Virus record (IMG/VR): IMGVR_UViG_3300009130_000040
Coordinates: 1 to 51,684 of that record
Direction: 5' to 3' (one strand)
Source of the DNA: a virus
Length of the DNA stretch: 51,684 bases
Shown here: positions 1-51,684 of the stretch, piece by piece
How the letters are laid out: every line of letters begins with the position of its first letter
Numbering within the stretch: position 1 is the stretch's first letter
Translations under genes and position numbers: made by a program
The notes under the pieces: generated by a model
What the model was told of the DNA's origin: nothing
Seen by the model: the letters and a program-made list of their open reading frames with translations, nothing else
Databases searched by the model: none

Positions 1-150
1 TCCCGTAAATTCACAGTATTCTCACTCGCAACTTTATTTTTATATCTTGGCAGCATCACTGGCGAGCAATGGGTTGCTATATCTTTGGGTTATATCGGAA
101 TACAAGGTATTGCTGATATCGCTACACAATGGAAATTTGGGAAACAATAA
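1..150 (+). CDS. Holin-like small membrane protein, 3' end only
   Basis: The window opens inside an ORF whose last 49 codons are present, ending TAA at 148-150. The visible part has a hydrophobic stretch (VFSLATLFLYLGSI), a short polar turn (TGEQ), and a second hydrophobic stretch (WVAISLGYIGIQGIADIA), followed by a charged tail. This two-helix hairpin is typical of small phage membrane proteins such as holins, but no family was recognised with confidence. The next gene starts 3 nt after its stop, so it is part of the same transcription unit. The 5' end lies outside the window. Confidence 0.5.
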   Translation, partial: SRKFTVFSLATLFLYLGSITGEQWVAISLGYIGIQGIADIATQWKFGKQ

Positions 151-152
151 CT

Positions 153-1040
153 ATGAAATTAACAAAAACAAAACTAGAAGAAATTATACAAGAGGTTATT
201 AGCGGAAAAGATTTTGAATCTGCGATTGAGGGAGAAATCAATTCAAAATTCAATTTCAGCACAAATCATGGTCAACCTTTTGATAATTTGGACAAAAAAG
301 CAATCAACAAACTAAATTCGATAGGACAAGCACTTAAAGGGGTAGATCCAAAAGTTATCGATGCAGCTAGGCAAAAAAGCCTGATACAACAAAACCTCAA
401 AAGTCGAGGAGCACTCGTTGCTGATCACGATGCAGAGCAGGCTGCGAAACAACACCGCGCCGGAAAATCGCAAGCTCAACAACCGGCGCAAGCACAAGCT
501 CAACAACCGGCGCAAGCACAAGCTCAACAACCGGCGCAAGCACAAGCAAAACCTCAAGCGCAAGACGATGATTATGATGCTGACGAGTTGGAGATGATTC
601 AAAAGATGAAAAAAAAGAATCCAAAAATGGCACGACTAATGCAGATGGACAAAAAACTTGGTGAATCGTCTAAGCTAACGAAATCAAAACTGCAAGAAAT
701 TATTCAAGAAGAACTTGAAAAAGTTGTTAAAGAATATGGAGCACCAGTATTCAGTCCTAAAAAAGAAAAATCGCAATATGCACGGAAAATGCCGGTTGCT
801 GACGAAGAAGATGGGCGAACTCCGCTTGAAAAAGCGGTTTCAAAAGACAAAAATTTAAAAGAAGACGATCTCGATGAAAAAAAGAAATGGATGCAAGACA
901 TCAAGAGCACTGGTGAATGTACTCCTTATACGAAACCAGGATGCACAGGCAAAGCAAAAGCATTTGCCAAGCGAGCACAAAAAGGCGATGTTCGTGATGA
1001 TAACCTCAAAAAAGGAAAAAATCCACACGGACCAGGTTGA
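153..1040 (+). CDS. Tagged low-complexity protein with two copies of the targeting-like motif
   Basis: Predicted 295 aa. I chose the ATG at 153 over an upstream in-frame ATG (129) because it places the tag MKLTKTKLEEIIQEVISG exactly at the N terminus, as in the neighbouring tagged genes. The same motif recurs internally at about residues 173-188 (SKLTKSKLQEIIQEELEK), so the protein looks like two tag-plus-cargo units joined by a Gln/Ala-rich linker (residues about 107-130) made of an 8-residue repeat. The C terminus is basic and has a CTPYTKPGCT cysteine motif. No enzyme domain is visible. By analogy with T4 internal head proteins I infer a prohead-internal protein cleaved at IQE sites. The function of the rest is unknown. 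Confidence 0.6.
   Translation: MKLTKTKLEEIIQEVISGKDFESAIEGEINSKFNFSTNHGQPFDNLDKKAINKLNSIGQALKGVDPKVIDAARQKSLIQQNLKSRGALVADHDAEQAAKQHRAGKSQAQQPAQAQAQQPAQAQAQQPAQAQAKPQAQDDDYDADELEMIQKMKKKNPKMARLMQMDKKLGESSKLTKSKLQEIIQEELEKVVKEYGAPVFSPKKEKSQYARKMPVADEEDGRTPLEKAVSKDKNLKEDDLDEKKKWMQDIKSTGECTPYTKPGCTGKAKAFAKRAQKGDVRDDNLKKGKNPHGPG
471..542 (+). repeat. Three perfect 24-bp tandem repeats encoding a QA-rich linker
   Basis: Three head-to-tail copies of a 24-bp unit start at 471, 495 and 519, with a decaying fourth copy after 542. The unit length is a multiple of three and encodes an 8-residue Gln/Ala/Pro block (QAQQPAQA). Copy-number change would lengthen or shorten the linker between the two tag modules without breaking the frame. 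Confidence 0.9.
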
Positions 1041-1043
1041 TAT

Positions 1044-1784
1044 ATGAAACTCTCTATCTCACATTTGCGACAAATTATTCAAGAAGAACTGAAAGCAGAG
1101 CTTGAAGAATATAAAGTAGAAACGCCAAAACACTTTAATCCTTCACAAATGCCTGGGACTGCTGATGACGTGTTCCATGATTGTATTAATAGTGTGAAAA
1201 AAAGTTTTAAAAAGCATGACTACAAACCTTATAAGGGAAAAAGTGTGGAAGATGCAGCAGCAGCCATTTGTACAGATTCTCGTAAAGAGGGCGGCGCTAC
1301 TTTAGATTGGGGAAACAAACGCAAAAAAGAAGTTGAAAAAGCTCGACCTGGTGGAAAAACAGGCAAAGAACTGGACGAGAATACTTCTGAACCAGGTTTG
1401 GGAAGCTCCATAGCTCACGGCTTTTTAGATATTGCGGGTGTAGTCGGTGACTTGGCTGGTGGTGCTGGTGCGATATTTGATGCTGCGAATGCAGCTTTAT
1501 ATATTAAAGAGGGGGATTATTTAATGGCGGCATTATCTGCCATCTCCATCCTACCAGGAGCAGGAGATATTGTGGGAAAAGGGACAAAACTTGGAATCCT
1601 CTTGTCACGTATTGGTAAAGCTGCTAAGGCTGGGCAAAAAACTAAAGTGCAAACAGGACTTATTGGTAGTTCTCTCAAAAAAGCGATGCCCACGATTCAG
1701 GAGCAATGGCCTACGATTACAAAAAAACTAGGTCCAGAACATTCAAAAAAAATGTTACAAGCATTAAAGCAGATAACAAAGTAA
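1044..1784 (+). CDS. Tagged protein with a pre-toxin-like Gly-rich membrane domain
   Basis: 246 aa, ATG at 1044, three bases after the preceding stop. The N terminus is the tag (MKLSISHLRQIIQEELKAE). Residues about 125-205 form a hydrophobic, glycine-rich segment. It has a LDIAGVVGDLAGG block, an AANAALYIKEGDYLMAALS block and an ILPGAGDIVGKGTKLG block. This pattern (LD-GxxPGxGD ... N-LY-x-GDY-AALS ... IPGxGD) resembles the membrane-spanning pre-toxin linker of polymorphic toxins, which I recognise by eye only. No toxin domain follows; the last 40 residues are basic. I infer a membrane-inserting protein carried in the head and perhaps delivered at infection. A structural-only role is equally open. 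Confidence 0.55.
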   Translation: MKLSISHLRQIIQEELKAELEEYKVETPKHFNPSQMPGTADDVFHDCINSVKKSFKKHDYKPYKGKSVEDAAAAICTDSRKEGGATLDWGNKRKKEVEKARPGGKTGKELDENTSEPGLGSSIAHGFLDIAGVVGDLAGGAGAIFDAANAALYIKEGDYLMAALSAISILPGAGDIVGKGTKLGILLSRIGKAAKAGQKTKVQTGLIGSSLKKAMPTIQEQWPTITKKLGPEHSKKMLQALKQITK

Positions 1785-1789
1785 CAATA

Positions 1790-1798
1790 CTATTTATA
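1790..1798 (+). promoter_or_regulatory. CTATTTA element (candidate late promoter)
   Basis: CTATTTATA lies 5 nt upstream of the ATG at 1804, which has no visible Shine-Dalgarno sequence. The same CTATTTA core lies upstream of other late genes (12683, 15710, 18450, 23167, 29871, 44958). If it acts as a -10 element, the transcript here would be nearly leaderless. Confidence 0.4.
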
Positions 1799-1803
1799 AG
1801 TTG

Positions 1804-2106
1804 ATGCCCACGTCTACTGAAAAACTCTTTGAAAGAAGCTGGAGCAAAGAAGACGGTCGTGATTACTCCAAGGAGTATGACGCACCCGGCTCACCAGAAC
1901 AAGATGAACGTAATAAACGAAAAAGAGATAAGAGAAAACATGATCGTGAACATGGCGAATGTCCGGAAAATCAGGAGCTGCATCATATAAATGGGGTCGA
2001 AAACGATGAAGTCAAGTGTGAACCCGTTTCTAAAAACCGTGGAAGAAAAGAGAAGTCTAGATTGAAAAAAACAACAATCACAATTAAGATCGTTAAAAAG
2101 GATTAG
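1804..2106 (+). CDS. Small charged protein with an HNH-like HH motif
   Basis: 100 aa from the ATG at 1804; a TTG three bases upstream is also possible. The N-terminal half is extremely charged (many Lys/Arg/Glu/Asp). The C-terminal half reads C-P-x4-ELHHINGVENDEVKC-x3-S-x-NRG, which resembles the His-His-Ile/Asn core of an HNH-type beta-beta-alpha fold. The usual zinc-binding cysteine pairs are incomplete and the protein is short. It could be a small nuclease-like or nucleic-acid-binding protein, or a structural protein using the same fold. No Shine-Dalgarno sequence is visible; a CTATTTATA element sits directly upstream. Confidence 0.5.
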   Translation: MPTSTEKLFERSWSKEDGRDYSKEYDAPGSPEQDERNKRKRDKRKHDREHGECPENQELHHINGVENDEVKCEPVSKNRGRKEKSRLKKTTITIKIVKKD

Positions 2107-2110
2107 GATA

Positions 2111-3001
2111 ATGAAGTTAAACAAAACAACCCTACAGAAAATAGTTCAAGAGGAGATTCAAAACATAAGGATCGAATTTGAAAAAGAGCTTAGTGCTAAA
2201 AAGATTAAATTACCCTCTCAAATCAGTGAGGGTAAGAAATCACAGCTTCTAAAAAAAACCGCAGGTGGTATGGCTAAGGCTGTTCAAGCAGTGGGTAAAG
2301 AGTTGGCAAAAGATTTAGATGAACCTAAAGTTAAAAAAATCATGTCGGAATTAGAAAAAGGTTTAAACTTGGGCAAAGACGCAACTGATGAAGAAAGAGT
2401 AAAAGCCTATGCCGACTTGTTTGAAAAACTTAAAAGTGATCAAGAAAAAATAAAAAAACTTAGTTCAAAACAAATCATCAAAGGTGGCAAGAATCTTGTA
2501 GGACTCTTGTCTTCCGGTGGCTTGCTTTTGTCCATAGGAAACATCCTTTTCGGTGGCGGCTTTTTAGCAAGCCTCGGCGTTGGGGGGATTTCAATAGTCT
2601 TGGGTGGTGCTCTTTATTTTTTGTTAGCAAAATTAGAAAAATTATCAAAGTTTATCGATGCTGGACTTGGTGTTGCAGGGTGGGCAACAAAATTTCTACC
2701 TTCAGGGCTAAAAGGTGGGTTCGCCTTTTTAAAATTTTTAGCCACTAAAGTTGCAGATCTATACAACAAAGTGAAATCTGTGGAGGATAAAAAGTCTTTA
2801 CCCTCGGGGCAGGATGACATTCCCTTCGCTGACCCGAAAGACGTTAAGCTCACATCCGGAGACTGGCCGGGTGAATATTTAAAAGAAGGTTATCACCCCT
2901 CTATGCAGTCTCTTATATCAGATAAAGCAACCAGAGATCTTCTTAACGAATATTGGGAAGTTATGTATGAGTTGGAGAAAAAAGAGTTATGGCAGTTTTA
3001 A
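2111..3001 (+). CDS. Tagged protein with a hydrophobic membrane-spanning core
   Basis: 296 aa, ATG at 2111 with AGGA upstream. It begins with the tag (MKLNKTTLQKIVQEEIQNI). A helical, charged region (about residues 30-120) is followed by a strongly hydrophobic Gly/Leu-rich stretch at about 130-180 (containing LLSSGGLLLSIGNILFGGG and GISIVLGGALYFLLA), long enough for two membrane passes, then an amphipathic region and an acidic C terminus. No family was recognised. With the 1044-1784 gene it forms a pair of tagged, membrane-active-looking proteins. I infer a head-internal protein that may insert in the host membrane during ejection. Confidence 0.55.
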   Translation: MKLNKTTLQKIVQEEIQNIRIEFEKELSAKKIKLPSQISEGKKSQLLKKTAGGMAKAVQAVGKELAKDLDEPKVKKIMSELEKGLNLGKDATDEERVKAYADLFEKLKSDQEKIKKLSSKQIIKGGKNLVGLLSSGGLLLSIGNILFGGGFLASLGVGGISIVLGGALYFLLAKLEKLSKFIDAGLGVAGWATKFLPSGLKGGFAFLKFLATKVADLYNKVKSVEDKKSLPSGQDDIPFADPKDVKLTSGDWPGEYLKEGYHPSMQSLISDKATRDLLNEYWEVMYELEKKELWQF

Positions 3002-3384
3002 GAAAAACTTGGGCTTTTTTAAAAACTCATTGGTACATTCCATTGATATTATTAATTGGGGTTGTTCTAAAGAACAAAAGCGATTCATTATTAAAAATTA
3101 TCGATGCCCAAAAAGATTCGTATGACAAGCAAAAATCTGCGATTGAGGCAGCAGAAACTGAAAAGAAAGTGTCTAAAGCGAAAATTGAAGAAGAATATAG
3201 GGACGCACTTACAGCAATTCAAACTGTTCACAATTTTCAAAACAAAAAATTAGACAACAAAAAAAAGAAAGAAATTAAAAAAATCGTTAAAAAACATTAT
3301 AATAACAAAGAAGCACTATCTTCCGAGATTAGTGACTTGTTTGGCGTAAAATATGTTCCTAAAAAAAATAACAATTCTAACTAG
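2989..3384 (+). CDS. Membrane-anchored coiled-coil protein, possible inner-membrane spanin
   Basis: 131 aa. It starts inside the end of the previous gene (13-nt overlap). Residues 14-27 (HWYIPLILLIGVVL) form one transmembrane helix. The rest is a highly charged, predicted coiled coil (Glu/Lys/Ala-rich) ending in a Lys/Asn-rich tail. N-terminal anchor plus long helical ectodomain is the architecture of i-spanins (Rz-type), and the next gene overlaps it out of frame as spanin pairs often do. No sequence-level spanin signature is visible, so the function is inferred from architecture only. Confidence 0.45.
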   Translation: MAVLRKTWAFLKTHWYIPLILLIGVVLKNKSDSLLKIIDAQKDSYDKQKSAIEAAETEKKVSKAKIEEEYRDALTAIQTVHNFQNKKLDNKKKKEIKKIVKKHYNNKEALSSEISDLFGVKYVPKKNNNSN

Positions 3385-3802
3385 CCTTCTTTTTTTATCA
3401 TCTGTTGCCACTGCACAAACAACCACAAGTACAACTGGGCAATTTACTTTTTTGAAGAAGGGTCAGGAAGCGCCCTTTGAAGGTACTTTGTTCGACCCTG
3501 TAGCAACTGCAAAGATTATTGCTGACAAAAAGTTTGCTAGCGAGAAATGTATTTTAAAGACAAATTATGAAACAGATGCACTCAAGGCTAAATGTGAGCG
3601 AGATACCAAACTTTTAACAGTAGAGCTGGAAATCGAAAAGAAGAAATATGATTTAATTGCCAAGGCTCAGAAAGAAGAGATTGAAACATTGCGCAGTCTG
3701 GCGAAAGGATCCGATTCAACCATGTGGGCAGCTATTGGATTTTTGTTGGGAGCTGGTTCTTCAATTGCGATTTTTTATGCGGCGACCGAAATATCAAAAT
3801 GA
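3353..3802 (+). CDS. Secreted coiled-coil protein with C-terminal TM, spanin-like
   Basis: 149 aa, starting 32 nt inside the preceding gene in another frame. Residues 1-21 are a classic signal peptide (LTSLLFLSSVATA followed by Q), with no lipobox cysteine. A middle coiled-coil region (about 55-115) contains two cysteines. Residues about 125-145 (AAIGFLLGAGSSIAIFYAA) form a C-terminal transmembrane helix. An exported protein with a terminal anchor, overlapping a membrane coiled-coil gene, suggests a role in spanning the envelope at lysis. A virion or membrane protein is the alternative. Confidence 0.5.
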   Translation: MFLKKITILTSLLFLSSVATAQTTTSTTGQFTFLKKGQEAPFEGTLFDPVATAKIIADKKFASEKCILKTNYETDALKAKCERDTKLLTVELEIEKKKYDLIAKAQKEEIETLRSLAKGSDSTMWAAIGFLLGAGSSIAIFYAATEISK

Positions 3803-4155
3803 AAGACGATAATTATTTAATCAAAGTGGAAAAAGCAATAGAAGAAAAGTATGGCGAAGGGACCACGCAAAACCCCAAAGCCACATGGGACCAGGAAAAA
3901 GAGAAGGAATATCTCGAACAAATAAAAAAACTTGCAAAAAAACAAACACCACAGGAGAAGATTGAGGTAGAAGGCGTTTTAATGCCTAAGAAACTATTTA
4001 GAAAAGAATCTAATCGCACTTGCCCAGAATGTAAAAAATATTCTTTTAATATGAGGGATGATTTATATATGGTCAAGTTTAAATGCTGTTTTGTTTGTTA
4101 CGTGCAGCACGTAGAAGGGAGAGAAGAAAAGTGGCTGAAAAAAATAACATCTTAG
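3799..4155 (+). CDS. Zinc-ribbon protein of unknown function
   Basis: 118 aa from the ATG at 3799, which overlaps the previous stop as ATGA. An in-frame upstream start at 3724 lies inside the previous gene and gives an unlikely N terminus. A charged helical first half is followed by CPEC (about residue 75) and CCFVC (about residue 97), a C-X2-C...C-X2-C zinc-ribbon arrangement, and an EGREEKW block. The protein lies in the run leading to the terminase gene. A packaging or assembly role is only a guess from position. Confidence 0.6.
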   Translation: MKDDNYLIKVEKAIEEKYGEGTTQNPKATWDQEKEKEYLEQIKKLAKKQTPQEKIEVEGVLMPKKLFRKESNRTCPECKKYSFNMRDDLYMVKFKCCFVCYVQHVEGREEKWLKKITS

Positions 4156-4703
4156 ATATTGTGAATGGAATTTCACAAGCAGCGGCGAATGCATACGATG
4201 GTGCAACCGATGAAAACGGGGATCGCCTAAAAACAGGTCTTAAAAGAGAAGATGGGGATCTGGTTATAGACAAGAGGATCATCGATGGCTTCAACGTTAG
4301 TATTGCTGGGAATATATTAATTTTAAAATACCACTCTGAGATTTTACTCAAGGACGTTTATAAAGGAGATTTTGAAGGCGAAATCGCCCAAAGACTTCAA
4401 GACGTTGTATCTTATTTGAAAAAAGAATACAAAAAGATTACTGGGAATTCTCTCACTCTCACTAAGGAAGATAAGGAGCCTGAAATCTTGGTTCAAAGTA
4501 TGAGCCGGATTCGTTCATGGGTGCAAGCAACCTGCACATATAAAATCGGCGGAATGCCAGAAGAACCAGAGTTGGGGACAACTGCCGAAGACAGACTCGA
4601 TACTGCTTTTAAAAATTGGTTAGGGATGGGAAAAGATAAGTTTCCAAACACAAAAAAGCCCCAGAATGTAAAAGGGAAACGAGACGAAGAGCCTCGTAAA
4701 TAA
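4131..4703 (+). CDS. Conserved-looking hypothetical protein upstream of terminase
   Basis: 190 aa from a GTG at 4131 preceded by GGGAGAGAAG. The in-frame ATG at 4083 would overlap the zinc-ribbon gene by 73 nt and add an arginine-rich, non-protein-like N terminus. The central part alternates beta-like and helical segments (VSIAGNILILKYHSEI; LQDVVSYLKKEYKKITG). The C terminus is basic and probably disordered. It overlaps the previous gene by 25 nt. It could be an assembly factor or a terminase small subunit by position, but no helix-turn-helix was recognised. Confidence 0.5.
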   Translation: MAEKNNILDIVNGISQAAANAYDGATDENGDRLKTGLKREDGDLVIDKRIIDGFNVSIAGNILILKYHSEILLKDVYKGDFEGEIAQRLQDVVSYLKKEYKKITGNSLTLTKEDKEPEILVQSMSRIRSWVQATCTYKIGGMPEEPELGTTAEDRLDTAFKNWLGMGKDKFPNTKKPQNVKGKRDEEPRK

Positions 4704-4718
4704 TTCAAAGTCTAACCA

Positions 4719-5114
4719 ATGAATGCGACAGAGAAACACATCAGATCTATTATACAAGAGGAGATCCGTAGTTTTTTGTCCGAACAAGCTCCAAAGTCTG
4801 TTGTTAAAGGTCGTGTCAAGAAGTTAAACCAGAAAGTAAAAAAAGATGCTCACACCAAATCCTCAATCCAAGGGGCAATTAGAAGCATCACAACTCATAG
4901 CGGAATTAAAAAAGATTTAGAAAAAATCATGGACAACCCAGTCGCGTCGGCGACCTTCATTACCACTCTCATGACTCAACTTGGTTTGGATCCTGAATCT
5001 TATGTGAGCATCATTTCGACGCTTTCTGAAGTAAAAACTAAGAAGATTAGCGTCATTTTAGAAAATTGTTTCAAAGTCCTTGAAGAATATAACTGCCAAC
5101 AAGATGCTAAATAA
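4719..5114 (+). CDS. Tagged small protein immediately before terminase
   Basis: 131 aa. The N terminus carries a variant of the tag (MNATEKHIRSIIQEEIRSF), including the IQE-E step. The remainder is a mostly helical, Lys-rich domain with two cysteines near the C terminus. It is the last gene before the terminase large subunit, the usual place for the small subunit in many phages, but the tag instead groups it with the prohead-internal candidates. No family was recognised. Confidence 0.5.
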   Translation: MNATEKHIRSIIQEEIRSFLSEQAPKSVVKGRVKKLNQKVKKDAHTKSSIQGAIRSITTHSGIKKDLEKIMDNPVASATFITTLMTQLGLDPESYVSIISTLSEVKTKKISVILENCFKVLEEYNCQQDAK

Positions 5115-5127
5115 CTAATTATTGTGT

Positions 5128-6717
5128 ATGTCGCAATATCTCTCCAAAAAAGACCTTGTTAAAGAAATCGTTAAGTGCGGCAAGGATCCCGTCTATTTTA
5201 TTGACAATTACTGCAAAATTGCGCACCCTCAACGTGGGCAGATACCATTCAAGACTTGGGATTTTCAGCAAGAATTATTGCACAAATTTAACGATTATCG
5301 TAACAATGTGATACTAAAATCGAGGCAGATGGGTATCTCAACCATTTCTGCTGCGTATGTGTCGTGGATGATGCTATTTCATCGCGATAAGAATATCTTA
5401 GTAATTGCGACAAAGTTTAGTACAGCATCCAATCTCGTTAAAAAAGTTAAAGCAATGATTAAATTATTGCCTCCTTGGTTTGATCAGCTTGCTACAATTG
5501 CAATCGATAACCGTTCTTCATTTGTTTTAAACAATGGATCGGAAATTAAAGCCTCATCCACATCTGCTGACGCTGGTCGTTCGGAAGCTTTGTCATTATT
5601 AGTGATCGATGAAGCTGCCCACATTGAAGGCTTCGAGGACTTGTGGACAGCACTACAACCTACAATGGCTGCTGGTGGTCGGTGTATTGCTCTCTCCTCC
5701 CCAAATGGTGTGGGAAATTGGTTTCATAAAACTTATGTATCGGCAGACAATGGAGAAAATGATTTTCACCCCACAAGATTGCATTGGACGCTTCACCCCG
5801 AACGTGACCAAGCATGGTTTGAGGAAACAACAAGAAATCTTTCTCGCCGTCGAGTAGCCCAGGAGTATGAGTGTAACTTCAATGCTTCAGGTGAAACAGT
5901 TATTCATCCAGATAATTTAAATAAAATAGAACAGTTGTGTTGTGATCCTAAGCATCAAACAGGTTTTGATAGAAATTTTTGGATTTGGAAAGAATATGAC
6001 CCAGAGAGTAAATACTTACTGGTAGGCGATGTCGCTCGTGGTGATGGTAATGACTATTCGGTATTTCATATCTTCGATACCAAAACTATGGAACAAGTCG
6101 CAGAATATCGCGGCAAGCCAACCACAGACTTGTTTGCGCGAATATTATTCGATGCAGGAAAAGAGTACGGAGATGCAATGGTCATTGTCGAGAATAACAA
6201 CATTGGTTATTCAGTTCTGGAAAAACTCATTGATGCCGGTTATCCAAATTTATATTACTCTACTAAAGGAAGTCATGAGTACGTAGAGCATTATCGCGCC
6301 GAAGGAGCGACAAATGTAATCGCCGGATTTACAACCTCGCAAAAAACACGCCCCCTCATTGTTGCTAAACTAGAGGAATTCATAAGAAATGAACTAATTA
6401 CTCTAAATTCCATAAGAGTATTTCAAGAACTAAAGACCTTTGTTTGGAGAAACGGCAGACCAGAAGCTCAAAGAGGGTATAATGATGATCTTGTCATGTC
6501 CCTCTCTATTGCATGTTGGGTGCGAGATACTGTTTTAGAAGAAAACAAACGAGACTTACAATATAAAAGGGCTTTTTTAAATTCTATGGTTACTTCAAAC
6601 ACAAAATTAAATACAACAATTCGTGGAATGCATGGCTACAAAAGTGAAGAAACATTTGATAAAATAAGAAAAGCACAAGAAAATTATAAAAATTTTGGAT
6701 GGCTCATAAAAGGTTGA
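5128..6717 (+). CDS. terL: Terminase large subunit (gp17-type packaging ATPase-nuclease)
   Basis: 529 aa from the ATG at 5128; a TTG six bases upstream is in frame. It powers DNA translocation into the prohead and cuts concatemers. Walker A is SRQMGIST (about residues 65-72, the SRQxGxST variant typical of T4-type terminases). Walker B is LLVIDEAAHI (about 156-165), with the catalytic Glu after Asp. The coupling motif is ALSSPNG. The C-terminal RNase-H-like nuclease begins at GDVARGDGNDYSVF, which supplies acidic metal ligands, and continues through VENNNIGYSV and YNDDLVMSLSIA. Length is near the family norm. The portal gene follows 3 nt later. Confidence 0.95.
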   Translation: MSQYLSKKDLVKEIVKCGKDPVYFIDNYCKIAHPQRGQIPFKTWDFQQELLHKFNDYRNNVILKSRQMGISTISAAYVSWMMLFHRDKNILVIATKFSTASNLVKKVKAMIKLLPPWFDQLATIAIDNRSSFVLNNGSEIKASSTSADAGRSEALSLLVIDEAAHIEGFEDLWTALQPTMAAGGRCIALSSPNGVGNWFHKTYVSADNGENDFHPTRLHWTLHPERDQAWFEETTRNLSRRRVAQEYECNFNASGETVIHPDNLNKIEQLCCDPKHQTGFDRNFWIWKEYDPESKYLLVGDVARGDGNDYSVFHIFDTKTMEQVAEYRGKPTTDLFARILFDAGKEYGDAMVIVENNNIGYSVLEKLIDAGYPNLYYSTKGSHEYVEHYRAEGATNVIAGFTTSQKTRPLIVAKLEEFIRNELITLNSIRVFQELKTFVWRNGRPEAQRGYNDDLVMSLSIACWVRDTVLEENKRDLQYKRAFLNSMVTSNTKLNTTIRGMHGYKSEETFDKIRKAQENYKNFGWLIKG

Positions 6718-6720
6718 TAA

Positions 6721-8673
6721 ATGGAAAATAGAAACAAAAAAAATACACACAATCCGGAATCTTTTTTATTTAAAGCTCTCACTAGATTACTTTCGGGACC
6801 AATTACAAATTACCAACGACAGAATCCAAGGCAATTAAAAAGATGGCAATTAGATAAATATAAGTTTCAATCTGCTGCTGGATTAAGTTTTAAAAAATCA
6901 ACCTATAATCCTTTTGACAATGTTTATGCGAATTCTACCTCTAATGTTGCCCGAGCAGAAAGATATGTAGACTTTGATCAAATGGAGTATATGCCTGAAA
7001 TTGCGTCTGCTATGGACATTTATGCAGATGAGATGACAGTTTCTTCACCCCTTCAAAAACTTTTAACGGTGAATTGTCCCAATGAAGAAATCAAAGGAGT
7101 CTTGCAGGATCTATTTTATAGTATTTTAAATATTGATTTTAATCTTTATGGTTGGTGTCGAAGCATGTGTAAATATGGCGATTACTTTCTTTATCTCGAT
7201 ATCGACGAGACTTTGGGGGTTAAGTCAGTTATCGGTTTGCCCCCAGCAGAGATCGAACGTTTAGAAGGGGAAGACAAGACGAACCCCAATTATGTCCAAT
7301 TTCAATGGAATTCTGGTGGTCTTACTTTTGAAAATTGGCAAGTGGCACATTTTAGAATTCTTGGCAATGATAAATATGCACCCTATGGAACCTCGTGTTT
7401 GGAATCATCGCGGCGAATCTGGCGACAGTTAATGCTGCTTGAAGACGCTATGATGGCGTATCGAGTGGTACGCTCGCCTGAACGTCGTGTTTTTTATATT
7501 GACGTGGGCGGGATTCCCGAGAACGAAGTTGAGCAGCATATGCAAAGAATTGTTACTCAAATGAAAAGAAATCAAGTAATCGATCAAGATACTGGGCGTG
7601 TGGATTTGAGATATAACCCCATGAGTATCGATGAAGATTATTTTATCCCTGTTCGTGGCGGACAAGCCGGAACAAAAATTGAATCCCTACCAGGTGGAAC
7701 CTATACGGGTGACATTGATGACGTTAAATATTTAAGAGATAAACTCTTTTCAGCTTTAAAGATACCCGCATCTTATCTTACCCAAGGTGATGAAGGGTCA
7801 GAAGATAAGACTACTCTAGCTCAAAGGGATATTCGTTTCGCCCGAACCATTAGTCGCCTTCAGAGAAGTGTTGTCTCAGAATTAGAAAAAATAGCTGTGA
7901 TTCATTTATATACTTTAGGGTACAAAAATAAGGATCTTATTTCTTTTAAACTTCGTTTGAACGCCCCATCAAAACTTGCCGAGCTGCAAGAATTAGAACA
8001 CTGGAGAACAAAATTTGAAATTGCCAGTACAGCAACAGAAGGCTTTTTTAGTCGAAGATGGGTTTCGAAGAATATATTCGACATGTCGGAACAAGAAGTT
8101 GTCCGAAACCAAAGGGAGATGTTCTACGATAGAAATTTAGATGCAGCACTCGAAGTGGCAACACAAGAAGCATCTGGTGAAATGGCTGCTGGTGAAGCTG
8201 GCGGTGATGATCTCTTAGGAGGTGATGACCTCGGCGACGAGATCGAAGGTGAAGGTGGTGACACAGGCGAAGAACTTGGCGGCGAAGACGAGGTGCTCCT
8301 TGCCGAACCTGGAAAGCGCAACGATTTACAATGGAAAACTCCGAAACCATCTGAGAGGACAACTCCAAAATCAAAAGGTAAGAAATACAAGCCCGTTAAA
8401 TCTGACAAGAGGGATATGGGTGCTCGCAAGCGTAGTTACAAAGGAAAATATGCAGAGGAAGTGGGGAAAAACACTCCACGAAATATTCATAAGGGATGGA
8501 CAGATGGACTTCAAGGTTTGTCAAAAGGAATTTACGAAAATCAGGAAACTAATTATAAGGAAAAATATAGGCAAGAAGAATTAAAGATTTTGGAAAATGA
8601 TATAGAAATCCAAAAAATAATTGAAAATCTTGCCAGTAAAAATAAGCAGGAAAATAAAAATGACAAAGTTTAA
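6721..8673 (+). CDS. 20: Portal protein (gp20-type)
   Basis: 650 aa. It forms the dodecameric portal ring at one capsid vertex, where it nucleates the prohead and docks terminase and neck. T4-type portal hallmarks include YVDFDQMEYMPEIASAMDIYADE near residue 85, the LKIPASYLTQGDE segment, and the DIRFARTISRLQRSV helix. The C-terminal 150 residues are unusual: a very acidic Gly/Glu/Asp-rich stretch (GGDDLLGGDDLGDEIEGEGG) followed by a basic, probably disordered tail. Directly downstream of terminase, as in many myophages. The next gene overlaps its 3' end by 14 nt. Confidence 0.92.
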   Translation: MENRNKKNTHNPESFLFKALTRLLSGPITNYQRQNPRQLKRWQLDKYKFQSAAGLSFKKSTYNPFDNVYANSTSNVARAERYVDFDQMEYMPEIASAMDIYADEMTVSSPLQKLLTVNCPNEEIKGVLQDLFYSILNIDFNLYGWCRSMCKYGDYFLYLDIDETLGVKSVIGLPPAEIERLEGEDKTNPNYVQFQWNSGGLTFENWQVAHFRILGNDKYAPYGTSCLESSRRIWRQLMLLEDAMMAYRVVRSPERRVFYIDVGGIPENEVEQHMQRIVTQMKRNQVIDQDTGRVDLRYNPMSIDEDYFIPVRGGQAGTKIESLPGGTYTGDIDDVKYLRDKLFSALKIPASYLTQGDEGSEDKTTLAQRDIRFARTISRLQRSVVSELEKIAVIHLYTLGYKNKDLISFKLRLNAPSKLAELQELEHWRTKFEIASTATEGFFSRRWVSKNIFDMSEQEVVRNQREMFYDRNLDAALEVATQEASGEMAAGEAGGDDLLGGDDLGDEIEGEGGDTGEELGGEDEVLLAEPGKRNDLQWKTPKPSERTTPKSKGKKYKPVKSDKRDMGARKRSYKGKYAEEVGKNTPRNIHKGWTDGLQGLSKGIYENQETNYKEKYRQEELKILENDIEIQKIIENLASKNKQENKNDKV

Positions 8674-9487
8674 ACACAATAAGAAGAGAAATAGTGCTTT
8701 CCTATATGAAACCTTAATTCAAGAATTGACAAAATGTGTATTGTCAAAAGATGCCGCAAAACAAAAAAGCATTACCGATCTTATTAAGGAATCGTTTAGC
8801 GCCAATACAGAAATGTATAAAGAATTAAAATTATATCACGCTATTACACACACAAAGAATGTGCAACCAAAGATAGCTGAGAAGATTTTGAGTGAGGTTA
8901 AAGTTCGTCACTCTAATATAAACAAGAAACAGTTGATTTCTGAGCAAAATAAACTAACTCGACATATTAGAAAATCTTTATCTAACGAAGTTTTTGTAAA
9001 TTTTATTCCCAACTACAAAGATTTAGCATCTATAGCTCAAATTTTCAATAACCGCGTTTCTGTCAAATCTAAAGTTCTCTTAGAAAATGAGTTAATAGAA
9101 AAAATGGCTTCCATTGGTCAAGAGAGAAAAATGGTTCCTGTCGATAACTTGGTGTACAAATCTTTTGTTTCCAAGTTTAACCAAAAGTATGGCGACACAT
9201 TGTTTGAAGAACAGAAAATTTTATTAAATAAATTTATTACCTCTTTTAATAATAATGGTTTAGAGCTTAAATCTCACCTAAATGAAGAAATCGGACGCTT
9301 GAAAAAAGAGTTGCAAAATTCTCTAAAGACCGAGGAGTTTATTGCAGATCAAGAAATGTCCCAGGGAGTAAAAAAGGTGATCGATATTTTAGAGCATTAT
9401 AAATCCCAGCCGCCCAATAAAGAGATGGTCGAGGAGATTATAAAAATTCAAGCTTTGGTGAAGGAATCATCCGTAAATGTCGATTAA
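8660..9487 (+). CDS. Conserved head-module protein of unknown function
   Basis: 275 aa from the ATG at 8660, preceded by CAGGAAAA and overlapping the portal 3' end. An in-frame ATG at 8621 would deepen the overlap. The N terminus FKHNKKRNSAFLYETLIQEL is basic and amphipathic; the rest is almost entirely helical and Lys/Glu/Asn-rich. It occupies the place of the small prohead-core genes 67/68 in T4, but is larger and not recognisably similar. A role in head assembly is inferred from position. Confidence 0.6.
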   Translation: MTKFKHNKKRNSAFLYETLIQELTKCVLSKDAAKQKSITDLIKESFSANTEMYKELKLYHAITHTKNVQPKIAEKILSEVKVRHSNINKKQLISEQNKLTRHIRKSLSNEVFVNFIPNYKDLASIAQIFNNRVSVKSKVLLENELIEKMASIGQERKMVPVDNLVYKSFVSKFNQKYGDTLFEEQKILLNKFITSFNNNGLELKSHLNEEIGRLKKELQNSLKTEEFIADQEMSQGVKKVIDILEHYKSQPPNKEMVEEIIKIQALVKESSVNVD

Positions 9488-10007
9488 AATAAATATTGAG
9501 CCGCAACCCGAGCCGAGCATAAAAATAGAGCTTCAAGTTAGAAAAACACTTGATGGTAAAATTATGATCTTAGATCATCGATTAATCGACATTATTCTTG
9601 ACACAACGCTCAATAAAATTGTTACATTTCCTAAAGATGATTTGAGTGATGAGATATATGGAATTCAAAATTCCTATTTTAGACATCTTGTTAATGAGGG
9701 TGTCGTTACCCCCAGCTCAATTCAGAGTGGTAATGTATTTGGGAGTTTAGAAGGAAAATATGAGGAATCTATTGACGAAAACGTTAGTGCAGCGCAAGTA
9801 GTTTTATATTCTACCAAAAAATTTATTGATTCTCAAACTCCGCATTTAGAGATGCAAGAGTTTATAGAGAATGAATTTGAAGATCACCTGGTGGATCCTA
9901 ATCCGGGTGACTCTACCGAACTTGGTGAAGTACCTGAAGAACCAAAGAAGGGCTCTATCACTCCATCTCGAATCCGGCGTTATTTAAGTGGTTATGGATA
10001 TTACTAA
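9477..10007 (+). CDS. Hypothetical head-module protein
   Basis: 176 aa, overlapping the previous gene by 11 nt. An N-terminal mixed beta/alpha region (RKTLDGKIMILDHRLIDIIL; LNKIVTFPKDDLSDEIYGIQ) is followed by an acidic, proline-containing tail and a C-terminal ITPSRIRRYLSGYGYY. No catalytic motif is seen. Position between portal and prohead protease suggests a head-assembly or scaffold-associated role; this is inference. Confidence 0.55.
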   Translation: MSIKINIEPQPEPSIKIELQVRKTLDGKIMILDHRLIDIILDTTLNKIVTFPKDDLSDEIYGIQNSYFRHLVNEGVVTPSSIQSGNVFGSLEGKYEESIDENVSAAQVVLYSTKKFIDSQTPHLEMQEFIENEFEDHLVDPNPGDSTELGEVPEEPKKGSITPSRIRRYLSGYGYY

Positions 10008-10306
10008 TGAACTTATTGCTATTTGTGCTTGCGGCTTATGGTCTTACGCAAATTATAGTATTTGGAAGTATATTTAACAAAATCCGACCCTCTCACCACT
10101 TCTTTCATTGTTCCATGTGTATGGGTTGGTGGGTTGGACTCTTTTTGTGGGCAATTAACCAATATACAGAACTATTTACATTTGAATATTCTATTACTAC
10201 TGCTTTTTTATTAGCATGTGTTAGTTCTGGGACATCGTATGTTTTGAGTATGGTTTTTGGCGACGAAGGAATAAATTTTAAAGTCAAAGGGGAAAGCAAT
10301 GTTTAA
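10007..10306 (+). CDS. Small membrane protein with CxxCxGWWxG motif
   Basis: 99 aa, ATG overlapping the previous stop (TAATG). Two or three hydrophobic helices: an N-terminal one (LLLFVLAAYGLTQIIVFG), a second around HCSMCMGWWVGLFLWAI, and a third around ITTAFLLACVSSGTSYVL. The motif FHCSMCMGWWVG resembles small bacterial inner-membrane proteins whose function is unknown. It is odd to find a membrane protein inside the head-assembly cluster; it could act on the host membrane where proheads start, but that is speculation. Confidence 0.6.
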   Translation: MNLLLFVLAAYGLTQIIVFGSIFNKIRPSHHFFHCSMCMGWWVGLFLWAINQYTELFTFEYSITTAFLLACVSSGTSYVLSMVFGDEGINFKVKGESNV

Positions 10307-10412
10307 TAATTGTTATAAAACAAAGAAACGAGTGCTGCGACCAGTTCGCCGCTGTAAATCTGGTTGCAAGCCCGTGCGGGTTGCGCCCGCACTAAGAGGA
10401 AGTAAGGTATGA
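10299..10412 (+). CDS. 37-aa Arg/Lys/Cys-rich microprotein
   Basis: ATG at 10299 with AAGGGGAAA a few bases upstream. It reads MFNNCYKTKKRVLRPVRR, then CKSGCKPVRV and a short tail, and stops at TGA 10410-10412. It overlaps the preceding gene by 8 nt and the next start as ATGA, so it fills an otherwise 102-nt gap exactly. It contains three cysteines and about a dozen basic residues. Such a peptide could bind nucleic acid or scaffold, comparable in position (not sequence) to T4 gp68/67. The good Shine-Dalgarno sequence and coupled overlaps support its reality. Confidence 0.55.
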   Translation: MFNNCYKTKKRVLRPVRRCKSGCKPVRVAPALRGSKV

Positions 10413-10966
10413 AAATTAGTAAAAAACGATTGGAAAAGATAATTTTAGAAGAAATAGATAATTTACACAGCCAAGATCGTAAACTTCACGATGAAGAAGT
10501 TCCAATTGCATCTATAGTGTATTTATTGGTTGGAAAAGCTTTGGATTCTGTACACGATTATCGCGGTTCAATGCCAGACGACCAAGATGTTTCCGAGGAT
10601 TTTGAAGATATACACGAAAAATTGGCTAAATTCTGGACTATGCTAGATAGTCATCCCGATTTGGCAGATGGAGAAACACCGAAAGAGCTTTTAAAGCCAC
10701 TACAAGAAAAGCAAGCCACTCAAGTTGAACAAATCATGCAGGAATTATCGCAACAAATCAAAGAGCAAGAACAAGATTGTACCGAAGAAGAGATCTCTAA
10801 TGCACTCGATGTGGTGTCACGATGCGTAATGACTGGAAAATCTCAAAGACCACGTTCAACCGAAACAGAATTGGGGGTAATGCCACGAAAAGTGAGTGCG
10901 CCGCCTGAAGGAACCAAGGTTGGTGGCGTTAAATGGGTAAAAGAGGGAGAGACAGATGAGCAATAA
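10409..10966 (+). CDS. Tagged acidic protein next to the prohead protease
   Basis: 185 aa. The N terminus is the tag (MKISKKRLEKIILEEIDNL), here with I-L-E-E at the putative cut site. The body is acidic and helical with Gln/Glu runs (EQIMQELSQQIKEQEQD) and ends in a Gly/Pro-containing basic segment. Its stop overlaps the protease start by 11 nt, so it is probably co-translated with the protease. I infer a prohead-core or internal head protein processed by that protease. Confidence 0.55.
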   Translation: MKISKKRLEKIILEEIDNLHSQDRKLHDEEVPIASIVYLLVGKALDSVHDYRGSMPDDQDVSEDFEDIHEKLAKFWTMLDSHPDLADGETPKELLKPLQEKQATQVEQIMQELSQQIKEQEQDCTEEEISNALDVVSRCVMTGKSQRPRSTETELGVMPRKVSAPPEGTKVGGVKWVKEGETDEQ

Positions 10967-11561
10967 ATATCTTTTAAGGGAATATTATGAACTTTGTTCG
11001 GGAGGGGTTTGCCAAGACCTCTTAACCGAAGAAGAAAAGATTCAAGTTAAAAATGGAGCGACATTTCTTTCAGGTGTGATGCAGCGTTGTGACGAACAAA
11101 ATGGTAACGGTCGAGTTTATCCAGCCCCTATTCTACAACGTGAAGCAAAAAATTATATGAAAGCTGTTAAAGAGAACCGAGCCTGTGGAGAACTTGATCA
11201 TCCTGAAGATTCTGTAGTTAATCTTAAAAATGCATCTCATATGGTTACATCCATCTGGTGGGAAGGCAAAGACCTGATGGGCAAAATCAAAGTCCTTTCA
11301 ACTCCTGCTGGTAAAATCTTGGAATCATTAATTAATGATGGAGTAATGCTTGGCATTTCATCTCGCGGCTTAGGCTCTGTGCGCGAATCTCAAGGTCAAA
11401 CGATGGTAGAGGACGACTTTCAATTGATTTGTTTCGATATTGTGTCGGAACCTTCGACACAGGGCGCATATATGATGATGAACGAATCTAAAGAAAAAAG
11501 AATTTGGTCTAAAGCAGATCGGCTAAACCGTATGTTAAACGATATTATTGGTGACAAATGA
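10956..11561 (+). CDS. 21: Prohead maturation protease (gp21-type serine protease)
   Basis: 201 aa. It cleaves scaffold, capsid and internal proteins during head maturation, in T4 after (I/L)-X-E. The fold signature is clear: NGNGRVYP near residue 50, catalytic His82 in GELDHPE, and nucleophile Ser135/136 in GISSRGLGS, with FDIVSEPS following. The order and spacing match the herpes/T4 prohead protease fold (peptidase S77-like). It lies between portal and scaffold core as in T4, and overlaps the genes on both sides by a few bases. Confidence 0.92.
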   Translation: MSNKYLLREYYELCSGGVCQDLLTEEEKIQVKNGATFLSGVMQRCDEQNGNGRVYPAPILQREAKNYMKAVKENRACGELDHPEDSVVNLKNASHMVTSIWWEGKDLMGKIKVLSTPAGKILESLINDGVMLGISSRGLGSVRESQGQTMVEDDFQLICFDIVSEPSTQGAYMMMNESKEKRIWSKADRLNRMLNDIIGDK

Positions 11562-11977
11562 ACAAGAATGATTTAAAAAAGATCTTAAAGCCTCTTATTA
11601 AAGAGTGCATTAAAGAGGTTGTCTTTGAAGATGGAACTCTTTCTGGAATTATATCCGAGGTTGCACAAGGTTTGTCAAGTATACAAACTCCTGTTCCTCA
11701 ACAAATAGTAGAGAAAAAAGCTACCAAACAAGTTCAAGCTCCACATCGTAGCGAAGCTCTTAACGAAGCAAGAAAACAACTAGAAGAAACGAAAAAGAGT
11801 TTACAACAATCTGCTGGTTTAGAGGGCATCTTTGAAGGAACAACCCCAATGCACAGCCGAGACTCCTCTAGTTCGTCACAACATGGAGCACTACGAGATC
11901 ATGATCCAAGTGATCCCGGTGTGGACATCAGTGGTATTATGAAGATTGCCGGTGGTGCATGGGGTCAATTAAAGTAG
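11558..11977 (+). CDS. Protease-to-scaffold linker protein (prohead-core candidate)
   Basis: 139 aa, ATGA overlap with the protease. The N terminus MNKNDLKKILKPLIKECIKE is an amphipathic helix loosely like the tag of neighbouring genes (but without the IQE site), then VVFEDGTLSGIISEVAQGLSS. A Gln/Lys-rich coiled-coil region follows, then a Ser/His-rich disordered stretch and a hydrophobic C-terminal IMKIAGGAWGQLK. The combination suggests a minor prohead-core component; no enzyme motif is visible. Confidence 0.55.
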   Translation: MNKNDLKKILKPLIKECIKEVVFEDGTLSGIISEVAQGLSSIQTPVPQQIVEKKATKQVQAPHRSEALNEARKQLEETKKSLQQSAGLEGIFEGTTPMHSRDSSSSSQHGALRDHDPSDPGVDISGIMKIAGGAWGQLK

Positions 11978-11982
11978 GCAAG

Positions 11983-12189
11983 ATGCAAGTTAGAAAAAGA
12001 AAAAACGAATCTACCGAAAACCTCATTAAAAGATTCATAAGAAAATCAAAGAAAATTGGAATTGTTGAAGAATATCTCGAAAGAAGATATTTTAAAAAGC
12101 CTTCCGAAATTCGTAGAGAAAAAGAAGCTCAACGCCAAATAGAAATTGAAAAACAAAAGCGTAAAGAAAAAAAAGAAAGAGATGATTAG
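11983..12189 (+). CDS. rpsU: Ribosomal protein bS21 homologue
   Basis: 68 aa from the ATG at 11983; an in-frame ATG at 11959 overlaps the previous gene. The pattern follows bacterial bS21: a basic start, NES near residue 9, then LIKRFIRKSKKIGIVEEY (matching RRFKRxxEKxGVLxEx), RRYFKKPSEIRREK (matching RRREFYEKPTxxRKRxK) and a long basic/acidic tail. bS21 sits near the mRNA exit channel by the anti-Shine-Dalgarno sequence and is used for initiation. Phage copies are known from marine phages and are thought to exchange into host ribosomes. Its place inside the head operon implies late expression. Confidence 0.8.
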   Translation: MQVRKRKNESTENLIKRFIRKSKKIGIVEEYLERRYFKKPSEIRREKEAQRQIEIEKQKRKEKKERDD

Positions 12190-12220
12190 AAAACTAATTA
12201 TAGAAAGAGGAATTTAAATT

Positions 12221-12622
12221 ATGACATACAATAAAGCCGGTTTAGGGTCTGTTGGCTCTTATCAAGTTTCAGGAAAACCATTTCTTAGTGGAGGCGTTGA
12301 TGTGTCAATTTACACGAGTGGTCCATTGGAAGTCTCCTTTCCATCGATCACAAGATGGATCACTGTAACAAATCACGATACAACAACTGATGGAGATGTA
12401 AAGGTCGCCTTTTCTGCAAACGGATTCGACACAAATAACTATTTTACCGTGAGCCAAGACAAGGGTGATTATACAAATACCATGACACAAAGACTTGAAC
12501 TAAAAGTTACTAGAATGTATCTCACAGGAGCTTGTACAAATTGTGATATTATTGCGGGACTAACAGGAATTAGCACAACTGAAATTACAAATAACTGGTC
12601 CGGATCGTCTGGTGTCGGCTAA
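12221..12622 (+). CDS. Small beta-rich virion protein, decoration-like (paralogue of 44986-45408)
   Basis: 133 aa, ATG preceded by AAAGAGGAATT. It shares with the 44986 gene a conserved N terminus (AGLGSVGSYQVSGKPFLS), a middle block (VSFPSITRWITVTN) and a C terminus (NNWSGSSGVG). The body looks all-beta, alternating Thr/Val/Ser. Adjacent to scaffold and capsid genes and apparently well translated, it is a good candidate for a capsid decoration or fibre-tip-like protein. That role is inferred; only the paralogy is seen directly. Confidence 0.6.
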   Translation: MTYNKAGLGSVGSYQVSGKPFLSGGVDVSIYTSGPLEVSFPSITRWITVTNHDTTTDGDVKVAFSANGFDTNNYFTVSQDKGDYTNTMTQRLELKVTRMYLTGACTNCDIIAGLTGISTTEITNNWSGSSGVG

Positions 12623-12721
12623 AACATTTAATAGTTCTTGCGCAGTTCTCCCACTATTATAGCATTTTACCATTCTTACACACTATTTATTTGAGACAAC
12701 TATTACTATTAGGAGATTTAA
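12623..12721 (+). promoter_or_regulatory. Leader of the scaffold-capsid unit with a CTATTTA element
   Basis: This 99-nt gap holds CTATTTAT at 12683-12690, 31 nt before the scaffold ATG, followed by ATTAGGAG as ribosome-binding site. No stable hairpin was found. It is the longest leader before the most highly needed structural genes, so a strong late promoter here is expected. Confidence 0.45.
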
Positions 12722-13927
12722 ATGTCATCATCAATGTTAGAACAAGCCGTAATCGATGCGCAAGCCCTTAAGGAAGCTGCTATCAAAAACGCAGAACAAG
12801 AAGTGTTAGAGAAATATTCAGGAGAAATCAAAGAAGCTGTTAATGCTTTGTTAGAGCAGGATATGGACCCTTTGGCGGACCCTTTGGCGGACCCTTTGGC
12901 GGACCCCATGGCAGAACCCGAAACAGCTGGAACCGACAATCTTTTAGGTATGTCACCTGCGGAAGAGGGCGGTGAGCAAGATTCGATTGTTGGCGATATC
13001 CCTTTCAAAGCCACAGAACAAGAAACTGGTGGAGCACCAGATGATACTATTATTCTTGACCTAGATGCACTAATGGAAGCAGTTAGTGCTGCCACAGACT
13101 CCAATGAAACTGAAGAAGCAGTCTATGAAGTGAGTGTAGCTGATTTTGAAAATCTTTTACAAGAAGATACTGATGGCGAGGAAATGGTGGAGGAAACAAA
13201 GGGTGGTGTCAAAGGACAACCGTCACTTGCAAAAACCACCGAAGAAGATGAAGATAACCCTATTGATTATGAAAAAAAGGGAAAAGTGGGTGGAAAAGTT
13301 TTTGAGGAAGAAATTGAAATTGATGAGGCAGTCTTCCAAGAAGCCATCGCAGAAATTCTAGAGGTAGACTTAGAAGTTGTACCTCGTGGAATGATGGGGA
13401 CGACTCACCCCACAACCATTGAGCAAACAGATGCAATTAACATCGCAGCTGCCGCCGAAGAAGATACAGTTAAAGAAGAAGAAAATGAAGCTTTTAATAA
13501 TGCTGTAAAAAAGATCGCAAATTTAGAAGAGCAAGTAAAATCTCTCAAGTCTGATAAGAATAGGCTTGCAAAAGTTCATAATGAACTTAAGAGTGTTGCC
13601 CGTCAAGTCAGTGATAAGCTGACTGAATTAAACACAGCCAATGCTAAATTGGTATATCAGAATCGTATTCTGGAATCCTCCTCCTTGAATGAGCGACAAA
13701 AAGAAAAACTTGTCGAAGCGATTTCAAACGCGAAATCAAACAAAGAAGCTAAGGTTATTTATGAAACCTTGCAAGAATCACTGACTTCAAAAGAGCAATC
13801 AGCTCCCCAGAATTTGAGTGAGGCTGTAAGTAAAAATAATCGGCTTATTTTACAATCAAACAAAGATAAAGAGCAAGTTTCTAAATCTGCTTCCGAGCGC
13901 ATGAAAAGACTTGCTGGAATAATTTAA
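12722..13927 (+). CDS. 22: Prohead core scaffold protein (gp22-type)
   Basis: 401 aa. It forms the internal scaffold around which the capsid assembles and is then degraded by the prohead protease. The composition fits: very acidic, Glu/Ala-rich and mostly helical, with a long coiled coil (about residues 255-320, NAVKKIANLEEQVKSLKSD) and a basic C terminus (SASERMKRLAGII), the end that contacts capsid in T4-type scaffolds. A DPLA repeat lies near residue 50. It is immediately upstream of the capsid gene, 14 nt apart. Sequence is not conserved in this family, so the call rests on composition and position. Confidence 0.8.
   Translation: MSSSMLEQAVIDAQALKEAAIKNAEQEVLEKYSGEIKEAVNALLEQDMDPLADPLADPLADPMAEPETAGTDNLLGMSPAEEGGEQDSIVGDIPFKATEQETGGAPDDTIILDLDALMEAVSAATDSNETEEAVYEVSVADFENLLQEDTDGEEMVEETKGGVKGQPSLAKTTEEDEDNPIDYEKKGKVGGKVFEEEIEIDEAVFQEAIAEILEVDLEVVPRGMMGTTHPTTIEQTDAINIAAAAEEDTVKEEENEAFNNAVKKIANLEEQVKSLKSDKNRLAKVHNELKSVARQVSDKLTELNTANAKLVYQNRILESSSLNERQKEKLVEAISNAKSNKEAKVIYETLQESLTSKEQSAPQNLSEAVSKNNRLILQSNKDKEQVSKSASERMKRLAGII
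12866..12913 (+). repeat. 12-bp tandem repeat encoding DPLA units
   Basis: Three perfect copies of a 12-bp unit (GACCCTTTGGCG) start at 12866, 12878 and 12890, followed by a degenerate fourth at 12902. They encode DPLA x3 then DPMA within the acidic scaffold protein, an in-frame expansion that should be length-variable between relatives. Confidence 0.9.
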
Positions 13928-13941
13928 GGAGAATTAATACA

Positions 13942-15618
13942 ATGAGTATTATTGAAAAACTAACTGAGGGCATCATGAAACGTGATGTCCAAAAAGAAGG
14001 ACAGGCTCTTCTCAATAAGTGGGATAAGACTGGTCTTTTGGAAGGGTTGGGCACCGATCATAGCCGAAATGCTATGGCAGCTCTACTCGAAAATCAAGCC
14101 AAGGAACTTCTTCGTGAAGCTTCGTCAATGGCAGCAGGAGACGTAGAAGGATTTGCAGCAGTTGCATTTCCTATTGTACGTCGAGTGTTTGGTGGTCTAA
14201 TTGCAAACGAGCTAGTGTCAGTTCAGCCTATGAGCTTGCCATCTGGTCTTATTTTCTTTCTAGACTTTACTTACGGAACAACAAAGGGTGCTTATACTTC
14301 GGGTGACTCAATTTATGGCGGCGGAAAGATTGGCAACCAAATTACTGGTGGTGTTAGTCTTACTGGCGACAATGCTGAAAAGAGTTTTTACGCCTTGAAT
14401 AACGGTTACTCTTCCCCAACAGGTAGTGCAACTATTGCCACAACCATGTTATTGTCTGGTACTGTTGGTGGTGTAGGCACCGGTCTTGATGGTGGAGATT
14501 CACAAGGACAACTTTCGAAAGCTGTTAATTATGATCCGGATCTCTCCGGAACAATTGTTGCTGTTGCAGAGGTTAACTTGACTCCACTGAGTGCCGCACA
14601 GTTTAATATGAAAGATTTTGTCACTATTCGTCTGACCGATCTGGATCACGGAACTACCGTCCGTCGCCTCACGCGACTTTCAGGTACTGTTGCTGATAAC
14701 AAGATCATTGTTGTGGCGCAAAATACTGGATCGAGCACAGCAGCTCAAATGGCGACCGCACTCAATGGTGCCGTAGCTGCTGACTTCGTTATCGATGACG
14801 ATTTTACCAATGGTTCACTTGGTGGCGTAGTTGGTACACAGGTCTGGGGTCTTGAAAACAACGTTGCTATTCCTGAGATTGATATCAAGGTTGACAGTGT
14901 TTCAATTACTGCTATCACTAAAAAGTTGAAAGCAAGATGGACACCAGAATTGCAACAGGATATTAATGCATATCACAATATGGATGCAGAGGTTGAGCTT
15001 ACTGGAATTCTTAGTGAAACAATCGCGCTAGAAATTGATCAAGAAATCTTAGAAGATTTGGTCAAGGGTGCCTCCGCTGGTACTCTTTATTGGTCGCGAC
15101 TACCTGGTAAATTTGTAGGAGCTACTGGGGCAAGCGTTAATCAGTCTCTCTTCCCTGATTTCACCGGAACAGTTTCGGAGTGGTATGAAACACTTCTAGA
15201 AACTGTTAACGATGTGTCTGCACAAATTCACCGTAAAACTTTGCGTGGTGGAGCAAACTTCTTGGTCACAAGCCCAGAGGTTGCAAACATCCTAGAGTTT
15301 ACAAGTGGTTTCCGTGCTGATACAACCGCCGATGAAAATCGCGGAACAGCGGGCGCAGTTAAGGTTGGCTCACTGAGCAAGAAATGGGACATCTACGTTG
15401 ATCCGTATTTCCCACGAAATGTAATTCTTGTTGGTCGCAAAGGTAATAGCTTCCTCGAAAGTGGATATGTCTATGCACCTTATGTGCCCCTACAAGTCAC
15501 TCCGACCATTTTTGGACCAGATGACTTCACACCTCGCAAGGGTGTGATGACTCGATATGGTAAAAAGATGGTTAGACCTGACATGTACGGTCTTGTGATT
15601 GTTGAAGATTTAGTATAA
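13942..15618 (+). CDS. 23: Major capsid protein (gp23-type)
   Basis: 558 aa. It is the main shell subunit with the HK97-type fold. T4-family features include the N-terminal helical delta-like region (residues 1-59), then ASSMAAGDVEGFAAVAFPIV, RRVFGGLIANELVSVQPMS (matching the T4 'VRRAxPNLIAxxIxGVQPM' region) and LIFFLDFTYGTTKG. The C terminus has PYVPLQVTPTIFGPDDFTPR and KKMVRPDMYGLVIVEDLV. A likely prohead-protease cut is LRE|A at residues 57-60, the same (I/L)-X-E rule as in T4. A strong Shine-Dalgarno (AAGGAG) precedes the ATG and a clear terminator follows. Confidence 0.95.
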   Translation: MSIIEKLTEGIMKRDVQKEGQALLNKWDKTGLLEGLGTDHSRNAMAALLENQAKELLREASSMAAGDVEGFAAVAFPIVRRVFGGLIANELVSVQPMSLPSGLIFFLDFTYGTTKGAYTSGDSIYGGGKIGNQITGGVSLTGDNAEKSFYALNNGYSSPTGSATIATTMLLSGTVGGVGTGLDGGDSQGQLSKAVNYDPDLSGTIVAVAEVNLTPLSAAQFNMKDFVTIRLTDLDHGTTVRRLTRLSGTVADNKIIVVAQNTGSSTAAQMATALNGAVAADFVIDDDFTNGSLGGVVGTQVWGLENNVAIPEIDIKVDSVSITAITKKLKARWTPELQQDINAYHNMDAEVELTGILSETIALEIDQEILEDLVKGASAGTLYWSRLPGKFVGATGASVNQSLFPDFTGTVSEWYETLLETVNDVSAQIHRKTLRGGANFLVTSPEVANILEFTSGFRADTTADENRGTAGAVKVGSLSKKWDIYVDPYFPRNVILVGRKGNSFLESGYVYAPYVPLQVTPTIFGPDDFTPRKGVMTRYGKKMVRPDMYGLVIVEDLV

Positions 15619-15651
15619 ATCATCAATACATAACTTAAACCTTTTAGAATG

Positions 15652-15690
15652 CCTCACCTTTCTTTATGGAAGGTGGGGTTTTCTTTTTTT
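15652..15690 (+). terminator. Rho-independent terminator after the capsid gene
   Basis: A 9-bp stem (15652-15660 with 15670-15678, one G-T wobble) with a 9-nt loop is followed by a T-rich tract (TTTTCTTTTTTT, 15679-15690). It separates the capsid gene from the neck and tail genes. Confidence 0.88.
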
Positions 15691-15709
15691 CATTTAAGAA
15701 CCTTTTTGA

Positions 15710-15717
15710 CTATTTAA
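15710..15717 (+). promoter_or_regulatory. CTATTTA element upstream of the neck gene
   Basis: CTATTTAA lies just after the capsid terminator and 19 nt before the next ATG, with ACAGGAGAG as ribosome-binding site. A promoter is required here because the terminator ends the upstream transcript. Confidence 0.5.
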
Positions 15718-15736
15718 CATACAGGAGAGTAAATAA

Positions 15737-17029
15737 ATGCCAGCACCACCCACTCTATCACCAGTTCAAAAAACAAGCCCCTATGTTTTGCCAGCAACAG
15801 GAACTTATTCGAATGTCACCTCCACGGCACTTCCCTATGGAATTTATTTAGGATCAACAGATTTTATTTCAGGTGCGGTGGATCAGGTAGCTCTTACATA
15901 CAAGATGCTTGGTGGTGATGTTCTGGATATTGAATTAACAGAACAAAATGTTTATACATCTTACGAAGCGGCTATATTAGAGTATTCTTATATCGTAAAC
16001 AATCATCAAGCAAAAAACGTGCTATCTAGTTTCCTGGGTGCAACTACTGGTACGTTCGACCATGATGGACAATTAAAGTCAGGAGAGCTGTCTTCAAGCT
16101 TGGGAGGAACTCAAGCATCTTTAAAATACCCCAAATTTACTTTTGCAGCAAGCAAACACATTTCTAATGGTCTTGCTGAAGGTGCTGCCCTCGGAGATAC
16201 CCGCATTTATTCAGCATCTTTCTCCATGGAAGATAATAAGCAAGATTATGATTTACAAAAAGTTGTTCAAGATGCGTCGGTATCTTCTTCAGCGGACTCC
16301 GATATATCTTTCACGGGTAGTATCAATAATAAAAGAATCGAAATCCGTCGTGTCTACTATAAGTCTCCCGGAGCAATGTGGAGGTTTTATGGCTATTATG
16401 GTGGATTAAATGTTGTGGGCAATCTTTTCACTTATGGGCAATATTCAGATGAATCTACGTTTGAAGTTGTTCCGGCGTGGCAGAATAAGCTTCAATCAAT
16501 GGCGTTTGAAACCAATCTTTATACAAGAGCTTCCCACTACTCTTATGAGATTCGAGATAACAGGATTAGAATTTACCCACCACCCAGCACACCAGGAGCT
16601 GGTTCTCCAACGAAAATGTGGTTTGAGTTTACTGTACCAACCGACCCGTGGACCGAAGAAGCAACCCGAAAGTCTGGTGTAGATGGTATTAACAACCTAA
16701 ACACGCTGCCTTTTGCAAATATCCCTTATGAAAATATTAACAGTATGGGTAAGCAGTGGATTAGGAAATATGCTTTGGCTGTTTCAAAAGAAATGTTGGC
16801 TCAAGTTCGTGGGAAGTTTGGCTCTATTCCTATTCCTGGGAATTCGGTGACATTAAATTCCTCAGAACTTGCATCACAGGCTAAGGAAGAACAAAATTTT
16901 CTAAAAGACGAATTAAAAGTTCTATTGGATGAACTTACTTATCAAGCCATGGTTGAAAAAGATGCAACAATGGCAGAATCGGCTAAAACAACGCAAATTA
17001 ATATTCCTATGGGAATTTATTTAGGATAG
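15737..17029 (+). CDS. Neck protein (gp13/gp14-like head completion)
   Basis: 430 aa. By position (after capsid, before tail completion and sheath) it should close the DNA-filled head and join it to the tail. Recognisable stretches include LTEQNVYTSYEAAILEYSYIV near residue 75, a beta-rich middle, and a helical C-terminal part with KQWIRKYALAVSKEMLAQVR followed by GSIPIPGNSVTLNSSELASQ and KDELKVLLDEL. These C-terminal motifs recur in neck proteins of T4-like marine phages as I recall them. The exact gp13 versus gp14 equivalence cannot be settled by eye. Confidence 0.65.
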   Translation: MPAPPTLSPVQKTSPYVLPATGTYSNVTSTALPYGIYLGSTDFISGAVDQVALTYKMLGGDVLDIELTEQNVYTSYEAAILEYSYIVNNHQAKNVLSSFLGATTGTFDHDGQLKSGELSSSLGGTQASLKYPKFTFAASKHISNGLAEGAALGDTRIYSASFSMEDNKQDYDLQKVVQDASVSSSADSDISFTGSINNKRIEIRRVYYKSPGAMWRFYGYYGGLNVVGNLFTYGQYSDESTFEVVPAWQNKLQSMAFETNLYTRASHYSYEIRDNRIRIYPPPSTPGAGSPTKMWFEFTVPTDPWTEEATRKSGVDGINNLNTLPFANIPYENINSMGKQWIRKYALAVSKEMLAQVRGKFGSIPIPGNSVTLNSSELASQAKEEQNFLKDELKVLLDELTYQAMVEKDATMAESAKTTQINIPMGIYLG

Positions 17030-17033
17030 AATC

Positions 17034-17522
17034 ATGGCGGATAATAAATGGAACAGACCAGATCATCCACCCCCACCACTTTTTTTCAACAAGAAAGAAA
17101 GGGACTTGGTAAAACAGGTAAATGATGAACTTATCGAGCGTGTTATTGGTCAAACCATTCTCTATTATCCCATAAGTGTGGAGCATAGTGATTTTCACCC
17201 CCTTTATGGTGAATCAATTACAAAAAACTTTTTACCACCCATAAAAGTAAATGTATTGATTGATTGGACCGGGACCGAAACAACAACAACCAATTTCGGG
17301 GTTGATCGATTATACTCCTTAACTTGCCACTTTCATGAAAGGAGATTGCAAGAAGATCAAGACTTGTATGTTCGTGAGGGTGATTTTATCCTATACGGAG
17401 GAGATTATTACGAGATTGTAACAACATCAGAAACGACAAGTCTGTTCGGTCAAGTAGAGAATCAGTTAGAAATCTCAGCTAAATGTAATAGAGCGCGACA
17501 GGGAGTATTCGACGGTAAGTAA
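17034..17522 (+). CDS. Head-tail connector or neck protein
   Basis: 162 aa. It starts ADNKWNRPDHPPPPLFFN, then KKERDLVKQVNDELIERVIG and a beta-rich body (YYPISVEHSDFHPLYGESI; REGDFILYGGDYYEIV). The HPLYGE plus GDFILYGGDYYEI pattern resembles head-closure or connector proteins that form a small beta-barrel ring. It lies 4 nt downstream of the neck gene and 2 nt upstream of the tail-terminator candidate, fitting that role. Confidence 0.55.
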   Translation: MADNKWNRPDHPPPPLFFNKKERDLVKQVNDELIERVIGQTILYYPISVEHSDFHPLYGESITKNFLPPIKVNVLIDWTGTETTTTNFGVDRLYSLTCHFHERRLQEDQDLYVREGDFILYGGDYYEIVTTSETTSLFGQVENQLEISAKCNRARQGVFDGK

Positions 17523-17524
17523 TT

Positions 17525-18418
17525 ATGAAAGATATCAGCAATGTTAGTGGCACAATTGAAAAGATTATGCCTTTTAAGCCTTCGACTTTTGAAACCATTG
17601 ATTACGCTGTGGTTAGCTGGGTTGAAGATCAAATGAATGTCTTTTGTACAACTAACAAAGGGTTTAAGAAAGTTCCAACTGTGTGGGTCGCTGGTGAGCG
17701 TTCTTGGCAGGTCAAAAATGATAAAAACTTAAGAGATTCTGATGGTGCTTTGATATTTCCAATGATAACCGTGCAGAGAGATAGTATCAACAAAAACCCC
17801 CAAAAAAAGGGTGTTTTTTATGGTAATGTCCCACCAGTCCCCGACAACAAAGGTGGCTCAGTAACAATTGCGAGAAGGGTCAACCAAGAAAAGACCTCAA
17901 ATTTTTTAAACGCAGACGCATATAGGAAAGCAAGCAAGATCGCAGGTAATGCGGGTGCAACTGGTGGTCAACAAATTAATTTTCCTAGCAAAAAAAAGAA
18001 CAAAAAAATCGTTTATGAAACGATTACGGTTCCGATGCCAGTATATGTTGAAATTAAGTATGTTATAACCGCTAGAACGGAATATCAACAACAAATGAAT
18101 GAAATCTTGCAACCTTATATTGTGAACACGGGCGGTATAAACTATAAAGTCCTTATTGGTCATGACGGTCATCGATATGAAGCGTTTATGGATCAAAATT
18201 TTAATGTCACAAACAATCTTAATCAATTGGGGGAAGAACCAAGAATATATGAGACTCAAATAACAGTAAACGTACTTGGTTATTTGGTTGGAGCTACTGC
18301 AAACGCTAAACAACCCAATATTGTTATTAGAGAAAACGCAGTCCAGGTTAGTATACCACGCGAAAGAACTATATTTGGTGATGAGCCTGACTGGAAAAAC
18401 GGAAAATATGAGCCTTAG
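17525..18418 (+). CDS. Tail completion / sheath terminator (gp15-like)
   Basis: 297 aa. After an N-terminal helix pair the middle is basic and probably flexible (NKNPQKKGVFYGN; FPSKKKNKKIVYETI). The C-terminal part has VYVEIKYVITARTEYQQQMN, EILQPYIVNTGGINY and HRYEAFMDQNFN, followed by strands and a NIVIRENAVQVSIPRER tail. This 'parameter estimate - homomer - trim' type of layout is similar to T4 gp15-type proteins that cap sheath and tube, as far as can be judged by eye. The position right before the sheath gene supports it. Confidence 0.55.
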   Translation: MKDISNVSGTIEKIMPFKPSTFETIDYAVVSWVEDQMNVFCTTNKGFKKVPTVWVAGERSWQVKNDKNLRDSDGALIFPMITVQRDSINKNPQKKGVFYGNVPPVPDNKGGSVTIARRVNQEKTSNFLNADAYRKASKIAGNAGATGGQQINFPSKKKNKKIVYETITVPMPVYVEIKYVITARTEYQQQMNEILQPYIVNTGGINYKVLIGHDGHRYEAFMDQNFNVTNNLNQLGEEPRIYETQITVNVLGYLVGATANAKQPNIVIRENAVQVSIPRERTIFGDEPDWKNGKYEP

Positions 18419-18449
18419 AGTTTCATTTGGCTTTTGCGGCAATAACCTA

Positions 18450-18457
18450 CTATTTAT
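18450..18457 (+). promoter_or_regulatory. CTATTTA element upstream of the sheath gene
   Basis: CTATTTAT lies in the 83-nt gap before the sheath gene, 44 nt upstream of its ATG; ACAAGGAGATT serves as ribosome-binding site. Candidate late promoter for the tail module. Confidence 0.45.
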
Positions 18458-18501
18458 TAGAGAAATTAAGTATTTTATACCTAACAAGGAGATTCACATA
18501 G

Positions 18502-21462
18502 ATGGCTAAAACTGGCGTTGATAAATTTAGATTTATTTCACCTGGAATTCAGATTGCAGAAATTGACAATTCCCAACTACCCCAATCACCGGAACCAGTA
18601 GGACCGGTAATTGTAGGGACAACATTACGAGGGCCTGCATTGCGCCCCACAAAAGTCGATTCATTTTCGGAATTTGTAGAAATTTTTGGTATGCCTCAAG
18701 CGGGCAACAAAACAGGAGATATTTGGAGGGATGGTGTATTTGGATTATCCCCCACATATGGCGCTTATGCTGCTCAAGCGTGGCTTAGAAATAATAACCC
18801 AGTTACATTTGTTAGACTCCTTGGTAAAGCAAATACAGACGCAACAACCGGCGGTGTCGCAGGTTGGAAAATTGGCGGTTCACACGATGGAGCCTACGCA
18901 AATGGTGGTGCATTTGGATTGTGGTTGATTAATTCAGCTAGTTCGCCCGCGACCACGCCTGCAACCGGTACACTCGCAGCAACTTTTTATTGTGATACTG
19001 GACGAATTGATCTTTCTGGAACCATGGGTGGAACTACAACAACTGCTTCCGCAGGGCATCTAATTCAAAGTCGAGGAACAGGAATAGAGTTTCTGGCACA
19101 GGTTAGGAGTGGTTCTGCTGGTGGAGTTGCTGAAACTATCAGTTTCAACTTCAATGAAAATTCTAAAAAATATATTAGGAAAGTTTTTAATACCAACCCT
19201 ACGCTCATCGACCCCAACAATCGACAATATGCCACAGCCAATCGTAAAAGTTACGTGCTTGGGGAAACATATGACAGAGCCGTTGATGAATTCATAACAA
19301 ATACGGGCGGGAGTGACAGCCGAGTCTTCGGTGTAATCTTACCTCTAGCCAACAGTGTCACTGATACTAATGTTAATCAATCTAGTTTAATTAAAGCATC
19401 GACGGGTTGGGTTATTTCTCAAGATTTAGGAAACTATAGTACATTTGGACCCCTTAATAACAATATCAACAAGTTATTTAGGTTTAGGAGTCTTGAGGGC
19501 GGTTCATGGAATCAAAAAAATCTTAAGATTTCTATTCGAGATCTTAATGCCGCAGCCAATGAATTTTCACCATTTGGCAGCTTCACAGTAGAAATTCGAT
19601 CCTCAAAAGATAGTGATAATGACCCAACTGTTCTAGAGAGTTTTACCAATTGTAATCTTAATCCAAATTCTGCTAACTATGTCGCCCGAAAGATTGGTGA
19701 TTCGTATGTAGAGTGGAGTGATACGGATAGGCGATATCGGGAATATGGCAATTTTGCAAATAAATCAAAATATGTTTATATTGTAATGCACTCAGATGTA
19801 GATGCAGGCGCAATTCCTGAAGAAACATTACCTTTTGGTTATTATGGTCCACTACGTTTCCGTGGATTTGGAGTTACCGCATCGGCGGATACACTTACAC
19901 ACACCTTGACTCCAAACAATGCGGGAATTACTGCGGGCGCTAACACAAACGCAGTCTTGGAGCAATATGGGGGTGGAAGTGGACATGGGATTGTACAGTT
20001 CCTCGGTAATTTCCAAGGTGCATTTTTGTACCCGAAGACATACCTACGACACACTACAGAAAATGGCAACTTGTCATCACCAACTGATGCTTATTTTGGT
20101 CTTGATACCACTATTTCTGGAAGTTCGACACGCTTTGAACCTTCTTATGTGGATGTGGTCGGAGGTTTGCCAGATGACTTAAGGGTTGCAGACCCAGGCG
20201 CAGCAACCCCATCAAACACAACTTCCGGTCCTACAGAGTATGAGTATGTGTTTACACTGGATGATGTGACACGTCATTCTACTATTACTTCTGGAATTAC
20301 AGCAACAACAGCATCTGCCACTGCCTATTGGGTTTCTGGTTCTCGCCGTGCGGGAGTTTCTTTAACCTCTACCGGTTCTTCACCCACATACAAGGGTGTT
20401 CTGGATGCAGATTTTACTAAGTTTACGATGCCATTATTTGGTGGGTTTGACGGCGTAGATATTGAAGAAAGAGATCCTTTCAATGATTGGAGTCTTGGCG
20501 GAAATAACTCAACAACATTTACTGAAACTACAAGTTATGCTTTTAACTCGGTAAAAATGGCAATTGATTCTTGCGCAGACCCAGAAGTTGTAGAGTGCAA
20601 TATGATGACAGCACCGGGAATTACTACAAGCGGAATTACAAATCATATTCTAAATGTAAGTGAGAATCGAGGCGATTCCTTAGCAGTAATTGATATTGCT
20701 GGAAACTATACGCCACGCGAGGATCGGTCAGCTTATTACTCTAGCGATTCTAATAGTGCCATTCGCGGCTCTGTTTCAACCGCTGTGTCAACGTTAGATG
20801 ACAGAGTTATTAATAACAGTTACGGAGTAACATACTTCCCATGGTTGCGATATGTTGATGAGAATAGTGGGCTTGATTTTTGGGGTCCACCATCGATTGC
20901 AGCGGTTGGCACGTATTCAAGTGCGCAAACAGATTCAGAATTGTGGTTCGCTCCCGCTGGTTTTACAAGAGGTGGCTTAACCGAAGGGTCTGCCGGTCTT
21001 CCTGTAATTGGTGTGAAACAACGCTTAACTTCTAAGGATAGAGATGATTTATACGAGGCAAACATTAATCCTATAGCATCTTTCCCAGCAGAAGGAATCG
21101 TTATTTTTGGACAAAAGACGCTTCAAAAGACGCCATCTGCTCTAGACCGAGTGAATGTACGCCGATTGATGATTTATCTAAAGAAAGAGATTTCACGTAT
21201 GGCAGCTCGATTGCTTTTCGACCAGAATGTTGAAGTAACGTGGCATCGGTTTACAAGTCAAGTTATTCCATTCTTAGACAGTGTAAAAACTCGTTTAGGA
21301 CTAGAAGACTTCAAAGTGAAACTAGATAAAACAACTACAACACCTGACTTAATTGATAGGAATATTATGTATGCAAAGATTTATCTTAAGCCTGCTAAAT
21401 CCATTGAGTTTATTGCAATTGACTTTGTAATTACAAACTCTGGGGCGGCTTTTGAGGATTAA
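18502..21462 (+). CDS. 18: Tail sheath protein (gp18-type)
   Basis: 986 aa, much longer than T4 gp18 (659 aa). It polymerises around the tube and contracts on infection. The N terminus (FISPGIQIAEIDNSQ; GPVIVGTTLRGPALRPTKV; FSEFVEIFGMP) and C terminus (LTSKDRDDLYEANINPIASF; GIVIFGQKTLQ; DRVNVRRLMIYLKKEI; SRMAARLLFDQN; FKVKLDKTTTTPDLIDRN) are canonical sheath-core motifs. The middle (about residues 110-650), rich in Gly/Thr/Ser, is a large surface insertion outside the conserved core. The tube gene follows. Confidence 0.93.
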   Translation: MAKTGVDKFRFISPGIQIAEIDNSQLPQSPEPVGPVIVGTTLRGPALRPTKVDSFSEFVEIFGMPQAGNKTGDIWRDGVFGLSPTYGAYAAQAWLRNNNPVTFVRLLGKANTDATTGGVAGWKIGGSHDGAYANGGAFGLWLINSASSPATTPATGTLAATFYCDTGRIDLSGTMGGTTTTASAGHLIQSRGTGIEFLAQVRSGSAGGVAETISFNFNENSKKYIRKVFNTNPTLIDPNNRQYATANRKSYVLGETYDRAVDEFITNTGGSDSRVFGVILPLANSVTDTNVNQSSLIKASTGWVISQDLGNYSTFGPLNNNINKLFRFRSLEGGSWNQKNLKISIRDLNAAANEFSPFGSFTVEIRSSKDSDNDPTVLESFTNCNLNPNSANYVARKIGDSYVEWSDTDRRYREYGNFANKSKYVYIVMHSDVDAGAIPEETLPFGYYGPLRFRGFGVTASADTLTHTLTPNNAGITAGANTNAVLEQYGGGSGHGIVQFLGNFQGAFLYPKTYLRHTTENGNLSSPTDAYFGLDTTISGSSTRFEPSYVDVVGGLPDDLRVADPGAATPSNTTSGPTEYEYVFTLDDVTRHSTITSGITATTASATAYWVSGSRRAGVSLTSTGSSPTYKGVLDADFTKFTMPLFGGFDGVDIEERDPFNDWSLGGNNSTTFTETTSYAFNSVKMAIDSCADPEVVECNMMTAPGITTSGITNHILNVSENRGDSLAVIDIAGNYTPREDRSAYYSSDSNSAIRGSVSTAVSTLDDRVINNSYGVTYFPWLRYVDENSGLDFWGPPSIAAVGTYSSAQTDSELWFAPAGFTRGGLTEGSAGLPVIGVKQRLTSKDRDDLYEANINPIASFPAEGIVIFGQKTLQKTPSALDRVNVRRLMIYLKKEISRMAARLLFDQNVEVTWHRFTSQVIPFLDSVKTRLGLEDFKVKLDKTTTTPDLIDRNIMYAKIYLKPAKSIEFIAIDFVITNSGAAFED

Positions 21463-21466
21463 ATTG

Positions 21467-21489
21467 ATAAGTAGCAACTACTTATTTTT
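21467..21489 (+). terminator. Weak hairpin plus T-run between sheath and tube
   Basis: An 8-bp AT-rich stem (ATAAGTAG, 21467-21474, with CTACTTAT, 21478-21485) with a 3-nt loop is followed by a short T run. It may attenuate transcription or protect the 3' end of the sheath mRNA. The low GC of the stem makes it a weak call. Confidence 0.35.
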
Positions 21490-21504
21490 AGGAGAGGATA
21501 ATAA

Positions 21505-22041
21505 ATGGCATTTTGGAATGACGCACAATTAGAACCTAAGCGTTCATATAGGTTTCTACTACTAATTACTGGTTTTCAACCATATCTTATAAAGTCGGTT
21601 AAAAAACCTTCGTTTACTATAGGGGAGACACCGCATCAATATCTTAATCACACCTTTTATTATCCTGGTCGCGTCACATGGAATGAGATTGATTTTACAA
21701 TTGTTGATACAGTAGGTGATGCAGACAATGGAACCCGCCAAATTATGGGGCTTCTTGAAAATTCAGGATATAAACTTCCTTCTGCAACAAGCTATGATAC
21801 TATCTCAAAAAAGAAGGCAACGGAAGCTATGCGGCAAATTGAAATTCAAACAATTGATGCTGATGGTAATGTAAAAGAAAAGTGGTTTATCAAAAATGCC
21901 TGGATCAAGAGTGCGACTTTTGGAGACTTATCATATGAAAACGAAACAATGCTAAACATTGCAGTCAGTTTGAGGTATGATAATGCTGGTGTTGAATTTA
22001 TGGAACCAGTTGGCAAGCTGCCATCTAATTTATCCGTCTAA
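21505..22041 (+). CDS. 19: Tail tube protein (gp19-type)
   Basis: 178 aa, close to T4 gp19 (163 aa). It forms the hexameric rings of the inner tube. Motifs seen: AFWNDAQLEPKRSYRFLLLI at the start; KSVKKPSFTIGE and HTFYYPGRVTWNEIDFTIVD, the paired strands of the tube fold; then KNAWIKSATFGDLSYENETM and NIAVSLRYDNAGVE at the C terminus. Strong ribosome-binding site (TTAGGAGAGG). Position after the sheath is canonical. Confidence 0.93.
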   Translation: MAFWNDAQLEPKRSYRFLLLITGFQPYLIKSVKKPSFTIGETPHQYLNHTFYYPGRVTWNEIDFTIVDTVGDADNGTRQIMGLLENSGYKLPSATSYDTISKKKATEAMRQIEIQTIDADGNVKEKWFIKNAWIKSATFGDLSYENETMLNIAVSLRYDNAGVEFMEPVGKLPSNLSV

Positions 22042-22094
22042 TTTTACACACAAGGAAAATAAAATTTTAAAACTTTTTAAAAACAGAGGTAAAC

Positions 22095-22925
22095 ATGCCA
22101 CGAAATAATGAATCTCGACTAGGGGTTCAATCAGAAGGCGATACGCCGCCAATCGAAAATTCAAATTCACTTTTAAATTTTGTAATACCCACTGAATTTG
22201 TAGAACTGCCTACAAAGGGCAAATTTTATCCACCTCACCACCCTCTACATAATGTAGAAGAAGTTGAGATGAGATATATGAGTGCAAAAGAAACCGACAT
22301 TCTCACATCAAAAGCTCTCTTGAAAAAAGGGATCGCCATTGATAGAATGCTTGAGAGCCTTTTACTTGATAAGAGTATCAAAGCTGATGAAATGTTCACA
22401 GGAGATAAAAATGCTCTGGTAGTCGCTGCCCGAATTAGCGGATTTGGAGCAAACTATGAAGCACAGATTTCTTGTGATAATTGCGGACATTCAGCGGAAC
22501 ATGATTTTGAACTTAATGAAATCGTGTCCAAACAAACAGCAGATGATATACGTTTCTCTGAACGGGGTACTTTTTTCATCAAACTCCCCAAGACTGGAGT
22601 TGAGGCAGAGTGTTGTTTGTTAACCGGAAAAGATGAGTCTTATCTTTTAGCCCAGTCCGAAAAAAGACGAAAATTAAAATTACCAGACACAACAATGACA
22701 GATCAATATAAGATGATTATTGTTTCTCTCAATGGTGTAGTCGAAAGGAGTAAAGTCGAGGAATTTGTGGATGTAATGCCTGCCATGGATGCTACTCATC
22801 TTCGTAAAGAATATGATAGAGCAAGACCAGATGTAGACATGACGTTTCAATTCGAATGCAGCAATTGCGGTGCCGAAAATGAAACTGATATCCCTTTCTC
22901 GGCTAACTTTTTTTGGCCTAAGTGA
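22095..22925 (+). CDS. Baseplate hub / tail assembly chaperone (T4 gp26-like)
   Basis: 276 aa. The family signature is visible: PTEFVELPTKGKFYPPHHPL near residue 30, EVEMRYMSAKETDILTSKAL, KKGIAIDRMLESLLLDK and GDKNALVVAARISGFG. Two CxxC pairs (CDNCGH at about residue 131 and CSNCGA at about residue 257) suggest a zinc ribbon. This corresponds to the T4 base-plate protein family containing gp26. It lies between tube and tape measure, where lambda-like phages have the frameshifted chaperone pair, and its end contains a T7 run overlapping the next ORF in the +1 frame. Confidence 0.8.
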   Translation: MPRNNESRLGVQSEGDTPPIENSNSLLNFVIPTEFVELPTKGKFYPPHHPLHNVEEVEMRYMSAKETDILTSKALLKKGIAIDRMLESLLLDKSIKADEMFTGDKNALVVAARISGFGANYEAQISCDNCGHSAEHDFELNEIVSKQTADDIRFSERGTFFIKLPKTGVEAECCLLTGKDESYLLAQSEKRRKLKLPDTTMTDQYKMIIVSLNGVVERSKVEEFVDVMPAMDATHLRKEYDRARPDVDMTFQFECSNCGAENETDIPFSANFFWPK

Positions 22926-23124
22926 TTCGTATAGCGAGTACGTCTACGAACAGCTTTTTTATTTAAAGCATTACGGTGGATGGAGCTTTATCGAATCTTA
23001 CAGTTTGCCCGTCCAACTACGAGAGTGGTGGGTCAAGCGCATAGGTAAAGAATTCCAAAGAGAAAAAGAAGATTTGGAAAAGTCGCAAAATAAAAATGCC
23101 TCTCTTCCTTATCGCGCACCCTGA
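22879..23124 (+). CDS. gp51-like chaperone extension, probably made by frameshift
   Basis: 81 codons are open from the ATG at 22879 (a GTG at 22870 is also in frame). The protein-like part begins only after the T7 run: LSDSYSEYVYEQLFYLKHYG, then GWSFIESYSLPVQLREWWVK, RIGKEFQREKEDLEKSQ. No start codon or Shine-Dalgarno lies at that point, and codons before it are simply the overlapping end of the upstream gene read in another frame. A +1 (or -2) frameshift at 22908-22914 would fuse it to the upstream protein, as in tail-chaperone G/GT pairs. Separate initiation at 22879 is the alternative. Confidence 0.6.
   Translation: MKLISLSRLTFFGLSDSYSEYVYEQLFYLKHYGGWSFIESYSLPVQLREWWVKRIGKEFQREKEDLEKSQNKNASLPYRAP
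22908..22914 (+). promoter_or_regulatory. T7 slippery run, candidate frameshift site
   Basis: The zero frame reads AAC TTT TTT TGG CCT AAG TGA. Shifting +1 (or -2) within the seven T residues continues in the downstream ORF, three codons before the zero-frame stop at 22923-22925. Confidence 0.5.
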
Positions 23125-23126
23125 TT

Positions 23127-23157
23127 AAAACCTCTGTAATGGAGGTTTTTTATTTTA
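23127..23157 (+). terminator. Rho-independent terminator after the chaperone genes
   Basis: An 8-bp stem (AAAACCTC, 23127-23134, with GAGGTTTT, 23142-23149) and 7-nt loop run into a T-rich tail (to 23157). It separates the baseplate chaperone genes from the tape-measure segment. Confidence 0.8.
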
Positions 23158-23166
23158 ATCATTGGA

Positions 23167-23174
23167 CTATTTAA
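23167..23174 (+). promoter_or_regulatory. CTATTTA element after the terminator
   Basis: CTATTTAA follows the terminator directly and precedes TATGGAG, the ribosome-binding site of the gene at 23192. As at 15710, the terminator-then-CTATTTA arrangement suggests a promoter. Confidence 0.5.
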
Positions 23175-23191
23175 TATATGGAGATTTTATT

Positions 23192-23458
23192 GTGAAAGAT
23201 ATAAACAATTTTTCAAATACTGTAAAGAATATCTTGCAAGCTACCATGGGACTCGCTTCGCAGCCGATTTCTATTAAGGGAAGTCAAAAATATGTAAACA
23301 CTTTTGTGGAGACACTATTGCAGGAAAAAAGATTTCTTGAAAAATATTTAGAGCATGGCAAAGAACATTCTTCAACCCAAACTGAACGAGCATTATTGGA
23401 AGAGAAGATTGAGAATTTTGAAAATTCAACAGGAATTGTCTGGCCTCTAGGAGATTAA
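23192..23458 (+). CDS. Small helical protein before the tape measure
   Basis: 88 aa from a GTG at 23192, chosen because GGAG lies 8 nt upstream; an in-frame TTG at 23162 would lie inside the putative promoter. The sequence is helical (VKNILQATMGLASQPISIKG; ALLEEKIENFENSTG). Not recognised. It lies 6 nt upstream of the tape measure, so it may be a tail-assembly factor. Confidence 0.55.
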   Translation: MKDINNFSNTVKNILQATMGLASQPISIKGSQKYVNTFVETLLQEKRFLEKYLEHGKEHSSTQTERALLEEKIENFENSTGIVWPLGD

Positions 23459-23464
23459 TAAAAA

Positions 23465-25933
23465 ATGGCTAACGGTCCTGGTGGTGGTGGCAATCGAAGT
23501 CGATTAGGGGTTCTTGGTCGATCTGCGATTTATGCAGGTGCAACAGTTGGTGCTGAAAGCCTAGCCCCCGGAACTGGTGCAGCTGTCGCTGGTACTGCCG
23601 CTGCCGCCGAAGGGCTGACCAAAGTTATCCAGGCACTCCAGGGTGCAGTCGAGAAACTGACTGAGCCGTTTGAAGAATTTTCGGACGCCACATCCAAAGC
23701 AGCCCAAGCATTCGGAACCAAAGGTTGGTTTGAAAGTTTTGTAGATGCTGCCACCAAAGTGGACGACCTTCGAGCGAATTTACAACGTGCAACAGGACAA
23801 ACAGAACAATATGCTAAGGCTGCAATAAGTTTGCAAGGCGCACTTAGTGGTCTTGGGTTGTCCACTGAAGAAGCTACCAAAACTTTTACAGCTTTACATG
23901 AGTCTTACTCTGATTTTTCAGATCTCTCTCCAAGGATCCAAAAAGCCCTCGCACAACAAACTGCTTCACTAACAAGATTAGGAATTTCTCAAGAAACAAC
24001 TGCAAAAAACTATCAACTTATGGGCAAAGCTCTAAGAATGACAGATAAAGAAATGGAGAAGGCAACCGCGAGGATGACGAAATCTGCATTATCTTTGGGA
24101 ATTGCCCCTCAAAAAATGGCAAGTGATTATACATCAATCATGCCACAATTAATGCATTGGGGTCGAAGTGCAGAAGATGTTTTTTATAAACTAGCTGCAC
24201 AGTCAAAAGCCACTGGAGTTGAAATGGGTGAACTACTTGGTGTCGCATCTGGTTTTGACACCTTTGAATCAGCTGCTCAAAAAACTGCTAAACTAAATAT
24301 GCTTTTGGGTGGACCCTATTTAAATTCTGTTAAGATGCTCGCGGCGGACGAAAATGAAAGAATTGAAATCTTGAGGGAAAACATTAAACTCACAGGGTTG
24401 TCGGTCGAACAATTCGGACGGTTCCGTGGTAGGGACATAATGAGAGAAATGGGCTTTAAAGATATGGCTACTTTCTATCAAGCCATGGGAGCACCCGATA
24501 GTGTAATCGAAAAATATAGAAAAAAACTAACACCCGCTGAGCTTGCTCAACAAAATTTAAATAAAGCGATAAACCAAGGAGCGAAACTTACCGAACGATG
24601 GTCGGCATTTTTCGAAAGAACCTCACGAATTATTGGAAACCAATTCTTACCTATCATGAAAGAGTTCGGTAAATTTATGATGTCCGGTGAAGGCGGCAAA
24701 GGCATCACCGACATGTTTAATTTCTTTGCTTTGCGCATAAAAGATGTGGTGAAATGGTGGGATCAACTAGATGCTCCAACTAAATCAACTATTACAAACT
24801 TTGCCAAATTTCAACTAAAATTGGTAGCTACATCATTTGCCGTATCGCAATTTTCGGGGATATTAAGTCCTGTGCTGGGGATGTTCACGAGCCCAGGCAC
24901 AGGCTTGATCGCTGCATTGGTCTATGTCTCACAATATTGGGGTAGATGGGATGATCTTATAAAAGACACAACCACCCACCTTTATCGATTGGACAACACA
25001 ATCAGTACCTGGTTAGGGACTATGAAGAAAAAAGAGGGTTGGCAGTGGTTATCTTATGTTGAAGACTTTTATAAATTTATGAAGGTTAAGATCCCTGACG
25101 CCATAAATACTGTGGCTACCTATTTTGGACCGACTGGTAGTTTCAGCAGTGACTTTGCTTATTTTTCTCAGCAAGTGAAAGATGGTTACGAGATTGTTTC
25201 ATCTTATTTTACGACAATCCAAAAAGCAACTGCGGCACAAGGTGGGGGACTGAAAGGGATTATCGCGGTGTTAAAAAGCGAAGTTAAGAGCTTTATTCGA
25301 GAAACAGGAAAATTTTTACTTTCAGAGTTTGGAGACACTATCGCCTTTTTCGGCAAAGAGTTTGAAGCAACTACTACAATTGCGGGTGTCAATCTCGCCG
25401 GTACTGGGACAGCCAACCTGCAACGCTCCTTACAAATGTCAGGTGGTATACGAGAACGACTGCAATCAAAATCGGGTCGCGAGTTAGCAGCATTTGATTT
25501 AAAACAATTTGTCGAAGCCCAGCAAAAATATGATGATTCTAAAGGTTTCTTGGGGAATGGCAATCCATCACTTCTGGGTGGAGTCCAAGGAACTCGTGTG
25601 GGTCAAATTCTGCGAAAACATTTCGGAGAAGCCGCAGCCAAGCAGATATTTGAGAGTGACACCGACGATCTTATTGAGAACCTAAAGCAAACTCTCGGAA
25701 CCAAACATAGTGGAGGATCTTTCACCCGAGCAATTGTGCGAAATGATGAAGGAATTGTAATGGTTCCACCAGGAATGAGTGCGATGGCAATCGCATCTTC
25801 TTTAATGAATGGTGGAAACCAAAACGCAGCTGCATCAGGACCAATTAATCTTTATGTGGATGGAGAAAAACTTGCAAGCTCACTTCCTCTGGTAAATGCC
25901 TTAAATAAAGAGTTAGGAACTAAATTGGGATAG
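23465..25933 (+). CDS. Tape measure protein
   Basis: 822 aa. It sets tail length and is ejected ahead of DNA. A Gly/Ala-rich start (GAAVAGTAAAAEGLTKVIQA) is followed by long amphipathic helices (about residues 40-420) with typical tape-measure wording (KAAQAFGTKGWFESFVDAAT; LSTEEATKTFTALHESYSDF). Hydrophobic segments follow near 460-500 (LVATSFAVSQFSGILSPVLG; TGLIAALVYVSQYW), and a C-terminal block reads NDEGIVMVPPGMSAMAIASS. Position between chaperone pair and baseplate genes is canonical. At about 1.5 Angstrom per residue the tail would be roughly 120 nm; this is a rule-of-thumb estimate. Confidence 0.88.
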   Translation: MANGPGGGGNRSRLGVLGRSAIYAGATVGAESLAPGTGAAVAGTAAAAEGLTKVIQALQGAVEKLTEPFEEFSDATSKAAQAFGTKGWFESFVDAATKVDDLRANLQRATGQTEQYAKAAISLQGALSGLGLSTEEATKTFTALHESYSDFSDLSPRIQKALAQQTASLTRLGISQETTAKNYQLMGKALRMTDKEMEKATARMTKSALSLGIAPQKMASDYTSIMPQLMHWGRSAEDVFYKLAAQSKATGVEMGELLGVASGFDTFESAAQKTAKLNMLLGGPYLNSVKMLAADENERIEILRENIKLTGLSVEQFGRFRGRDIMREMGFKDMATFYQAMGAPDSVIEKYRKKLTPAELAQQNLNKAINQGAKLTERWSAFFERTSRIIGNQFLPIMKEFGKFMMSGEGGKGITDMFNFFALRIKDVVKWWDQLDAPTKSTITNFAKFQLKLVATSFAVSQFSGILSPVLGMFTSPGTGLIAALVYVSQYWGRWDDLIKDTTTHLYRLDNTISTWLGTMKKKEGWQWLSYVEDFYKFMKVKIPDAINTVATYFGPTGSFSSDFAYFSQQVKDGYEIVSSYFTTIQKATAAQGGGLKGIIAVLKSEVKSFIRETGKFLLSEFGDTIAFFGKEFEATTTIAGVNLAGTGTANLQRSLQMSGGIRERLQSKSGRELAAFDLKQFVEAQQKYDDSKGFLGNGNPSLLGGVQGTRVGQILRKHFGEAAAKQIFESDTDDLIENLKQTLGTKHSGGSFTRAIVRNDEGIVMVPPGMSAMAIASSLMNGGNQNAAASGPINLYVDGEKLASSLPLVNALNKELGTKLG

Positions 25934-25961
25934 TATTTATTCTATAGGGAGGAAGCATAAG

Positions 25962-27047
25962 ATGCCAGTAATAGCAAATGTACGAAAAGGATTGAGTCAG
26001 GGAGGGAGATTTCTCGGACTTGGTGGAACGTTTGATGATCAGTCAGATGCTCTCAAGAATGCCGGTCAAGTCATCCTGTTTACTCACGTCCCCACGGGAA
26101 CAACAGTCGAATTTAAAGCATTTTTAACACAATTTCAAGATCAGTTTTCCTCCAAATGGCAATCACAGGCGGGTTATGGCAGGATGGATAACATTCAGAT
26201 GTTTCAACAAACAACGCGCCACCTTCAAGTTACTTTTAAAGTTGTGGCAGCATCACTAGAAGAAGCCAAGAGCAATATGGTTAAAATGTCAACATTTTCT
26301 CAAATGCTTTACCCCACGTTTGACGGATCGGGAGGAGCCCAGACAATGAAGGCTGCCCCGTTAATAAAGCTGAAGTTTATGAATTGGGCACAGAATGCAA
26401 CCGATGGCACAGGGTTAATGGGTGCGACAAAAGGCTTTAGTTTTGCGCCGGTTCTGGAGCCTGGTGTCTTTACAACTAAAGACGCAGCAGGAATTCCTAT
26501 TTTATTTCCAAAAGAGCTGGCAGTCAGTGTTCAGATGGATGTTATTCATGAACATGCGTTGGGTTGGAGAAAGGAAAAAACGAAACCTAAACGCAAAACC
26601 GCACCAACCTCACAAAAATTAACAACGGCAACCGCAGTTGAATGGTATCAGCCGCAGAGTCAACTCTTTCCTTATGGAGAGTTCGTGGGAACACAAAATT
26701 TTAGCAATGTTGCAAGCCAAGTTCCCAATCCCGATTATGAGGAAAAAGAGAAAAAACAAATAACGGCAACTCCCGACGTTAATGCCAGGGGTGGTGGTGC
26801 AAGAGGCACACCAGGCTCCCAAGCGCGATTGAAGATGAAGCCCGCTCCGGATCTTGTGACGGGTTATAATGAAGTTCAGTGGGCAGCAATGGAGGCAGAG
26901 ACGGGGCTTACAAAAACAAGTGACGCTGATCGCACGGTGCGGCTTGAGGAGTCGATGCTCAACCAAGGCATCGGGACTTTTAAGCCCTCACCGACTCCGC
27001 GAGTAGATGGTCCGAAACGCCTAGGAGATCTCGGTTACAACCCATAG
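25962..27047 (+). CDS. Baseplate tube-initiation or hub protein (gp48/gp54-like)
   Basis: 361 aa with a strong ribosome-binding site (GGGAGGAAG). The N-terminal two thirds look like a tube-type beta domain: VPTGTTVEFKAFLTQFQDQF, SSKWQSQAGYGRMDNIQMFQ, TTRHLQVTFKVVAASLEEAK, SQMLYPTF. This 'FKAFLT...W...GR.D....F..T.R' pattern recurs in proteins that start the tail tube on the baseplate. The C-terminal 120 residues are basic and Gly/Pro-rich, probably disordered. The gp48/gp54 assignment is by pattern and position. Confidence 0.55.
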   Translation: MPVIANVRKGLSQGGRFLGLGGTFDDQSDALKNAGQVILFTHVPTGTTVEFKAFLTQFQDQFSSKWQSQAGYGRMDNIQMFQQTTRHLQVTFKVVAASLEEAKSNMVKMSTFSQMLYPTFDGSGGAQTMKAAPLIKLKFMNWAQNATDGTGLMGATKGFSFAPVLEPGVFTTKDAAGIPILFPKELAVSVQMDVIHEHALGWRKEKTKPKRKTAPTSQKLTTATAVEWYQPQSQLFPYGEFVGTQNFSNVASQVPNPDYEEKEKKQITATPDVNARGGGARGTPGSQARLKMKPAPDLVTGYNEVQWAAMEAETGLTKTSDADRTVRLEESMLNQGIGTFKPSPTPRVDGPKRLGDLGYNP

Positions 27048-27056
27048 GAATGATTT

Positions 27057-27395
27057 ATGACCTCAAGATATAGCACAACTCCGATTGGCACAAACTCGTC
27101 AGAACAATACGAGAATGAGTTCAAAGAAAGGAACGTAAAATTTATAAGACAGTATTTTACTCCGATTCTTCGACACCTCGATCCCTCTCAAATGGTTGAT
27201 ATAAGCGGAATCTCTCATACCTGGAAAGTCGGGGACAGATATTATAAACTTGCCCATCGCTATTATGGAGATTCTGAACTATGGTGGGTGATCGCGTGGT
27301 TCAATAAAGCTCCCACCGAGTCTCATTTAAGGTTAGGAGACGTTATTTTAATTCCAACACCGCTTGAAACATTTTTAGATCGAATCGGAGTCTAA
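27057..27395 (+). CDS. 53: Baseplate wedge protein with LysM domain (gp53-like)
   Basis: 112 aa. The C-terminal half is a LysM-like domain: TWKVGDRYYKLAHRYYGDSE, LWWVIAWFNKAPTESHLRLG, DVILIPTP. This 'xVGDRYYKLAxxYYGD...WWVIAxxN...LxxGxxIxIP' layout is diagnostic for the T4 gp53 type of small wedge protein, which clamps wedges around the hub. It is followed 1 nt later by the large baseplate gene. Confidence 0.8.
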   Translation: MTSRYSTTPIGTNSSEQYENEFKERNVKFIRQYFTPILRHLDPSQMVDISGISHTWKVGDRYYKLAHRYYGDSELWWVIAWFNKAPTESHLRLGDVILIPTPLETFLDRIGV

Positions 27396-27396
27396 T

Positions 27397-29862
27397 ATGG
27401 CGAGAAGAAAACCAAAGACTGTAACATTCACCGAACAAGAATTTATTTTAGACAACATTCACCTTTTTAAAAACACTGTAAAAAGAGGGGAGAAGTGGGT
27501 TCCGCCACCATACACGCGCTTCATTCAACTTAGTGGCGCTCCGGGAGCAGAAGTAAACCGATTAGTATTAGCTCCTTTCTCTAAAGGTCTTCGTTTTAAT
27601 CAAATTACTCCTGCTCAACTCTCTTTGCTTGTTCCGAAGATAAAGATCTACAAAATGTTGAGAGATGGAACATCAGTACAATTCCCTCTTAACACCCTTC
27701 AAACTGTCGATTCAATTACAAACAGTATGGAGGGTCGCGGCACCGCAGTTTCCCTTAGAAGCCTTCAGATGCGCGATGAGGGCAAGCACACAGAATCACG
27801 GGCAAACCAATCTGGGGAATTGAAACTGTATTGTCAAAGTTTGGAAGCCTTCTTCATGACAAGACCAGGGGACATCCGGTTTTCAGATTTATTACATACC
27901 GAACATGGCGGACAAACCTATCCATCTCAAGAAGAAATGTTGGCTGCTGATATTGTACGGAGATACCCAATAAAAATTGAAATAGGTTGGCAAGTGCCAG
28001 ATGATAGTAATAACACCCTCTTTAATTCCTCTGAATTAAAGATGATTAGATCATTAAAGCATGTAGTGTTTATGCAAAGTTATCAGTATGAGATCGATCT
28101 TCAGGAGTCTGGCGAGATAGAGATTTCTATTAATTTTACTGGCAATTTAGATGCTACTTCTCAACAGGGAGCAGAACTTGATCTCTTTTTTGCCACTGAC
28201 AATTCCACTCAGTCACAAGTTGTAACAAGCGAAAAAGATCGCCTCTCTCGCCAGCTCAAAGAAAGTAGAAAATCTGCTAAAGATGGTCTAGTTTCTGAAG
28301 AAGCAGTGCAAAAAGAAAAAAAGAGAACCCAAGCGGGTATTCAACAGGCTTTAAGTGATTTGAGTTCTATCTCTGCCAAGGATGCTTGGGTGTCCTTATT
28401 CACCATTATGGAAAATTTAAATTTTAATGAAGCAAGTGATGATGAAGATCAGGGCGGTCGCATGTTTTATATAGATTTGCCTGAAGATGCTTTGGTGTCT
28501 TATGTTAATGCCAAGCAAGAGATGGCAAAAAAGACCAAAGATAAACAAACCCGGTTCGGCTTATCTGTCACCGCTAACGAATTGAGAAAAATGGTGGTGA
28601 AGTCTATATATAAAAGTGTCAAAAAACCCAAACAATCAAACCAACCCATTGAGGAAGCACGAGAGATTATTAAGAAAGCAGGCAATGATAAAAAGTCAAG
28701 GGACAAAATGCAAGCAGAGTGGGGAAAAGCGTTTCAAAGTTCTCTGTCTAAAGAATCGGGACAAGGCGAGCGCAGAATTAACTTTTTCTTTTTGGGCGAT
28801 TTGATTGAAGCAGCCCTTACAATAATTCATGATAGACCAGAAATCGGAGAAGGTTGCCCGCCAAGTCTATCTGTAAGACGAATGCAGCAAGCTCAAAAAA
28901 TGTGGGACAAAGTACGAGTCATCCTTGGAACCATAGAGATCAAAAATCCGTTAACCCAGGAAAGACACACAATGTCTTTGGCTGATTTACCAATTTCATT
29001 TAGCACATTTCAAATGTTCTGGGACAAAGTTGTGTGGGGTCCAAACAAGTTAAATTATTCTCTCACAAGCTTTTTAACTCACATAGGTACTGAATTAGTT
29101 CCATTGGCTTTTAAGAATTGTGTATTTGGGGGAAAGCCACTGGGGACAAGTGATCGGGCGACCATGTACAAATTCCGAATGCCAGCGTCGGACATACTGG
29201 ATGAGATCTGGAAAAAAGGAGTGACAAAAAATATTTCTCTAGAGGAGTTGACAGAAGCCAGATGGGAAAGATCCTCTGATGAAGACGGTTCCACAACAGA
29301 ATATAAGGAATATATGTTATTGCAGGGAGATACGTCCGCACCACCGCTACCAACTAGAGCTAGTGATATAGCAACACGCCTTGCATACAATAGTGAGCAT
29401 TCAGTTCCGACATTTTATATTGGAAATAACAAGGGGTTGTTGAAAAGTGTTCGTTTTGTAAGACATGGACTTCCCCCTTCTTTAATCGCCGAAAATATAG
29501 TAAATAACGCAGATAATAGTGGAGGAAATCTAGCTATGGCTGGACTCTATTCTTGTCGTGTAGAAATGTTTGGAAACCCTCTCATTTTAAATGGGATGAA
29601 TATTTATATAAACCCTCGCTCTCTTGGTTTGCCGGATAGCATAACCACGGATATAGCAGGGGGTATTAATAAATATGAATGGGCATCTAATGTTGGTTTG
29701 GGTGGGTATTATCAAGTCCTACAAGTTACACACACGCTAGATTCAAGAGGTTACATGACTACTTTTGACGCTCTACCCCAAAATGCTCTCCTGGGTCTTG
29801 AAAAGTGGAGCAATACTCAAATCAAAAAAGCGAATAATGCTGCCAAGAAATCAATAAGTTGA
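27397..29862 (+). CDS. Large baseplate protein, probable hub/wedge component
   Basis: 821 aa. No catalytic motif was recognised. The N-terminal part is beta-rich (RFIQLSGAPGAEVNRLVLAP; QLSLLVPKIKIYKMLRDG), then a charged helical insertion (about residues 265-310 and 395-470) and a C-terminal beta region (NIYINPRSLGLPDSITTDIA; GLGGYYQVLQVTHTLDSRGY) resembling the end of hub proteins that bind the tube. Place: after gp53-like, before the last structural gene. Hub (gp27-like) is a reasonable guess; a wedge protein is the alternative. Confidence 0.55.
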   Translation: MARRKPKTVTFTEQEFILDNIHLFKNTVKRGEKWVPPPYTRFIQLSGAPGAEVNRLVLAPFSKGLRFNQITPAQLSLLVPKIKIYKMLRDGTSVQFPLNTLQTVDSITNSMEGRGTAVSLRSLQMRDEGKHTESRANQSGELKLYCQSLEAFFMTRPGDIRFSDLLHTEHGGQTYPSQEEMLAADIVRRYPIKIEIGWQVPDDSNNTLFNSSELKMIRSLKHVVFMQSYQYEIDLQESGEIEISINFTGNLDATSQQGAELDLFFATDNSTQSQVVTSEKDRLSRQLKESRKSAKDGLVSEEAVQKEKKRTQAGIQQALSDLSSISAKDAWVSLFTIMENLNFNEASDDEDQGGRMFYIDLPEDALVSYVNAKQEMAKKTKDKQTRFGLSVTANELRKMVVKSIYKSVKKPKQSNQPIEEAREIIKKAGNDKKSRDKMQAEWGKAFQSSLSKESGQGERRINFFFLGDLIEAALTIIHDRPEIGEGCPPSLSVRRMQQAQKMWDKVRVILGTIEIKNPLTQERHTMSLADLPISFSTFQMFWDKVVWGPNKLNYSLTSFLTHIGTELVPLAFKNCVFGGKPLGTSDRATMYKFRMPASDILDEIWKKGVTKNISLEELTEARWERSSDEDGSTTEYKEYMLLQGDTSAPPLPTRASDIATRLAYNSEHSVPTFYIGNNKGLLKSVRFVRHGLPPSLIAENIVNNADNSGGNLAMAGLYSCRVEMFGNPLILNGMNIYINPRSLGLPDSITTDIAGGINKYEWASNVGLGGYYQVLQVTHTLDSRGYMTTFDALPQNALLGLEKWSNTQIKKANNAAKKSIS

Positions 29863-29870
29863 TAAATGTC

Positions 29871-29878
29871 CTATTTAA
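29871..29878 (+). promoter_or_regulatory. CTATTTA element before the last structural gene
   Basis: CTATTTAA lies 12 nt upstream of the ATG at 29891. The bases between (TAATATAAACAA) contain no Shine-Dalgarno sequence, so the transcript may have a very short leader. Confidence 0.4.
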
Positions 29879-29890
29879 TAATATAAACAA

Positions 29891-31024
29891 ATGGCATCCA
29901 TGTACGGAAATAATGATCTAAGTGCGGCAGAACTGTTTCGCCAAAGACTTTCATATAAAGAGTATGGATACTCAGCGCCAGTCACACCTTTTGATCTGTG
30001 GTATAATAAACCACTCTATGGCAGAGTTGGTGTTGATGGCTCTGTTGTTTATCCTCGTGAAAACTATTTAACACGCCTTGAGTCAAATACCGCAAAGAAC
30101 ATTTTTGTTTTAAATTTTGTTGCTGATGCTTTTTCTGATTTTCGTAAAAACTATATTTTTATGCAACCTTATGATGTAGTGGGAACAGTATTTGAATCCT
30201 TGGTTCCAGTTAAGGGATATTATAATCCAATATTGCGATGGAAAAGTTATGCTGGAAATATTTATGACACATTTGTTGGCGAATATTTAGAGGTTGCCAA
30301 TCGTAAAAATAAAATCATATCTTTTGGCGACTACTTGACCGCTTTCGATAAATATATGGAAGAATTTGGTTCAATAACTCCAATAACTTTAACAAATTAT
30401 TTGACATCCACCCTGATTTCACCCCTGATTTCTGGAATAATGATAGAACTCTCTAGTGCGAATCATGCAGATGATATGACCAAAGAACTTTTTTACATGG
30501 AGCAAAATTGTTTTGACTGCTATACTTCTGTTGCGCAAAAATTTGGATTTAAGATCGATAAGAATGCGCCTTGGCGTTTAATTGCAGATCTAAACTCACC
30601 TGCGATGCAAGGCTATATGGAAAAGTCTGGAGTGTCATTCTTGAACCTTTATGATATTTCCTACACCAAAACTCACGAAACTGATATGTCTCACATAAAA
30701 GAATTTCTTTATGAATCATATCGGACCTATGTGGAATCAAATCCTGATATCTTTATTTATGAATACTATGGCAAATGCCACAGAACATTAACAAAGACAA
30801 TACCAAGAGAGATTTTGTTTGAAGACAAGTTTCTCGATCAATATCCCGATTCTTTTTGGGTGGGATATTATGTTAAAATGTTAGCAAATGAACAGCCCGG
30901 AGTTCTGACTTCGAAAGAGATGAACGATCTAATCTTCCAATCAGTATCATTGGCAAAAAATGAAGAATTAAACCAAGCAAGATCAATCATTTATAATACC
31001 TTCAATAAATTCACATTGACATGA
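29891..31024 (+). CDS. Structural protein of unknown role at the end of the baseplate block
   Basis: 377 aa, no obvious ribosome-binding site. Tyr/Phe/Asp-rich throughout: RLSYKEYGYSAPVTPFDLWY; NIFVLNFVADAFSDFRKNYI; then several helical stretches (SFGDYLTAFDKYMEEFGS; HIKEFLYESYRTYVESNPD). No family was recognised. Its codon use and position (directly after the baseplate genes, before the polymerase) point to a virion or tail-assembly protein. It marks the end of the structural module. Confidence 0.55.
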   Translation: MASMYGNNDLSAAELFRQRLSYKEYGYSAPVTPFDLWYNKPLYGRVGVDGSVVYPRENYLTRLESNTAKNIFVLNFVADAFSDFRKNYIFMQPYDVVGTVFESLVPVKGYYNPILRWKSYAGNIYDTFVGEYLEVANRKNKIISFGDYLTAFDKYMEEFGSITPITLTNYLTSTLISPLISGIMIELSSANHADDMTKELFYMEQNCFDCYTSVAQKFGFKIDKNAPWRLIADLNSPAMQGYMEKSGVSFLNLYDISYTKTHETDMSHIKEFLYESYRTYVESNPDIFIYEYYGKCHRTLTKTIPREILFEDKFLDQYPDSFWVGYYVKMLANEQPGVLTSKEMNDLIFQSVSLAKNEELNQARSIIYNTFNKFTLT

Positions 31025-31051
31025 TCCATCAAATATGATAGGATCTAAAAC

Positions 31052-32254
31052 ATGTTATTTCAAATAATAGATAACAAACAAATTTGTTCGAGTATATATT
31101 CAAACAAACAAATTATTAACGATCCTGATTTTGACTCCCTAACACAAACATGGTCATACAATTCTTCTTTAAAAGATTATGATATTGATTACGCATCTTT
31201 ATATGTTAACGGAAAATCATTGGATCAAAGTTGTCCTGACATTTTAAAAGATAAATGGGAGAAAGTCAAACAAAAACATTTAGCATTTCTTAAAAGCTTT
31301 GAAACTGGAAAAGTTAATTATAATGATTATTGCTTCTATGATCTTGTTCCTGAATCTTTTGTTATGGAATTCTTTGAAGTAAAGTCTCAGATCACAGAAC
31401 ATATTCTCAAGACAAATGAAAAACCAGGGAACTATGATTTCATGGTTGAGCTGTCGGAATTGGTTGATGGCATCTCAAAGAATAAATTAATATTAAATAC
31501 ATCAGGATTAGATGAATCTCTGCATCAATTGCGCACAAGAAAGTTTAAAGAAAAACTTCAGAGGACAAGCCCGTATGTTCAGTACAATGTCTTTGGAACA
31601 ATCACAGGAAGGTTAACTACAAAGAAGGATTCATTCCCAATCCTTACAATGGACAAGAATTATAGAAAGATAATCCAGCCAAAGAATGATTGGTTTATTG
31701 AATTGGATTTTAACGCAGCAGAATTAAGATGCCTCTTGGCATTGAACGGAGTTGATCAGCCAGAGATGGATATCCATGAATGGAATGGAAAAATCTTAAA
31801 CAAATTGTCTGATCATGTAATGGACAGAGATGAAATTAAACGCAAGATCTTTAGTTGGCTTTATGGTCCGCCGAATGTTTCTCTTGGTATCCCTGAAATT
31901 GAGAGGTATTATAGTAAGAAAGGGGTTAAACGTAAATACTGGACGGGAACAGAGATAGTAAACCCTTTCGGTCGCAGGATAAAAGCTGATGAATTCCATT
32001 CTCTAAATGCGATCATCCAAAGCACAACTTCCGACACGTTTTTAAGGCGAGCAATCGCAGTAAATAAAATGTTAAAGAATAGAAAGTCCTTTACAATGGG
32101 GCTGATTCATGATAGTATGGTAATTGATTTTGATCGCAATGACAAAGATTTATTAGAAGATTTAATAAAAGAATTCGGCAATACCGACTTGGGTAAATTT
32201 AAAGTAAATGCCAGCTTGGGAACAAACTTTGGCAATATGAGGAAATTCCGATGA
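31052..32254 (+). CDS. Family-A DNA polymerase, polymerase domain only
   Basis: 400 aa. It replicates DNA. Motifs in order: YNVFGTITGRLTTKKDSFP (GT-TGRL, residues about 179-188); motif A LDFNAAELRCLL with Asp219; motif B R259-x3-K263-x3-F267-x3-YG272 in the O-helix; motif C GLIHDSMVIDF with His353 and Asp354. Motif C has Ser355 where most family members have Glu. The protein has only about 175 residues before the TGRL motif, so there is no room for a 3'-5' exonuclease domain. Phe267 at the O-helix position matches E. coli Pol I. Proofreading, if any, must come from another gene outside the window. Confidence 0.9.
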   Translation: MLFQIIDNKQICSSIYSNKQIINDPDFDSLTQTWSYNSSLKDYDIDYASLYVNGKSLDQSCPDILKDKWEKVKQKHLAFLKSFETGKVNYNDYCFYDLVPESFVMEFFEVKSQITEHILKTNEKPGNYDFMVELSELVDGISKNKLILNTSGLDESLHQLRTRKFKEKLQRTSPYVQYNVFGTITGRLTTKKDSFPILTMDKNYRKIIQPKNDWFIELDFNAAELRCLLALNGVDQPEMDIHEWNGKILNKLSDHVMDRDEIKRKIFSWLYGPPNVSLGIPEIERYYSKKGVKRKYWTGTEIVNPFGRRIKADEFHSLNAIIQSTTSDTFLRRAIAVNKMLKNRKSFTMGLIHDSMVIDFDRNDKDLLEDLIKEFGNTDLGKFKVNASLGTNFGNMRKFR

Positions 32255-32562
32255 GCACCAAACACTATGACAAGCTTGTAAGGGATCGTATCCCTCAAAT
32301 TATTAAAGAAAAAGGTAGAACCTGCAAATTCAGGATCGCAGACACCAAAGAATATCGTCAGAAATTAATGGAAAAACTTCAAGAAGAAACTTCCGAATTC
32401 ATCGAAACACCCTGCGTAGAAGAACTCGCTGATATTCAGGAAGTAATAGATGCTTTGTTAACAGAGTATAATTGGACAGGCTTGAAAGCCACCACTCAAT
32501 TCAAAAAAATCACTCGCGGATCGTTTCACGACAAAATCATTCTTGAGGAAGTATCAGAATAA
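32251..32562 (+). CDS. MazG-like nucleoside triphosphate pyrophosphohydrolase
   Basis: 103 aa, ATGA overlap with the polymerase. An all-alpha NTP pyrophosphatase hydrolyses NTP/dNTP to the monophosphate, house-cleaning or altering alarmone levels. The signature is KLVRDRIPQIIKEKG at residues 8-22, then EKLQEETSEFIE and EELADIQEVIDALL, giving the EExxE...ExxD metal-binding arrangement, and a C-terminal KKITRGSFHDKIIL (family: K-x-RGxFxxxIxL). Phages of marine bacteria often carry MazG-family genes. Confidence 0.8.
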   Translation: MSTKHYDKLVRDRIPQIIKEKGRTCKFRIADTKEYRQKLMEKLQEETSEFIETPCVEELADIQEVIDALLTEYNWTGLKATTQFKKITRGSFHDKIILEEVSE

Positions 32563-33395
32563 TGGATACTATCATCGGTCTTGGCAACGCTGGGTGTAAC
32601 ATCGCAGACGAGTTTGCCAAATATCCTCAATATTCTATCAAAAAAATCGATGTTGGCTTGGAGAAGACCAAGACCACACTTCCCTTAAAAGAGCCTGAAA
32701 AGATTGAAGATTATGAAGAAAAACTGCCCACACTTCAGCATTTTTTCCGAGGTGTCCGTGGTGATATTTTGTTTGTCGTGGGTGGGGGTGGAAAAATTTC
32801 CTCAGCATCGCTAGGGGTTTTGCGTTATTTAAAAAATAAGTGCAATATTAATGTTTTGTATATCAGACCGGAACTATCATTACTTAATGAAACCCAAGCG
32901 AAGTTAGAGAAATTAGTTTTTAATGTATTTCAGGAATATGCGCGTTCTGGTGTTTTTGAAAGATTATATTTGACCTCCAATGAGGAGATTGAATCAATTC
33001 TTGGCGGGGTTTCCATCAAAGATTATTATAGTAAGATTAATCAAATGATTGTTTCGACTCTCCATATGATTAATGTTTATAATAACAATAAATCATTAAC
33101 CAATACCTTCAGCACTTTACCAGTTGGGGCAAGAATTACTACCATCGGCATGAGCGATTTGGAAAAAAATGAAGATAAGATGTTTTTTTCTCTTGACAGC
33201 GTGTCCGATATCGTGTATTATTACACACACAATAAGACGAAGATTGAAACGGATCCCGAATTAATGAGTAAGATACGAAAAGCAATAGCTTCTCAAAAAG
33301 AAGACGGTTACAGAGTTACTTACGGAATTTATGAAACGGATTACGATCAAGATTACATTTATTGTTTAAACCATACTTCTATAATACAGAAGTAA
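32562..33395 (+). CDS. FtsZ/tubulin-like nucleotide-binding protein (divergent)
   Basis: 277 aa, TAATG overlap with the MazG gene. The N terminus is a Rossmann-type strand-loop-helix, TIIGLGNAGCNIADEF (residues 3-18), as at the start of FtsZ (GVGNAGSNxV). Residues 69-83 DILFVVGGGGKISSA occupy the place of the tubulin G-box (GGGTG[ST]G) but with KIS in place of TGS/TG. The next strand, INVLYIRPEL, also matches FtsZ order. C-terminal helices and strands follow (NQMIVSTLHMINVYN). A cytoskeletal role would be exciting but the broken G-box leaves an enzyme or other Rossmann protein possible. Confidence 0.55.
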   Translation: MDTIIGLGNAGCNIADEFAKYPQYSIKKIDVGLEKTKTTLPLKEPEKIEDYEEKLPTLQHFFRGVRGDILFVVGGGGKISSASLGVLRYLKNKCNINVLYIRPELSLLNETQAKLEKLVFNVFQEYARSGVFERLYLTSNEEIESILGGVSIKDYYSKINQMIVSTLHMINVYNNNKSLTNTFSTLPVGARITTIGMSDLEKNEDKMFFSLDSVSDIVYYYTHNKTKIETDPELMSKIRKAIASQKEDGYRVTYGIYETDYDQDYIYCLNHTSIIQK

Positions 33396-33402
33396 TAATT
33401 GG

Positions 33403-33440
33403 GGGGTTGGGAGATTTGCTAACCTCACCTTAAAATAAGG
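33403..33440 (+). promoter_or_regulatory. Two small hairpins in the leader of the ssDNA-binding gene
   Basis: Within the 59-nt gap, GGGGTTG (33403-33409) can pair with TAACCTC (33420-33426), and CCTTA (33428-33432) with TAAGG (33436-33440). The second overlaps the AAGGAG ribosome-binding site. T4 gp32 represses its own mRNA through leader structure; a similar control is possible here. Confidence 0.3.
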
Positions 33441-33454
33441 AGATAAAAAAAGAT

Positions 33455-34186
33455 ATGGCATTAGATATGGCAAAAATGAAGGCTAAACTCCAAGAGTCCG
33501 AATCTGGAGGGAAGTCTAAATCAGATAACGTTTTCTGGCGACCTCAAGAGGGCGATCAAGAAATTCGTTTAGTTCCAACAGACGATGGAGATCCGTTTAA
33601 GGTTTTCCATTTTCATTATAATCTAGGTGATGGAGCCCGTGGCGGCGTCCTTTGCCCAAAACGACAATTCGGAGACAACTGTCCAATTTGCGACTTTGCT
33701 TCTAAATTGTGGCAAGAAGGCACAGACGACAGCAAGAAAATGGCGAAATCATTGTTTGTCCGCCAACGCTTTTTCTCTCCAGTAATTGTACGTGGTGAAG
33801 AAGATTCAGGTGTACGAATTTGGGGTTATGGCAAGACCATTTATGAAACACTTTTGGGTCTTGTTCTTAATCCTGATTATGGTGATATCACTGACGTAGA
33901 TACAGGTGTGGATTTCACATTGACTTACACACTTCCAAAATCAAAAGGTGCATTTCCGCAAACGAACTTGGTTCCGAAGCGTAAATCATCTGCTCTTGCG
34001 AAGACAAAAGGTGGCATTAAAGAAGTGCTTGAATCAATTCCTGAAATTGAAAACCTTTTTCAACGCAAGTCACCCGCCGATGTTAAAGCAATCTTGGAAT
34101 CGTTCCTAAACCCGATTGATGGTCCAATGGTTGAAGATGCCGGTGTCAGCAGTGTTGACGAAGCCATTCGTGAACTATCTGCGTAG
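33455..34186 (+). CDS. 32: Single-stranded DNA-binding protein (gp32-type)
   Basis: 243 aa. It coats ssDNA and organises replication and recombination proteins. After a Lys-rich N terminus it has FWRPQEGDQEIRLVPTDD and a zinc site H54-X12-C67-X8-C76-X2-C79 (T4 gp32: H-X12-C-X9-C-X2-C). The OB-fold core continues to about residue 170, then a hinge and acidic C-terminal helix region. Shorter than T4 gp32 (301 aa). It is followed by a terminator. Confidence 0.9.
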   Translation: MALDMAKMKAKLQESESGGKSKSDNVFWRPQEGDQEIRLVPTDDGDPFKVFHFHYNLGDGARGGVLCPKRQFGDNCPICDFASKLWQEGTDDSKKMAKSLFVRQRFFSPVIVRGEEDSGVRIWGYGKTIYETLLGLVLNPDYGDITDVDTGVDFTLTYTLPKSKGAFPQTNLVPKRKSSALAKTKGGIKEVLESIPEIENLFQRKSPADVKAILESFLNPIDGPMVEDAGVSSVDEAIRELSA

Positions 34187-34210
34187 TAACTAAAAACATT
34201 AAGGTTTTTG

Positions 34211-34253
34211 GGGGTTGCCGTTGTTTATTAAATAGCATCGGCAACCTCTTTTT
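34211..34253 (+). terminator. Rho-independent terminator after the ssDNA-binding gene
   Basis: A 10-bp stem (34211-34220 with 34239-34248, one G-T wobble) with an 18-nt loop is followed by TTTTT. The strong GC stem (GGTTGCCG/CGGCAACC) is clear. Confidence 0.85.
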
Positions 34254-34265
34254 CGTAGGAAGATT

Positions 34266-35390
34266 ATGAGCAACGGAAAATTATCATCATCAGATATCTT
34301 AAAAATGATCAACAAAAAAGCTGGAAGAACGGTTGCCTTTGCAGGAGATCAGGAGAACCCAGCAGATATTAAAGATTGGATCCCAACTGGCTCACGCTGG
34401 CTTGACTCCATTATCTGTCGCGGACAACTGGCTGGCATTCCAGTCGGTCGCTGCACAGAAATTGCAGGTCTTGAAAGTTCTGGTAAATCTTATATGGCGG
34501 GTCAAGTCGCTCGGGAAGGTCAAAAGAAAGGTATTAAAGTATTATATTTTGACTCTGAAGCAACAATGACTAGCGAGTTTTTGGAAAAACTTGGTTGTGA
34601 TATGGAAGGTGATAATCAAATCGTCATCATTCAGCCAGAAGATATCGAAATGGTTCTTGAAACTATGGAAATGTGTATGGCTAACGATCCAGATAATCGT
34701 TATTTATTTATTTTAGATTCTCTGGCTATGACACCATGCCGTGCAGACTTAGAAAAAGATTTCAACCCACAGTCATCAATGGCGCAGATGCCCCGCGTAT
34801 TGTCCATTGGAATGAAGAAGTTAACAGTATCGTTGTCCAAGAGTCAATCTACATTCCTTGTTCTTAATCAATTAAAGACAAATATTAATGTTAGTAATCC
34901 CATGATGATGTTGTCACAACCTTGGTTCACTCCCGGTGGTAAAGCCATCATCTATGCGTACTCATTACGACTATGGTTGACTGGTTTAAAGGGTAAGAAA
35001 ACTTTTATTGAAGATGAGAATGGTTATCGCATAGGTTCAGAGGTTAAAGCCAAGCTAGAGAAGTCAAAGTTCGGAACTCAAGGTCGTATCTGTAACTTTA
35101 AGATCTTGTGGGGTGGAGAAGAAGTGGGTATCATGAATGACGAATCTCTCTTGACAGCCATCAAACCATCTGATAGACTTAAAAATGCAGGAGCGTGGTT
35201 TACTTTGGAAGGTTATGAAAAGAAATTCCAAGCTGCCACATTTCCTAAACTTATGAAAAGTGATCCAAAGTTTTCAAAGATCGTTTATGATATTATGGAC
35301 GAAGAAGTGATTCGCAAGTTTGAAAACAAAACGGGAAAAGCCGAAGACTTTTATGACCTAGAAGAACAAGCTCTAGAACAGGAGAAATAG
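34266..35390 (+). CDS. uvsX: UvsX/RecA-type recombinase
   Basis: 374 aa. It performs ATP-dependent strand exchange for recombination-dependent replication and repair. Walker A is GLESSGKS (residues 68-75), preceded by PTGSRWLDSIICRGQLAGIP, as in UvsX. Walker B is RYLFILDSLAM (about 145-155). The L2-like region includes FLVLNQLKTNINVSNP and the FTPGGKAIIYAYSLRLWL strand. The length is close to T4 UvsX (391 aa). A helicase and exonuclease follow in the same block. Confidence 0.93.
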   Translation: MSNGKLSSSDILKMINKKAGRTVAFAGDQENPADIKDWIPTGSRWLDSIICRGQLAGIPVGRCTEIAGLESSGKSYMAGQVAREGQKKGIKVLYFDSEATMTSEFLEKLGCDMEGDNQIVIIQPEDIEMVLETMEMCMANDPDNRYLFILDSLAMTPCRADLEKDFNPQSSMAQMPRVLSIGMKKLTVSLSKSQSTFLVLNQLKTNINVSNPMMMLSQPWFTPGGKAIIYAYSLRLWLTGLKGKKTFIEDENGYRIGSEVKAKLEKSKFGTQGRICNFKILWGGEEVGIMNDESLLTAIKPSDRLKNAGAWFTLEGYEKKFQAATFPKLMKSDPKFSKIVYDIMDEEVIRKFENKTGKAEDFYDLEEQALEQEK

Positions 35391-36185
35391 ATGAAAAGCG
35401 TTGTTTTGTTTGATATGGATGGCACCATTACGCCTGCTAGACAATCAATTGAAGATAAAATGACCGAGACACTATCTGATCTGCTTAAAGTTTGCGAAGT
35501 TGGCATTGTAACTGGCAGTGGGTTCGAATATGTGATACAGCAGTGTGGATCATTTTTTAATTCTGAACATGACTTTTCGAAGTTAACACTTTTGCCCTGT
35601 AATGGGACACAAAAATATGTACATAGAGATGGCGCTTGGGTCCAAGAGTCCACCCTTAATATGCGAGAGCATTTGGGAGAAGAATTTTTCCGCAAGTTAA
35701 TGTTTATATTGTCGGAACGAATTTATATTACTCACTTGACTAATACGACTGCCAAGTTGCCAATGATGGGTCACTTTATTTCTTATCGAGAATCTTTAAT
35801 TAATTGGTGCCCCATTGGTCGATTAGCTTCGGATGAAGATCGGAAGCGTTTTATTGAGATTGATCAAAAGCGTCAAATTCGTGAAGTAAATATAGGCGTC
35901 CTGGAAAGATCTTCGGTGGCTGGAAAGGTTTGCTTCGCGATGGGAGGAAATACGTCTATCGATATCTACCCCATAGGCTGGGACAAAACATATGCTCTTA
36001 ATCATTATGATAATTATGATCATTGGTTCGTGGGCGATAGGTGTACGTTTCCAACAGGTAATGACAAGCCTCTTTACGATAAAATTAGAGAAACAAAACC
36101 AAACCAAGCGTTTGAAGTCAAGACAACATCAGACACTATAGAAATTATTAAAGATATTATAAACACACTCAACACCGAGGAGTAA
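35391..36185 (+). CDS. Eukaryotic-type phosphomannomutase (HAD family)
   Basis: 264 aa, ATG directly after the UvsX stop. It converts mannose-6-P to mannose-1-P. HAD motif I is VVLFDMDGTITPAR (Asp8 nucleophile, Asp10). The PMM-specific cap and core are clear: GHFISYRESLINWCPIGR (128-144), GGNTSIDIYPIGWDKTYAL (185-203; human PMM has GGQISFDVFPxGWDKRY) and FVGDRCTFPTGNDKPLYD (213-230; PMM FFGDxTxPGGNDxEI). This differs from the usual bacterial ManB/AlgC family. It pairs logically with the PMI cupin at 42477 and the nucleotidyltransferase at 44021. Confidence 0.85.
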   Translation: MKSVVLFDMDGTITPARQSIEDKMTETLSDLLKVCEVGIVTGSGFEYVIQQCGSFFNSEHDFSKLTLLPCNGTQKYVHRDGAWVQESTLNMREHLGEEFFRKLMFILSERIYITHLTNTTAKLPMMGHFISYRESLINWCPIGRLASDEDRKRFIEIDQKRQIREVNIGVLERSSVAGKVCFAMGGNTSIDIYPIGWDKTYALNHYDNYDHWFVGDRCTFPTGNDKPLYDKIRETKPNQAFEVKTTSDTIEIIKDIINTLNTEE

Positions 36186-36187
36186 TA

Positions 36188-37153
36188 ATGAGCAACAAAA
36201 TTTTAATTGTTGATGCAATGAATACGTTCATTCGCAACTATGTAATGAACCCATCGATTGCAGCTGATGGTTCACCGATTGGTGGTACTAAAGGCTTTTT
36301 AATGTCCATGCAGAAAATGATACGTGACATGCAACCAGATAATGTTATCGTCGTCTGGGATGGTGGAGGCGGAAGCGCAAAAAGACGTACTATTGTTAAA
36401 GAATATAAAGAAGGTCGCAAGCCTCTCAAATTAAATCGAGCGTACAAAGGAATGTCGGCACTGGAAGAATCCCAAAACCGTTATGATCAGATGCGCAAGA
36501 CCATTGAATACCTTAATCAAATGCCTGTTGCTCAGTTGATGGTAGAGGACATTGAAGCAGATGATGTAATTGCTTATATCTGTCAAATGCCTTCCTTAAA
36601 AGAAGACGTTAAGATTATTGTGTCCATGGACAAAGACTTTTATCAACTATGTGACGACAAAACAATGATTTATAGTCCAGTAAAAGATGAGTTCTTAAAC
36701 AAGAAAAGGATCATAGAAAAATTTTCAATTCATCCTAACAATTTTTCCCTAGCCCGAGCAATCGATGGCGATAAGTCAGACAACTTGGATGGGATCAAGG
36801 GAGCCGGACTCAAAACAGTTGCCAATAAATTTTCTTTTTTGGCGGAAGAAAAATCCTACACCCTTGATGACTTGTTTAACCATTGCCGACGTGATGAATC
36901 GGGCTTAAAATTATATAAAAATATTTTATCAGAAAAAAATAAAGTGGAGCTGAATTATAAATTAATGCAACTTTATTCTCCCTATATTTCAACTCAAAGT
37001 TCTCAACATATCAAAACTACTGTGGAAAACTTTGAGCCTTCTTTTAACCGGACGGAGGTTCTTAAAATGATGTCCATCGATGGCATTCATGAATTCAATT
37101 GGAACTCCCTATTTCAGAAATTTAGATCGATTGTTGACGCTGCGCGAGACTAA
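36188..37153 (+). CDS. 5'-3' exonuclease / flap nuclease (FEN-like, RNase H role)
   Basis: 321 aa. It removes RNA primers and 5' flaps. Seen: ILIVDAMNTFIRNYVMNP at the N terminus (first acidic ligand), VIVVWDGGGGSAKRR, VEDIEADDVIAY (clustered acids, about residue 118), VSMDKDFYQLCD (about residue 141) and a helix-hairpin-helix-like AIDGDKSDNLDGIKGAGLKT (about 196). All are in the order of the Pol I 5'-nuclease/T4 RNase H family. It may supply the 5'-exonuclease that the short polymerase lacks. Confidence 0.88.
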   Translation: MSNKILIVDAMNTFIRNYVMNPSIAADGSPIGGTKGFLMSMQKMIRDMQPDNVIVVWDGGGGSAKRRTIVKEYKEGRKPLKLNRAYKGMSALEESQNRYDQMRKTIEYLNQMPVAQLMVEDIEADDVIAYICQMPSLKEDVKIIVSMDKDFYQLCDDKTMIYSPVKDEFLNKKRIIEKFSIHPNNFSLARAIDGDKSDNLDGIKGAGLKTVANKFSFLAEEKSYTLDDLFNHCRRDESGLKLYKNILSEKNKVELNYKLMQLYSPYISTQSSQHIKTTVENFEPSFNRTEVLKMMSIDGIHEFNWNSLFQKFRSIVDAARD

Positions 37154-37236
37154 TTACAATGTTCCAAAACAAAGTGCTTGACAAGTCTTTGGGTTTGGGA
37201 TATGATCTAAAACACATCAGACACGACGAGGTTATA

Positions 37237-38613
37237 ATGTCCAATAATGATAAAGTTTCTTTCTCCAAATATGGCAAAACATTTCAAGAAAAACTCGCTT
37301 TTATTATCTTAGATGATCGTGTTTTCGCAGATCGCATGATGGAAGTTTTAAATATTGAATTTCTAGAATATAAGTATCTTCAAGCATTTACGGAAAAAAT
37401 CTTTCAATATAAATCTAAATACGGATCCCAACCTTCACACGATACTATGAAGACTATTATTAAGTCTGGTATTGATGACCTCAACGAAGCCCTTCAGAAA
37501 CAATTACGCGACTATTATGCGCGGGCATTAACTAACATTAACATTCTTGAGTCGTGTGAGTATATTAAAGATACAGCCCTGGATTTTTGTCGCAAACAGA
37601 AGCTACGTGAAGCGATGATGAAGTCCTCTACACTCCTCCAAAAGTGCTCTTTTGATGAGATTTCTGTACTCATTAATAACGCCTTGAAAGCAGGTGCCGA
37701 TGCCGACTTTGGGTATGATTATATCAAAGATTTTGATAAAAGATTTGAATTCTCAGGACGAGAAACCATCACCACGGGCTGGCAACGCATGGACGAGATA
37801 ACAGGTGGCGGCGCGGGTCGCAAAGAACTTGGTGTGGTCATCGCCCCAACCGGTGTCGGTAAGTCAATGGTTCTTGTTCATCTTGGAGCCACCGCAGTCA
37901 AAGCGGGTATGACTGTAGTTCATTACACGCTCGAACTGCGTGACACCGTTATTGCTAATCGTTACGATTCATGCATTACTGGTATTCCTTTGGATGAGTT
38001 AATGGATCGCAAGAGCGAGATCCGGGAAATGATTGACGATTGTGATGGAACGCTTATTGTTAAAGAATATCCTACAAAAACGGCAACCACAAACACAATC
38101 CGAGCACACCTCGAAAAATTAAAACAACAAGACATAACACCCGACATGATCATTGTGGATTACGCTGATTTATTGCGTCCTTTATCATCACGAGATGCTA
38201 AGCGTGAAGAATTGGAATCTATCTACGAAGAACTCCGTGCTATCATGATGGAGAATGATGTAGTTGGTTGGACAGCCTCACAAACAAATCGAACGGGATT
38301 GCAAGCAGAAATTATTACAATGCAGTCAATCTCAGAAGCATTTAACAAGTGCTTTGTTGCAGACCTTATCTTCTCGGTATCAAGAACAACAGAAGATAAA
38401 CAAAAGAATGGCGGAAGAATTTATATTGCGAAAAACAGAAACGGTCAAGACGGTTTAGTCTTCTCTATCTTCATGGACACAGCAAATATTGATATTAAAG
38501 TGTTAGAACGGTATGATCCCGATCAAGCAACCGGTCCAAGCTTATCACAAGAAGAACAACAAAAATTTATGTTAAACAAATATAAGAAACTAATGAAGGG
38601 AGCGACTATGTAA
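37237..38613 (+). CDS. 41: Replicative DNA helicase (gp41/DnaB-type)
   Basis: 458 aa from the ATG at 37237, preceded by GAGG at a good distance. An in-frame ATG at 37159 has no ribosome-binding site and would add 26 residues. It unwinds the fork ahead of the polymerase. N-terminal all-helical domain; Walker A is APTGVGKS (about residues 203-210); then HYTLELRDTVIANRYDSCIT; Walker B MIIVDYADLL; motif QxNR-like TASQTNRTGLQ; then RIYIAKNRNGQDG near the C terminus. Typical T4 gp41/DnaB order. Confidence 0.92.
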   Translation: MSNNDKVSFSKYGKTFQEKLAFIILDDRVFADRMMEVLNIEFLEYKYLQAFTEKIFQYKSKYGSQPSHDTMKTIIKSGIDDLNEALQKQLRDYYARALTNINILESCEYIKDTALDFCRKQKLREAMMKSSTLLQKCSFDEISVLINNALKAGADADFGYDYIKDFDKRFEFSGRETITTGWQRMDEITGGGAGRKELGVVIAPTGVGKSMVLVHLGATAVKAGMTVVHYTLELRDTVIANRYDSCITGIPLDELMDRKSEIREMIDDCDGTLIVKEYPTKTATTNTIRAHLEKLKQQDITPDMIIVDYADLLRPLSSRDAKREELESIYEELRAIMMENDVVGWTASQTNRTGLQAEIITMQSISEAFNKCFVADLIFSVSRTTEDKQKNGGRIYIAKNRNGQDGLVFSIFMDTANIDIKVLERYDPDQATGPSLSQEEQQKFMLNKYKKLMKGATM

Positions 38614-40475
38614 TGGAACTATCAAGTAAAATTCTATCTGATATTACTGTATTTATGAAATATGCCAAATACCGAGAGGATTTGGGAAGAAGGGAAACGT
38701 GGGAAGAATTAGTCACACGTAACAAGGAGATGCACATTAAGAAATTTCCTTTTATGAAAAGAGAAATTGAAGGTGCATACAAATTAGTTTATGATAAGAA
38801 AATATTACCGTCAATGCGCTCGCTACAATTCGGAGGGAAACCTATTGAGATTAGTCCAAACCGTGTTTATAATTGTGGCTTCCTGCCTGTTGATGACTAC
38901 CGAGCTTTTAATGAAATATTATTCCTCCTTTTAGGAGGAACAGGTATAGGATTTTCTGTACAAAAGCATCATGTTGAGAAGTTACCAGAAATTAGACATC
39001 CACGGGCTGATCGAAAGCGGCGATTCCTTATAGGAGATTCCATTGAAGGATGGGCAGATGCAGTTAAAGTGCTGATGCGTTCATATTTTGAGGGGACTTC
39101 TACAATTGAGTTTGATTTTTCAGATATCCGGGCAAAAGGCGCAAAGCTGGTTACGTCAGGTGGTAAAGCTCCTGGTCCCGAACCACTCAAAACTTGTATT
39201 CGTCAGATCAAATCAATCTTAAATGAAAAAGAGGAGGGCTCACAACTTGAACCTATTGAAGTCCATGATGTTGTTTGCCATATTGCTGATGCCGTTCTCG
39301 CTGGTGGGATTCGGCGTGCTGCACTTATTTCACTCTTTTCGGCAGATGATCAAGAAATGATTTCGTGCAAAGCAGGTAAGTGGTGGGAGAAAAATCCTCA
39401 ACGCGCTCGCGCAAATAACAGTGCCGTCCTGGTGCGTCATCGGGTAGAGAAAGATTTCTTTGATGAGGTCTGGGATCGTATCGAACACTCCAATTCAGGC
39501 GAACCTGGGATTTATTTTACCAATGATAAGGATTGGGGGACCAATCCCTGTTGTGAGATCGGTTTGCGCCCCTTTCAGTTTTGTAATTTGTGTGAGGTTA
39601 ACGTAGCTAACGTTGAATCTCAAGAAGATTTAAATGAAAGGGTGCGTTGTGCAGCATTGATTGGCACGCTTCAAGCCTCTTATACGGATTTTCATTACTT
39701 GCGCTCTGTGTGGCAGCGCACAACTGAAAAAGAAGCGTTGCTGGGTGTTGGCTTAACCGGCGTGGGATCAGGACTGGCACAAAAGTTAGACATGAAAGCG
39801 GCATCAAAGATAGCTAAAGAAGAAAATTCTAAAATTGCGGGATTGATTGGTATCAAGGGTGCTGCCCGAGTTACAACTATTAAGCCCAGCGGCACGTCCT
39901 CTATGGTTTTAGGTTGTTCTAGTGGCATTCATGCGTGGCATAATGATTATTATATTCGTCGTATTCGTGTTGGCAAGAACGAGGATATTTATCATTACCT
40001 CTCAATCAATCACCCTGAGTTGGTGGAGGATGAATATTTCAGACCCCATGACACAGCAGTTATCTCGGTTCCACAAAAAGCTCCTCAAGGAGCAATCCTC
40101 CGTCATGAAACAGCGTTGGAATTGTTGGAAAGAGTAAAATGGTTTTCACGAAACTGGATTAAACCAGGTCATAGTCGAGGAAACAATACCCACAATATTT
40201 CTGCAACAGTTTCCATTCAAGAGAGTGAGTGGAAGGCAGTTGGAGAATGGATGTGGGAGAATCGTAAATTCTATAATGGTTTAAGTGTCTTACCATACAG
40301 TGGAGGCACTTACAAGCAAGCACCGTTTGAAGACTGTGACGAGCTTACTTACAAAACAATGATGAACTCCCTGCAAGAGATTGATTTAACAAAAATTGCA
40401 GAAATTGACGACAACACCAACTTAGCAGGCGAGATTGCCTGTGCCGGTGGTGCTTGTGAAATTAAATATATATAA
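38613..40475 (+). CDS. nrdJ: Class II (B12-dependent) ribonucleotide reductase
   Basis: 620 aa, TAATG overlap with the helicase. It makes dNTPs with adenosylcobalamin as radical source, thus independent of oxygen. Key cysteines: C88 (NRVYNCGF), C313 thiyl site (TNPCCEIG), C324 (FCNLCEVNV), and the C-terminal redox pair C610/C615 (CAGGAC near the end), as in monomeric Lactobacillus-type RTPR. Other motifs: GGTGIGFSV, GGIRRAALISL, VTTIKPSGTSSMVLG. It is about 120 residues shorter than the bacterial enzyme (739 aa). Confidence 0.92.
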   Translation: MELSSKILSDITVFMKYAKYREDLGRRETWEELVTRNKEMHIKKFPFMKREIEGAYKLVYDKKILPSMRSLQFGGKPIEISPNRVYNCGFLPVDDYRAFNEILFLLLGGTGIGFSVQKHHVEKLPEIRHPRADRKRRFLIGDSIEGWADAVKVLMRSYFEGTSTIEFDFSDIRAKGAKLVTSGGKAPGPEPLKTCIRQIKSILNEKEEGSQLEPIEVHDVVCHIADAVLAGGIRRAALISLFSADDQEMISCKAGKWWEKNPQRARANNSAVLVRHRVEKDFFDEVWDRIEHSNSGEPGIYFTNDKDWGTNPCCEIGLRPFQFCNLCEVNVANVESQEDLNERVRCAALIGTLQASYTDFHYLRSVWQRTTEKEALLGVGLTGVGSGLAQKLDMKAASKIAKEENSKIAGLIGIKGAARVTTIKPSGTSSMVLGCSSGIHAWHNDYYIRRIRVGKNEDIYHYLSINHPELVEDEYFRPHDTAVISVPQKAPQGAILRHETALELLERVKWFSRNWIKPGHSRGNNTHNISATVSIQESEWKAVGEWMWENRKFYNGLSVLPYSGGTYKQAPFEDCDELTYKTMMNSLQEIDLTKIAEIDDNTNLAGEIACAGGACEIKYI

Positions 40476-40487
40476 AGGAATAAAACA

Positions 40488-40748
40488 ATGGCAACAATTG
40501 CAATCACAGAAGAAAAGAAGAAGCACGTAATCAACTTGATCAAATCTTATCGGGCTATTGATGGAGCCATCCAGCCTTATCAGGATCAACGTAAAGAATT
40601 GCGTACTGAATATATTGAAAACCAATGGCTTACCAATAACGAAATCTCTCTCGTCAAGAAAGCCTATAACGCTGTTAAAACGAAGGTAGATATGGATGAC
40701 CTCTCGTCGTTCATGGATATAGTAAAGAGTGAGATTCCAAATGTGTAA
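40488..40748 (+). CDS. Small helical protein downstream of the reductase
   Basis: 86 aa, preceded by AAAGGAATAA. A single helical domain with TEEKKKHVINLIKSYRAIDG, AIQPYQDQRKELRTEYIENQ, NEISLVKKAYNAVKTKVD. The layout (long helix, loop, helix) is reminiscent of small nucleoid-type helical proteins, but no motif allows an assignment. Confidence 0.5.
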   Translation: MATIAITEEKKKHVINLIKSYRAIDGAIQPYQDQRKELRTEYIENQWLTNNEISLVKKAYNAVKTKVDMDDLSSFMDIVKSEIPNV

Positions 40749-41106
40749 ATTCAAACCGTTTAATAAACACGTGTTGGTCAAAAAAACCGCCGAGAAAAAA
40801 TCTCCAGATTTGAGTCCTGTATTGATACCAGAAGATGCAAAGATGGAAAACAAAGACCGCTATGGTTTGGTTGACTTTGTTTGCGCTTCCAGCGACTGTG
40901 AAGATTTTCTTAAACGACTAAATCCAGAAACCCCCACTTGGGCTACCCAAACGGGAACAATGGATGATGTTTTTACTACGTCCGCGATTGCGAAAGGTCA
41001 TCCTAGTTTAGTGGTGGATCAGCGAATGGTTGAGGAAGTTAAGATTGCGGATCAATTGTTTCATGTAGTCCACCAAAATTATATTGTGGGAATTATTGAC
41101 GAATAG
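40741..41106 (+). CDS. Possible GroES/gp31-like co-chaperonin
   Basis: 121 aa from the ATG at 40741, 8 nt inside the previous gene. A beta-rich protein beginning KFKPFNKHVLVKKTAEKK (GroES: xxRPLxDRVxVKxxExE), then PVLIPEDAK, KDRYGLVDFV (GroES: GxVxAVG) and a C-terminal HVVHQNYIVGIIDE (GroES: ESDILAIVE-like). T4 gp31 is similarly divergent and required for capsid folding. The match is only in pattern, so low-moderate confidence. Confidence 0.4.
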   Translation: MCKFKPFNKHVLVKKTAEKKSPDLSPVLIPEDAKMENKDRYGLVDFVCASSDCEDFLKRLNPETPTWATQTGTMDDVFTTSAIAKGHPSLVVDQRMVEEVKIADQLFHVVHQNYIVGIIDE

Positions 41107-41115
41107 GAAAAAGGT

Positions 41116-41808
41116 ATGAAAATAAAAGATATTAAAGTAATGGTAAGAGAGGCTATGGATGAGAGACAAGTGTTATTGTCTCGACCAGGCTTTATTAAAG
41201 AAGCAAATTACGGTCGTGTAAAGCAGAGAATTGAACAGGATAAAATCCCATTTGCAATGCTTACTGCTTTCCGTGGTGATTATAATAACGAGGAAAATTC
41301 TTCCCGCAATGCAGAATTAAAAATGTCTCTGGATACAGCCGGTTTCCCTTATACCCAAATGCCTGGAAGTGGTTATAAAGAGGGAGGTCCAACCGGCGAT
41401 GTTGTCGTGGAAGATTCCCTTATTGTGTGGGATGAATTGAGAGATGACAAATATCCTACTTCAGAGGAGTTGTTCAATCTTGCAAAAGATTTAGCACAAG
41501 AATTTGAACAGGATTCCTTTATTTATGGTGGTCCGCGTATGGGGAAAGAAGACAACCCCTATGCAATCCACCTTTATACTAATGAGGGTGAGATTATTGA
41601 TGAAATTTGGGCTGGTGGTGAAGAAGGATATGAGGAATTATTTGTAGTTGATGACGCTGCCGAATATTGGAGTAAAATCGCCGGTCGTAAAACTCAATTT
41701 AAAGAAATTTACGACAAATGGAATAATGCCAAATCATCTTCTCGTTTGGAGGCTATGAAAAAGCAATATTATTTAAATCTAGCTGAAAGCAAGATGAAAA
41801 ATGGTTAA
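41116..41808 (+). CDS. DUF3293-like protein
   Basis: 230 aa. The domain pattern is FAMLTAFRGDYNNEENSSRN, AELKMSLDTAGFPYTQMPGS, then VEDSLIVWDEL and LAQEFEQDSFIYGG. This 'xAFRxxxxxxxNxxRNxxLxxxLxxxGxxxxxxxGxxx...E.SxxV......FxQxSxxYG' arrangement matches what I recall of DUF3293. Function unknown. The N terminus MKIKDIKVMVREAMDER is weakly similar to the tag of the head-module genes (V-R-E instead of I-Q-E). A nucleic-acid-metabolism neighbourhood. Confidence 0.5.
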   Translation: MKIKDIKVMVREAMDERQVLLSRPGFIKEANYGRVKQRIEQDKIPFAMLTAFRGDYNNEENSSRNAELKMSLDTAGFPYTQMPGSGYKEGGPTGDVVVEDSLIVWDELRDDKYPTSEELFNLAKDLAQEFEQDSFIYGGPRMGKEDNPYAIHLYTNEGEIIDEIWAGGEEGYEELFVVDDAAEYWSKIAGRKTQFKEIYDKWNNAKSSSRLEAMKKQYYLNLAESKMKNG

Positions 41809-42496
41809 GTCAGTTAAGCTCTACGGCGATGACATTGGAAAAGTTGAGTATGTGGAACATATGGGCTCTGACTTGTCTGTTGTCAATTCTGCTCGTGTTT
41901 CTTTTGGGAAGCACAAAAAAGTAATTGAAGAAGCTGATAAGAAACTAATCAATTACCTCATTAAGCACCGACACACTTCCACGTTAGAACATTGTGTTGT
42001 AACTTTTAGGTTTAAAGTGCCCTTGTTTGTGCGCTCTCAACACCATCGTCATCGAACATGGAGTTATAATGAGATCAGTCGGAGATATACAGATTTTAAC
42101 ATAGAATTATATAATCCCAAGTGGTATAGAACGCAGCATGATTCAAACCGACAGGCGAGCAATCAAAATGAGCACGTAGATGGATCCTCAGCTCACCCAA
42201 TTTTAGGGTGTAATGTGACTGAAGCGGTAAGAAGATTTCATAATCTCTCACTTACGATGTATAATAACTTATTGGAAGTGGGAGTCTGTAGAGAGCAGGC
42301 ACGAGGAATTTTGCCGCAATCAATGTATACCGAATACTATGGAACCGCAAATTTAAATAATATTTTAAAGTTTATAGATTTACGGATTCATGAAGGTGCT
42401 CAAGGCGAAATCCAAGAAGTGGCAAAAGCCGTTCTTAAGATAACAAAAGGCTTATACCCACTTACAGTAGGGGCATATGAGAAAGCGAAAAAATAG
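41801..42496 (+). CDS. thyX: Flavin-dependent thymidylate synthase ThyX
   Basis: 231 aa, overlapping the previous gene by 8 nt. It makes dTMP from dUMP with FAD and methylene-THF. The ThyX signature is complete: RHRTWSYNEISRRY (residues 83-96, RHRxxSxNExSxRY). It also has HTSTLEHCVVTFRFKVP (about 58-74) and REQARGILPQSMYTE (about 165). Together with the class II reductase it makes dNTP supply independent of the host's enzymes. Confidence 0.95.
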   Translation: MVKSVKLYGDDIGKVEYVEHMGSDLSVVNSARVSFGKHKKVIEEADKKLINYLIKHRHTSTLEHCVVTFRFKVPLFVRSQHHRHRTWSYNEISRRYTDFNIELYNPKWYRTQHDSNRQASNQNEHVDGSSAHPILGCNVTEAVRRFHNLSLTMYNNLLEVGVCREQARGILPQSMYTEYYGTANLNNILKFIDLRIHEGAQGEIQEVAKAVLKITKGLYPLTVGAYEKAKK

Positions 42497-42830
42497 CGAA
42501 GAAAGACCATGGGGCTCGTATGAGGTTTTGGCTGATAGAAAGCAATACAGATTAAAAGAAATAATTGTAAAGCCCGGTCAACGCTTGAGTTATCAATCAC
42601 ACCACAGGCGCACGGAAATCTGGGCAATCGTTCAAGGTGAAGGTGTCGTAACTTTGGAAGGTCAAGAGCTAGAGTGTTATCCCGGTCGTTCTTTTTTTAT
42701 CCCAAAAGAACAGCGCCACAGGATTGAGTGTACTGGCAAAAAATCATTAATTTTTGTTGAAGTGCAAACAGGCGATTATTTTGGAGAAGACGATATTACC
42801 CGCTATGAGGATGATTATGGAAGACAATAG
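42477..42830 (+). CDS. Mannose-6-phosphate isomerase-type cupin
   Basis: 117 aa, overlapping ThyX by 20 nt. The sequence is close to the C-terminal cupin of type II PMI/ManC proteins: RPWGSYEVL (10-18), LKEIIVKPGQRLSYQSHH (26-43), EIWAIVQGEGVVTL (47-60), FFIPKEQRHRIEC (73-85), VEVQTGDYFGEDDITRYEDD (94-113). It interconverts fructose-6-P and mannose-6-P; candidate metal ligands are His42/His43, Glu47 and His81. In bacteria the domain is often fused to a GDP-mannose pyrophosphorylase; here it stands alone. Confidence 0.88.
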   Translation: MRKRKNSEERPWGSYEVLADRKQYRLKEIIVKPGQRLSYQSHHRRTEIWAIVQGEGVVTLEGQELECYPGRSFFIPKEQRHRIECTGKKSLIFVEVQTGDYFGEDDITRYEDDYGRQ

Positions 42831-43113
42831 TTTATTTATTTTTATGAAGGTTTGTGAAGACTTTGTTAAGTCAAGTTTAGAATTAAGAAATGCGGCAGCG
42901 TTATGTGATGATGACCCCATCAAGCAGGAGATGATATCCTTTGTAACGCCTGAATTTAATAAAATGTGGGCTAAGAGCGAAGGCATTAAGGTTTTGTTAG
43001 AAAAAGAACACTTTGCCGAGAACCGGGAATTTATTTTATCTGAAATGCGCGATGTCACCCTTCAAAATCGTAAAATTGCGGCAAAAATAAAAGATAAGTT
43101 AGGTTCCCTTTAG
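42817..43113 (+). CDS. Small helical hypothetical protein
   Basis: 98 aa from the ATG at 42817 (GAGG 7 nt upstream; in-frame ATGs further up at 42811 and 42754 lack a better site). It overlaps the cupin gene by 14 nt. Entirely helical: FIFMKVCEDFVKSSLELRNA, DDDPIKQEMISFVTPEFNKM, KVLLEKEHFAENREFILSEM. No family recognised. Compact, coupled arrangement suggests a real small gene. Confidence 0.5.
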   Translation: MEDNSLFIFMKVCEDFVKSSLELRNAAALCDDDPIKQEMISFVTPEFNKMWAKSEGIKVLLEKEHFAENREFILSEMRDVTLQNRKIAAKIKDKLGSL

Positions 43114-43187
43114 TGACTTTGGGCGAGAAGCTTTTAATAGCTCTCATTGTATGGACTGTTGCGTGTGAATTCATTATCAAAGATTGA
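43113..43187 (+). CDS. 24-aa single-TM microprotein (candidate)
   Basis: A GTG at 43113 overlaps the previous TAG stop (TAGTG) and opens a 24-codon ORF, MTLGEKLLIALIVWTVACEF then IIKD, ending TGA 43185-43187. The body is one transmembrane helix. It overlaps the start of the next gene in another frame and fills the gap between the two. AGG lies about 10 nt upstream. Small, so chance cannot be excluded. Confidence 0.3.
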   Translation: MTLGEKLLIALIVWTVACEFIIKD

Positions 43188-44058
43188 ACTCCATTCCAAA
43201 ATACGAGACATCAATTTTGAATATGATGAATTGGTAATTGGCTCCTCTCTAGAGGCTCTAACCTATTGCACATTAAATAATCTTCCATGTGTTGCGTGTC
43301 GCTTGACCCCTCCTCAACATTTTGAAATTCATGATTTAGATTTAAATTTTTTTGGTCTAAAGTCCTCTAACACCTCCTCGCTCTGGCTGTGGGAAAGATT
43401 ATACTTTTACCTATCTATTGCTGGACTCATTCCATTAGGGGAGAAACCAGTCTCGCTTAGAATAAGTGATAGCGTTGTTAAAGCGAGTACATCCAAAGCG
43501 CGAATGGCAAAGATAAAATTTAATAAGTTAACAGTATTTGATGACTTTGGAGTTTCTGGCTTAGGAATCCCCACAGAAAACAAGGCAGCAAAATATAAAG
43601 TATATGACTGGTTTGATGTTCGGAGTGGAATGAAGCATGACTTCAACAAACTCTCCAGTGATGAGGATTTCATTAAGACAATACTGTTTTACAAGACATT
43701 GCGTCTTGACGGTGATCATGAATTTAAAGATGCCGTATCTATATCCCACCTCACCCAACAAGAGTTGGAAGAATTTGAGTATTCGGATATCAACGCCCGA
43801 TTTAAAACCTTATATATGATGAAAGAAGCTGGAATCCGAGGCGCTCGCAATGGTCGAGACATGAATGATAAGACAAAATATAAATATTATGCTGTCAAGA
43901 TTGAAAACACCGCCCGTGAAATCATTCCACCTAAACCAATTTATGAACCCTTTGACAATATTGATTTTAATTATAGCTCCCTAAATGATATAATAACCCA
44001 TAACCCTCTGAAGTCTTCTTATGTCCGAAACCTTATCCAGCGAGCACTTAACGATTGA
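43165..44058 (+). CDS. Rossmann-like hypothetical protein
   Basis: 297 aa from the GTG at 43165; a TTG at 43147 is also in frame and no start has a good ribosome-binding site. Residues about 18-40 (FEYDELVIGSSLEALTYCTL) form a strand-GxSxxA-helix element as in nucleotide- or FAD-binding proteins. The remainder is mixed, with YKYYAVKIENTAREIIPPKP near the C terminus. It lies between the cupin block and the nucleotidyltransferase-like gene and overlaps the latter by 38 nt, suggesting a linked role in sugar-nucleotide chemistry, unproven. Confidence 0.45.
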   Translation: MNSLSKIELHSKIRDINFEYDELVIGSSLEALTYCTLNNLPCVACRLTPPQHFEIHDLDLNFFGLKSSNTSSLWLWERLYFYLSIAGLIPLGEKPVSLRISDSVVKASTSKARMAKIKFNKLTVFDDFGVSGLGIPTENKAAKYKVYDWFDVRSGMKHDFNKLSSDEDFIKTILFYKTLRLDGDHEFKDAVSISHLTQQELEEFEYSDINARFKTLYMMKEAGIRGARNGRDMNDKTKYKYYAVKIENTAREIIPPKPIYEPFDNIDFNYSSLNDIITHNPLKSSYVRNLIQRALND

Positions 44059-44989
44059 TTCATTCCATTTAGCTGGAATTATACCTGTGGCAGGACAGCC
44101 GCTAGACTTTGAATTCCCATGGCACGACTCCATGGTCCCCATTTCCAACAATTACTTAGCCATTGAAAGAACGGTGTTGGAGTGTGCTACTGCGGGTTGT
44201 GAAACTATTTGGATTGTTTGCCCCTCAGCCATGCAGCCTCTCTTAAAGCACCGCTTAGGTGAGATGGTTCAAGATCCTGTGTGGATCAGCCGCAAGCACG
44301 ATGTTTTTCCATCGGAGTCTCGTAAAGACATTCCCATTTATTATGTCGAAGTTCACCCGCGAGATCAATCACGCAGAGATTCGATGGTGTGGAGCATTTT
44401 ATATGGCGCAAAAGTTGCTAAAAAGGTGTGTAATGGTTTAAGCCAGTGGCTGGTCCCGGACAAATATTACGTGGCTTTTCCTTATGCAGTCTATCCCTCA
44501 CAACACTTGAGAAGATACAGGAAAGAGATTTCAAACACGGGCAATTTTTACGTCTTAACAGCCGAAGGAGAGTCAGTGTTGGATGGGGAGTATGCGGGAT
44601 TCGCCTTTGAAGCCAAACAGTTGGGTAAATTGATTAAGTATTTTTGGGATAAACAAACGGGAAAATGGGACACATCGCAACCCATCGACGAACGTCGCGA
44701 TGGCAAATACGTAACAAAACTTCTCCCACTAGAGGAGAGATATTCAGGAAGATTTTTTAATGTAGCAGAAATATTTAATCAATTGGATGATTCTGAAAAA
44801 ACATTTAAAATTGAGATGGAATGGTATTATGATATTAGCTCATGGGAAAATTTATGTAAATATCTTGCTTCAGAAGAAAGCAAAAAGATGCTAAAACCTA
44901 AATTACCGTTCCTCACAAATCGTACTTGGAATAAAATTGGTGAAGATGATGAGCAAACTATTTATAATAAAGAGGAGTTATCAGATTGA
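44021..44989 (+). CDS. Nucleotidyltransferase-like protein (candidate sugar-nucleotide synthesis)
   Basis: 322 aa. The N-terminal part follows the order of NTP-transferase domains: LAGIIPVAGQPLDF (in place of LAGGxGTRLxPLT), FPWHDSMVPISNNYLAIERT (in place of PKxxxPVxxKPxIE) and LECATAGCETIWIVCPSAMQ. Further on are PDKYYVAFPYAVYPSQHLRR (a GxD-like strand region) and NIxxLxxY-like C-terminal elements. The catalytic loop is altered, so activity is uncertain. With phosphomannomutase and PMI cupin in the same region it would complete a GDP-mannose-type route. Confidence 0.5.
   Translation: MSETLSSEHLTIDSFHLAGIIPVAGQPLDFEFPWHDSMVPISNNYLAIERTVLECATAGCETIWIVCPSAMQPLLKHRLGEMVQDPVWISRKHDVFPSESRKDIPIYYVEVHPRDQSRRDSMVWSILYGAKVAKKVCNGLSQWLVPDKYYVAFPYAVYPSQHLRRYRKEISNTGNFYVLTAEGESVLDGEYAGFAFEAKQLGKLIKYFWDKQTGKWDTSQPIDERRDGKYVTKLLPLEERYSGRFFNVAEIFNQLDDSEKTFKIEMEWYYDISSWENLCKYLASEESKKMLKPKLPFLTNRTWNKIGEDDEQTIYNKEELSD
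44958..44965 (+). promoter_or_regulatory. CTATTTA element inside the end of the transferase gene
   Basis: CTATTTAT, followed by AATAAAGAGGAG, precedes the TTG start at 44986. It lies within the coding end of the upstream gene. It could switch the decoration-like gene to late expression, unlike its metabolic neighbours. Confidence 0.4.
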
Positions 44990-45408
44990 CAACAAAGTAT
45001 TTTGATTATAGGGCGGGATTGGGTAATGTTGGTTCATATCAATCAAGCGCCCGCCCATTTTTATCAGCTTCAATTAACATTCCAAGCGACAATTCTGTTA
45101 TTTCAATAAGCTTCCCCAATGTAACACGATTTGTTACTATAAAAAATCAAGGTGCCGACAGTGTGAGTGAAGTTGAGATGAGAGTGGGTTTTGCGGAAAA
45201 TGGTGTAAACGGCACTGTGCAAAATAACTATTTATTGCTCAACAATCAAGAGTCATTTTCCGCAGACTGGCGAGTTCGCCAATTATATATAAGAGTTGAT
45301 CCTGTCGGTGGCTCCACAAACGCAACAGCTTCGGTTATTGCAGGATTAACAACAATTGATGGTATGGAGCTGTCGCATAATTGGACAGGCTCCGCAGGAG
45401 TAGGATAG
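44986..45408 (+). CDS. Small beta-rich virion protein (paralogue of 12221-12622)
   Basis: 140 aa from a TTG at 44986, overlapping the upstream stop (TTGA) with GAGGAG close by. It shares N-terminal AGLGNVGSYQSSARPFLSA, middle ISFPNVTRFVTIKN and C-terminal HNWTGSAGVG with the 12221 gene. The centre is diverged but keeps a beta-rich, Ser/Thr/Asn-rich composition. A second virion decoration or fibre-associated protein with different specificity is likely. Confidence 0.6.
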   Translation: MTTKYFDYRAGLGNVGSYQSSARPFLSASINIPSDNSVISISFPNVTRFVTIKNQGADSVSEVEMRVGFAENGVNGTVQNNYLLLNNQESFSADWRVRQLYIRVDPVGGSTNATASVIAGLTTIDGMELSHNWTGSAGVG

Positions 45409-45707
45409 TGCCACAGGGTGGATTTGGACGAGACTTTCGACGGGCTGCTGTCTTGAAGACAGAATCTCAAAAAGCAAAAGATAAGCAAGAACGAGAAAAG
45501 ATAGGAAAAGAAGTGATTTTAAAAATCACACCATATCTTGATAACTATCAACAAAAAATAGAAGAAGGGTTAATTTTGAAGCAGGATGAGACAATAGCAG
45601 AATTTATCAACATGATGAAACAGAGGAATACTTTGTTAAAGTTTTTGTTGTGGACGAATATTGTTACTCTATTGGGGCTTTCGTTTACTTTAGGATATTT
45701 CTTATGA
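45408..45707 (+). CDS. Small protein with C-terminal transmembrane helix
   Basis: 99 aa from a GTG at 45408 that overlaps the preceding TAG (TAGTG) with GGAG 7 nt upstream; the in-frame ATG at 45381 would overlap the beta-rich gene. Basic N terminus (PQGGFGRDFRRAAVLKTESQ), helical middle, and a C-terminal hydrophobic helix (LLKFLLWTNIVTLLGLSFTL). The function is unknown; membrane-associated. Confidence 0.5.
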   Translation: MPQGGFGRDFRRAAVLKTESQKAKDKQEREKIGKEVILKITPYLDNYQQKIEEGLILKQDETIAEFINMMKQRNTLLKFLLWTNIVTLLGLSFTLGYFL

Positions 45708-45955
45708 AAGTTGGCAACGTTATCCATCGATTAGCTCGCGAGAGAGAGGATGAGGAAGTTGTTCTTGTTTTTGACAACGATAGGTCTAAATACTATATCA
45801 TAGAGGAGTTGCCATTCCTACATGCAGGTCCGCAGGAGTTCAATTTAAAGCATGGGGGTACACACGTCAAGAGTGTGGTTGCAATCAGGATCAAAGAATA
45901 TGTTCCCCCTAAAAAAAATCCCCCGCCCGATCACAAACCGGACGAGGGACTTTAA
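45704..45955 (+). CDS. Small hypothetical protein, 3' end overlapping a reverse terminator
   Basis: 83 aa from the ATG at 45704, overlapping the previous stop (ATGA); an in-frame upstream ATG at 45650 is less likely. It reads MKVGNVIHRLAREREDEEVV, then LVFDNDRSKYYIIEEL and an acidic/proline-rich end (YVPPKKNPPPDHKPDEGL). The proline-rich tail is encoded by the sequence that forms the minus-strand terminator. Not recognised. Confidence 0.5.
   Translation: MKVGNVIHRLAREREDEEVVLVFDNDRSKYYIIEELPFLHAGPQEFNLKHGGTHVKSVVAIRIKEYVPPKKNPPPDHKPDEGL
45909..45950 (-). terminator. Rho-independent terminator for the minus-strand tail fibre
   Basis: Read on the - strand: an 11-bp stem (45939-45949 with 45919-45929, two G-T wobbles), 9-nt loop, then eight T (complement of 45911-45918). 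On the + strand the wobbles become C-A mismatches, so it works only in the - direction. It lies within the 3' end of the convergent gene 45704-45955. Confidence 0.85.
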
Positions 45956-45984
45956 TTTAACTCAAAAGGTTAAAGAATAATAAA

Positions 45985-48804
45985 TTATTCTTCTTCAATT
46001 GGAGTCATAGCCATCTTAAACGTTTGACCAGTCGCGTTGTTTCGGATCCGCAAGTGATCCGATTCCTCGAAAATGGTCCAATCGCCACGCTCATTCTTGA
46101 GATGCATATCACCTGTGTATACATTGGTTGCATAAACAGCAGAAAACTTCTTAGTAGAGCTACCTAACTTTCGACTGTTTCCAGTCGCGTCAGGAACAAT
46201 GTCAGAGTCCAAAAGCCCGTTAAAAGTGACAGAATCACTAGTATCAGAACCTAAATCAACATTACCATTAGCAACAAGATTGCTGCTCAAAGTAATTTGA
46301 GCAAATGATGAATTACCAGTTGAGGTGATTGCACCACAACCCACAGTTCCGATAGTTGCAATATTTTTGCTTGCATCTAAAACAACAGCTTTAGAAGCTG
46401 CTGCTGTACCAGCGGTAATTCCGTCCAATTGTTCCAGGTCGGCTTCACTCATAGATGCGTTGCCAATCACAAACGATCCTTGCGTTGAAACATTACCAGC
46501 AAAAGCAGCTGTGCTCGCACCAGTAAAGGCACCAGAACCACTAATAGTTGTTGCAGTCATTCCTGCGGTTGAAGCGACTGAACCTACAGTCGCAGCACCG
46601 ACAGTTGTGAAAGCGCCAGCTGTAAATGTACCAGAACCAGTAACTGTTGAAAGACCAGCCAAAGCCGTGTCAAGATTAACAGTTAAAGTATTACCAGAAC
46701 CAACAGTTGTGACATTAGTGCCACCAGCAATATCAAGCACTTCGCTATCTAAATCAATATTTAGCGCACCACCAGAATCACCTTGGAAGTCCAAATCTTG
46801 CGCAGTTACTTGCGCATCAACATATGCCTTAATGGATTGTTGAGTGGCAAGAAGTGTTGCTGAGTTAGAACCCATACCATCTTCATCTGCAATTCCAGTT
46901 ACCGTTGCACCACTCGCAAGAGCTAATGACCCACCTTGGTAAGAAGAACCACTGATCCCCGCAGAAGCAGAGACAGTTGCAAAACTAGAAGCACCAGTTG
47001 AAGTGATTGCACCACAACCTACAGTTCCGATAGTTGCAATATTTTTGCTTGCATCCAGAACGACTGCTTTAGAAGCCGCCGCAGTACCGGCTGTCACACT
47101 ATCCAGAACAGCAATTTCTGCTGTAGTGATTGTAGTGGTGTCAAGTGTCAAGCTTGTGTCACCTGTAATAGTGCCACCAACATTGATTGAGCCAAAACTA
47201 GAAGCACCAGTTGAGGTGATTGCCCCACAACCTACAGTCCCGAGAGTTGCAATATTCTTGCTTCCATCCAGAACGACTGCTTTGGAAGCTGCCGCAGTAC
47301 CGTTAGTAATTCCATCTAATTTTTCCATGTCAGCTTCATTCAAATCAGCAGAACCGATAATAAATGAAGTGCCCGCAGTAATAGAGCTTTTGCCGGTTAC
47401 AGTACCATTAAATTGAGCATTACCATCAACATTCATTGCGCCTGAACCAGAAAGCGTAGTTGCTTTAACAGATGATTGTGAACTTGCACCAATAGTTGTT
47501 CCATCAATAGAACCACCATTAAGATCCATAGTTGTGACAGTACCCATATCAGCTACTGTACGACTAGCATTGGTCCAGTTGCTTCCCATAGAAAAGCTTG
47601 AACCATCATCAGCAGAAATGCTGTCAAGAGCAATACTTCCAACATTAGTGATGTTGCCATCATTAACGTTTAAAGATGCTACTGAAGCTGCACCAGACAC
47701 TTCAAGGCTTGCACCTTGAAGACCAACTGAAGATGAAAAGTGATCACTTGAAAGAGCAGCATATTTGGTTGAGCCAATGCTCAAATCTAATGCCGTGCTA
47801 TATTCAATTGATGCTTGTCCAGCCACTTTCAGAGCAGATGCACTAACATGACTTGATGCAGAGACTGTTGTAAACGCACCAGTAGAACGGCTTGAAGCAC
47901 CGATAGTTGTTCCATCAATTGTACCACCATTAAGATCCATAGTTGTGACAGTACCCATATCGGCTACTGTACGACTAGCGTTGGTCCAGTTATTTGCCAT
48001 CGATGCAATTCCAAGTGCGTTAATAGTATCAACATCACGAGAACCATCTAGAACAAGAGCTTTGTTTGCAGCACCCGTACCATTAGTAATTCCATCAAGT
48101 TTTTCCAAATCAGTTTCATTTAGATCCGCAGAGCCAATGATAAATGAAGTTCCCGCAGTGATGGAGCTTTTGCCGGTTACTGAACCATTAAATTGTGCAT
48201 TACCATCAAGGTTCAGCGTGCTCGAACCAGAAAGGGTCGTTGCCTTAACAGAAGATGGTGAGCTTGCACCAATAGTTGTGCCATCAATAGAGCCACCATT
48301 CATATCCGCACTTGTGATAGTAACTTGGGAGTTTCCACCCAAAGTTGTACCGTCAATTGTACCACCATCAATATCTGGAGTATTTAGATCCGGGCTCGTC
48401 ATTGTCTTGTTAGTCAATGTTTGTGTTGCTGAAAGATCAACTAAATCAACTTCAGAACCCTTTACACCACCCATCCAGCGCGACGTTGCAGTATCATAAA
48501 GTAATGAACCTGTAGCATTATTGTCTGCATCCTGAACATAGATACCAGCATCACCAGAACCTGGTTGAGTGTTTAGCTCGATGATTCTATCTCCGATTGA
48601 TACGGTTGTTGAATCAACTGTGGTTGTTGTACCTTGAACTGACAAGTTACCTAAGATAGTTACATCTGTAAGGTTTGACAGCGATGGACCTTTTGAACCG
48701 GAAGTCATCCACGATCTTGTTGTCCCTGAGCTATTGTCAGTGTATTGAAGTACATTAAAGGAACCAGTTCCCTTCTGTACACCATAATTATATGTTTGTG
48801 CCAT
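45985..48804 (-). CDS. Repeat-rich tail fibre protein
   Basis: 939 aa on the - strand, ribosome-binding site AGAGGAG 11 nt before the ATG. The N-terminal region (VSIGDRIIELNTQPGSGDAG; LLYDTATSRWMGGVK) resembles fibre attachment domains of marine T4-like phages. The long middle is a Gly/Thr/Ser/Ala-rich, beta-helical-looking shaft made of long imperfect repeats, e.g. FIIGSADLNEADMEKLDGIT, AVVLDASKNIATIGTVGCGA and MDLNGGSIDGTTIGASS. The C terminus is a compact domain, YTGDMHLKNERGDWTIFEES followed by HLRIRNNATGQTFKMAMTP. The partial gene at 51526 carries the same end. It probably mediates receptor binding. Confidence 0.85.
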   Translation of the reverse strand: MAQTYNYGVQKGTGSFNVLQYTDNSSGTTRSWMTSGSKGPSLSNLTDVTILGNLSVQGTTTTVDSTTVSIGDRIIELNTQPGSGDAGIYVQDADNNATGSLLYDTATSRWMGGVKGSEVDLVDLSATQTLTNKTMTSPDLNTPDIDGGTIDGTTLGGNSQVTITSADMNGGSIDGTTIGASSPSSVKATTLSGSSTLNLDGNAQFNGSVTGKSSITAGTSFIIGSADLNETDLEKLDGITNGTGAANKALVLDGSRDVDTINALGIASMANNWTNASRTVADMGTVTTMDLNGGTIDGTTIGASSRSTGAFTTVSASSHVSASALKVAGQASIEYSTALDLSIGSTKYAALSSDHFSSSVGLQGASLEVSGAASVASLNVNDGNITNVGSIALDSISADDGSSFSMGSNWTNASRTVADMGTVTTMDLNGGSIDGTTIGASSQSSVKATTLSGSGAMNVDGNAQFNGTVTGKSSITAGTSFIIGSADLNEADMEKLDGITNGTAAASKAVVLDGSKNIATLGTVGCGAITSTGASSFGSINVGGTITGDTSLTLDTTTITTAEIAVLDSVTAGTAAASKAVVLDASKNIATIGTVGCGAITSTGASSFATVSASAGISGSSYQGGSLALASGATVTGIADEDGMGSNSATLLATQQSIKAYVDAQVTAQDLDFQGDSGGALNIDLDSEVLDIAGGTNVTTVGSGNTLTVNLDTALAGLSTVTGSGTFTAGAFTTVGAATVGSVASTAGMTATTISGSGAFTGASTAAFAGNVSTQGSFVIGNASMSEADLEQLDGITAGTAAASKAVVLDASKNIATIGTVGCGAITSTGNSSFAQITLSSNLVANGNVDLGSDTSDSVTFNGLLDSDIVPDATGNSRKLGSSTKKFSAVYATNVYTGDMHLKNERGDWTIFEESDHLRIRNNATGQTFKMAMTPIEEE
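46320..47309 (-). repeat. Three ~96-bp direct repeats within the fibre gene
   Basis: Near-identical units lie at about 46320-46415, 46999-47094 and 47214-47309. They encode KAVVLDASKNIATIGTVGCG plus AITSTG-type blocks. They are dispersed, not tandem, so are shaft modules rather than a simple array. Confidence 0.8.
47297..48300 (-). repeat. Two ~220-bp direct repeats in the fibre shaft
   Basis: 47297-47520 corresponds to 48077-48300 (offset 780). A further overlapping pair, 47487-47580 and 47898-47991 (offset 411), is nearly identical over about 60 bp. They encode the FIIGSADLNE...LDGITNGT block and the IDGTTIGASS...NGG block. Confidence 0.75.
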
Positions 48805-49126
48805 ATTATATATTTCTCCTCTTACTATATTTAAAGTTTATTAAATTATGTAAGATTGTTTTTGAACGTTCCCGAAAATCCCGATTGATAGTCATTGCGT
48901 TCGCTCATGTAAGTAGTAGGACAAACCCTTGGTGCCCCGTATTTTGGACCCTCTTTTTTCGATTAATAATTTAAACCTGCACAACCATTAAAGAACTTTT
49001 TTTATTTTTTTTGATCTTTCTTTTGGGATCTCACCAAACTACTTAACTATGCGTATGATGCGTTTAACGGGGGTTTTAGCGTAAATTAGCAATTTTGTGA
49101 AATACGCTAAAAGGAGATAAAATAAT
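48805..49126. other. Divergent intergenic region between fibre and LamG operon
   Basis: 322 nt between the two divergent start codons. The - strand side contains the fibre ribosome-binding site and AT-rich sequence (48805-48850). The middle has T-rich runs (48996-49013) with no clear gene. The right end holds a 10-bp inverted repeat next to the LamG ribosome-binding site. No ORF worth reporting and no exact CTATTTA element in + orientation were seen. Confidence 0.6.
49074..49112 (+). promoter_or_regulatory. 10-bp perfect hairpin adjoining the LamG ribosome-binding site
   Basis: TTTTAGCGTA (49074-49083) and TACGCTAAAA (49103-49112) are perfect inverted repeats around a 19-nt loop. The right arm runs into AAGGAG (49111-49116), so the folded RNA would place the first A's of the ribosome-binding site in the stem. 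It is present only in front of the first LamG gene, which suggests a leader control or an operator. Confidence 0.5.
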
Positions 49127-49924
49127 ATGGGAAGTTTAGTTTTTAGAATAGCAGGAGGCGGCAGCAGCACATGCGCTGACGGATCTTGGGTAACAGGTAA
49201 GGTCGGGAGTTATGCACTGGAGTTTGATGGCAGCAACGATTATGTTAATATTGGTAATGCGGGCTCTGCTGCAAGTACAGCTCTACAGCCATCAGCAGGA
49301 ACCTTGGCAGGATGGATAAAATCAAATAGTAATGCCTCCGCCGTTCTTATGGGTGCAGGCAATACCACCACTTCGACAAGCAATAAAGATTACGGTCCAT
49401 CCATTCATGTAGGCTACGCCCCATCTGGTACTCAATCTAAAATTTATGCTAATCTGGGTGACGGAACGAATACAGCTCTTGAGATTACAGCACTTAAGAC
49501 TTGGACTGATGGCTGGCATCATGTTGCGATGACTTGGAATTCAACTTGGAGTTCTGCTGCGGATTTAAAAATTTATGTTGATGGTGTTGACGCGGGCGTC
49601 ACCACTGCGAACGTCGGAACCGGCTGGAATACTACCGCACAAAAAGCAAGCCGAGCCTGGTGGATAGGAGATGTTGCAACCACTACAGTAAATTCCTACG
49701 ACGGAGCTATAGATGAGGTAGCTGTATGGGATGTTCGTCTTGATTCAGGAGCGATCAGTGATCTATATAACAGCGGCGACGGCACAGCAGCCAGTAATGT
49801 TAGTTCATCCAACATTGTGGGCTATTGGAGTATGGAAGAAGGCGCAGGAAACAGTACATTAACCGACAGAGGTTCAAATGGTTATGACGGCACATTAACA
49901 AACATGGACGCAGGTTCGTGTTAA
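49127..49924 (+). CDS. LamG-like (concanavalin-like) protein, copy 1
   Basis: 265 aa. N terminus MGSLVFRIAGGGSSTCADGS, shared with the two following genes; a LamG/ConA-like beta-sandwich in the middle (YALEFDGSNDYVNIGNAG; GWHHVAMTWNSTWSS; DLKIYVDGVDAGV; YDGAIDEVAVWDVRLDSGAI); C terminus YWSMEEGAGNSTLTDRGSNG, ending in Cys as the last residue. Only two cysteines, C16 and C265, so a single disulfide could tie both ends. Such domains bind glycans or calcium; on phage virions they serve as receptor-binding or decoration modules. No signal peptide is present. Confidence 0.85.
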   Translation: MGSLVFRIAGGGSSTCADGSWVTGKVGSYALEFDGSNDYVNIGNAGSAASTALQPSAGTLAGWIKSNSNASAVLMGAGNTTTSTSNKDYGPSIHVGYAPSGTQSKIYANLGDGTNTALEITALKTWTDGWHHVAMTWNSTWSSAADLKIYVDGVDAGVTTANVGTGWNTTAQKASRAWWIGDVATTTVNSYDGAIDEVAVWDVRLDSGAISDLYNSGDGTAASNVSSSNIVGYWSMEEGAGNSTLTDRGSNGYDGTLTNMDAGSC

Positions 49925-49940
49925 AAGGAGATAAAATAAT

Positions 49941-50681
49941 ATGGGAAGTTTAGTTTTTAGGATAGCCGGTGGCGGATCAAGCACATGTGCTGATGGATCG
50001 TGGGTAACAGGCAAAGTAGGAAGTTACGCGCTAGAATTTGATGGCTCCAATGAGGTGGTGACTGTAGCATCTGGTTCGGGTTTGCCAATTGGAGATATAA
50101 GCAAGGCGTTTACTGTTTCGGCGTGGGTGTATTTAGATAACTGGTCAACGTGGGATAGTGTAATGGCACGGAAAAATGGAACATGGTATAACGGCTGGGG
50201 CATGACCACAGATGGTGGAACAACTGGGGAAGTTTGTTTTTGGTTCGGCGGTTTTAATAGTAGTGCGGGAAATAAATCATACGCCTCGATATCAACGGGA
50301 CAATGGACGCATCTAGTGGGAACCTATAACCCCACTGCTGGAAGTAACGGACAAGTTCAAATTTGGAAAAACGGAGTGGCACAAACAGCCGCCGACAGAT
50401 GGGTACATGGTAATGCGGGTCCAGATTCGGGACAGCTTGAAATTGGCGAATTCTGGGACGGCAAAATTGATGATCTAGCTACTTGGGATATAGTTTTAGA
50501 TTCCGGAGCGATTTCAGATTTATACAATTCTGGGACTGGCGCAGCCGCAAACTCAGTAAGTTCATCCAATATTACTACATATTACAGTTTTGAAGAAGGG
50601 GCAGGAAATAGCACAGTTACCGATAGAAGTGGTAATGGACATACCGCTACTTTAACAAACATGGACGCGGGCTCGTGTTAA
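49941..50681 (+). CDS. LamG-like protein, copy 2
   Basis: 246 aa, 16 nt after copy 1, with the same ribosome-binding site (AAAAGGAGATAAAATAAT). The N-terminal about 37 residues and C-terminal about 40 residues are almost the same as in copy 1; the core (VVTVASGSGLPIGDISKAFT; VSAWVYLDNWSTWDSVMARK; EIGEFWDGKIDDLATWDIVL) is diverged but still a LamG layout. It has an extra Cys in GEVCFWFGG. Ends MDAGSC. A paralogue with a different binding surface is the best reading. Confidence 0.85.
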   Translation: MGSLVFRIAGGGSSTCADGSWVTGKVGSYALEFDGSNEVVTVASGSGLPIGDISKAFTVSAWVYLDNWSTWDSVMARKNGTWYNGWGMTTDGGTTGEVCFWFGGFNSSAGNKSYASISTGQWTHLVGTYNPTAGSNGQVQIWKNGVAQTAADRWVHGNAGPDSGQLEIGEFWDGKIDDLATWDIVLDSGAISDLYNSGTGAAANSVSSSNITTYYSFEEGAGNSTVTDRSGNGHTATLTNMDAGSC

Positions 50682-50697
50682 AAAGAGATAAAATAAT

Positions 50698-51525
50698 ATG
50701 GGAAGTTTAGTTTTTAGAATAGCAGGATCAGGAGGTGGTTCAAGCACCTGTGCCGATGGATCCTGGGTAACAGGCAAAGTAGGAAGTTATGCCTTAGAAT
50801 TTGGCGGAGAGGATAGTGGCGATTATGTTTCCATACCAGTAGGAGCATCTACAGGCTCCGCTAATGGGTATTCGGGTTCGATAGCAGCGTGGATATATCC
50901 GACAAATTACGATAATCAGGAAACGATTTATTTTCACGGGGATGATCAATGGGATGCCGATTGGTTAAGATTTCGACTCCATCAAGACAACGGCAGACTG
51001 ATATTTGGTCACAAGGTTAGTGCTGCGCTCAATTGGTGGCAATCGTCTGATGCCGTTACGCTCAATCAGTGGAATCATGTAGCAGTCACTGTGGGTGGTG
51101 CCACAGCGGGGAACCACTCCAACGGTGACGGAGCAACTGTTAAATTTTACCTAAACGGCACACAATCCACCACCGCTTCAGGACGAACCTGGGCGGCTTA
51201 TTGGATTAACCATTTGTCCAACACCAAAGGTCATGCACTTTCATCGATTGGGCGACACGTTTCCAATCCGAGTGGATGGGGGACTACTAAAAATGAATTT
51301 GCTGGCAAGATTGATGAATTTGGAATTTGGACCGAAGAACTCAATTTAGGCGGCATACAAGCTCTTTATAACGGTGGTTCGGGAGCTGCTTGCAGCACAG
51401 TAAGTTCCTCTTATTTAGAAGCTTATTATAATATGGAAGAAGGTGCAGGGAATGGCACATTAACCGACCGAACAGGAAACGGACATACAGGTACATTAGC
51501 AGGCATGAACACAGGTTCTTGTTAG
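50698..51525 (+). CDS. LamG-like protein, copy 3
   Basis: 275 aa. Ribosome-binding site AAAAAGAGAT, one base weaker than the GGAG of copies 1 and 2. The N terminus has two extra residues (SLVFRIAGSGGGSSTCADGS). The core is the most diverged (VSIPVGASTGSANGYSGSIA; WNHVAVTVGGATAGNHSNGD; EFAGKIDEFGIWTEELNLGG), including an insertion. C terminus YYNMEEGAGNGTLTDRTGNG and final Cys are conserved. Its stop (51523-51525) abuts the stop of the minus-strand gene with no gap. Confidence 0.85.
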   Translation: MGSLVFRIAGSGGGSSTCADGSWVTGKVGSYALEFGGEDSGDYVSIPVGASTGSANGYSGSIAAWIYPTNYDNQETIYFHGDDQWDADWLRFRLHQDNGRLIFGHKVSAALNWWQSSDAVTLNQWNHVAVTVGGATAGNHSNGDGATVKFYLNGTQSTTASGRTWAAYWINHLSNTKGHALSSIGRHVSNPSGWGTTKNEFAGKIDEFGIWTEELNLGGIQALYNGGSGAACSTVSSSYLEAYYNMEEGAGNGTLTDRTGNGHTGTLAGMNTGSC

Positions 51526-51684
51526 TTAATCTTCAATCTTTTCCATCGCGAGTTTAAAACGCTCGCCAGTGAGGTTGTTCTGGGCAATCAAGGAATTACT
51601 TTCCTCAAAGATTGTCCAGTCACCTCGCTCGTTTTTCATATGAAGATCGCCAGTGTAAAGGTTGGTTGTAGATATATTGTCGGT
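51526..51684 (-). CDS. Second tail fibre gene, 3' end only
   Basis: On the - strand the window end encodes 52 residues reading out of the window, ending TAA (complement of 51526-51528): NLYTGDLHMKNERGDWTIFE, then ESNSLIAQNNLTGERFKLAM and EKIED. The first part is nearly the same as the C terminus of the 45985 fibre (YTGDMHLKNERGDWTIFEES). So a second fibre with the same distal domain lies just outside. The 5' end is not in the window. Confidence 0.85.
   Translation of the reverse strand, partial: TDNISTTNLYTGDLHMKNERGDWTIFEESNSLIAQNNLTGERFKLAMEKIED

Follow-up and report, generated by a model that had tools for sequence, protein, structure and literature searches.

Sugar genes within a replication operon

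The DNA analysed here (the window) is IMGVR_UViG_3300009130_000040, a 51.7-kb fragment (51,684 nt) of a marine T4-like phage. It is colinear with the 32.6-82 kb region of G002, a 156-kb relative that carries both a phosphomannomutase (PMM) and a mannose-6-phosphate isomerase, with 49 matching ORFs. A first-pass annotation had combined three ORFs, starting at positions 35391, 42477 and 44021, into a phage-encoded route toward GDP-mannose. All three are intact. They do not form a contiguous cluster and are dispersed among genes for RecA, an exonuclease, DnaB, ribonucleotide reductase and ThyX, as listed below.

34266..35390, + strand: RecA/UvsX-like recombinase, upstream neighbour of the PMM gene (PF00154, 113 bits)
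35391..36185, + strand: phosphomannomutase of the eukaryotic family (HAD-IIB), 264 aa (PF03332, 119.7 bits)
36188..37153, + strand: 5'-3' exonuclease (FEN), downstream neighbour of the PMM gene (PF02739, 99.9 bits)
37159..38613, + strand: DnaB-like helicase (PF03796, 66.6 bits)
38613..40475, + strand: B12-dependent (class II) ribonucleotide reductase (PF02867 and PF21995)
41801..42496, + strand: thymidylate synthase ThyX (PF02511, 157.7 bits)
42477..42830, + strand: free-standing type II mannose-6-phosphate isomerase cupin, 117 aa (PF01050, 113.9 bits)
43147..44058, + strand: gene with a flavoprotein (PHBH-like) fold, partner of 44021 (AF2 and Foldseek)
44021..44989, + strand: conserved replication-operon protein with a degenerate RmlA-like fold, 322 aa (AF2 and Foldseek)

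Inside its replication operon the phage encodes two auxiliary enzymes of sugar metabolism, the isomerase and the PMM. The PMM gene is flanked by recA and the gene for the 5'-3' exonuclease, a junction that lacks it in relatives such as L005, and the 3' end of the ThyX gene runs into the 5' end of the isomerase gene. Three relatives (L005, L007 and L008) have the isomerase without the PMM.

Phosphomannomutase and isomerase

The assignment of 35391 to the eukaryotic-type PMMs, a kind of enzyme found chiefly in eukaryotes, holds. Its product matches PF03332 (2e-34, cut-off 22.4 bits, span 24-258) as well as human PMM2 structures (9e-35, alignment included), and it has the HAD DxD motif together with the substrate-binding Arg, Ser and Asp residues of this enzyme type. 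The D8 nucleophile and the D10 acid/base are identical in all 80 viral PMM copies compared, as are R17, R133, N138, R144, R151, G186, S189, D191 and the D216/GND loop. Compared with eukaryotic PMM2/PMM1, the viral protein belongs to the same family over its full length and keeps the catalytic Asp pair and the mannose- and phosphate-binding Arg, Ser and Asp. The relationship is nevertheless distant, the viral copies having PCNGT(Q) in place of the PENG of PMM2, and insertions.

A scan with the single window sequence returned 0 relatives, whereas a five-sequence profile retrieved 85, which marks the first result as a sensitivity artefact. The family is thus carried by at least 85 IMG/VR contigs. 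Judged by these matches, a eukaryotic-type PMM is not peculiar to the phage of the window, and dozens of other marine viruses have one. The sole bacterial match among the matches listed in the genome scan came from Agreia (27%), its 24.3 bits barely exceeding the PMM cut-off of 22.4. Phage isomerases and GDP-fucose genes were known before; the literature searched contained no paper on a phage PMM and no account of a eukaryotic-family PMM widespread among viruses.

The PMI-type cupin proposed at 42477 is likewise confirmed by its PF01050 match (6e-33, cut-off 23.6 bits). It aligns with the last 109 positions (359-467) of the bifunctional GMP_PMI/ManC model TIGR01479, and differs from that enzyme in being a predicted isomerase domain without the guanylyltransferase domain; no separate guanylyltransferase was found in close relatives. 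The first-pass annotation noted that isomerase and ManC are often fused in bacteria; that they are separated here is supported, the window's isomerase corresponding to the detached C-terminus. Its SYQSHHRR motif fits the SxQxH...R pattern, of which the S, Q, H and R have been named as essential (PMC9602691). Free-standing type II isomerase cupins are already known in cyanophages. Cyanophage S-SCSM1 and its relatives carry such a PF01050 cupin, the phage copies being 36-48% identical to that of the window, and S-SCSM1 also encodes GMD and GDP-fucose synthase (PMC9602691). That report leaves phosphomannomutase unmentioned, whereas isomerase and PMM co-occur in the window.

Family membership and catalytic residues support the first two proposed steps: the type II cupin would interconvert fructose-6-P and mannose-6-P, after which mannose-6-P would be turned into mannose-1-P by the eukaryotic-type PMM. 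PMM-family enzymes can also use glucose phosphates or bisphosphates as substrates. It is conceivable, if decidedly unlikely, that PMM and isomerase instead tune central carbon flow (fructose-6-P, glucose phosphates, sugar bisphosphates) in a role unrelated to GDP-mannose. The two genes do lie among those of nucleotide metabolism, an alpha-phosphoglucomutase named for glucose phosphates (4bnd) is a PMM-family member among the structure matches, and this role has been offered as one option for the S-SCSM1 isomerase (PMC9602691). However, the viral PMMs are far closer to PMM2/PMM1 than to alpha-phosphoglucomutase (150 vs 60 bits), and genes for GDP-mannose 4,6-dehydratase (gmd) recur in PMM-bearing viruses, scoring over the cut-off in 14 of 45 such contigs.

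The 44021 protein and its link to DnaE

The third ORF had been described as nucleotidyltransferase-like, which stands at the level of the fold and fails at the level of sequence. An AF2 model (pLDDT 79) has the GT-A-like Rossmann fold of RmlA, UGPase and IspD. Foldseek aligned it with RmlA (1lvw) at E 3.9e-8 and probability 1.00, with a TM-score of 0.47-0.51 and 12% identity. Its structural neighbours include viral sugar nucleotidyltransferases; RB69 ORF053c is a weak neighbour. By sequence, 44021 had no match in Pfam, PHROGs, NCBIfam or the PDB, nor did its family of 23 members in Pfam, PHROGs or the PDB, and neither 44021 nor its relatives exceeded the PF00483 cut-off. When the family profile was compared with E. 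coli RfbA, GalF and ManC, no match reached significance; the best of these, GalF (P 0.009, probability 4.5%), aligned IIPVAG to VIPVAG.

The family also departs from RmlA and UGPase at the positions expected to carry catalysis. In place of the GxG(T/S)R...K signature the loop reads VAGQPLDFEFPWHD, with no conserved K/R across the 23 members; nucleotidyltransferases of other viruses (L156, L157 and L174) keep G-x-G-(T/S)-R. With metal sites placed from predicted strands rather than by superposition, the first reads YVAFPY and lacks the acidic residue in all 23 members, and the second, D271, is replaced by N, K, E or R in other members.

The genomic context of 44021 points to replication. The family gene adjoins or lies upstream of the gene for DnaE (DNA polymerase III alpha) in 24 of 24 loci, and the 43147 gene lies directly upstream of it in all 23 loci with room. 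The partner's AF2 model (pLDDT 84.5) has a flavoprotein (PHBH-like) fold without GxGxxG and resembles flavin monooxygenases in Foldseek (2e-6, TM-score about 0.4). PHROG scans of the two families gave no usable match. Moreover, the 44021 family occurs in phages having neither PMM nor isomerase.

Because its catalytic motifs are lost, because it is present without PMM and isomerase and because it is linked to DnaE, we place 44021 outside the mannose route; it is a replication-operon gene and probably not the missing guanylyltransferase. Together with 43147 it probably belongs to the core proteins of the replication operon, a nucleotidyltransferase fold having been repurposed in it. We consider it very unlikely that 44021 is instead a divergent mannose-1-P guanylyltransferase, so that the window alone would encode the full route. 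Its predicted fold and structural neighbours would suit that role, and close relatives yielded no other guanylyltransferase. Against it stand the lost K/R, metal acid and invariant D271, the lack of any HMM or significant profile match to a pyrophosphorylase, the strict tie to DnaE and the flavoprotein-fold gene, and the phages that have the family without the sugar enzymes. Motif loss leaves room for an unusual activity of 44021, a point that counts against our preferred explanation.

Activation and use of mannose-1-phosphate

Since 44021 is not supported as its nucleotidyltransferase, the GDP-mannose route proposed for the phage is, on present evidence, incomplete. A PF00483 search for a mannose-1-P guanylyltransferase found none in the window and 16 relatives (17 records, some fragmentary), PF12804 gave none in the window or G002, and only 2 of the 45 PMM-bearing viral contigs carry any PF00483 protein over the cut-off. 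The guanylyl step probably falls to the host, in which an assumed mannose-1-P guanylyltransferase (ManC/GMP) would produce GDP-mannose. The phage would raise the flux into the host GDP-mannose pool.

The likely sink for GDP-mannose appears in the close relative. At 127-148 kb, outside the stretch matched by the window, G002 carries gmd (469.7 bits against an equivalog cut-off of 415) with genes for an Fcl-like (GDP-fucose-synthase-like) protein, RfbH, a CMP-sugar synthetase-like protein and glycosyltransferases; the GMD cluster and glycosyltransferases are known from relatives only. In these fuller genomes of the lineage, phage GMD, the GDP-fucose-synthase-like reductase and glycosyltransferases would draw on the pool, most likely to add sugars to the envelope of the host or to the virion. 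We favour, with moderate confidence, this overall scheme, in which the phage boosts mannose-1-P, and GDP-mannose is made by host ManC and then used by phage enzymes for surface or virion glycans, with 44021 outside the pathway. G013, which has neither PMM nor isomerase, also carries a gmd-like gene; at 347 bits it falls short of the 415-bit cut-off.

The place of the PMM gene beside recA/UvsX in a replication operon brings to mind a sugar on the phage DNA, like the arabinose of phage RB69. RB69, also T4-like, has a candidate UDP-arabinose module between its DNA polymerase and UvsX genes (PMC6024577). That module differs in its enzymes and its sugar, and the present analysis gave no sign of DNA glycosylation. 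No hydroxymethylase or other base-modifying enzyme was recognised in the examined part of the window, and the glycosyltransferases of G002 share a late cluster with enzymes of the envelope type, which makes DNA a highly improbable destination.

The activation step could take another form. A phage nucleotidylyltransferase of the HldE-C/RfaE-domain-II type might produce NDP-mannose or NDP-heptose in a way that differs from ManC, which we think unlikely. Of 79 loci, 33 have an RfaE-II-like gene no more than 6 kb from the PMM gene, these 33 representing 20 of the 39 PMM clusters, and PF01467 is over the cut-off in 37 of the 45 PMM-bearing contigs. The best NCBIfam match of the RfaE-II-like gene is an adenylyltransferase of a manno-configured heptose-1-P; G002 has such a gene at 152.8-153.2 kb, and in Acinetobacter phage Ab1-TPeters one lies directly 5' of a PMM-like gene. 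However, the NCBIfam scores (54-70 bits) are far under the equivalog cut-off of 181.5, PF01467 is also present in 3 of the 5 phages without PMM that were checked, so that the association may be general, and G002 has a phosphoheptose isomerase-like gene, which is consistent with a conventional ADP-heptose role.

A broader and somewhat less likely variant would give a large and previously overlooked clade of marine viruses its own eukaryotic-type PMM with phage RfaE-II-type activation replacing ManC and, separately, would make 43147 and 44021 retired flavoenzyme and sugar-nucleotidyltransferase folds turned into replication factors or a new DNA-base-modifying pair. It is fold prediction that draws attention to this conserved pair, tied to the replicative polymerase. 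For the sugar genes, the recurrence of PMM with GMD and no recognisable guanylyltransferase yields a sharp prediction, namely that ManC is in every case supplied by the host or that the step is taken by an unrecognised phage enzyme.

Predicted mannose-phosphate enzymes in the replication operon

The 51.7-kb record belongs to a virus, a T4-like phage whose terminase shares 46% identity with Flavobacterium phages immuto and 45% with Microcystis phage Mel-JY01. Its replication operon runs RecA, phosphomannomutase (PMM), 5'-3' exonuclease, DnaB, class II ribonucleotide reductase, Cpn10-like protein, ThyX and cupin. Among the viral records compared, which are fragments, the related genome G002 (IMGVR_UViG_3300012953_000014, 156 kb) is colinear, over its own positions 32.6-82 kb, with the window, with 49 matching ORFs. 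The first-pass annotation had proposed a route from fructose-6-phosphate towards mannose-1-phosphate, and possibly a nucleotide sugar, through PMM, cupin and 44021; all three ORFs were found intact.

35391-36185 (+), eukaryotic-family phosphomannomutase
42477-42830 (+), cupin, type II mannose-6-phosphate isomerase
43147-44058 (+), partner gene of 44021
44021-44989 (+), proposed nucleotidyltransferase-like gene

The first two assignments hold at the level of gene family. The 264-aa PMM matches PF03332 (2e-34, 119.7 bits, cut-off 22.4) and solved PMM2 structures (9e-35), while the 117-aa cupin matches PF01050 (113.9 bits). Since the cupin aligns only to C-terminal positions 359-467 of the 467-position model of ManC, the bifunctional guanylyltransferase/isomerase, it represents the isomerase half alone. 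A weak S-adenosylmethionine lyase match lies at 41116-41808 (PF23780, 26.5 bits, below the cut-off of 28); this enzyme is an anti-restriction activity known from other phages.

A five-copy profile retrieved 85 PMM relatives among viral contigs. Across 80 sequences (the best 80 of the 85, counted without correction for kinship), the catalytic aspartates D8 and D10 are invariant, together with R17, R133, N138, R144, R151, G186, S189, D191, W197, D198, K199, D216 and the GND loop, a pattern pointing to an active site under strong selection. PMM occurs in at least two genomic settings: the recA/exonuclease junction, as in the window, or the vicinity of an RfaE-domain-II-like nucleotidyltransferase and often PhoH. 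In locus L005, recA and the exonuclease gene directly adjoin with no PMM between them, indicating that PMM is accessory. Among 14 control prokaryotes the family occurred once, in Lactococcus. In nine loci (among L092, L115, L135, L140, L141, L144, L145) a class II aldolase-like gene adjoins or lies near PMM, hinting at another sugar-phosphate route.

Our literature search found no paper on a phage phosphomannomutase; where isolated phages carry a distant relative, the annotation is "hypothetical protein". A free-standing type II isomerase in a marine phage is shared with cyanophage S-SCSM1, whose genome also encodes GDP-mannose 4,6-dehydratase (GMD) and GDP-fucose synthase (PMC9602691). RB69 carries candidate nucleotide-sugar genes beside UvsX (PMC6024577).

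The 43147/44021 pair

The 322-aa 44021 protein, which has 27 viral relatives, matched nothing in Pfam, PHROGs, NCBIfam or PDB by sequence, nor did its family in Pfam, PHROGs or PDB. Its AlphaFold model (23-member alignment, pLDDT 79) retrieved RmlA and other sugar nucleotidyltransferases in Foldseek (best 3.9e-8, probability 1.00, TM about 0.5, 12% identity). The nucleotidyltransferase-like reading thus stands for the predicted fold but not for the catalytic site. With positions assigned by motif order and predicted strands rather than superposition, the GxGTR...K signature is missing from the loop VAGQPLDFEFPWHD throughout the family, the first metal aspartate is absent (the expected strand reads YVxFPY), and at the second metal position N, K, E or R also occur. 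In other PMM-bearing viruses, nucleotidyltransferases retain G-x-G-(T/S)-R. Of 17 records with a 44021 homologue, five carry PMM and eight the cupin, a distribution that does not track the mannose genes.

Instead, 44021 is genetically linked to the replicative polymerase. A 43147 homologue lies upstream in all 23 loci that leave room for one; it is mostly the immediate neighbour, and in L009 two small ORFs separate the pair. DNA polymerase III alpha lies downstream in all 24 loci with room for it, within about 260 bp in 15. Judged from G002, the polymerase gene would start just past the window's end. The 43147 model has a flavoprotein-like fold (pLDDT 84.5; Foldseek, flavin monooxygenases, 2e-6, TM about 0.4), and the FAD motif GxGxxG is absent. 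We conclude that 43147 and 44021 are paired genes of the replication operon whose enzyme folds, read from predicted models at TM values of about 0.5 and below, have probably been repurposed; 44021 is probably not the pathway's nucleotidyltransferase. This phage group also seems to encode, besides a shortened family A polymerase domain (window 31052-32254), the family C replicative polymerase DnaE, seen in relatives (L007:10975-14367).

Possible activation and destination of mannose-1-phosphate

In a census of 45 PMM-bearing contigs of at least 40 kb, uncorrected for kinship, PF01467 occurred in 37, PF01050 in 22 and gmd above cut-off in 14, with PF00483 above cut-off in only two and PF12804 in one. 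Weaker matches with nucleotidyltransferase-like starts (L157, L173, L174) suggest that a few PMM-bearing viruses may encode the guanylyl step; by profile matches, most of the 45 contigs hold nothing recognisable for this step. The simplest answer is that ManC of the host, assumed to have one, supplies it. The interesting alternative is that an RfaE-II-like enzyme, not ManC, activates mannose-1-phosphate, as its best-matching family handles manno-configured heptose-1-phosphate; the scores, however, are only 54-70 bits, far under the cut-off of 181.5. Such a gene lies within 6 kb of PMM in 33 of 79 loci and, corrected for relatedness, in 20 of 39 PMM clusters (60% clusters), a rate that could be similar in PMM-free phages.

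A likely destination is suggested by G002, which carries both PMM and cupin. Its 127-148 kb stretch, whose counterpart falls outside the window's reach, encodes GMD at 469.7 bits, against an equivalog cut-off of 415, together with a GDP-fucose-synthase-like reductase. RfbH and an AroB-related phospholyase there also exceed their cut-offs. The stretch holds several glycosyltransferases too, along with a phosphoheptose isomerase-like protein and a fusion of a CMP-sugar synthetase-like protein to a cupin. The related genome G005 has cupin and gmd, with PMM absent. At 126945-147576 (L048, L049), G002 shows a glycan cluster of about 20 genes in a T4-like phage, which also includes a class III aminotransferase, a sialyltransferase-like GT29 match and two transketolase-like halves.

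Other observations in the window

Paralogues of about 135 aa (GLGxVGSYQ...NWxGSxGVG) lie at 12221-12622 in the head region and at 44986-45408 beside the replication operon, and are possibly capsid decoration. Several unrelated proteins (129-1040, 1044-1784, 2111-3001, 4719-5114, 10409-10966) begin with a similar peptide, MK(L/I)xxxxLxxII(Q/K)EE(I/L), also present on many ORFs of L042-L050; by analogy with T4, it may be a capsid-targeting tag removed by the prohead protease.
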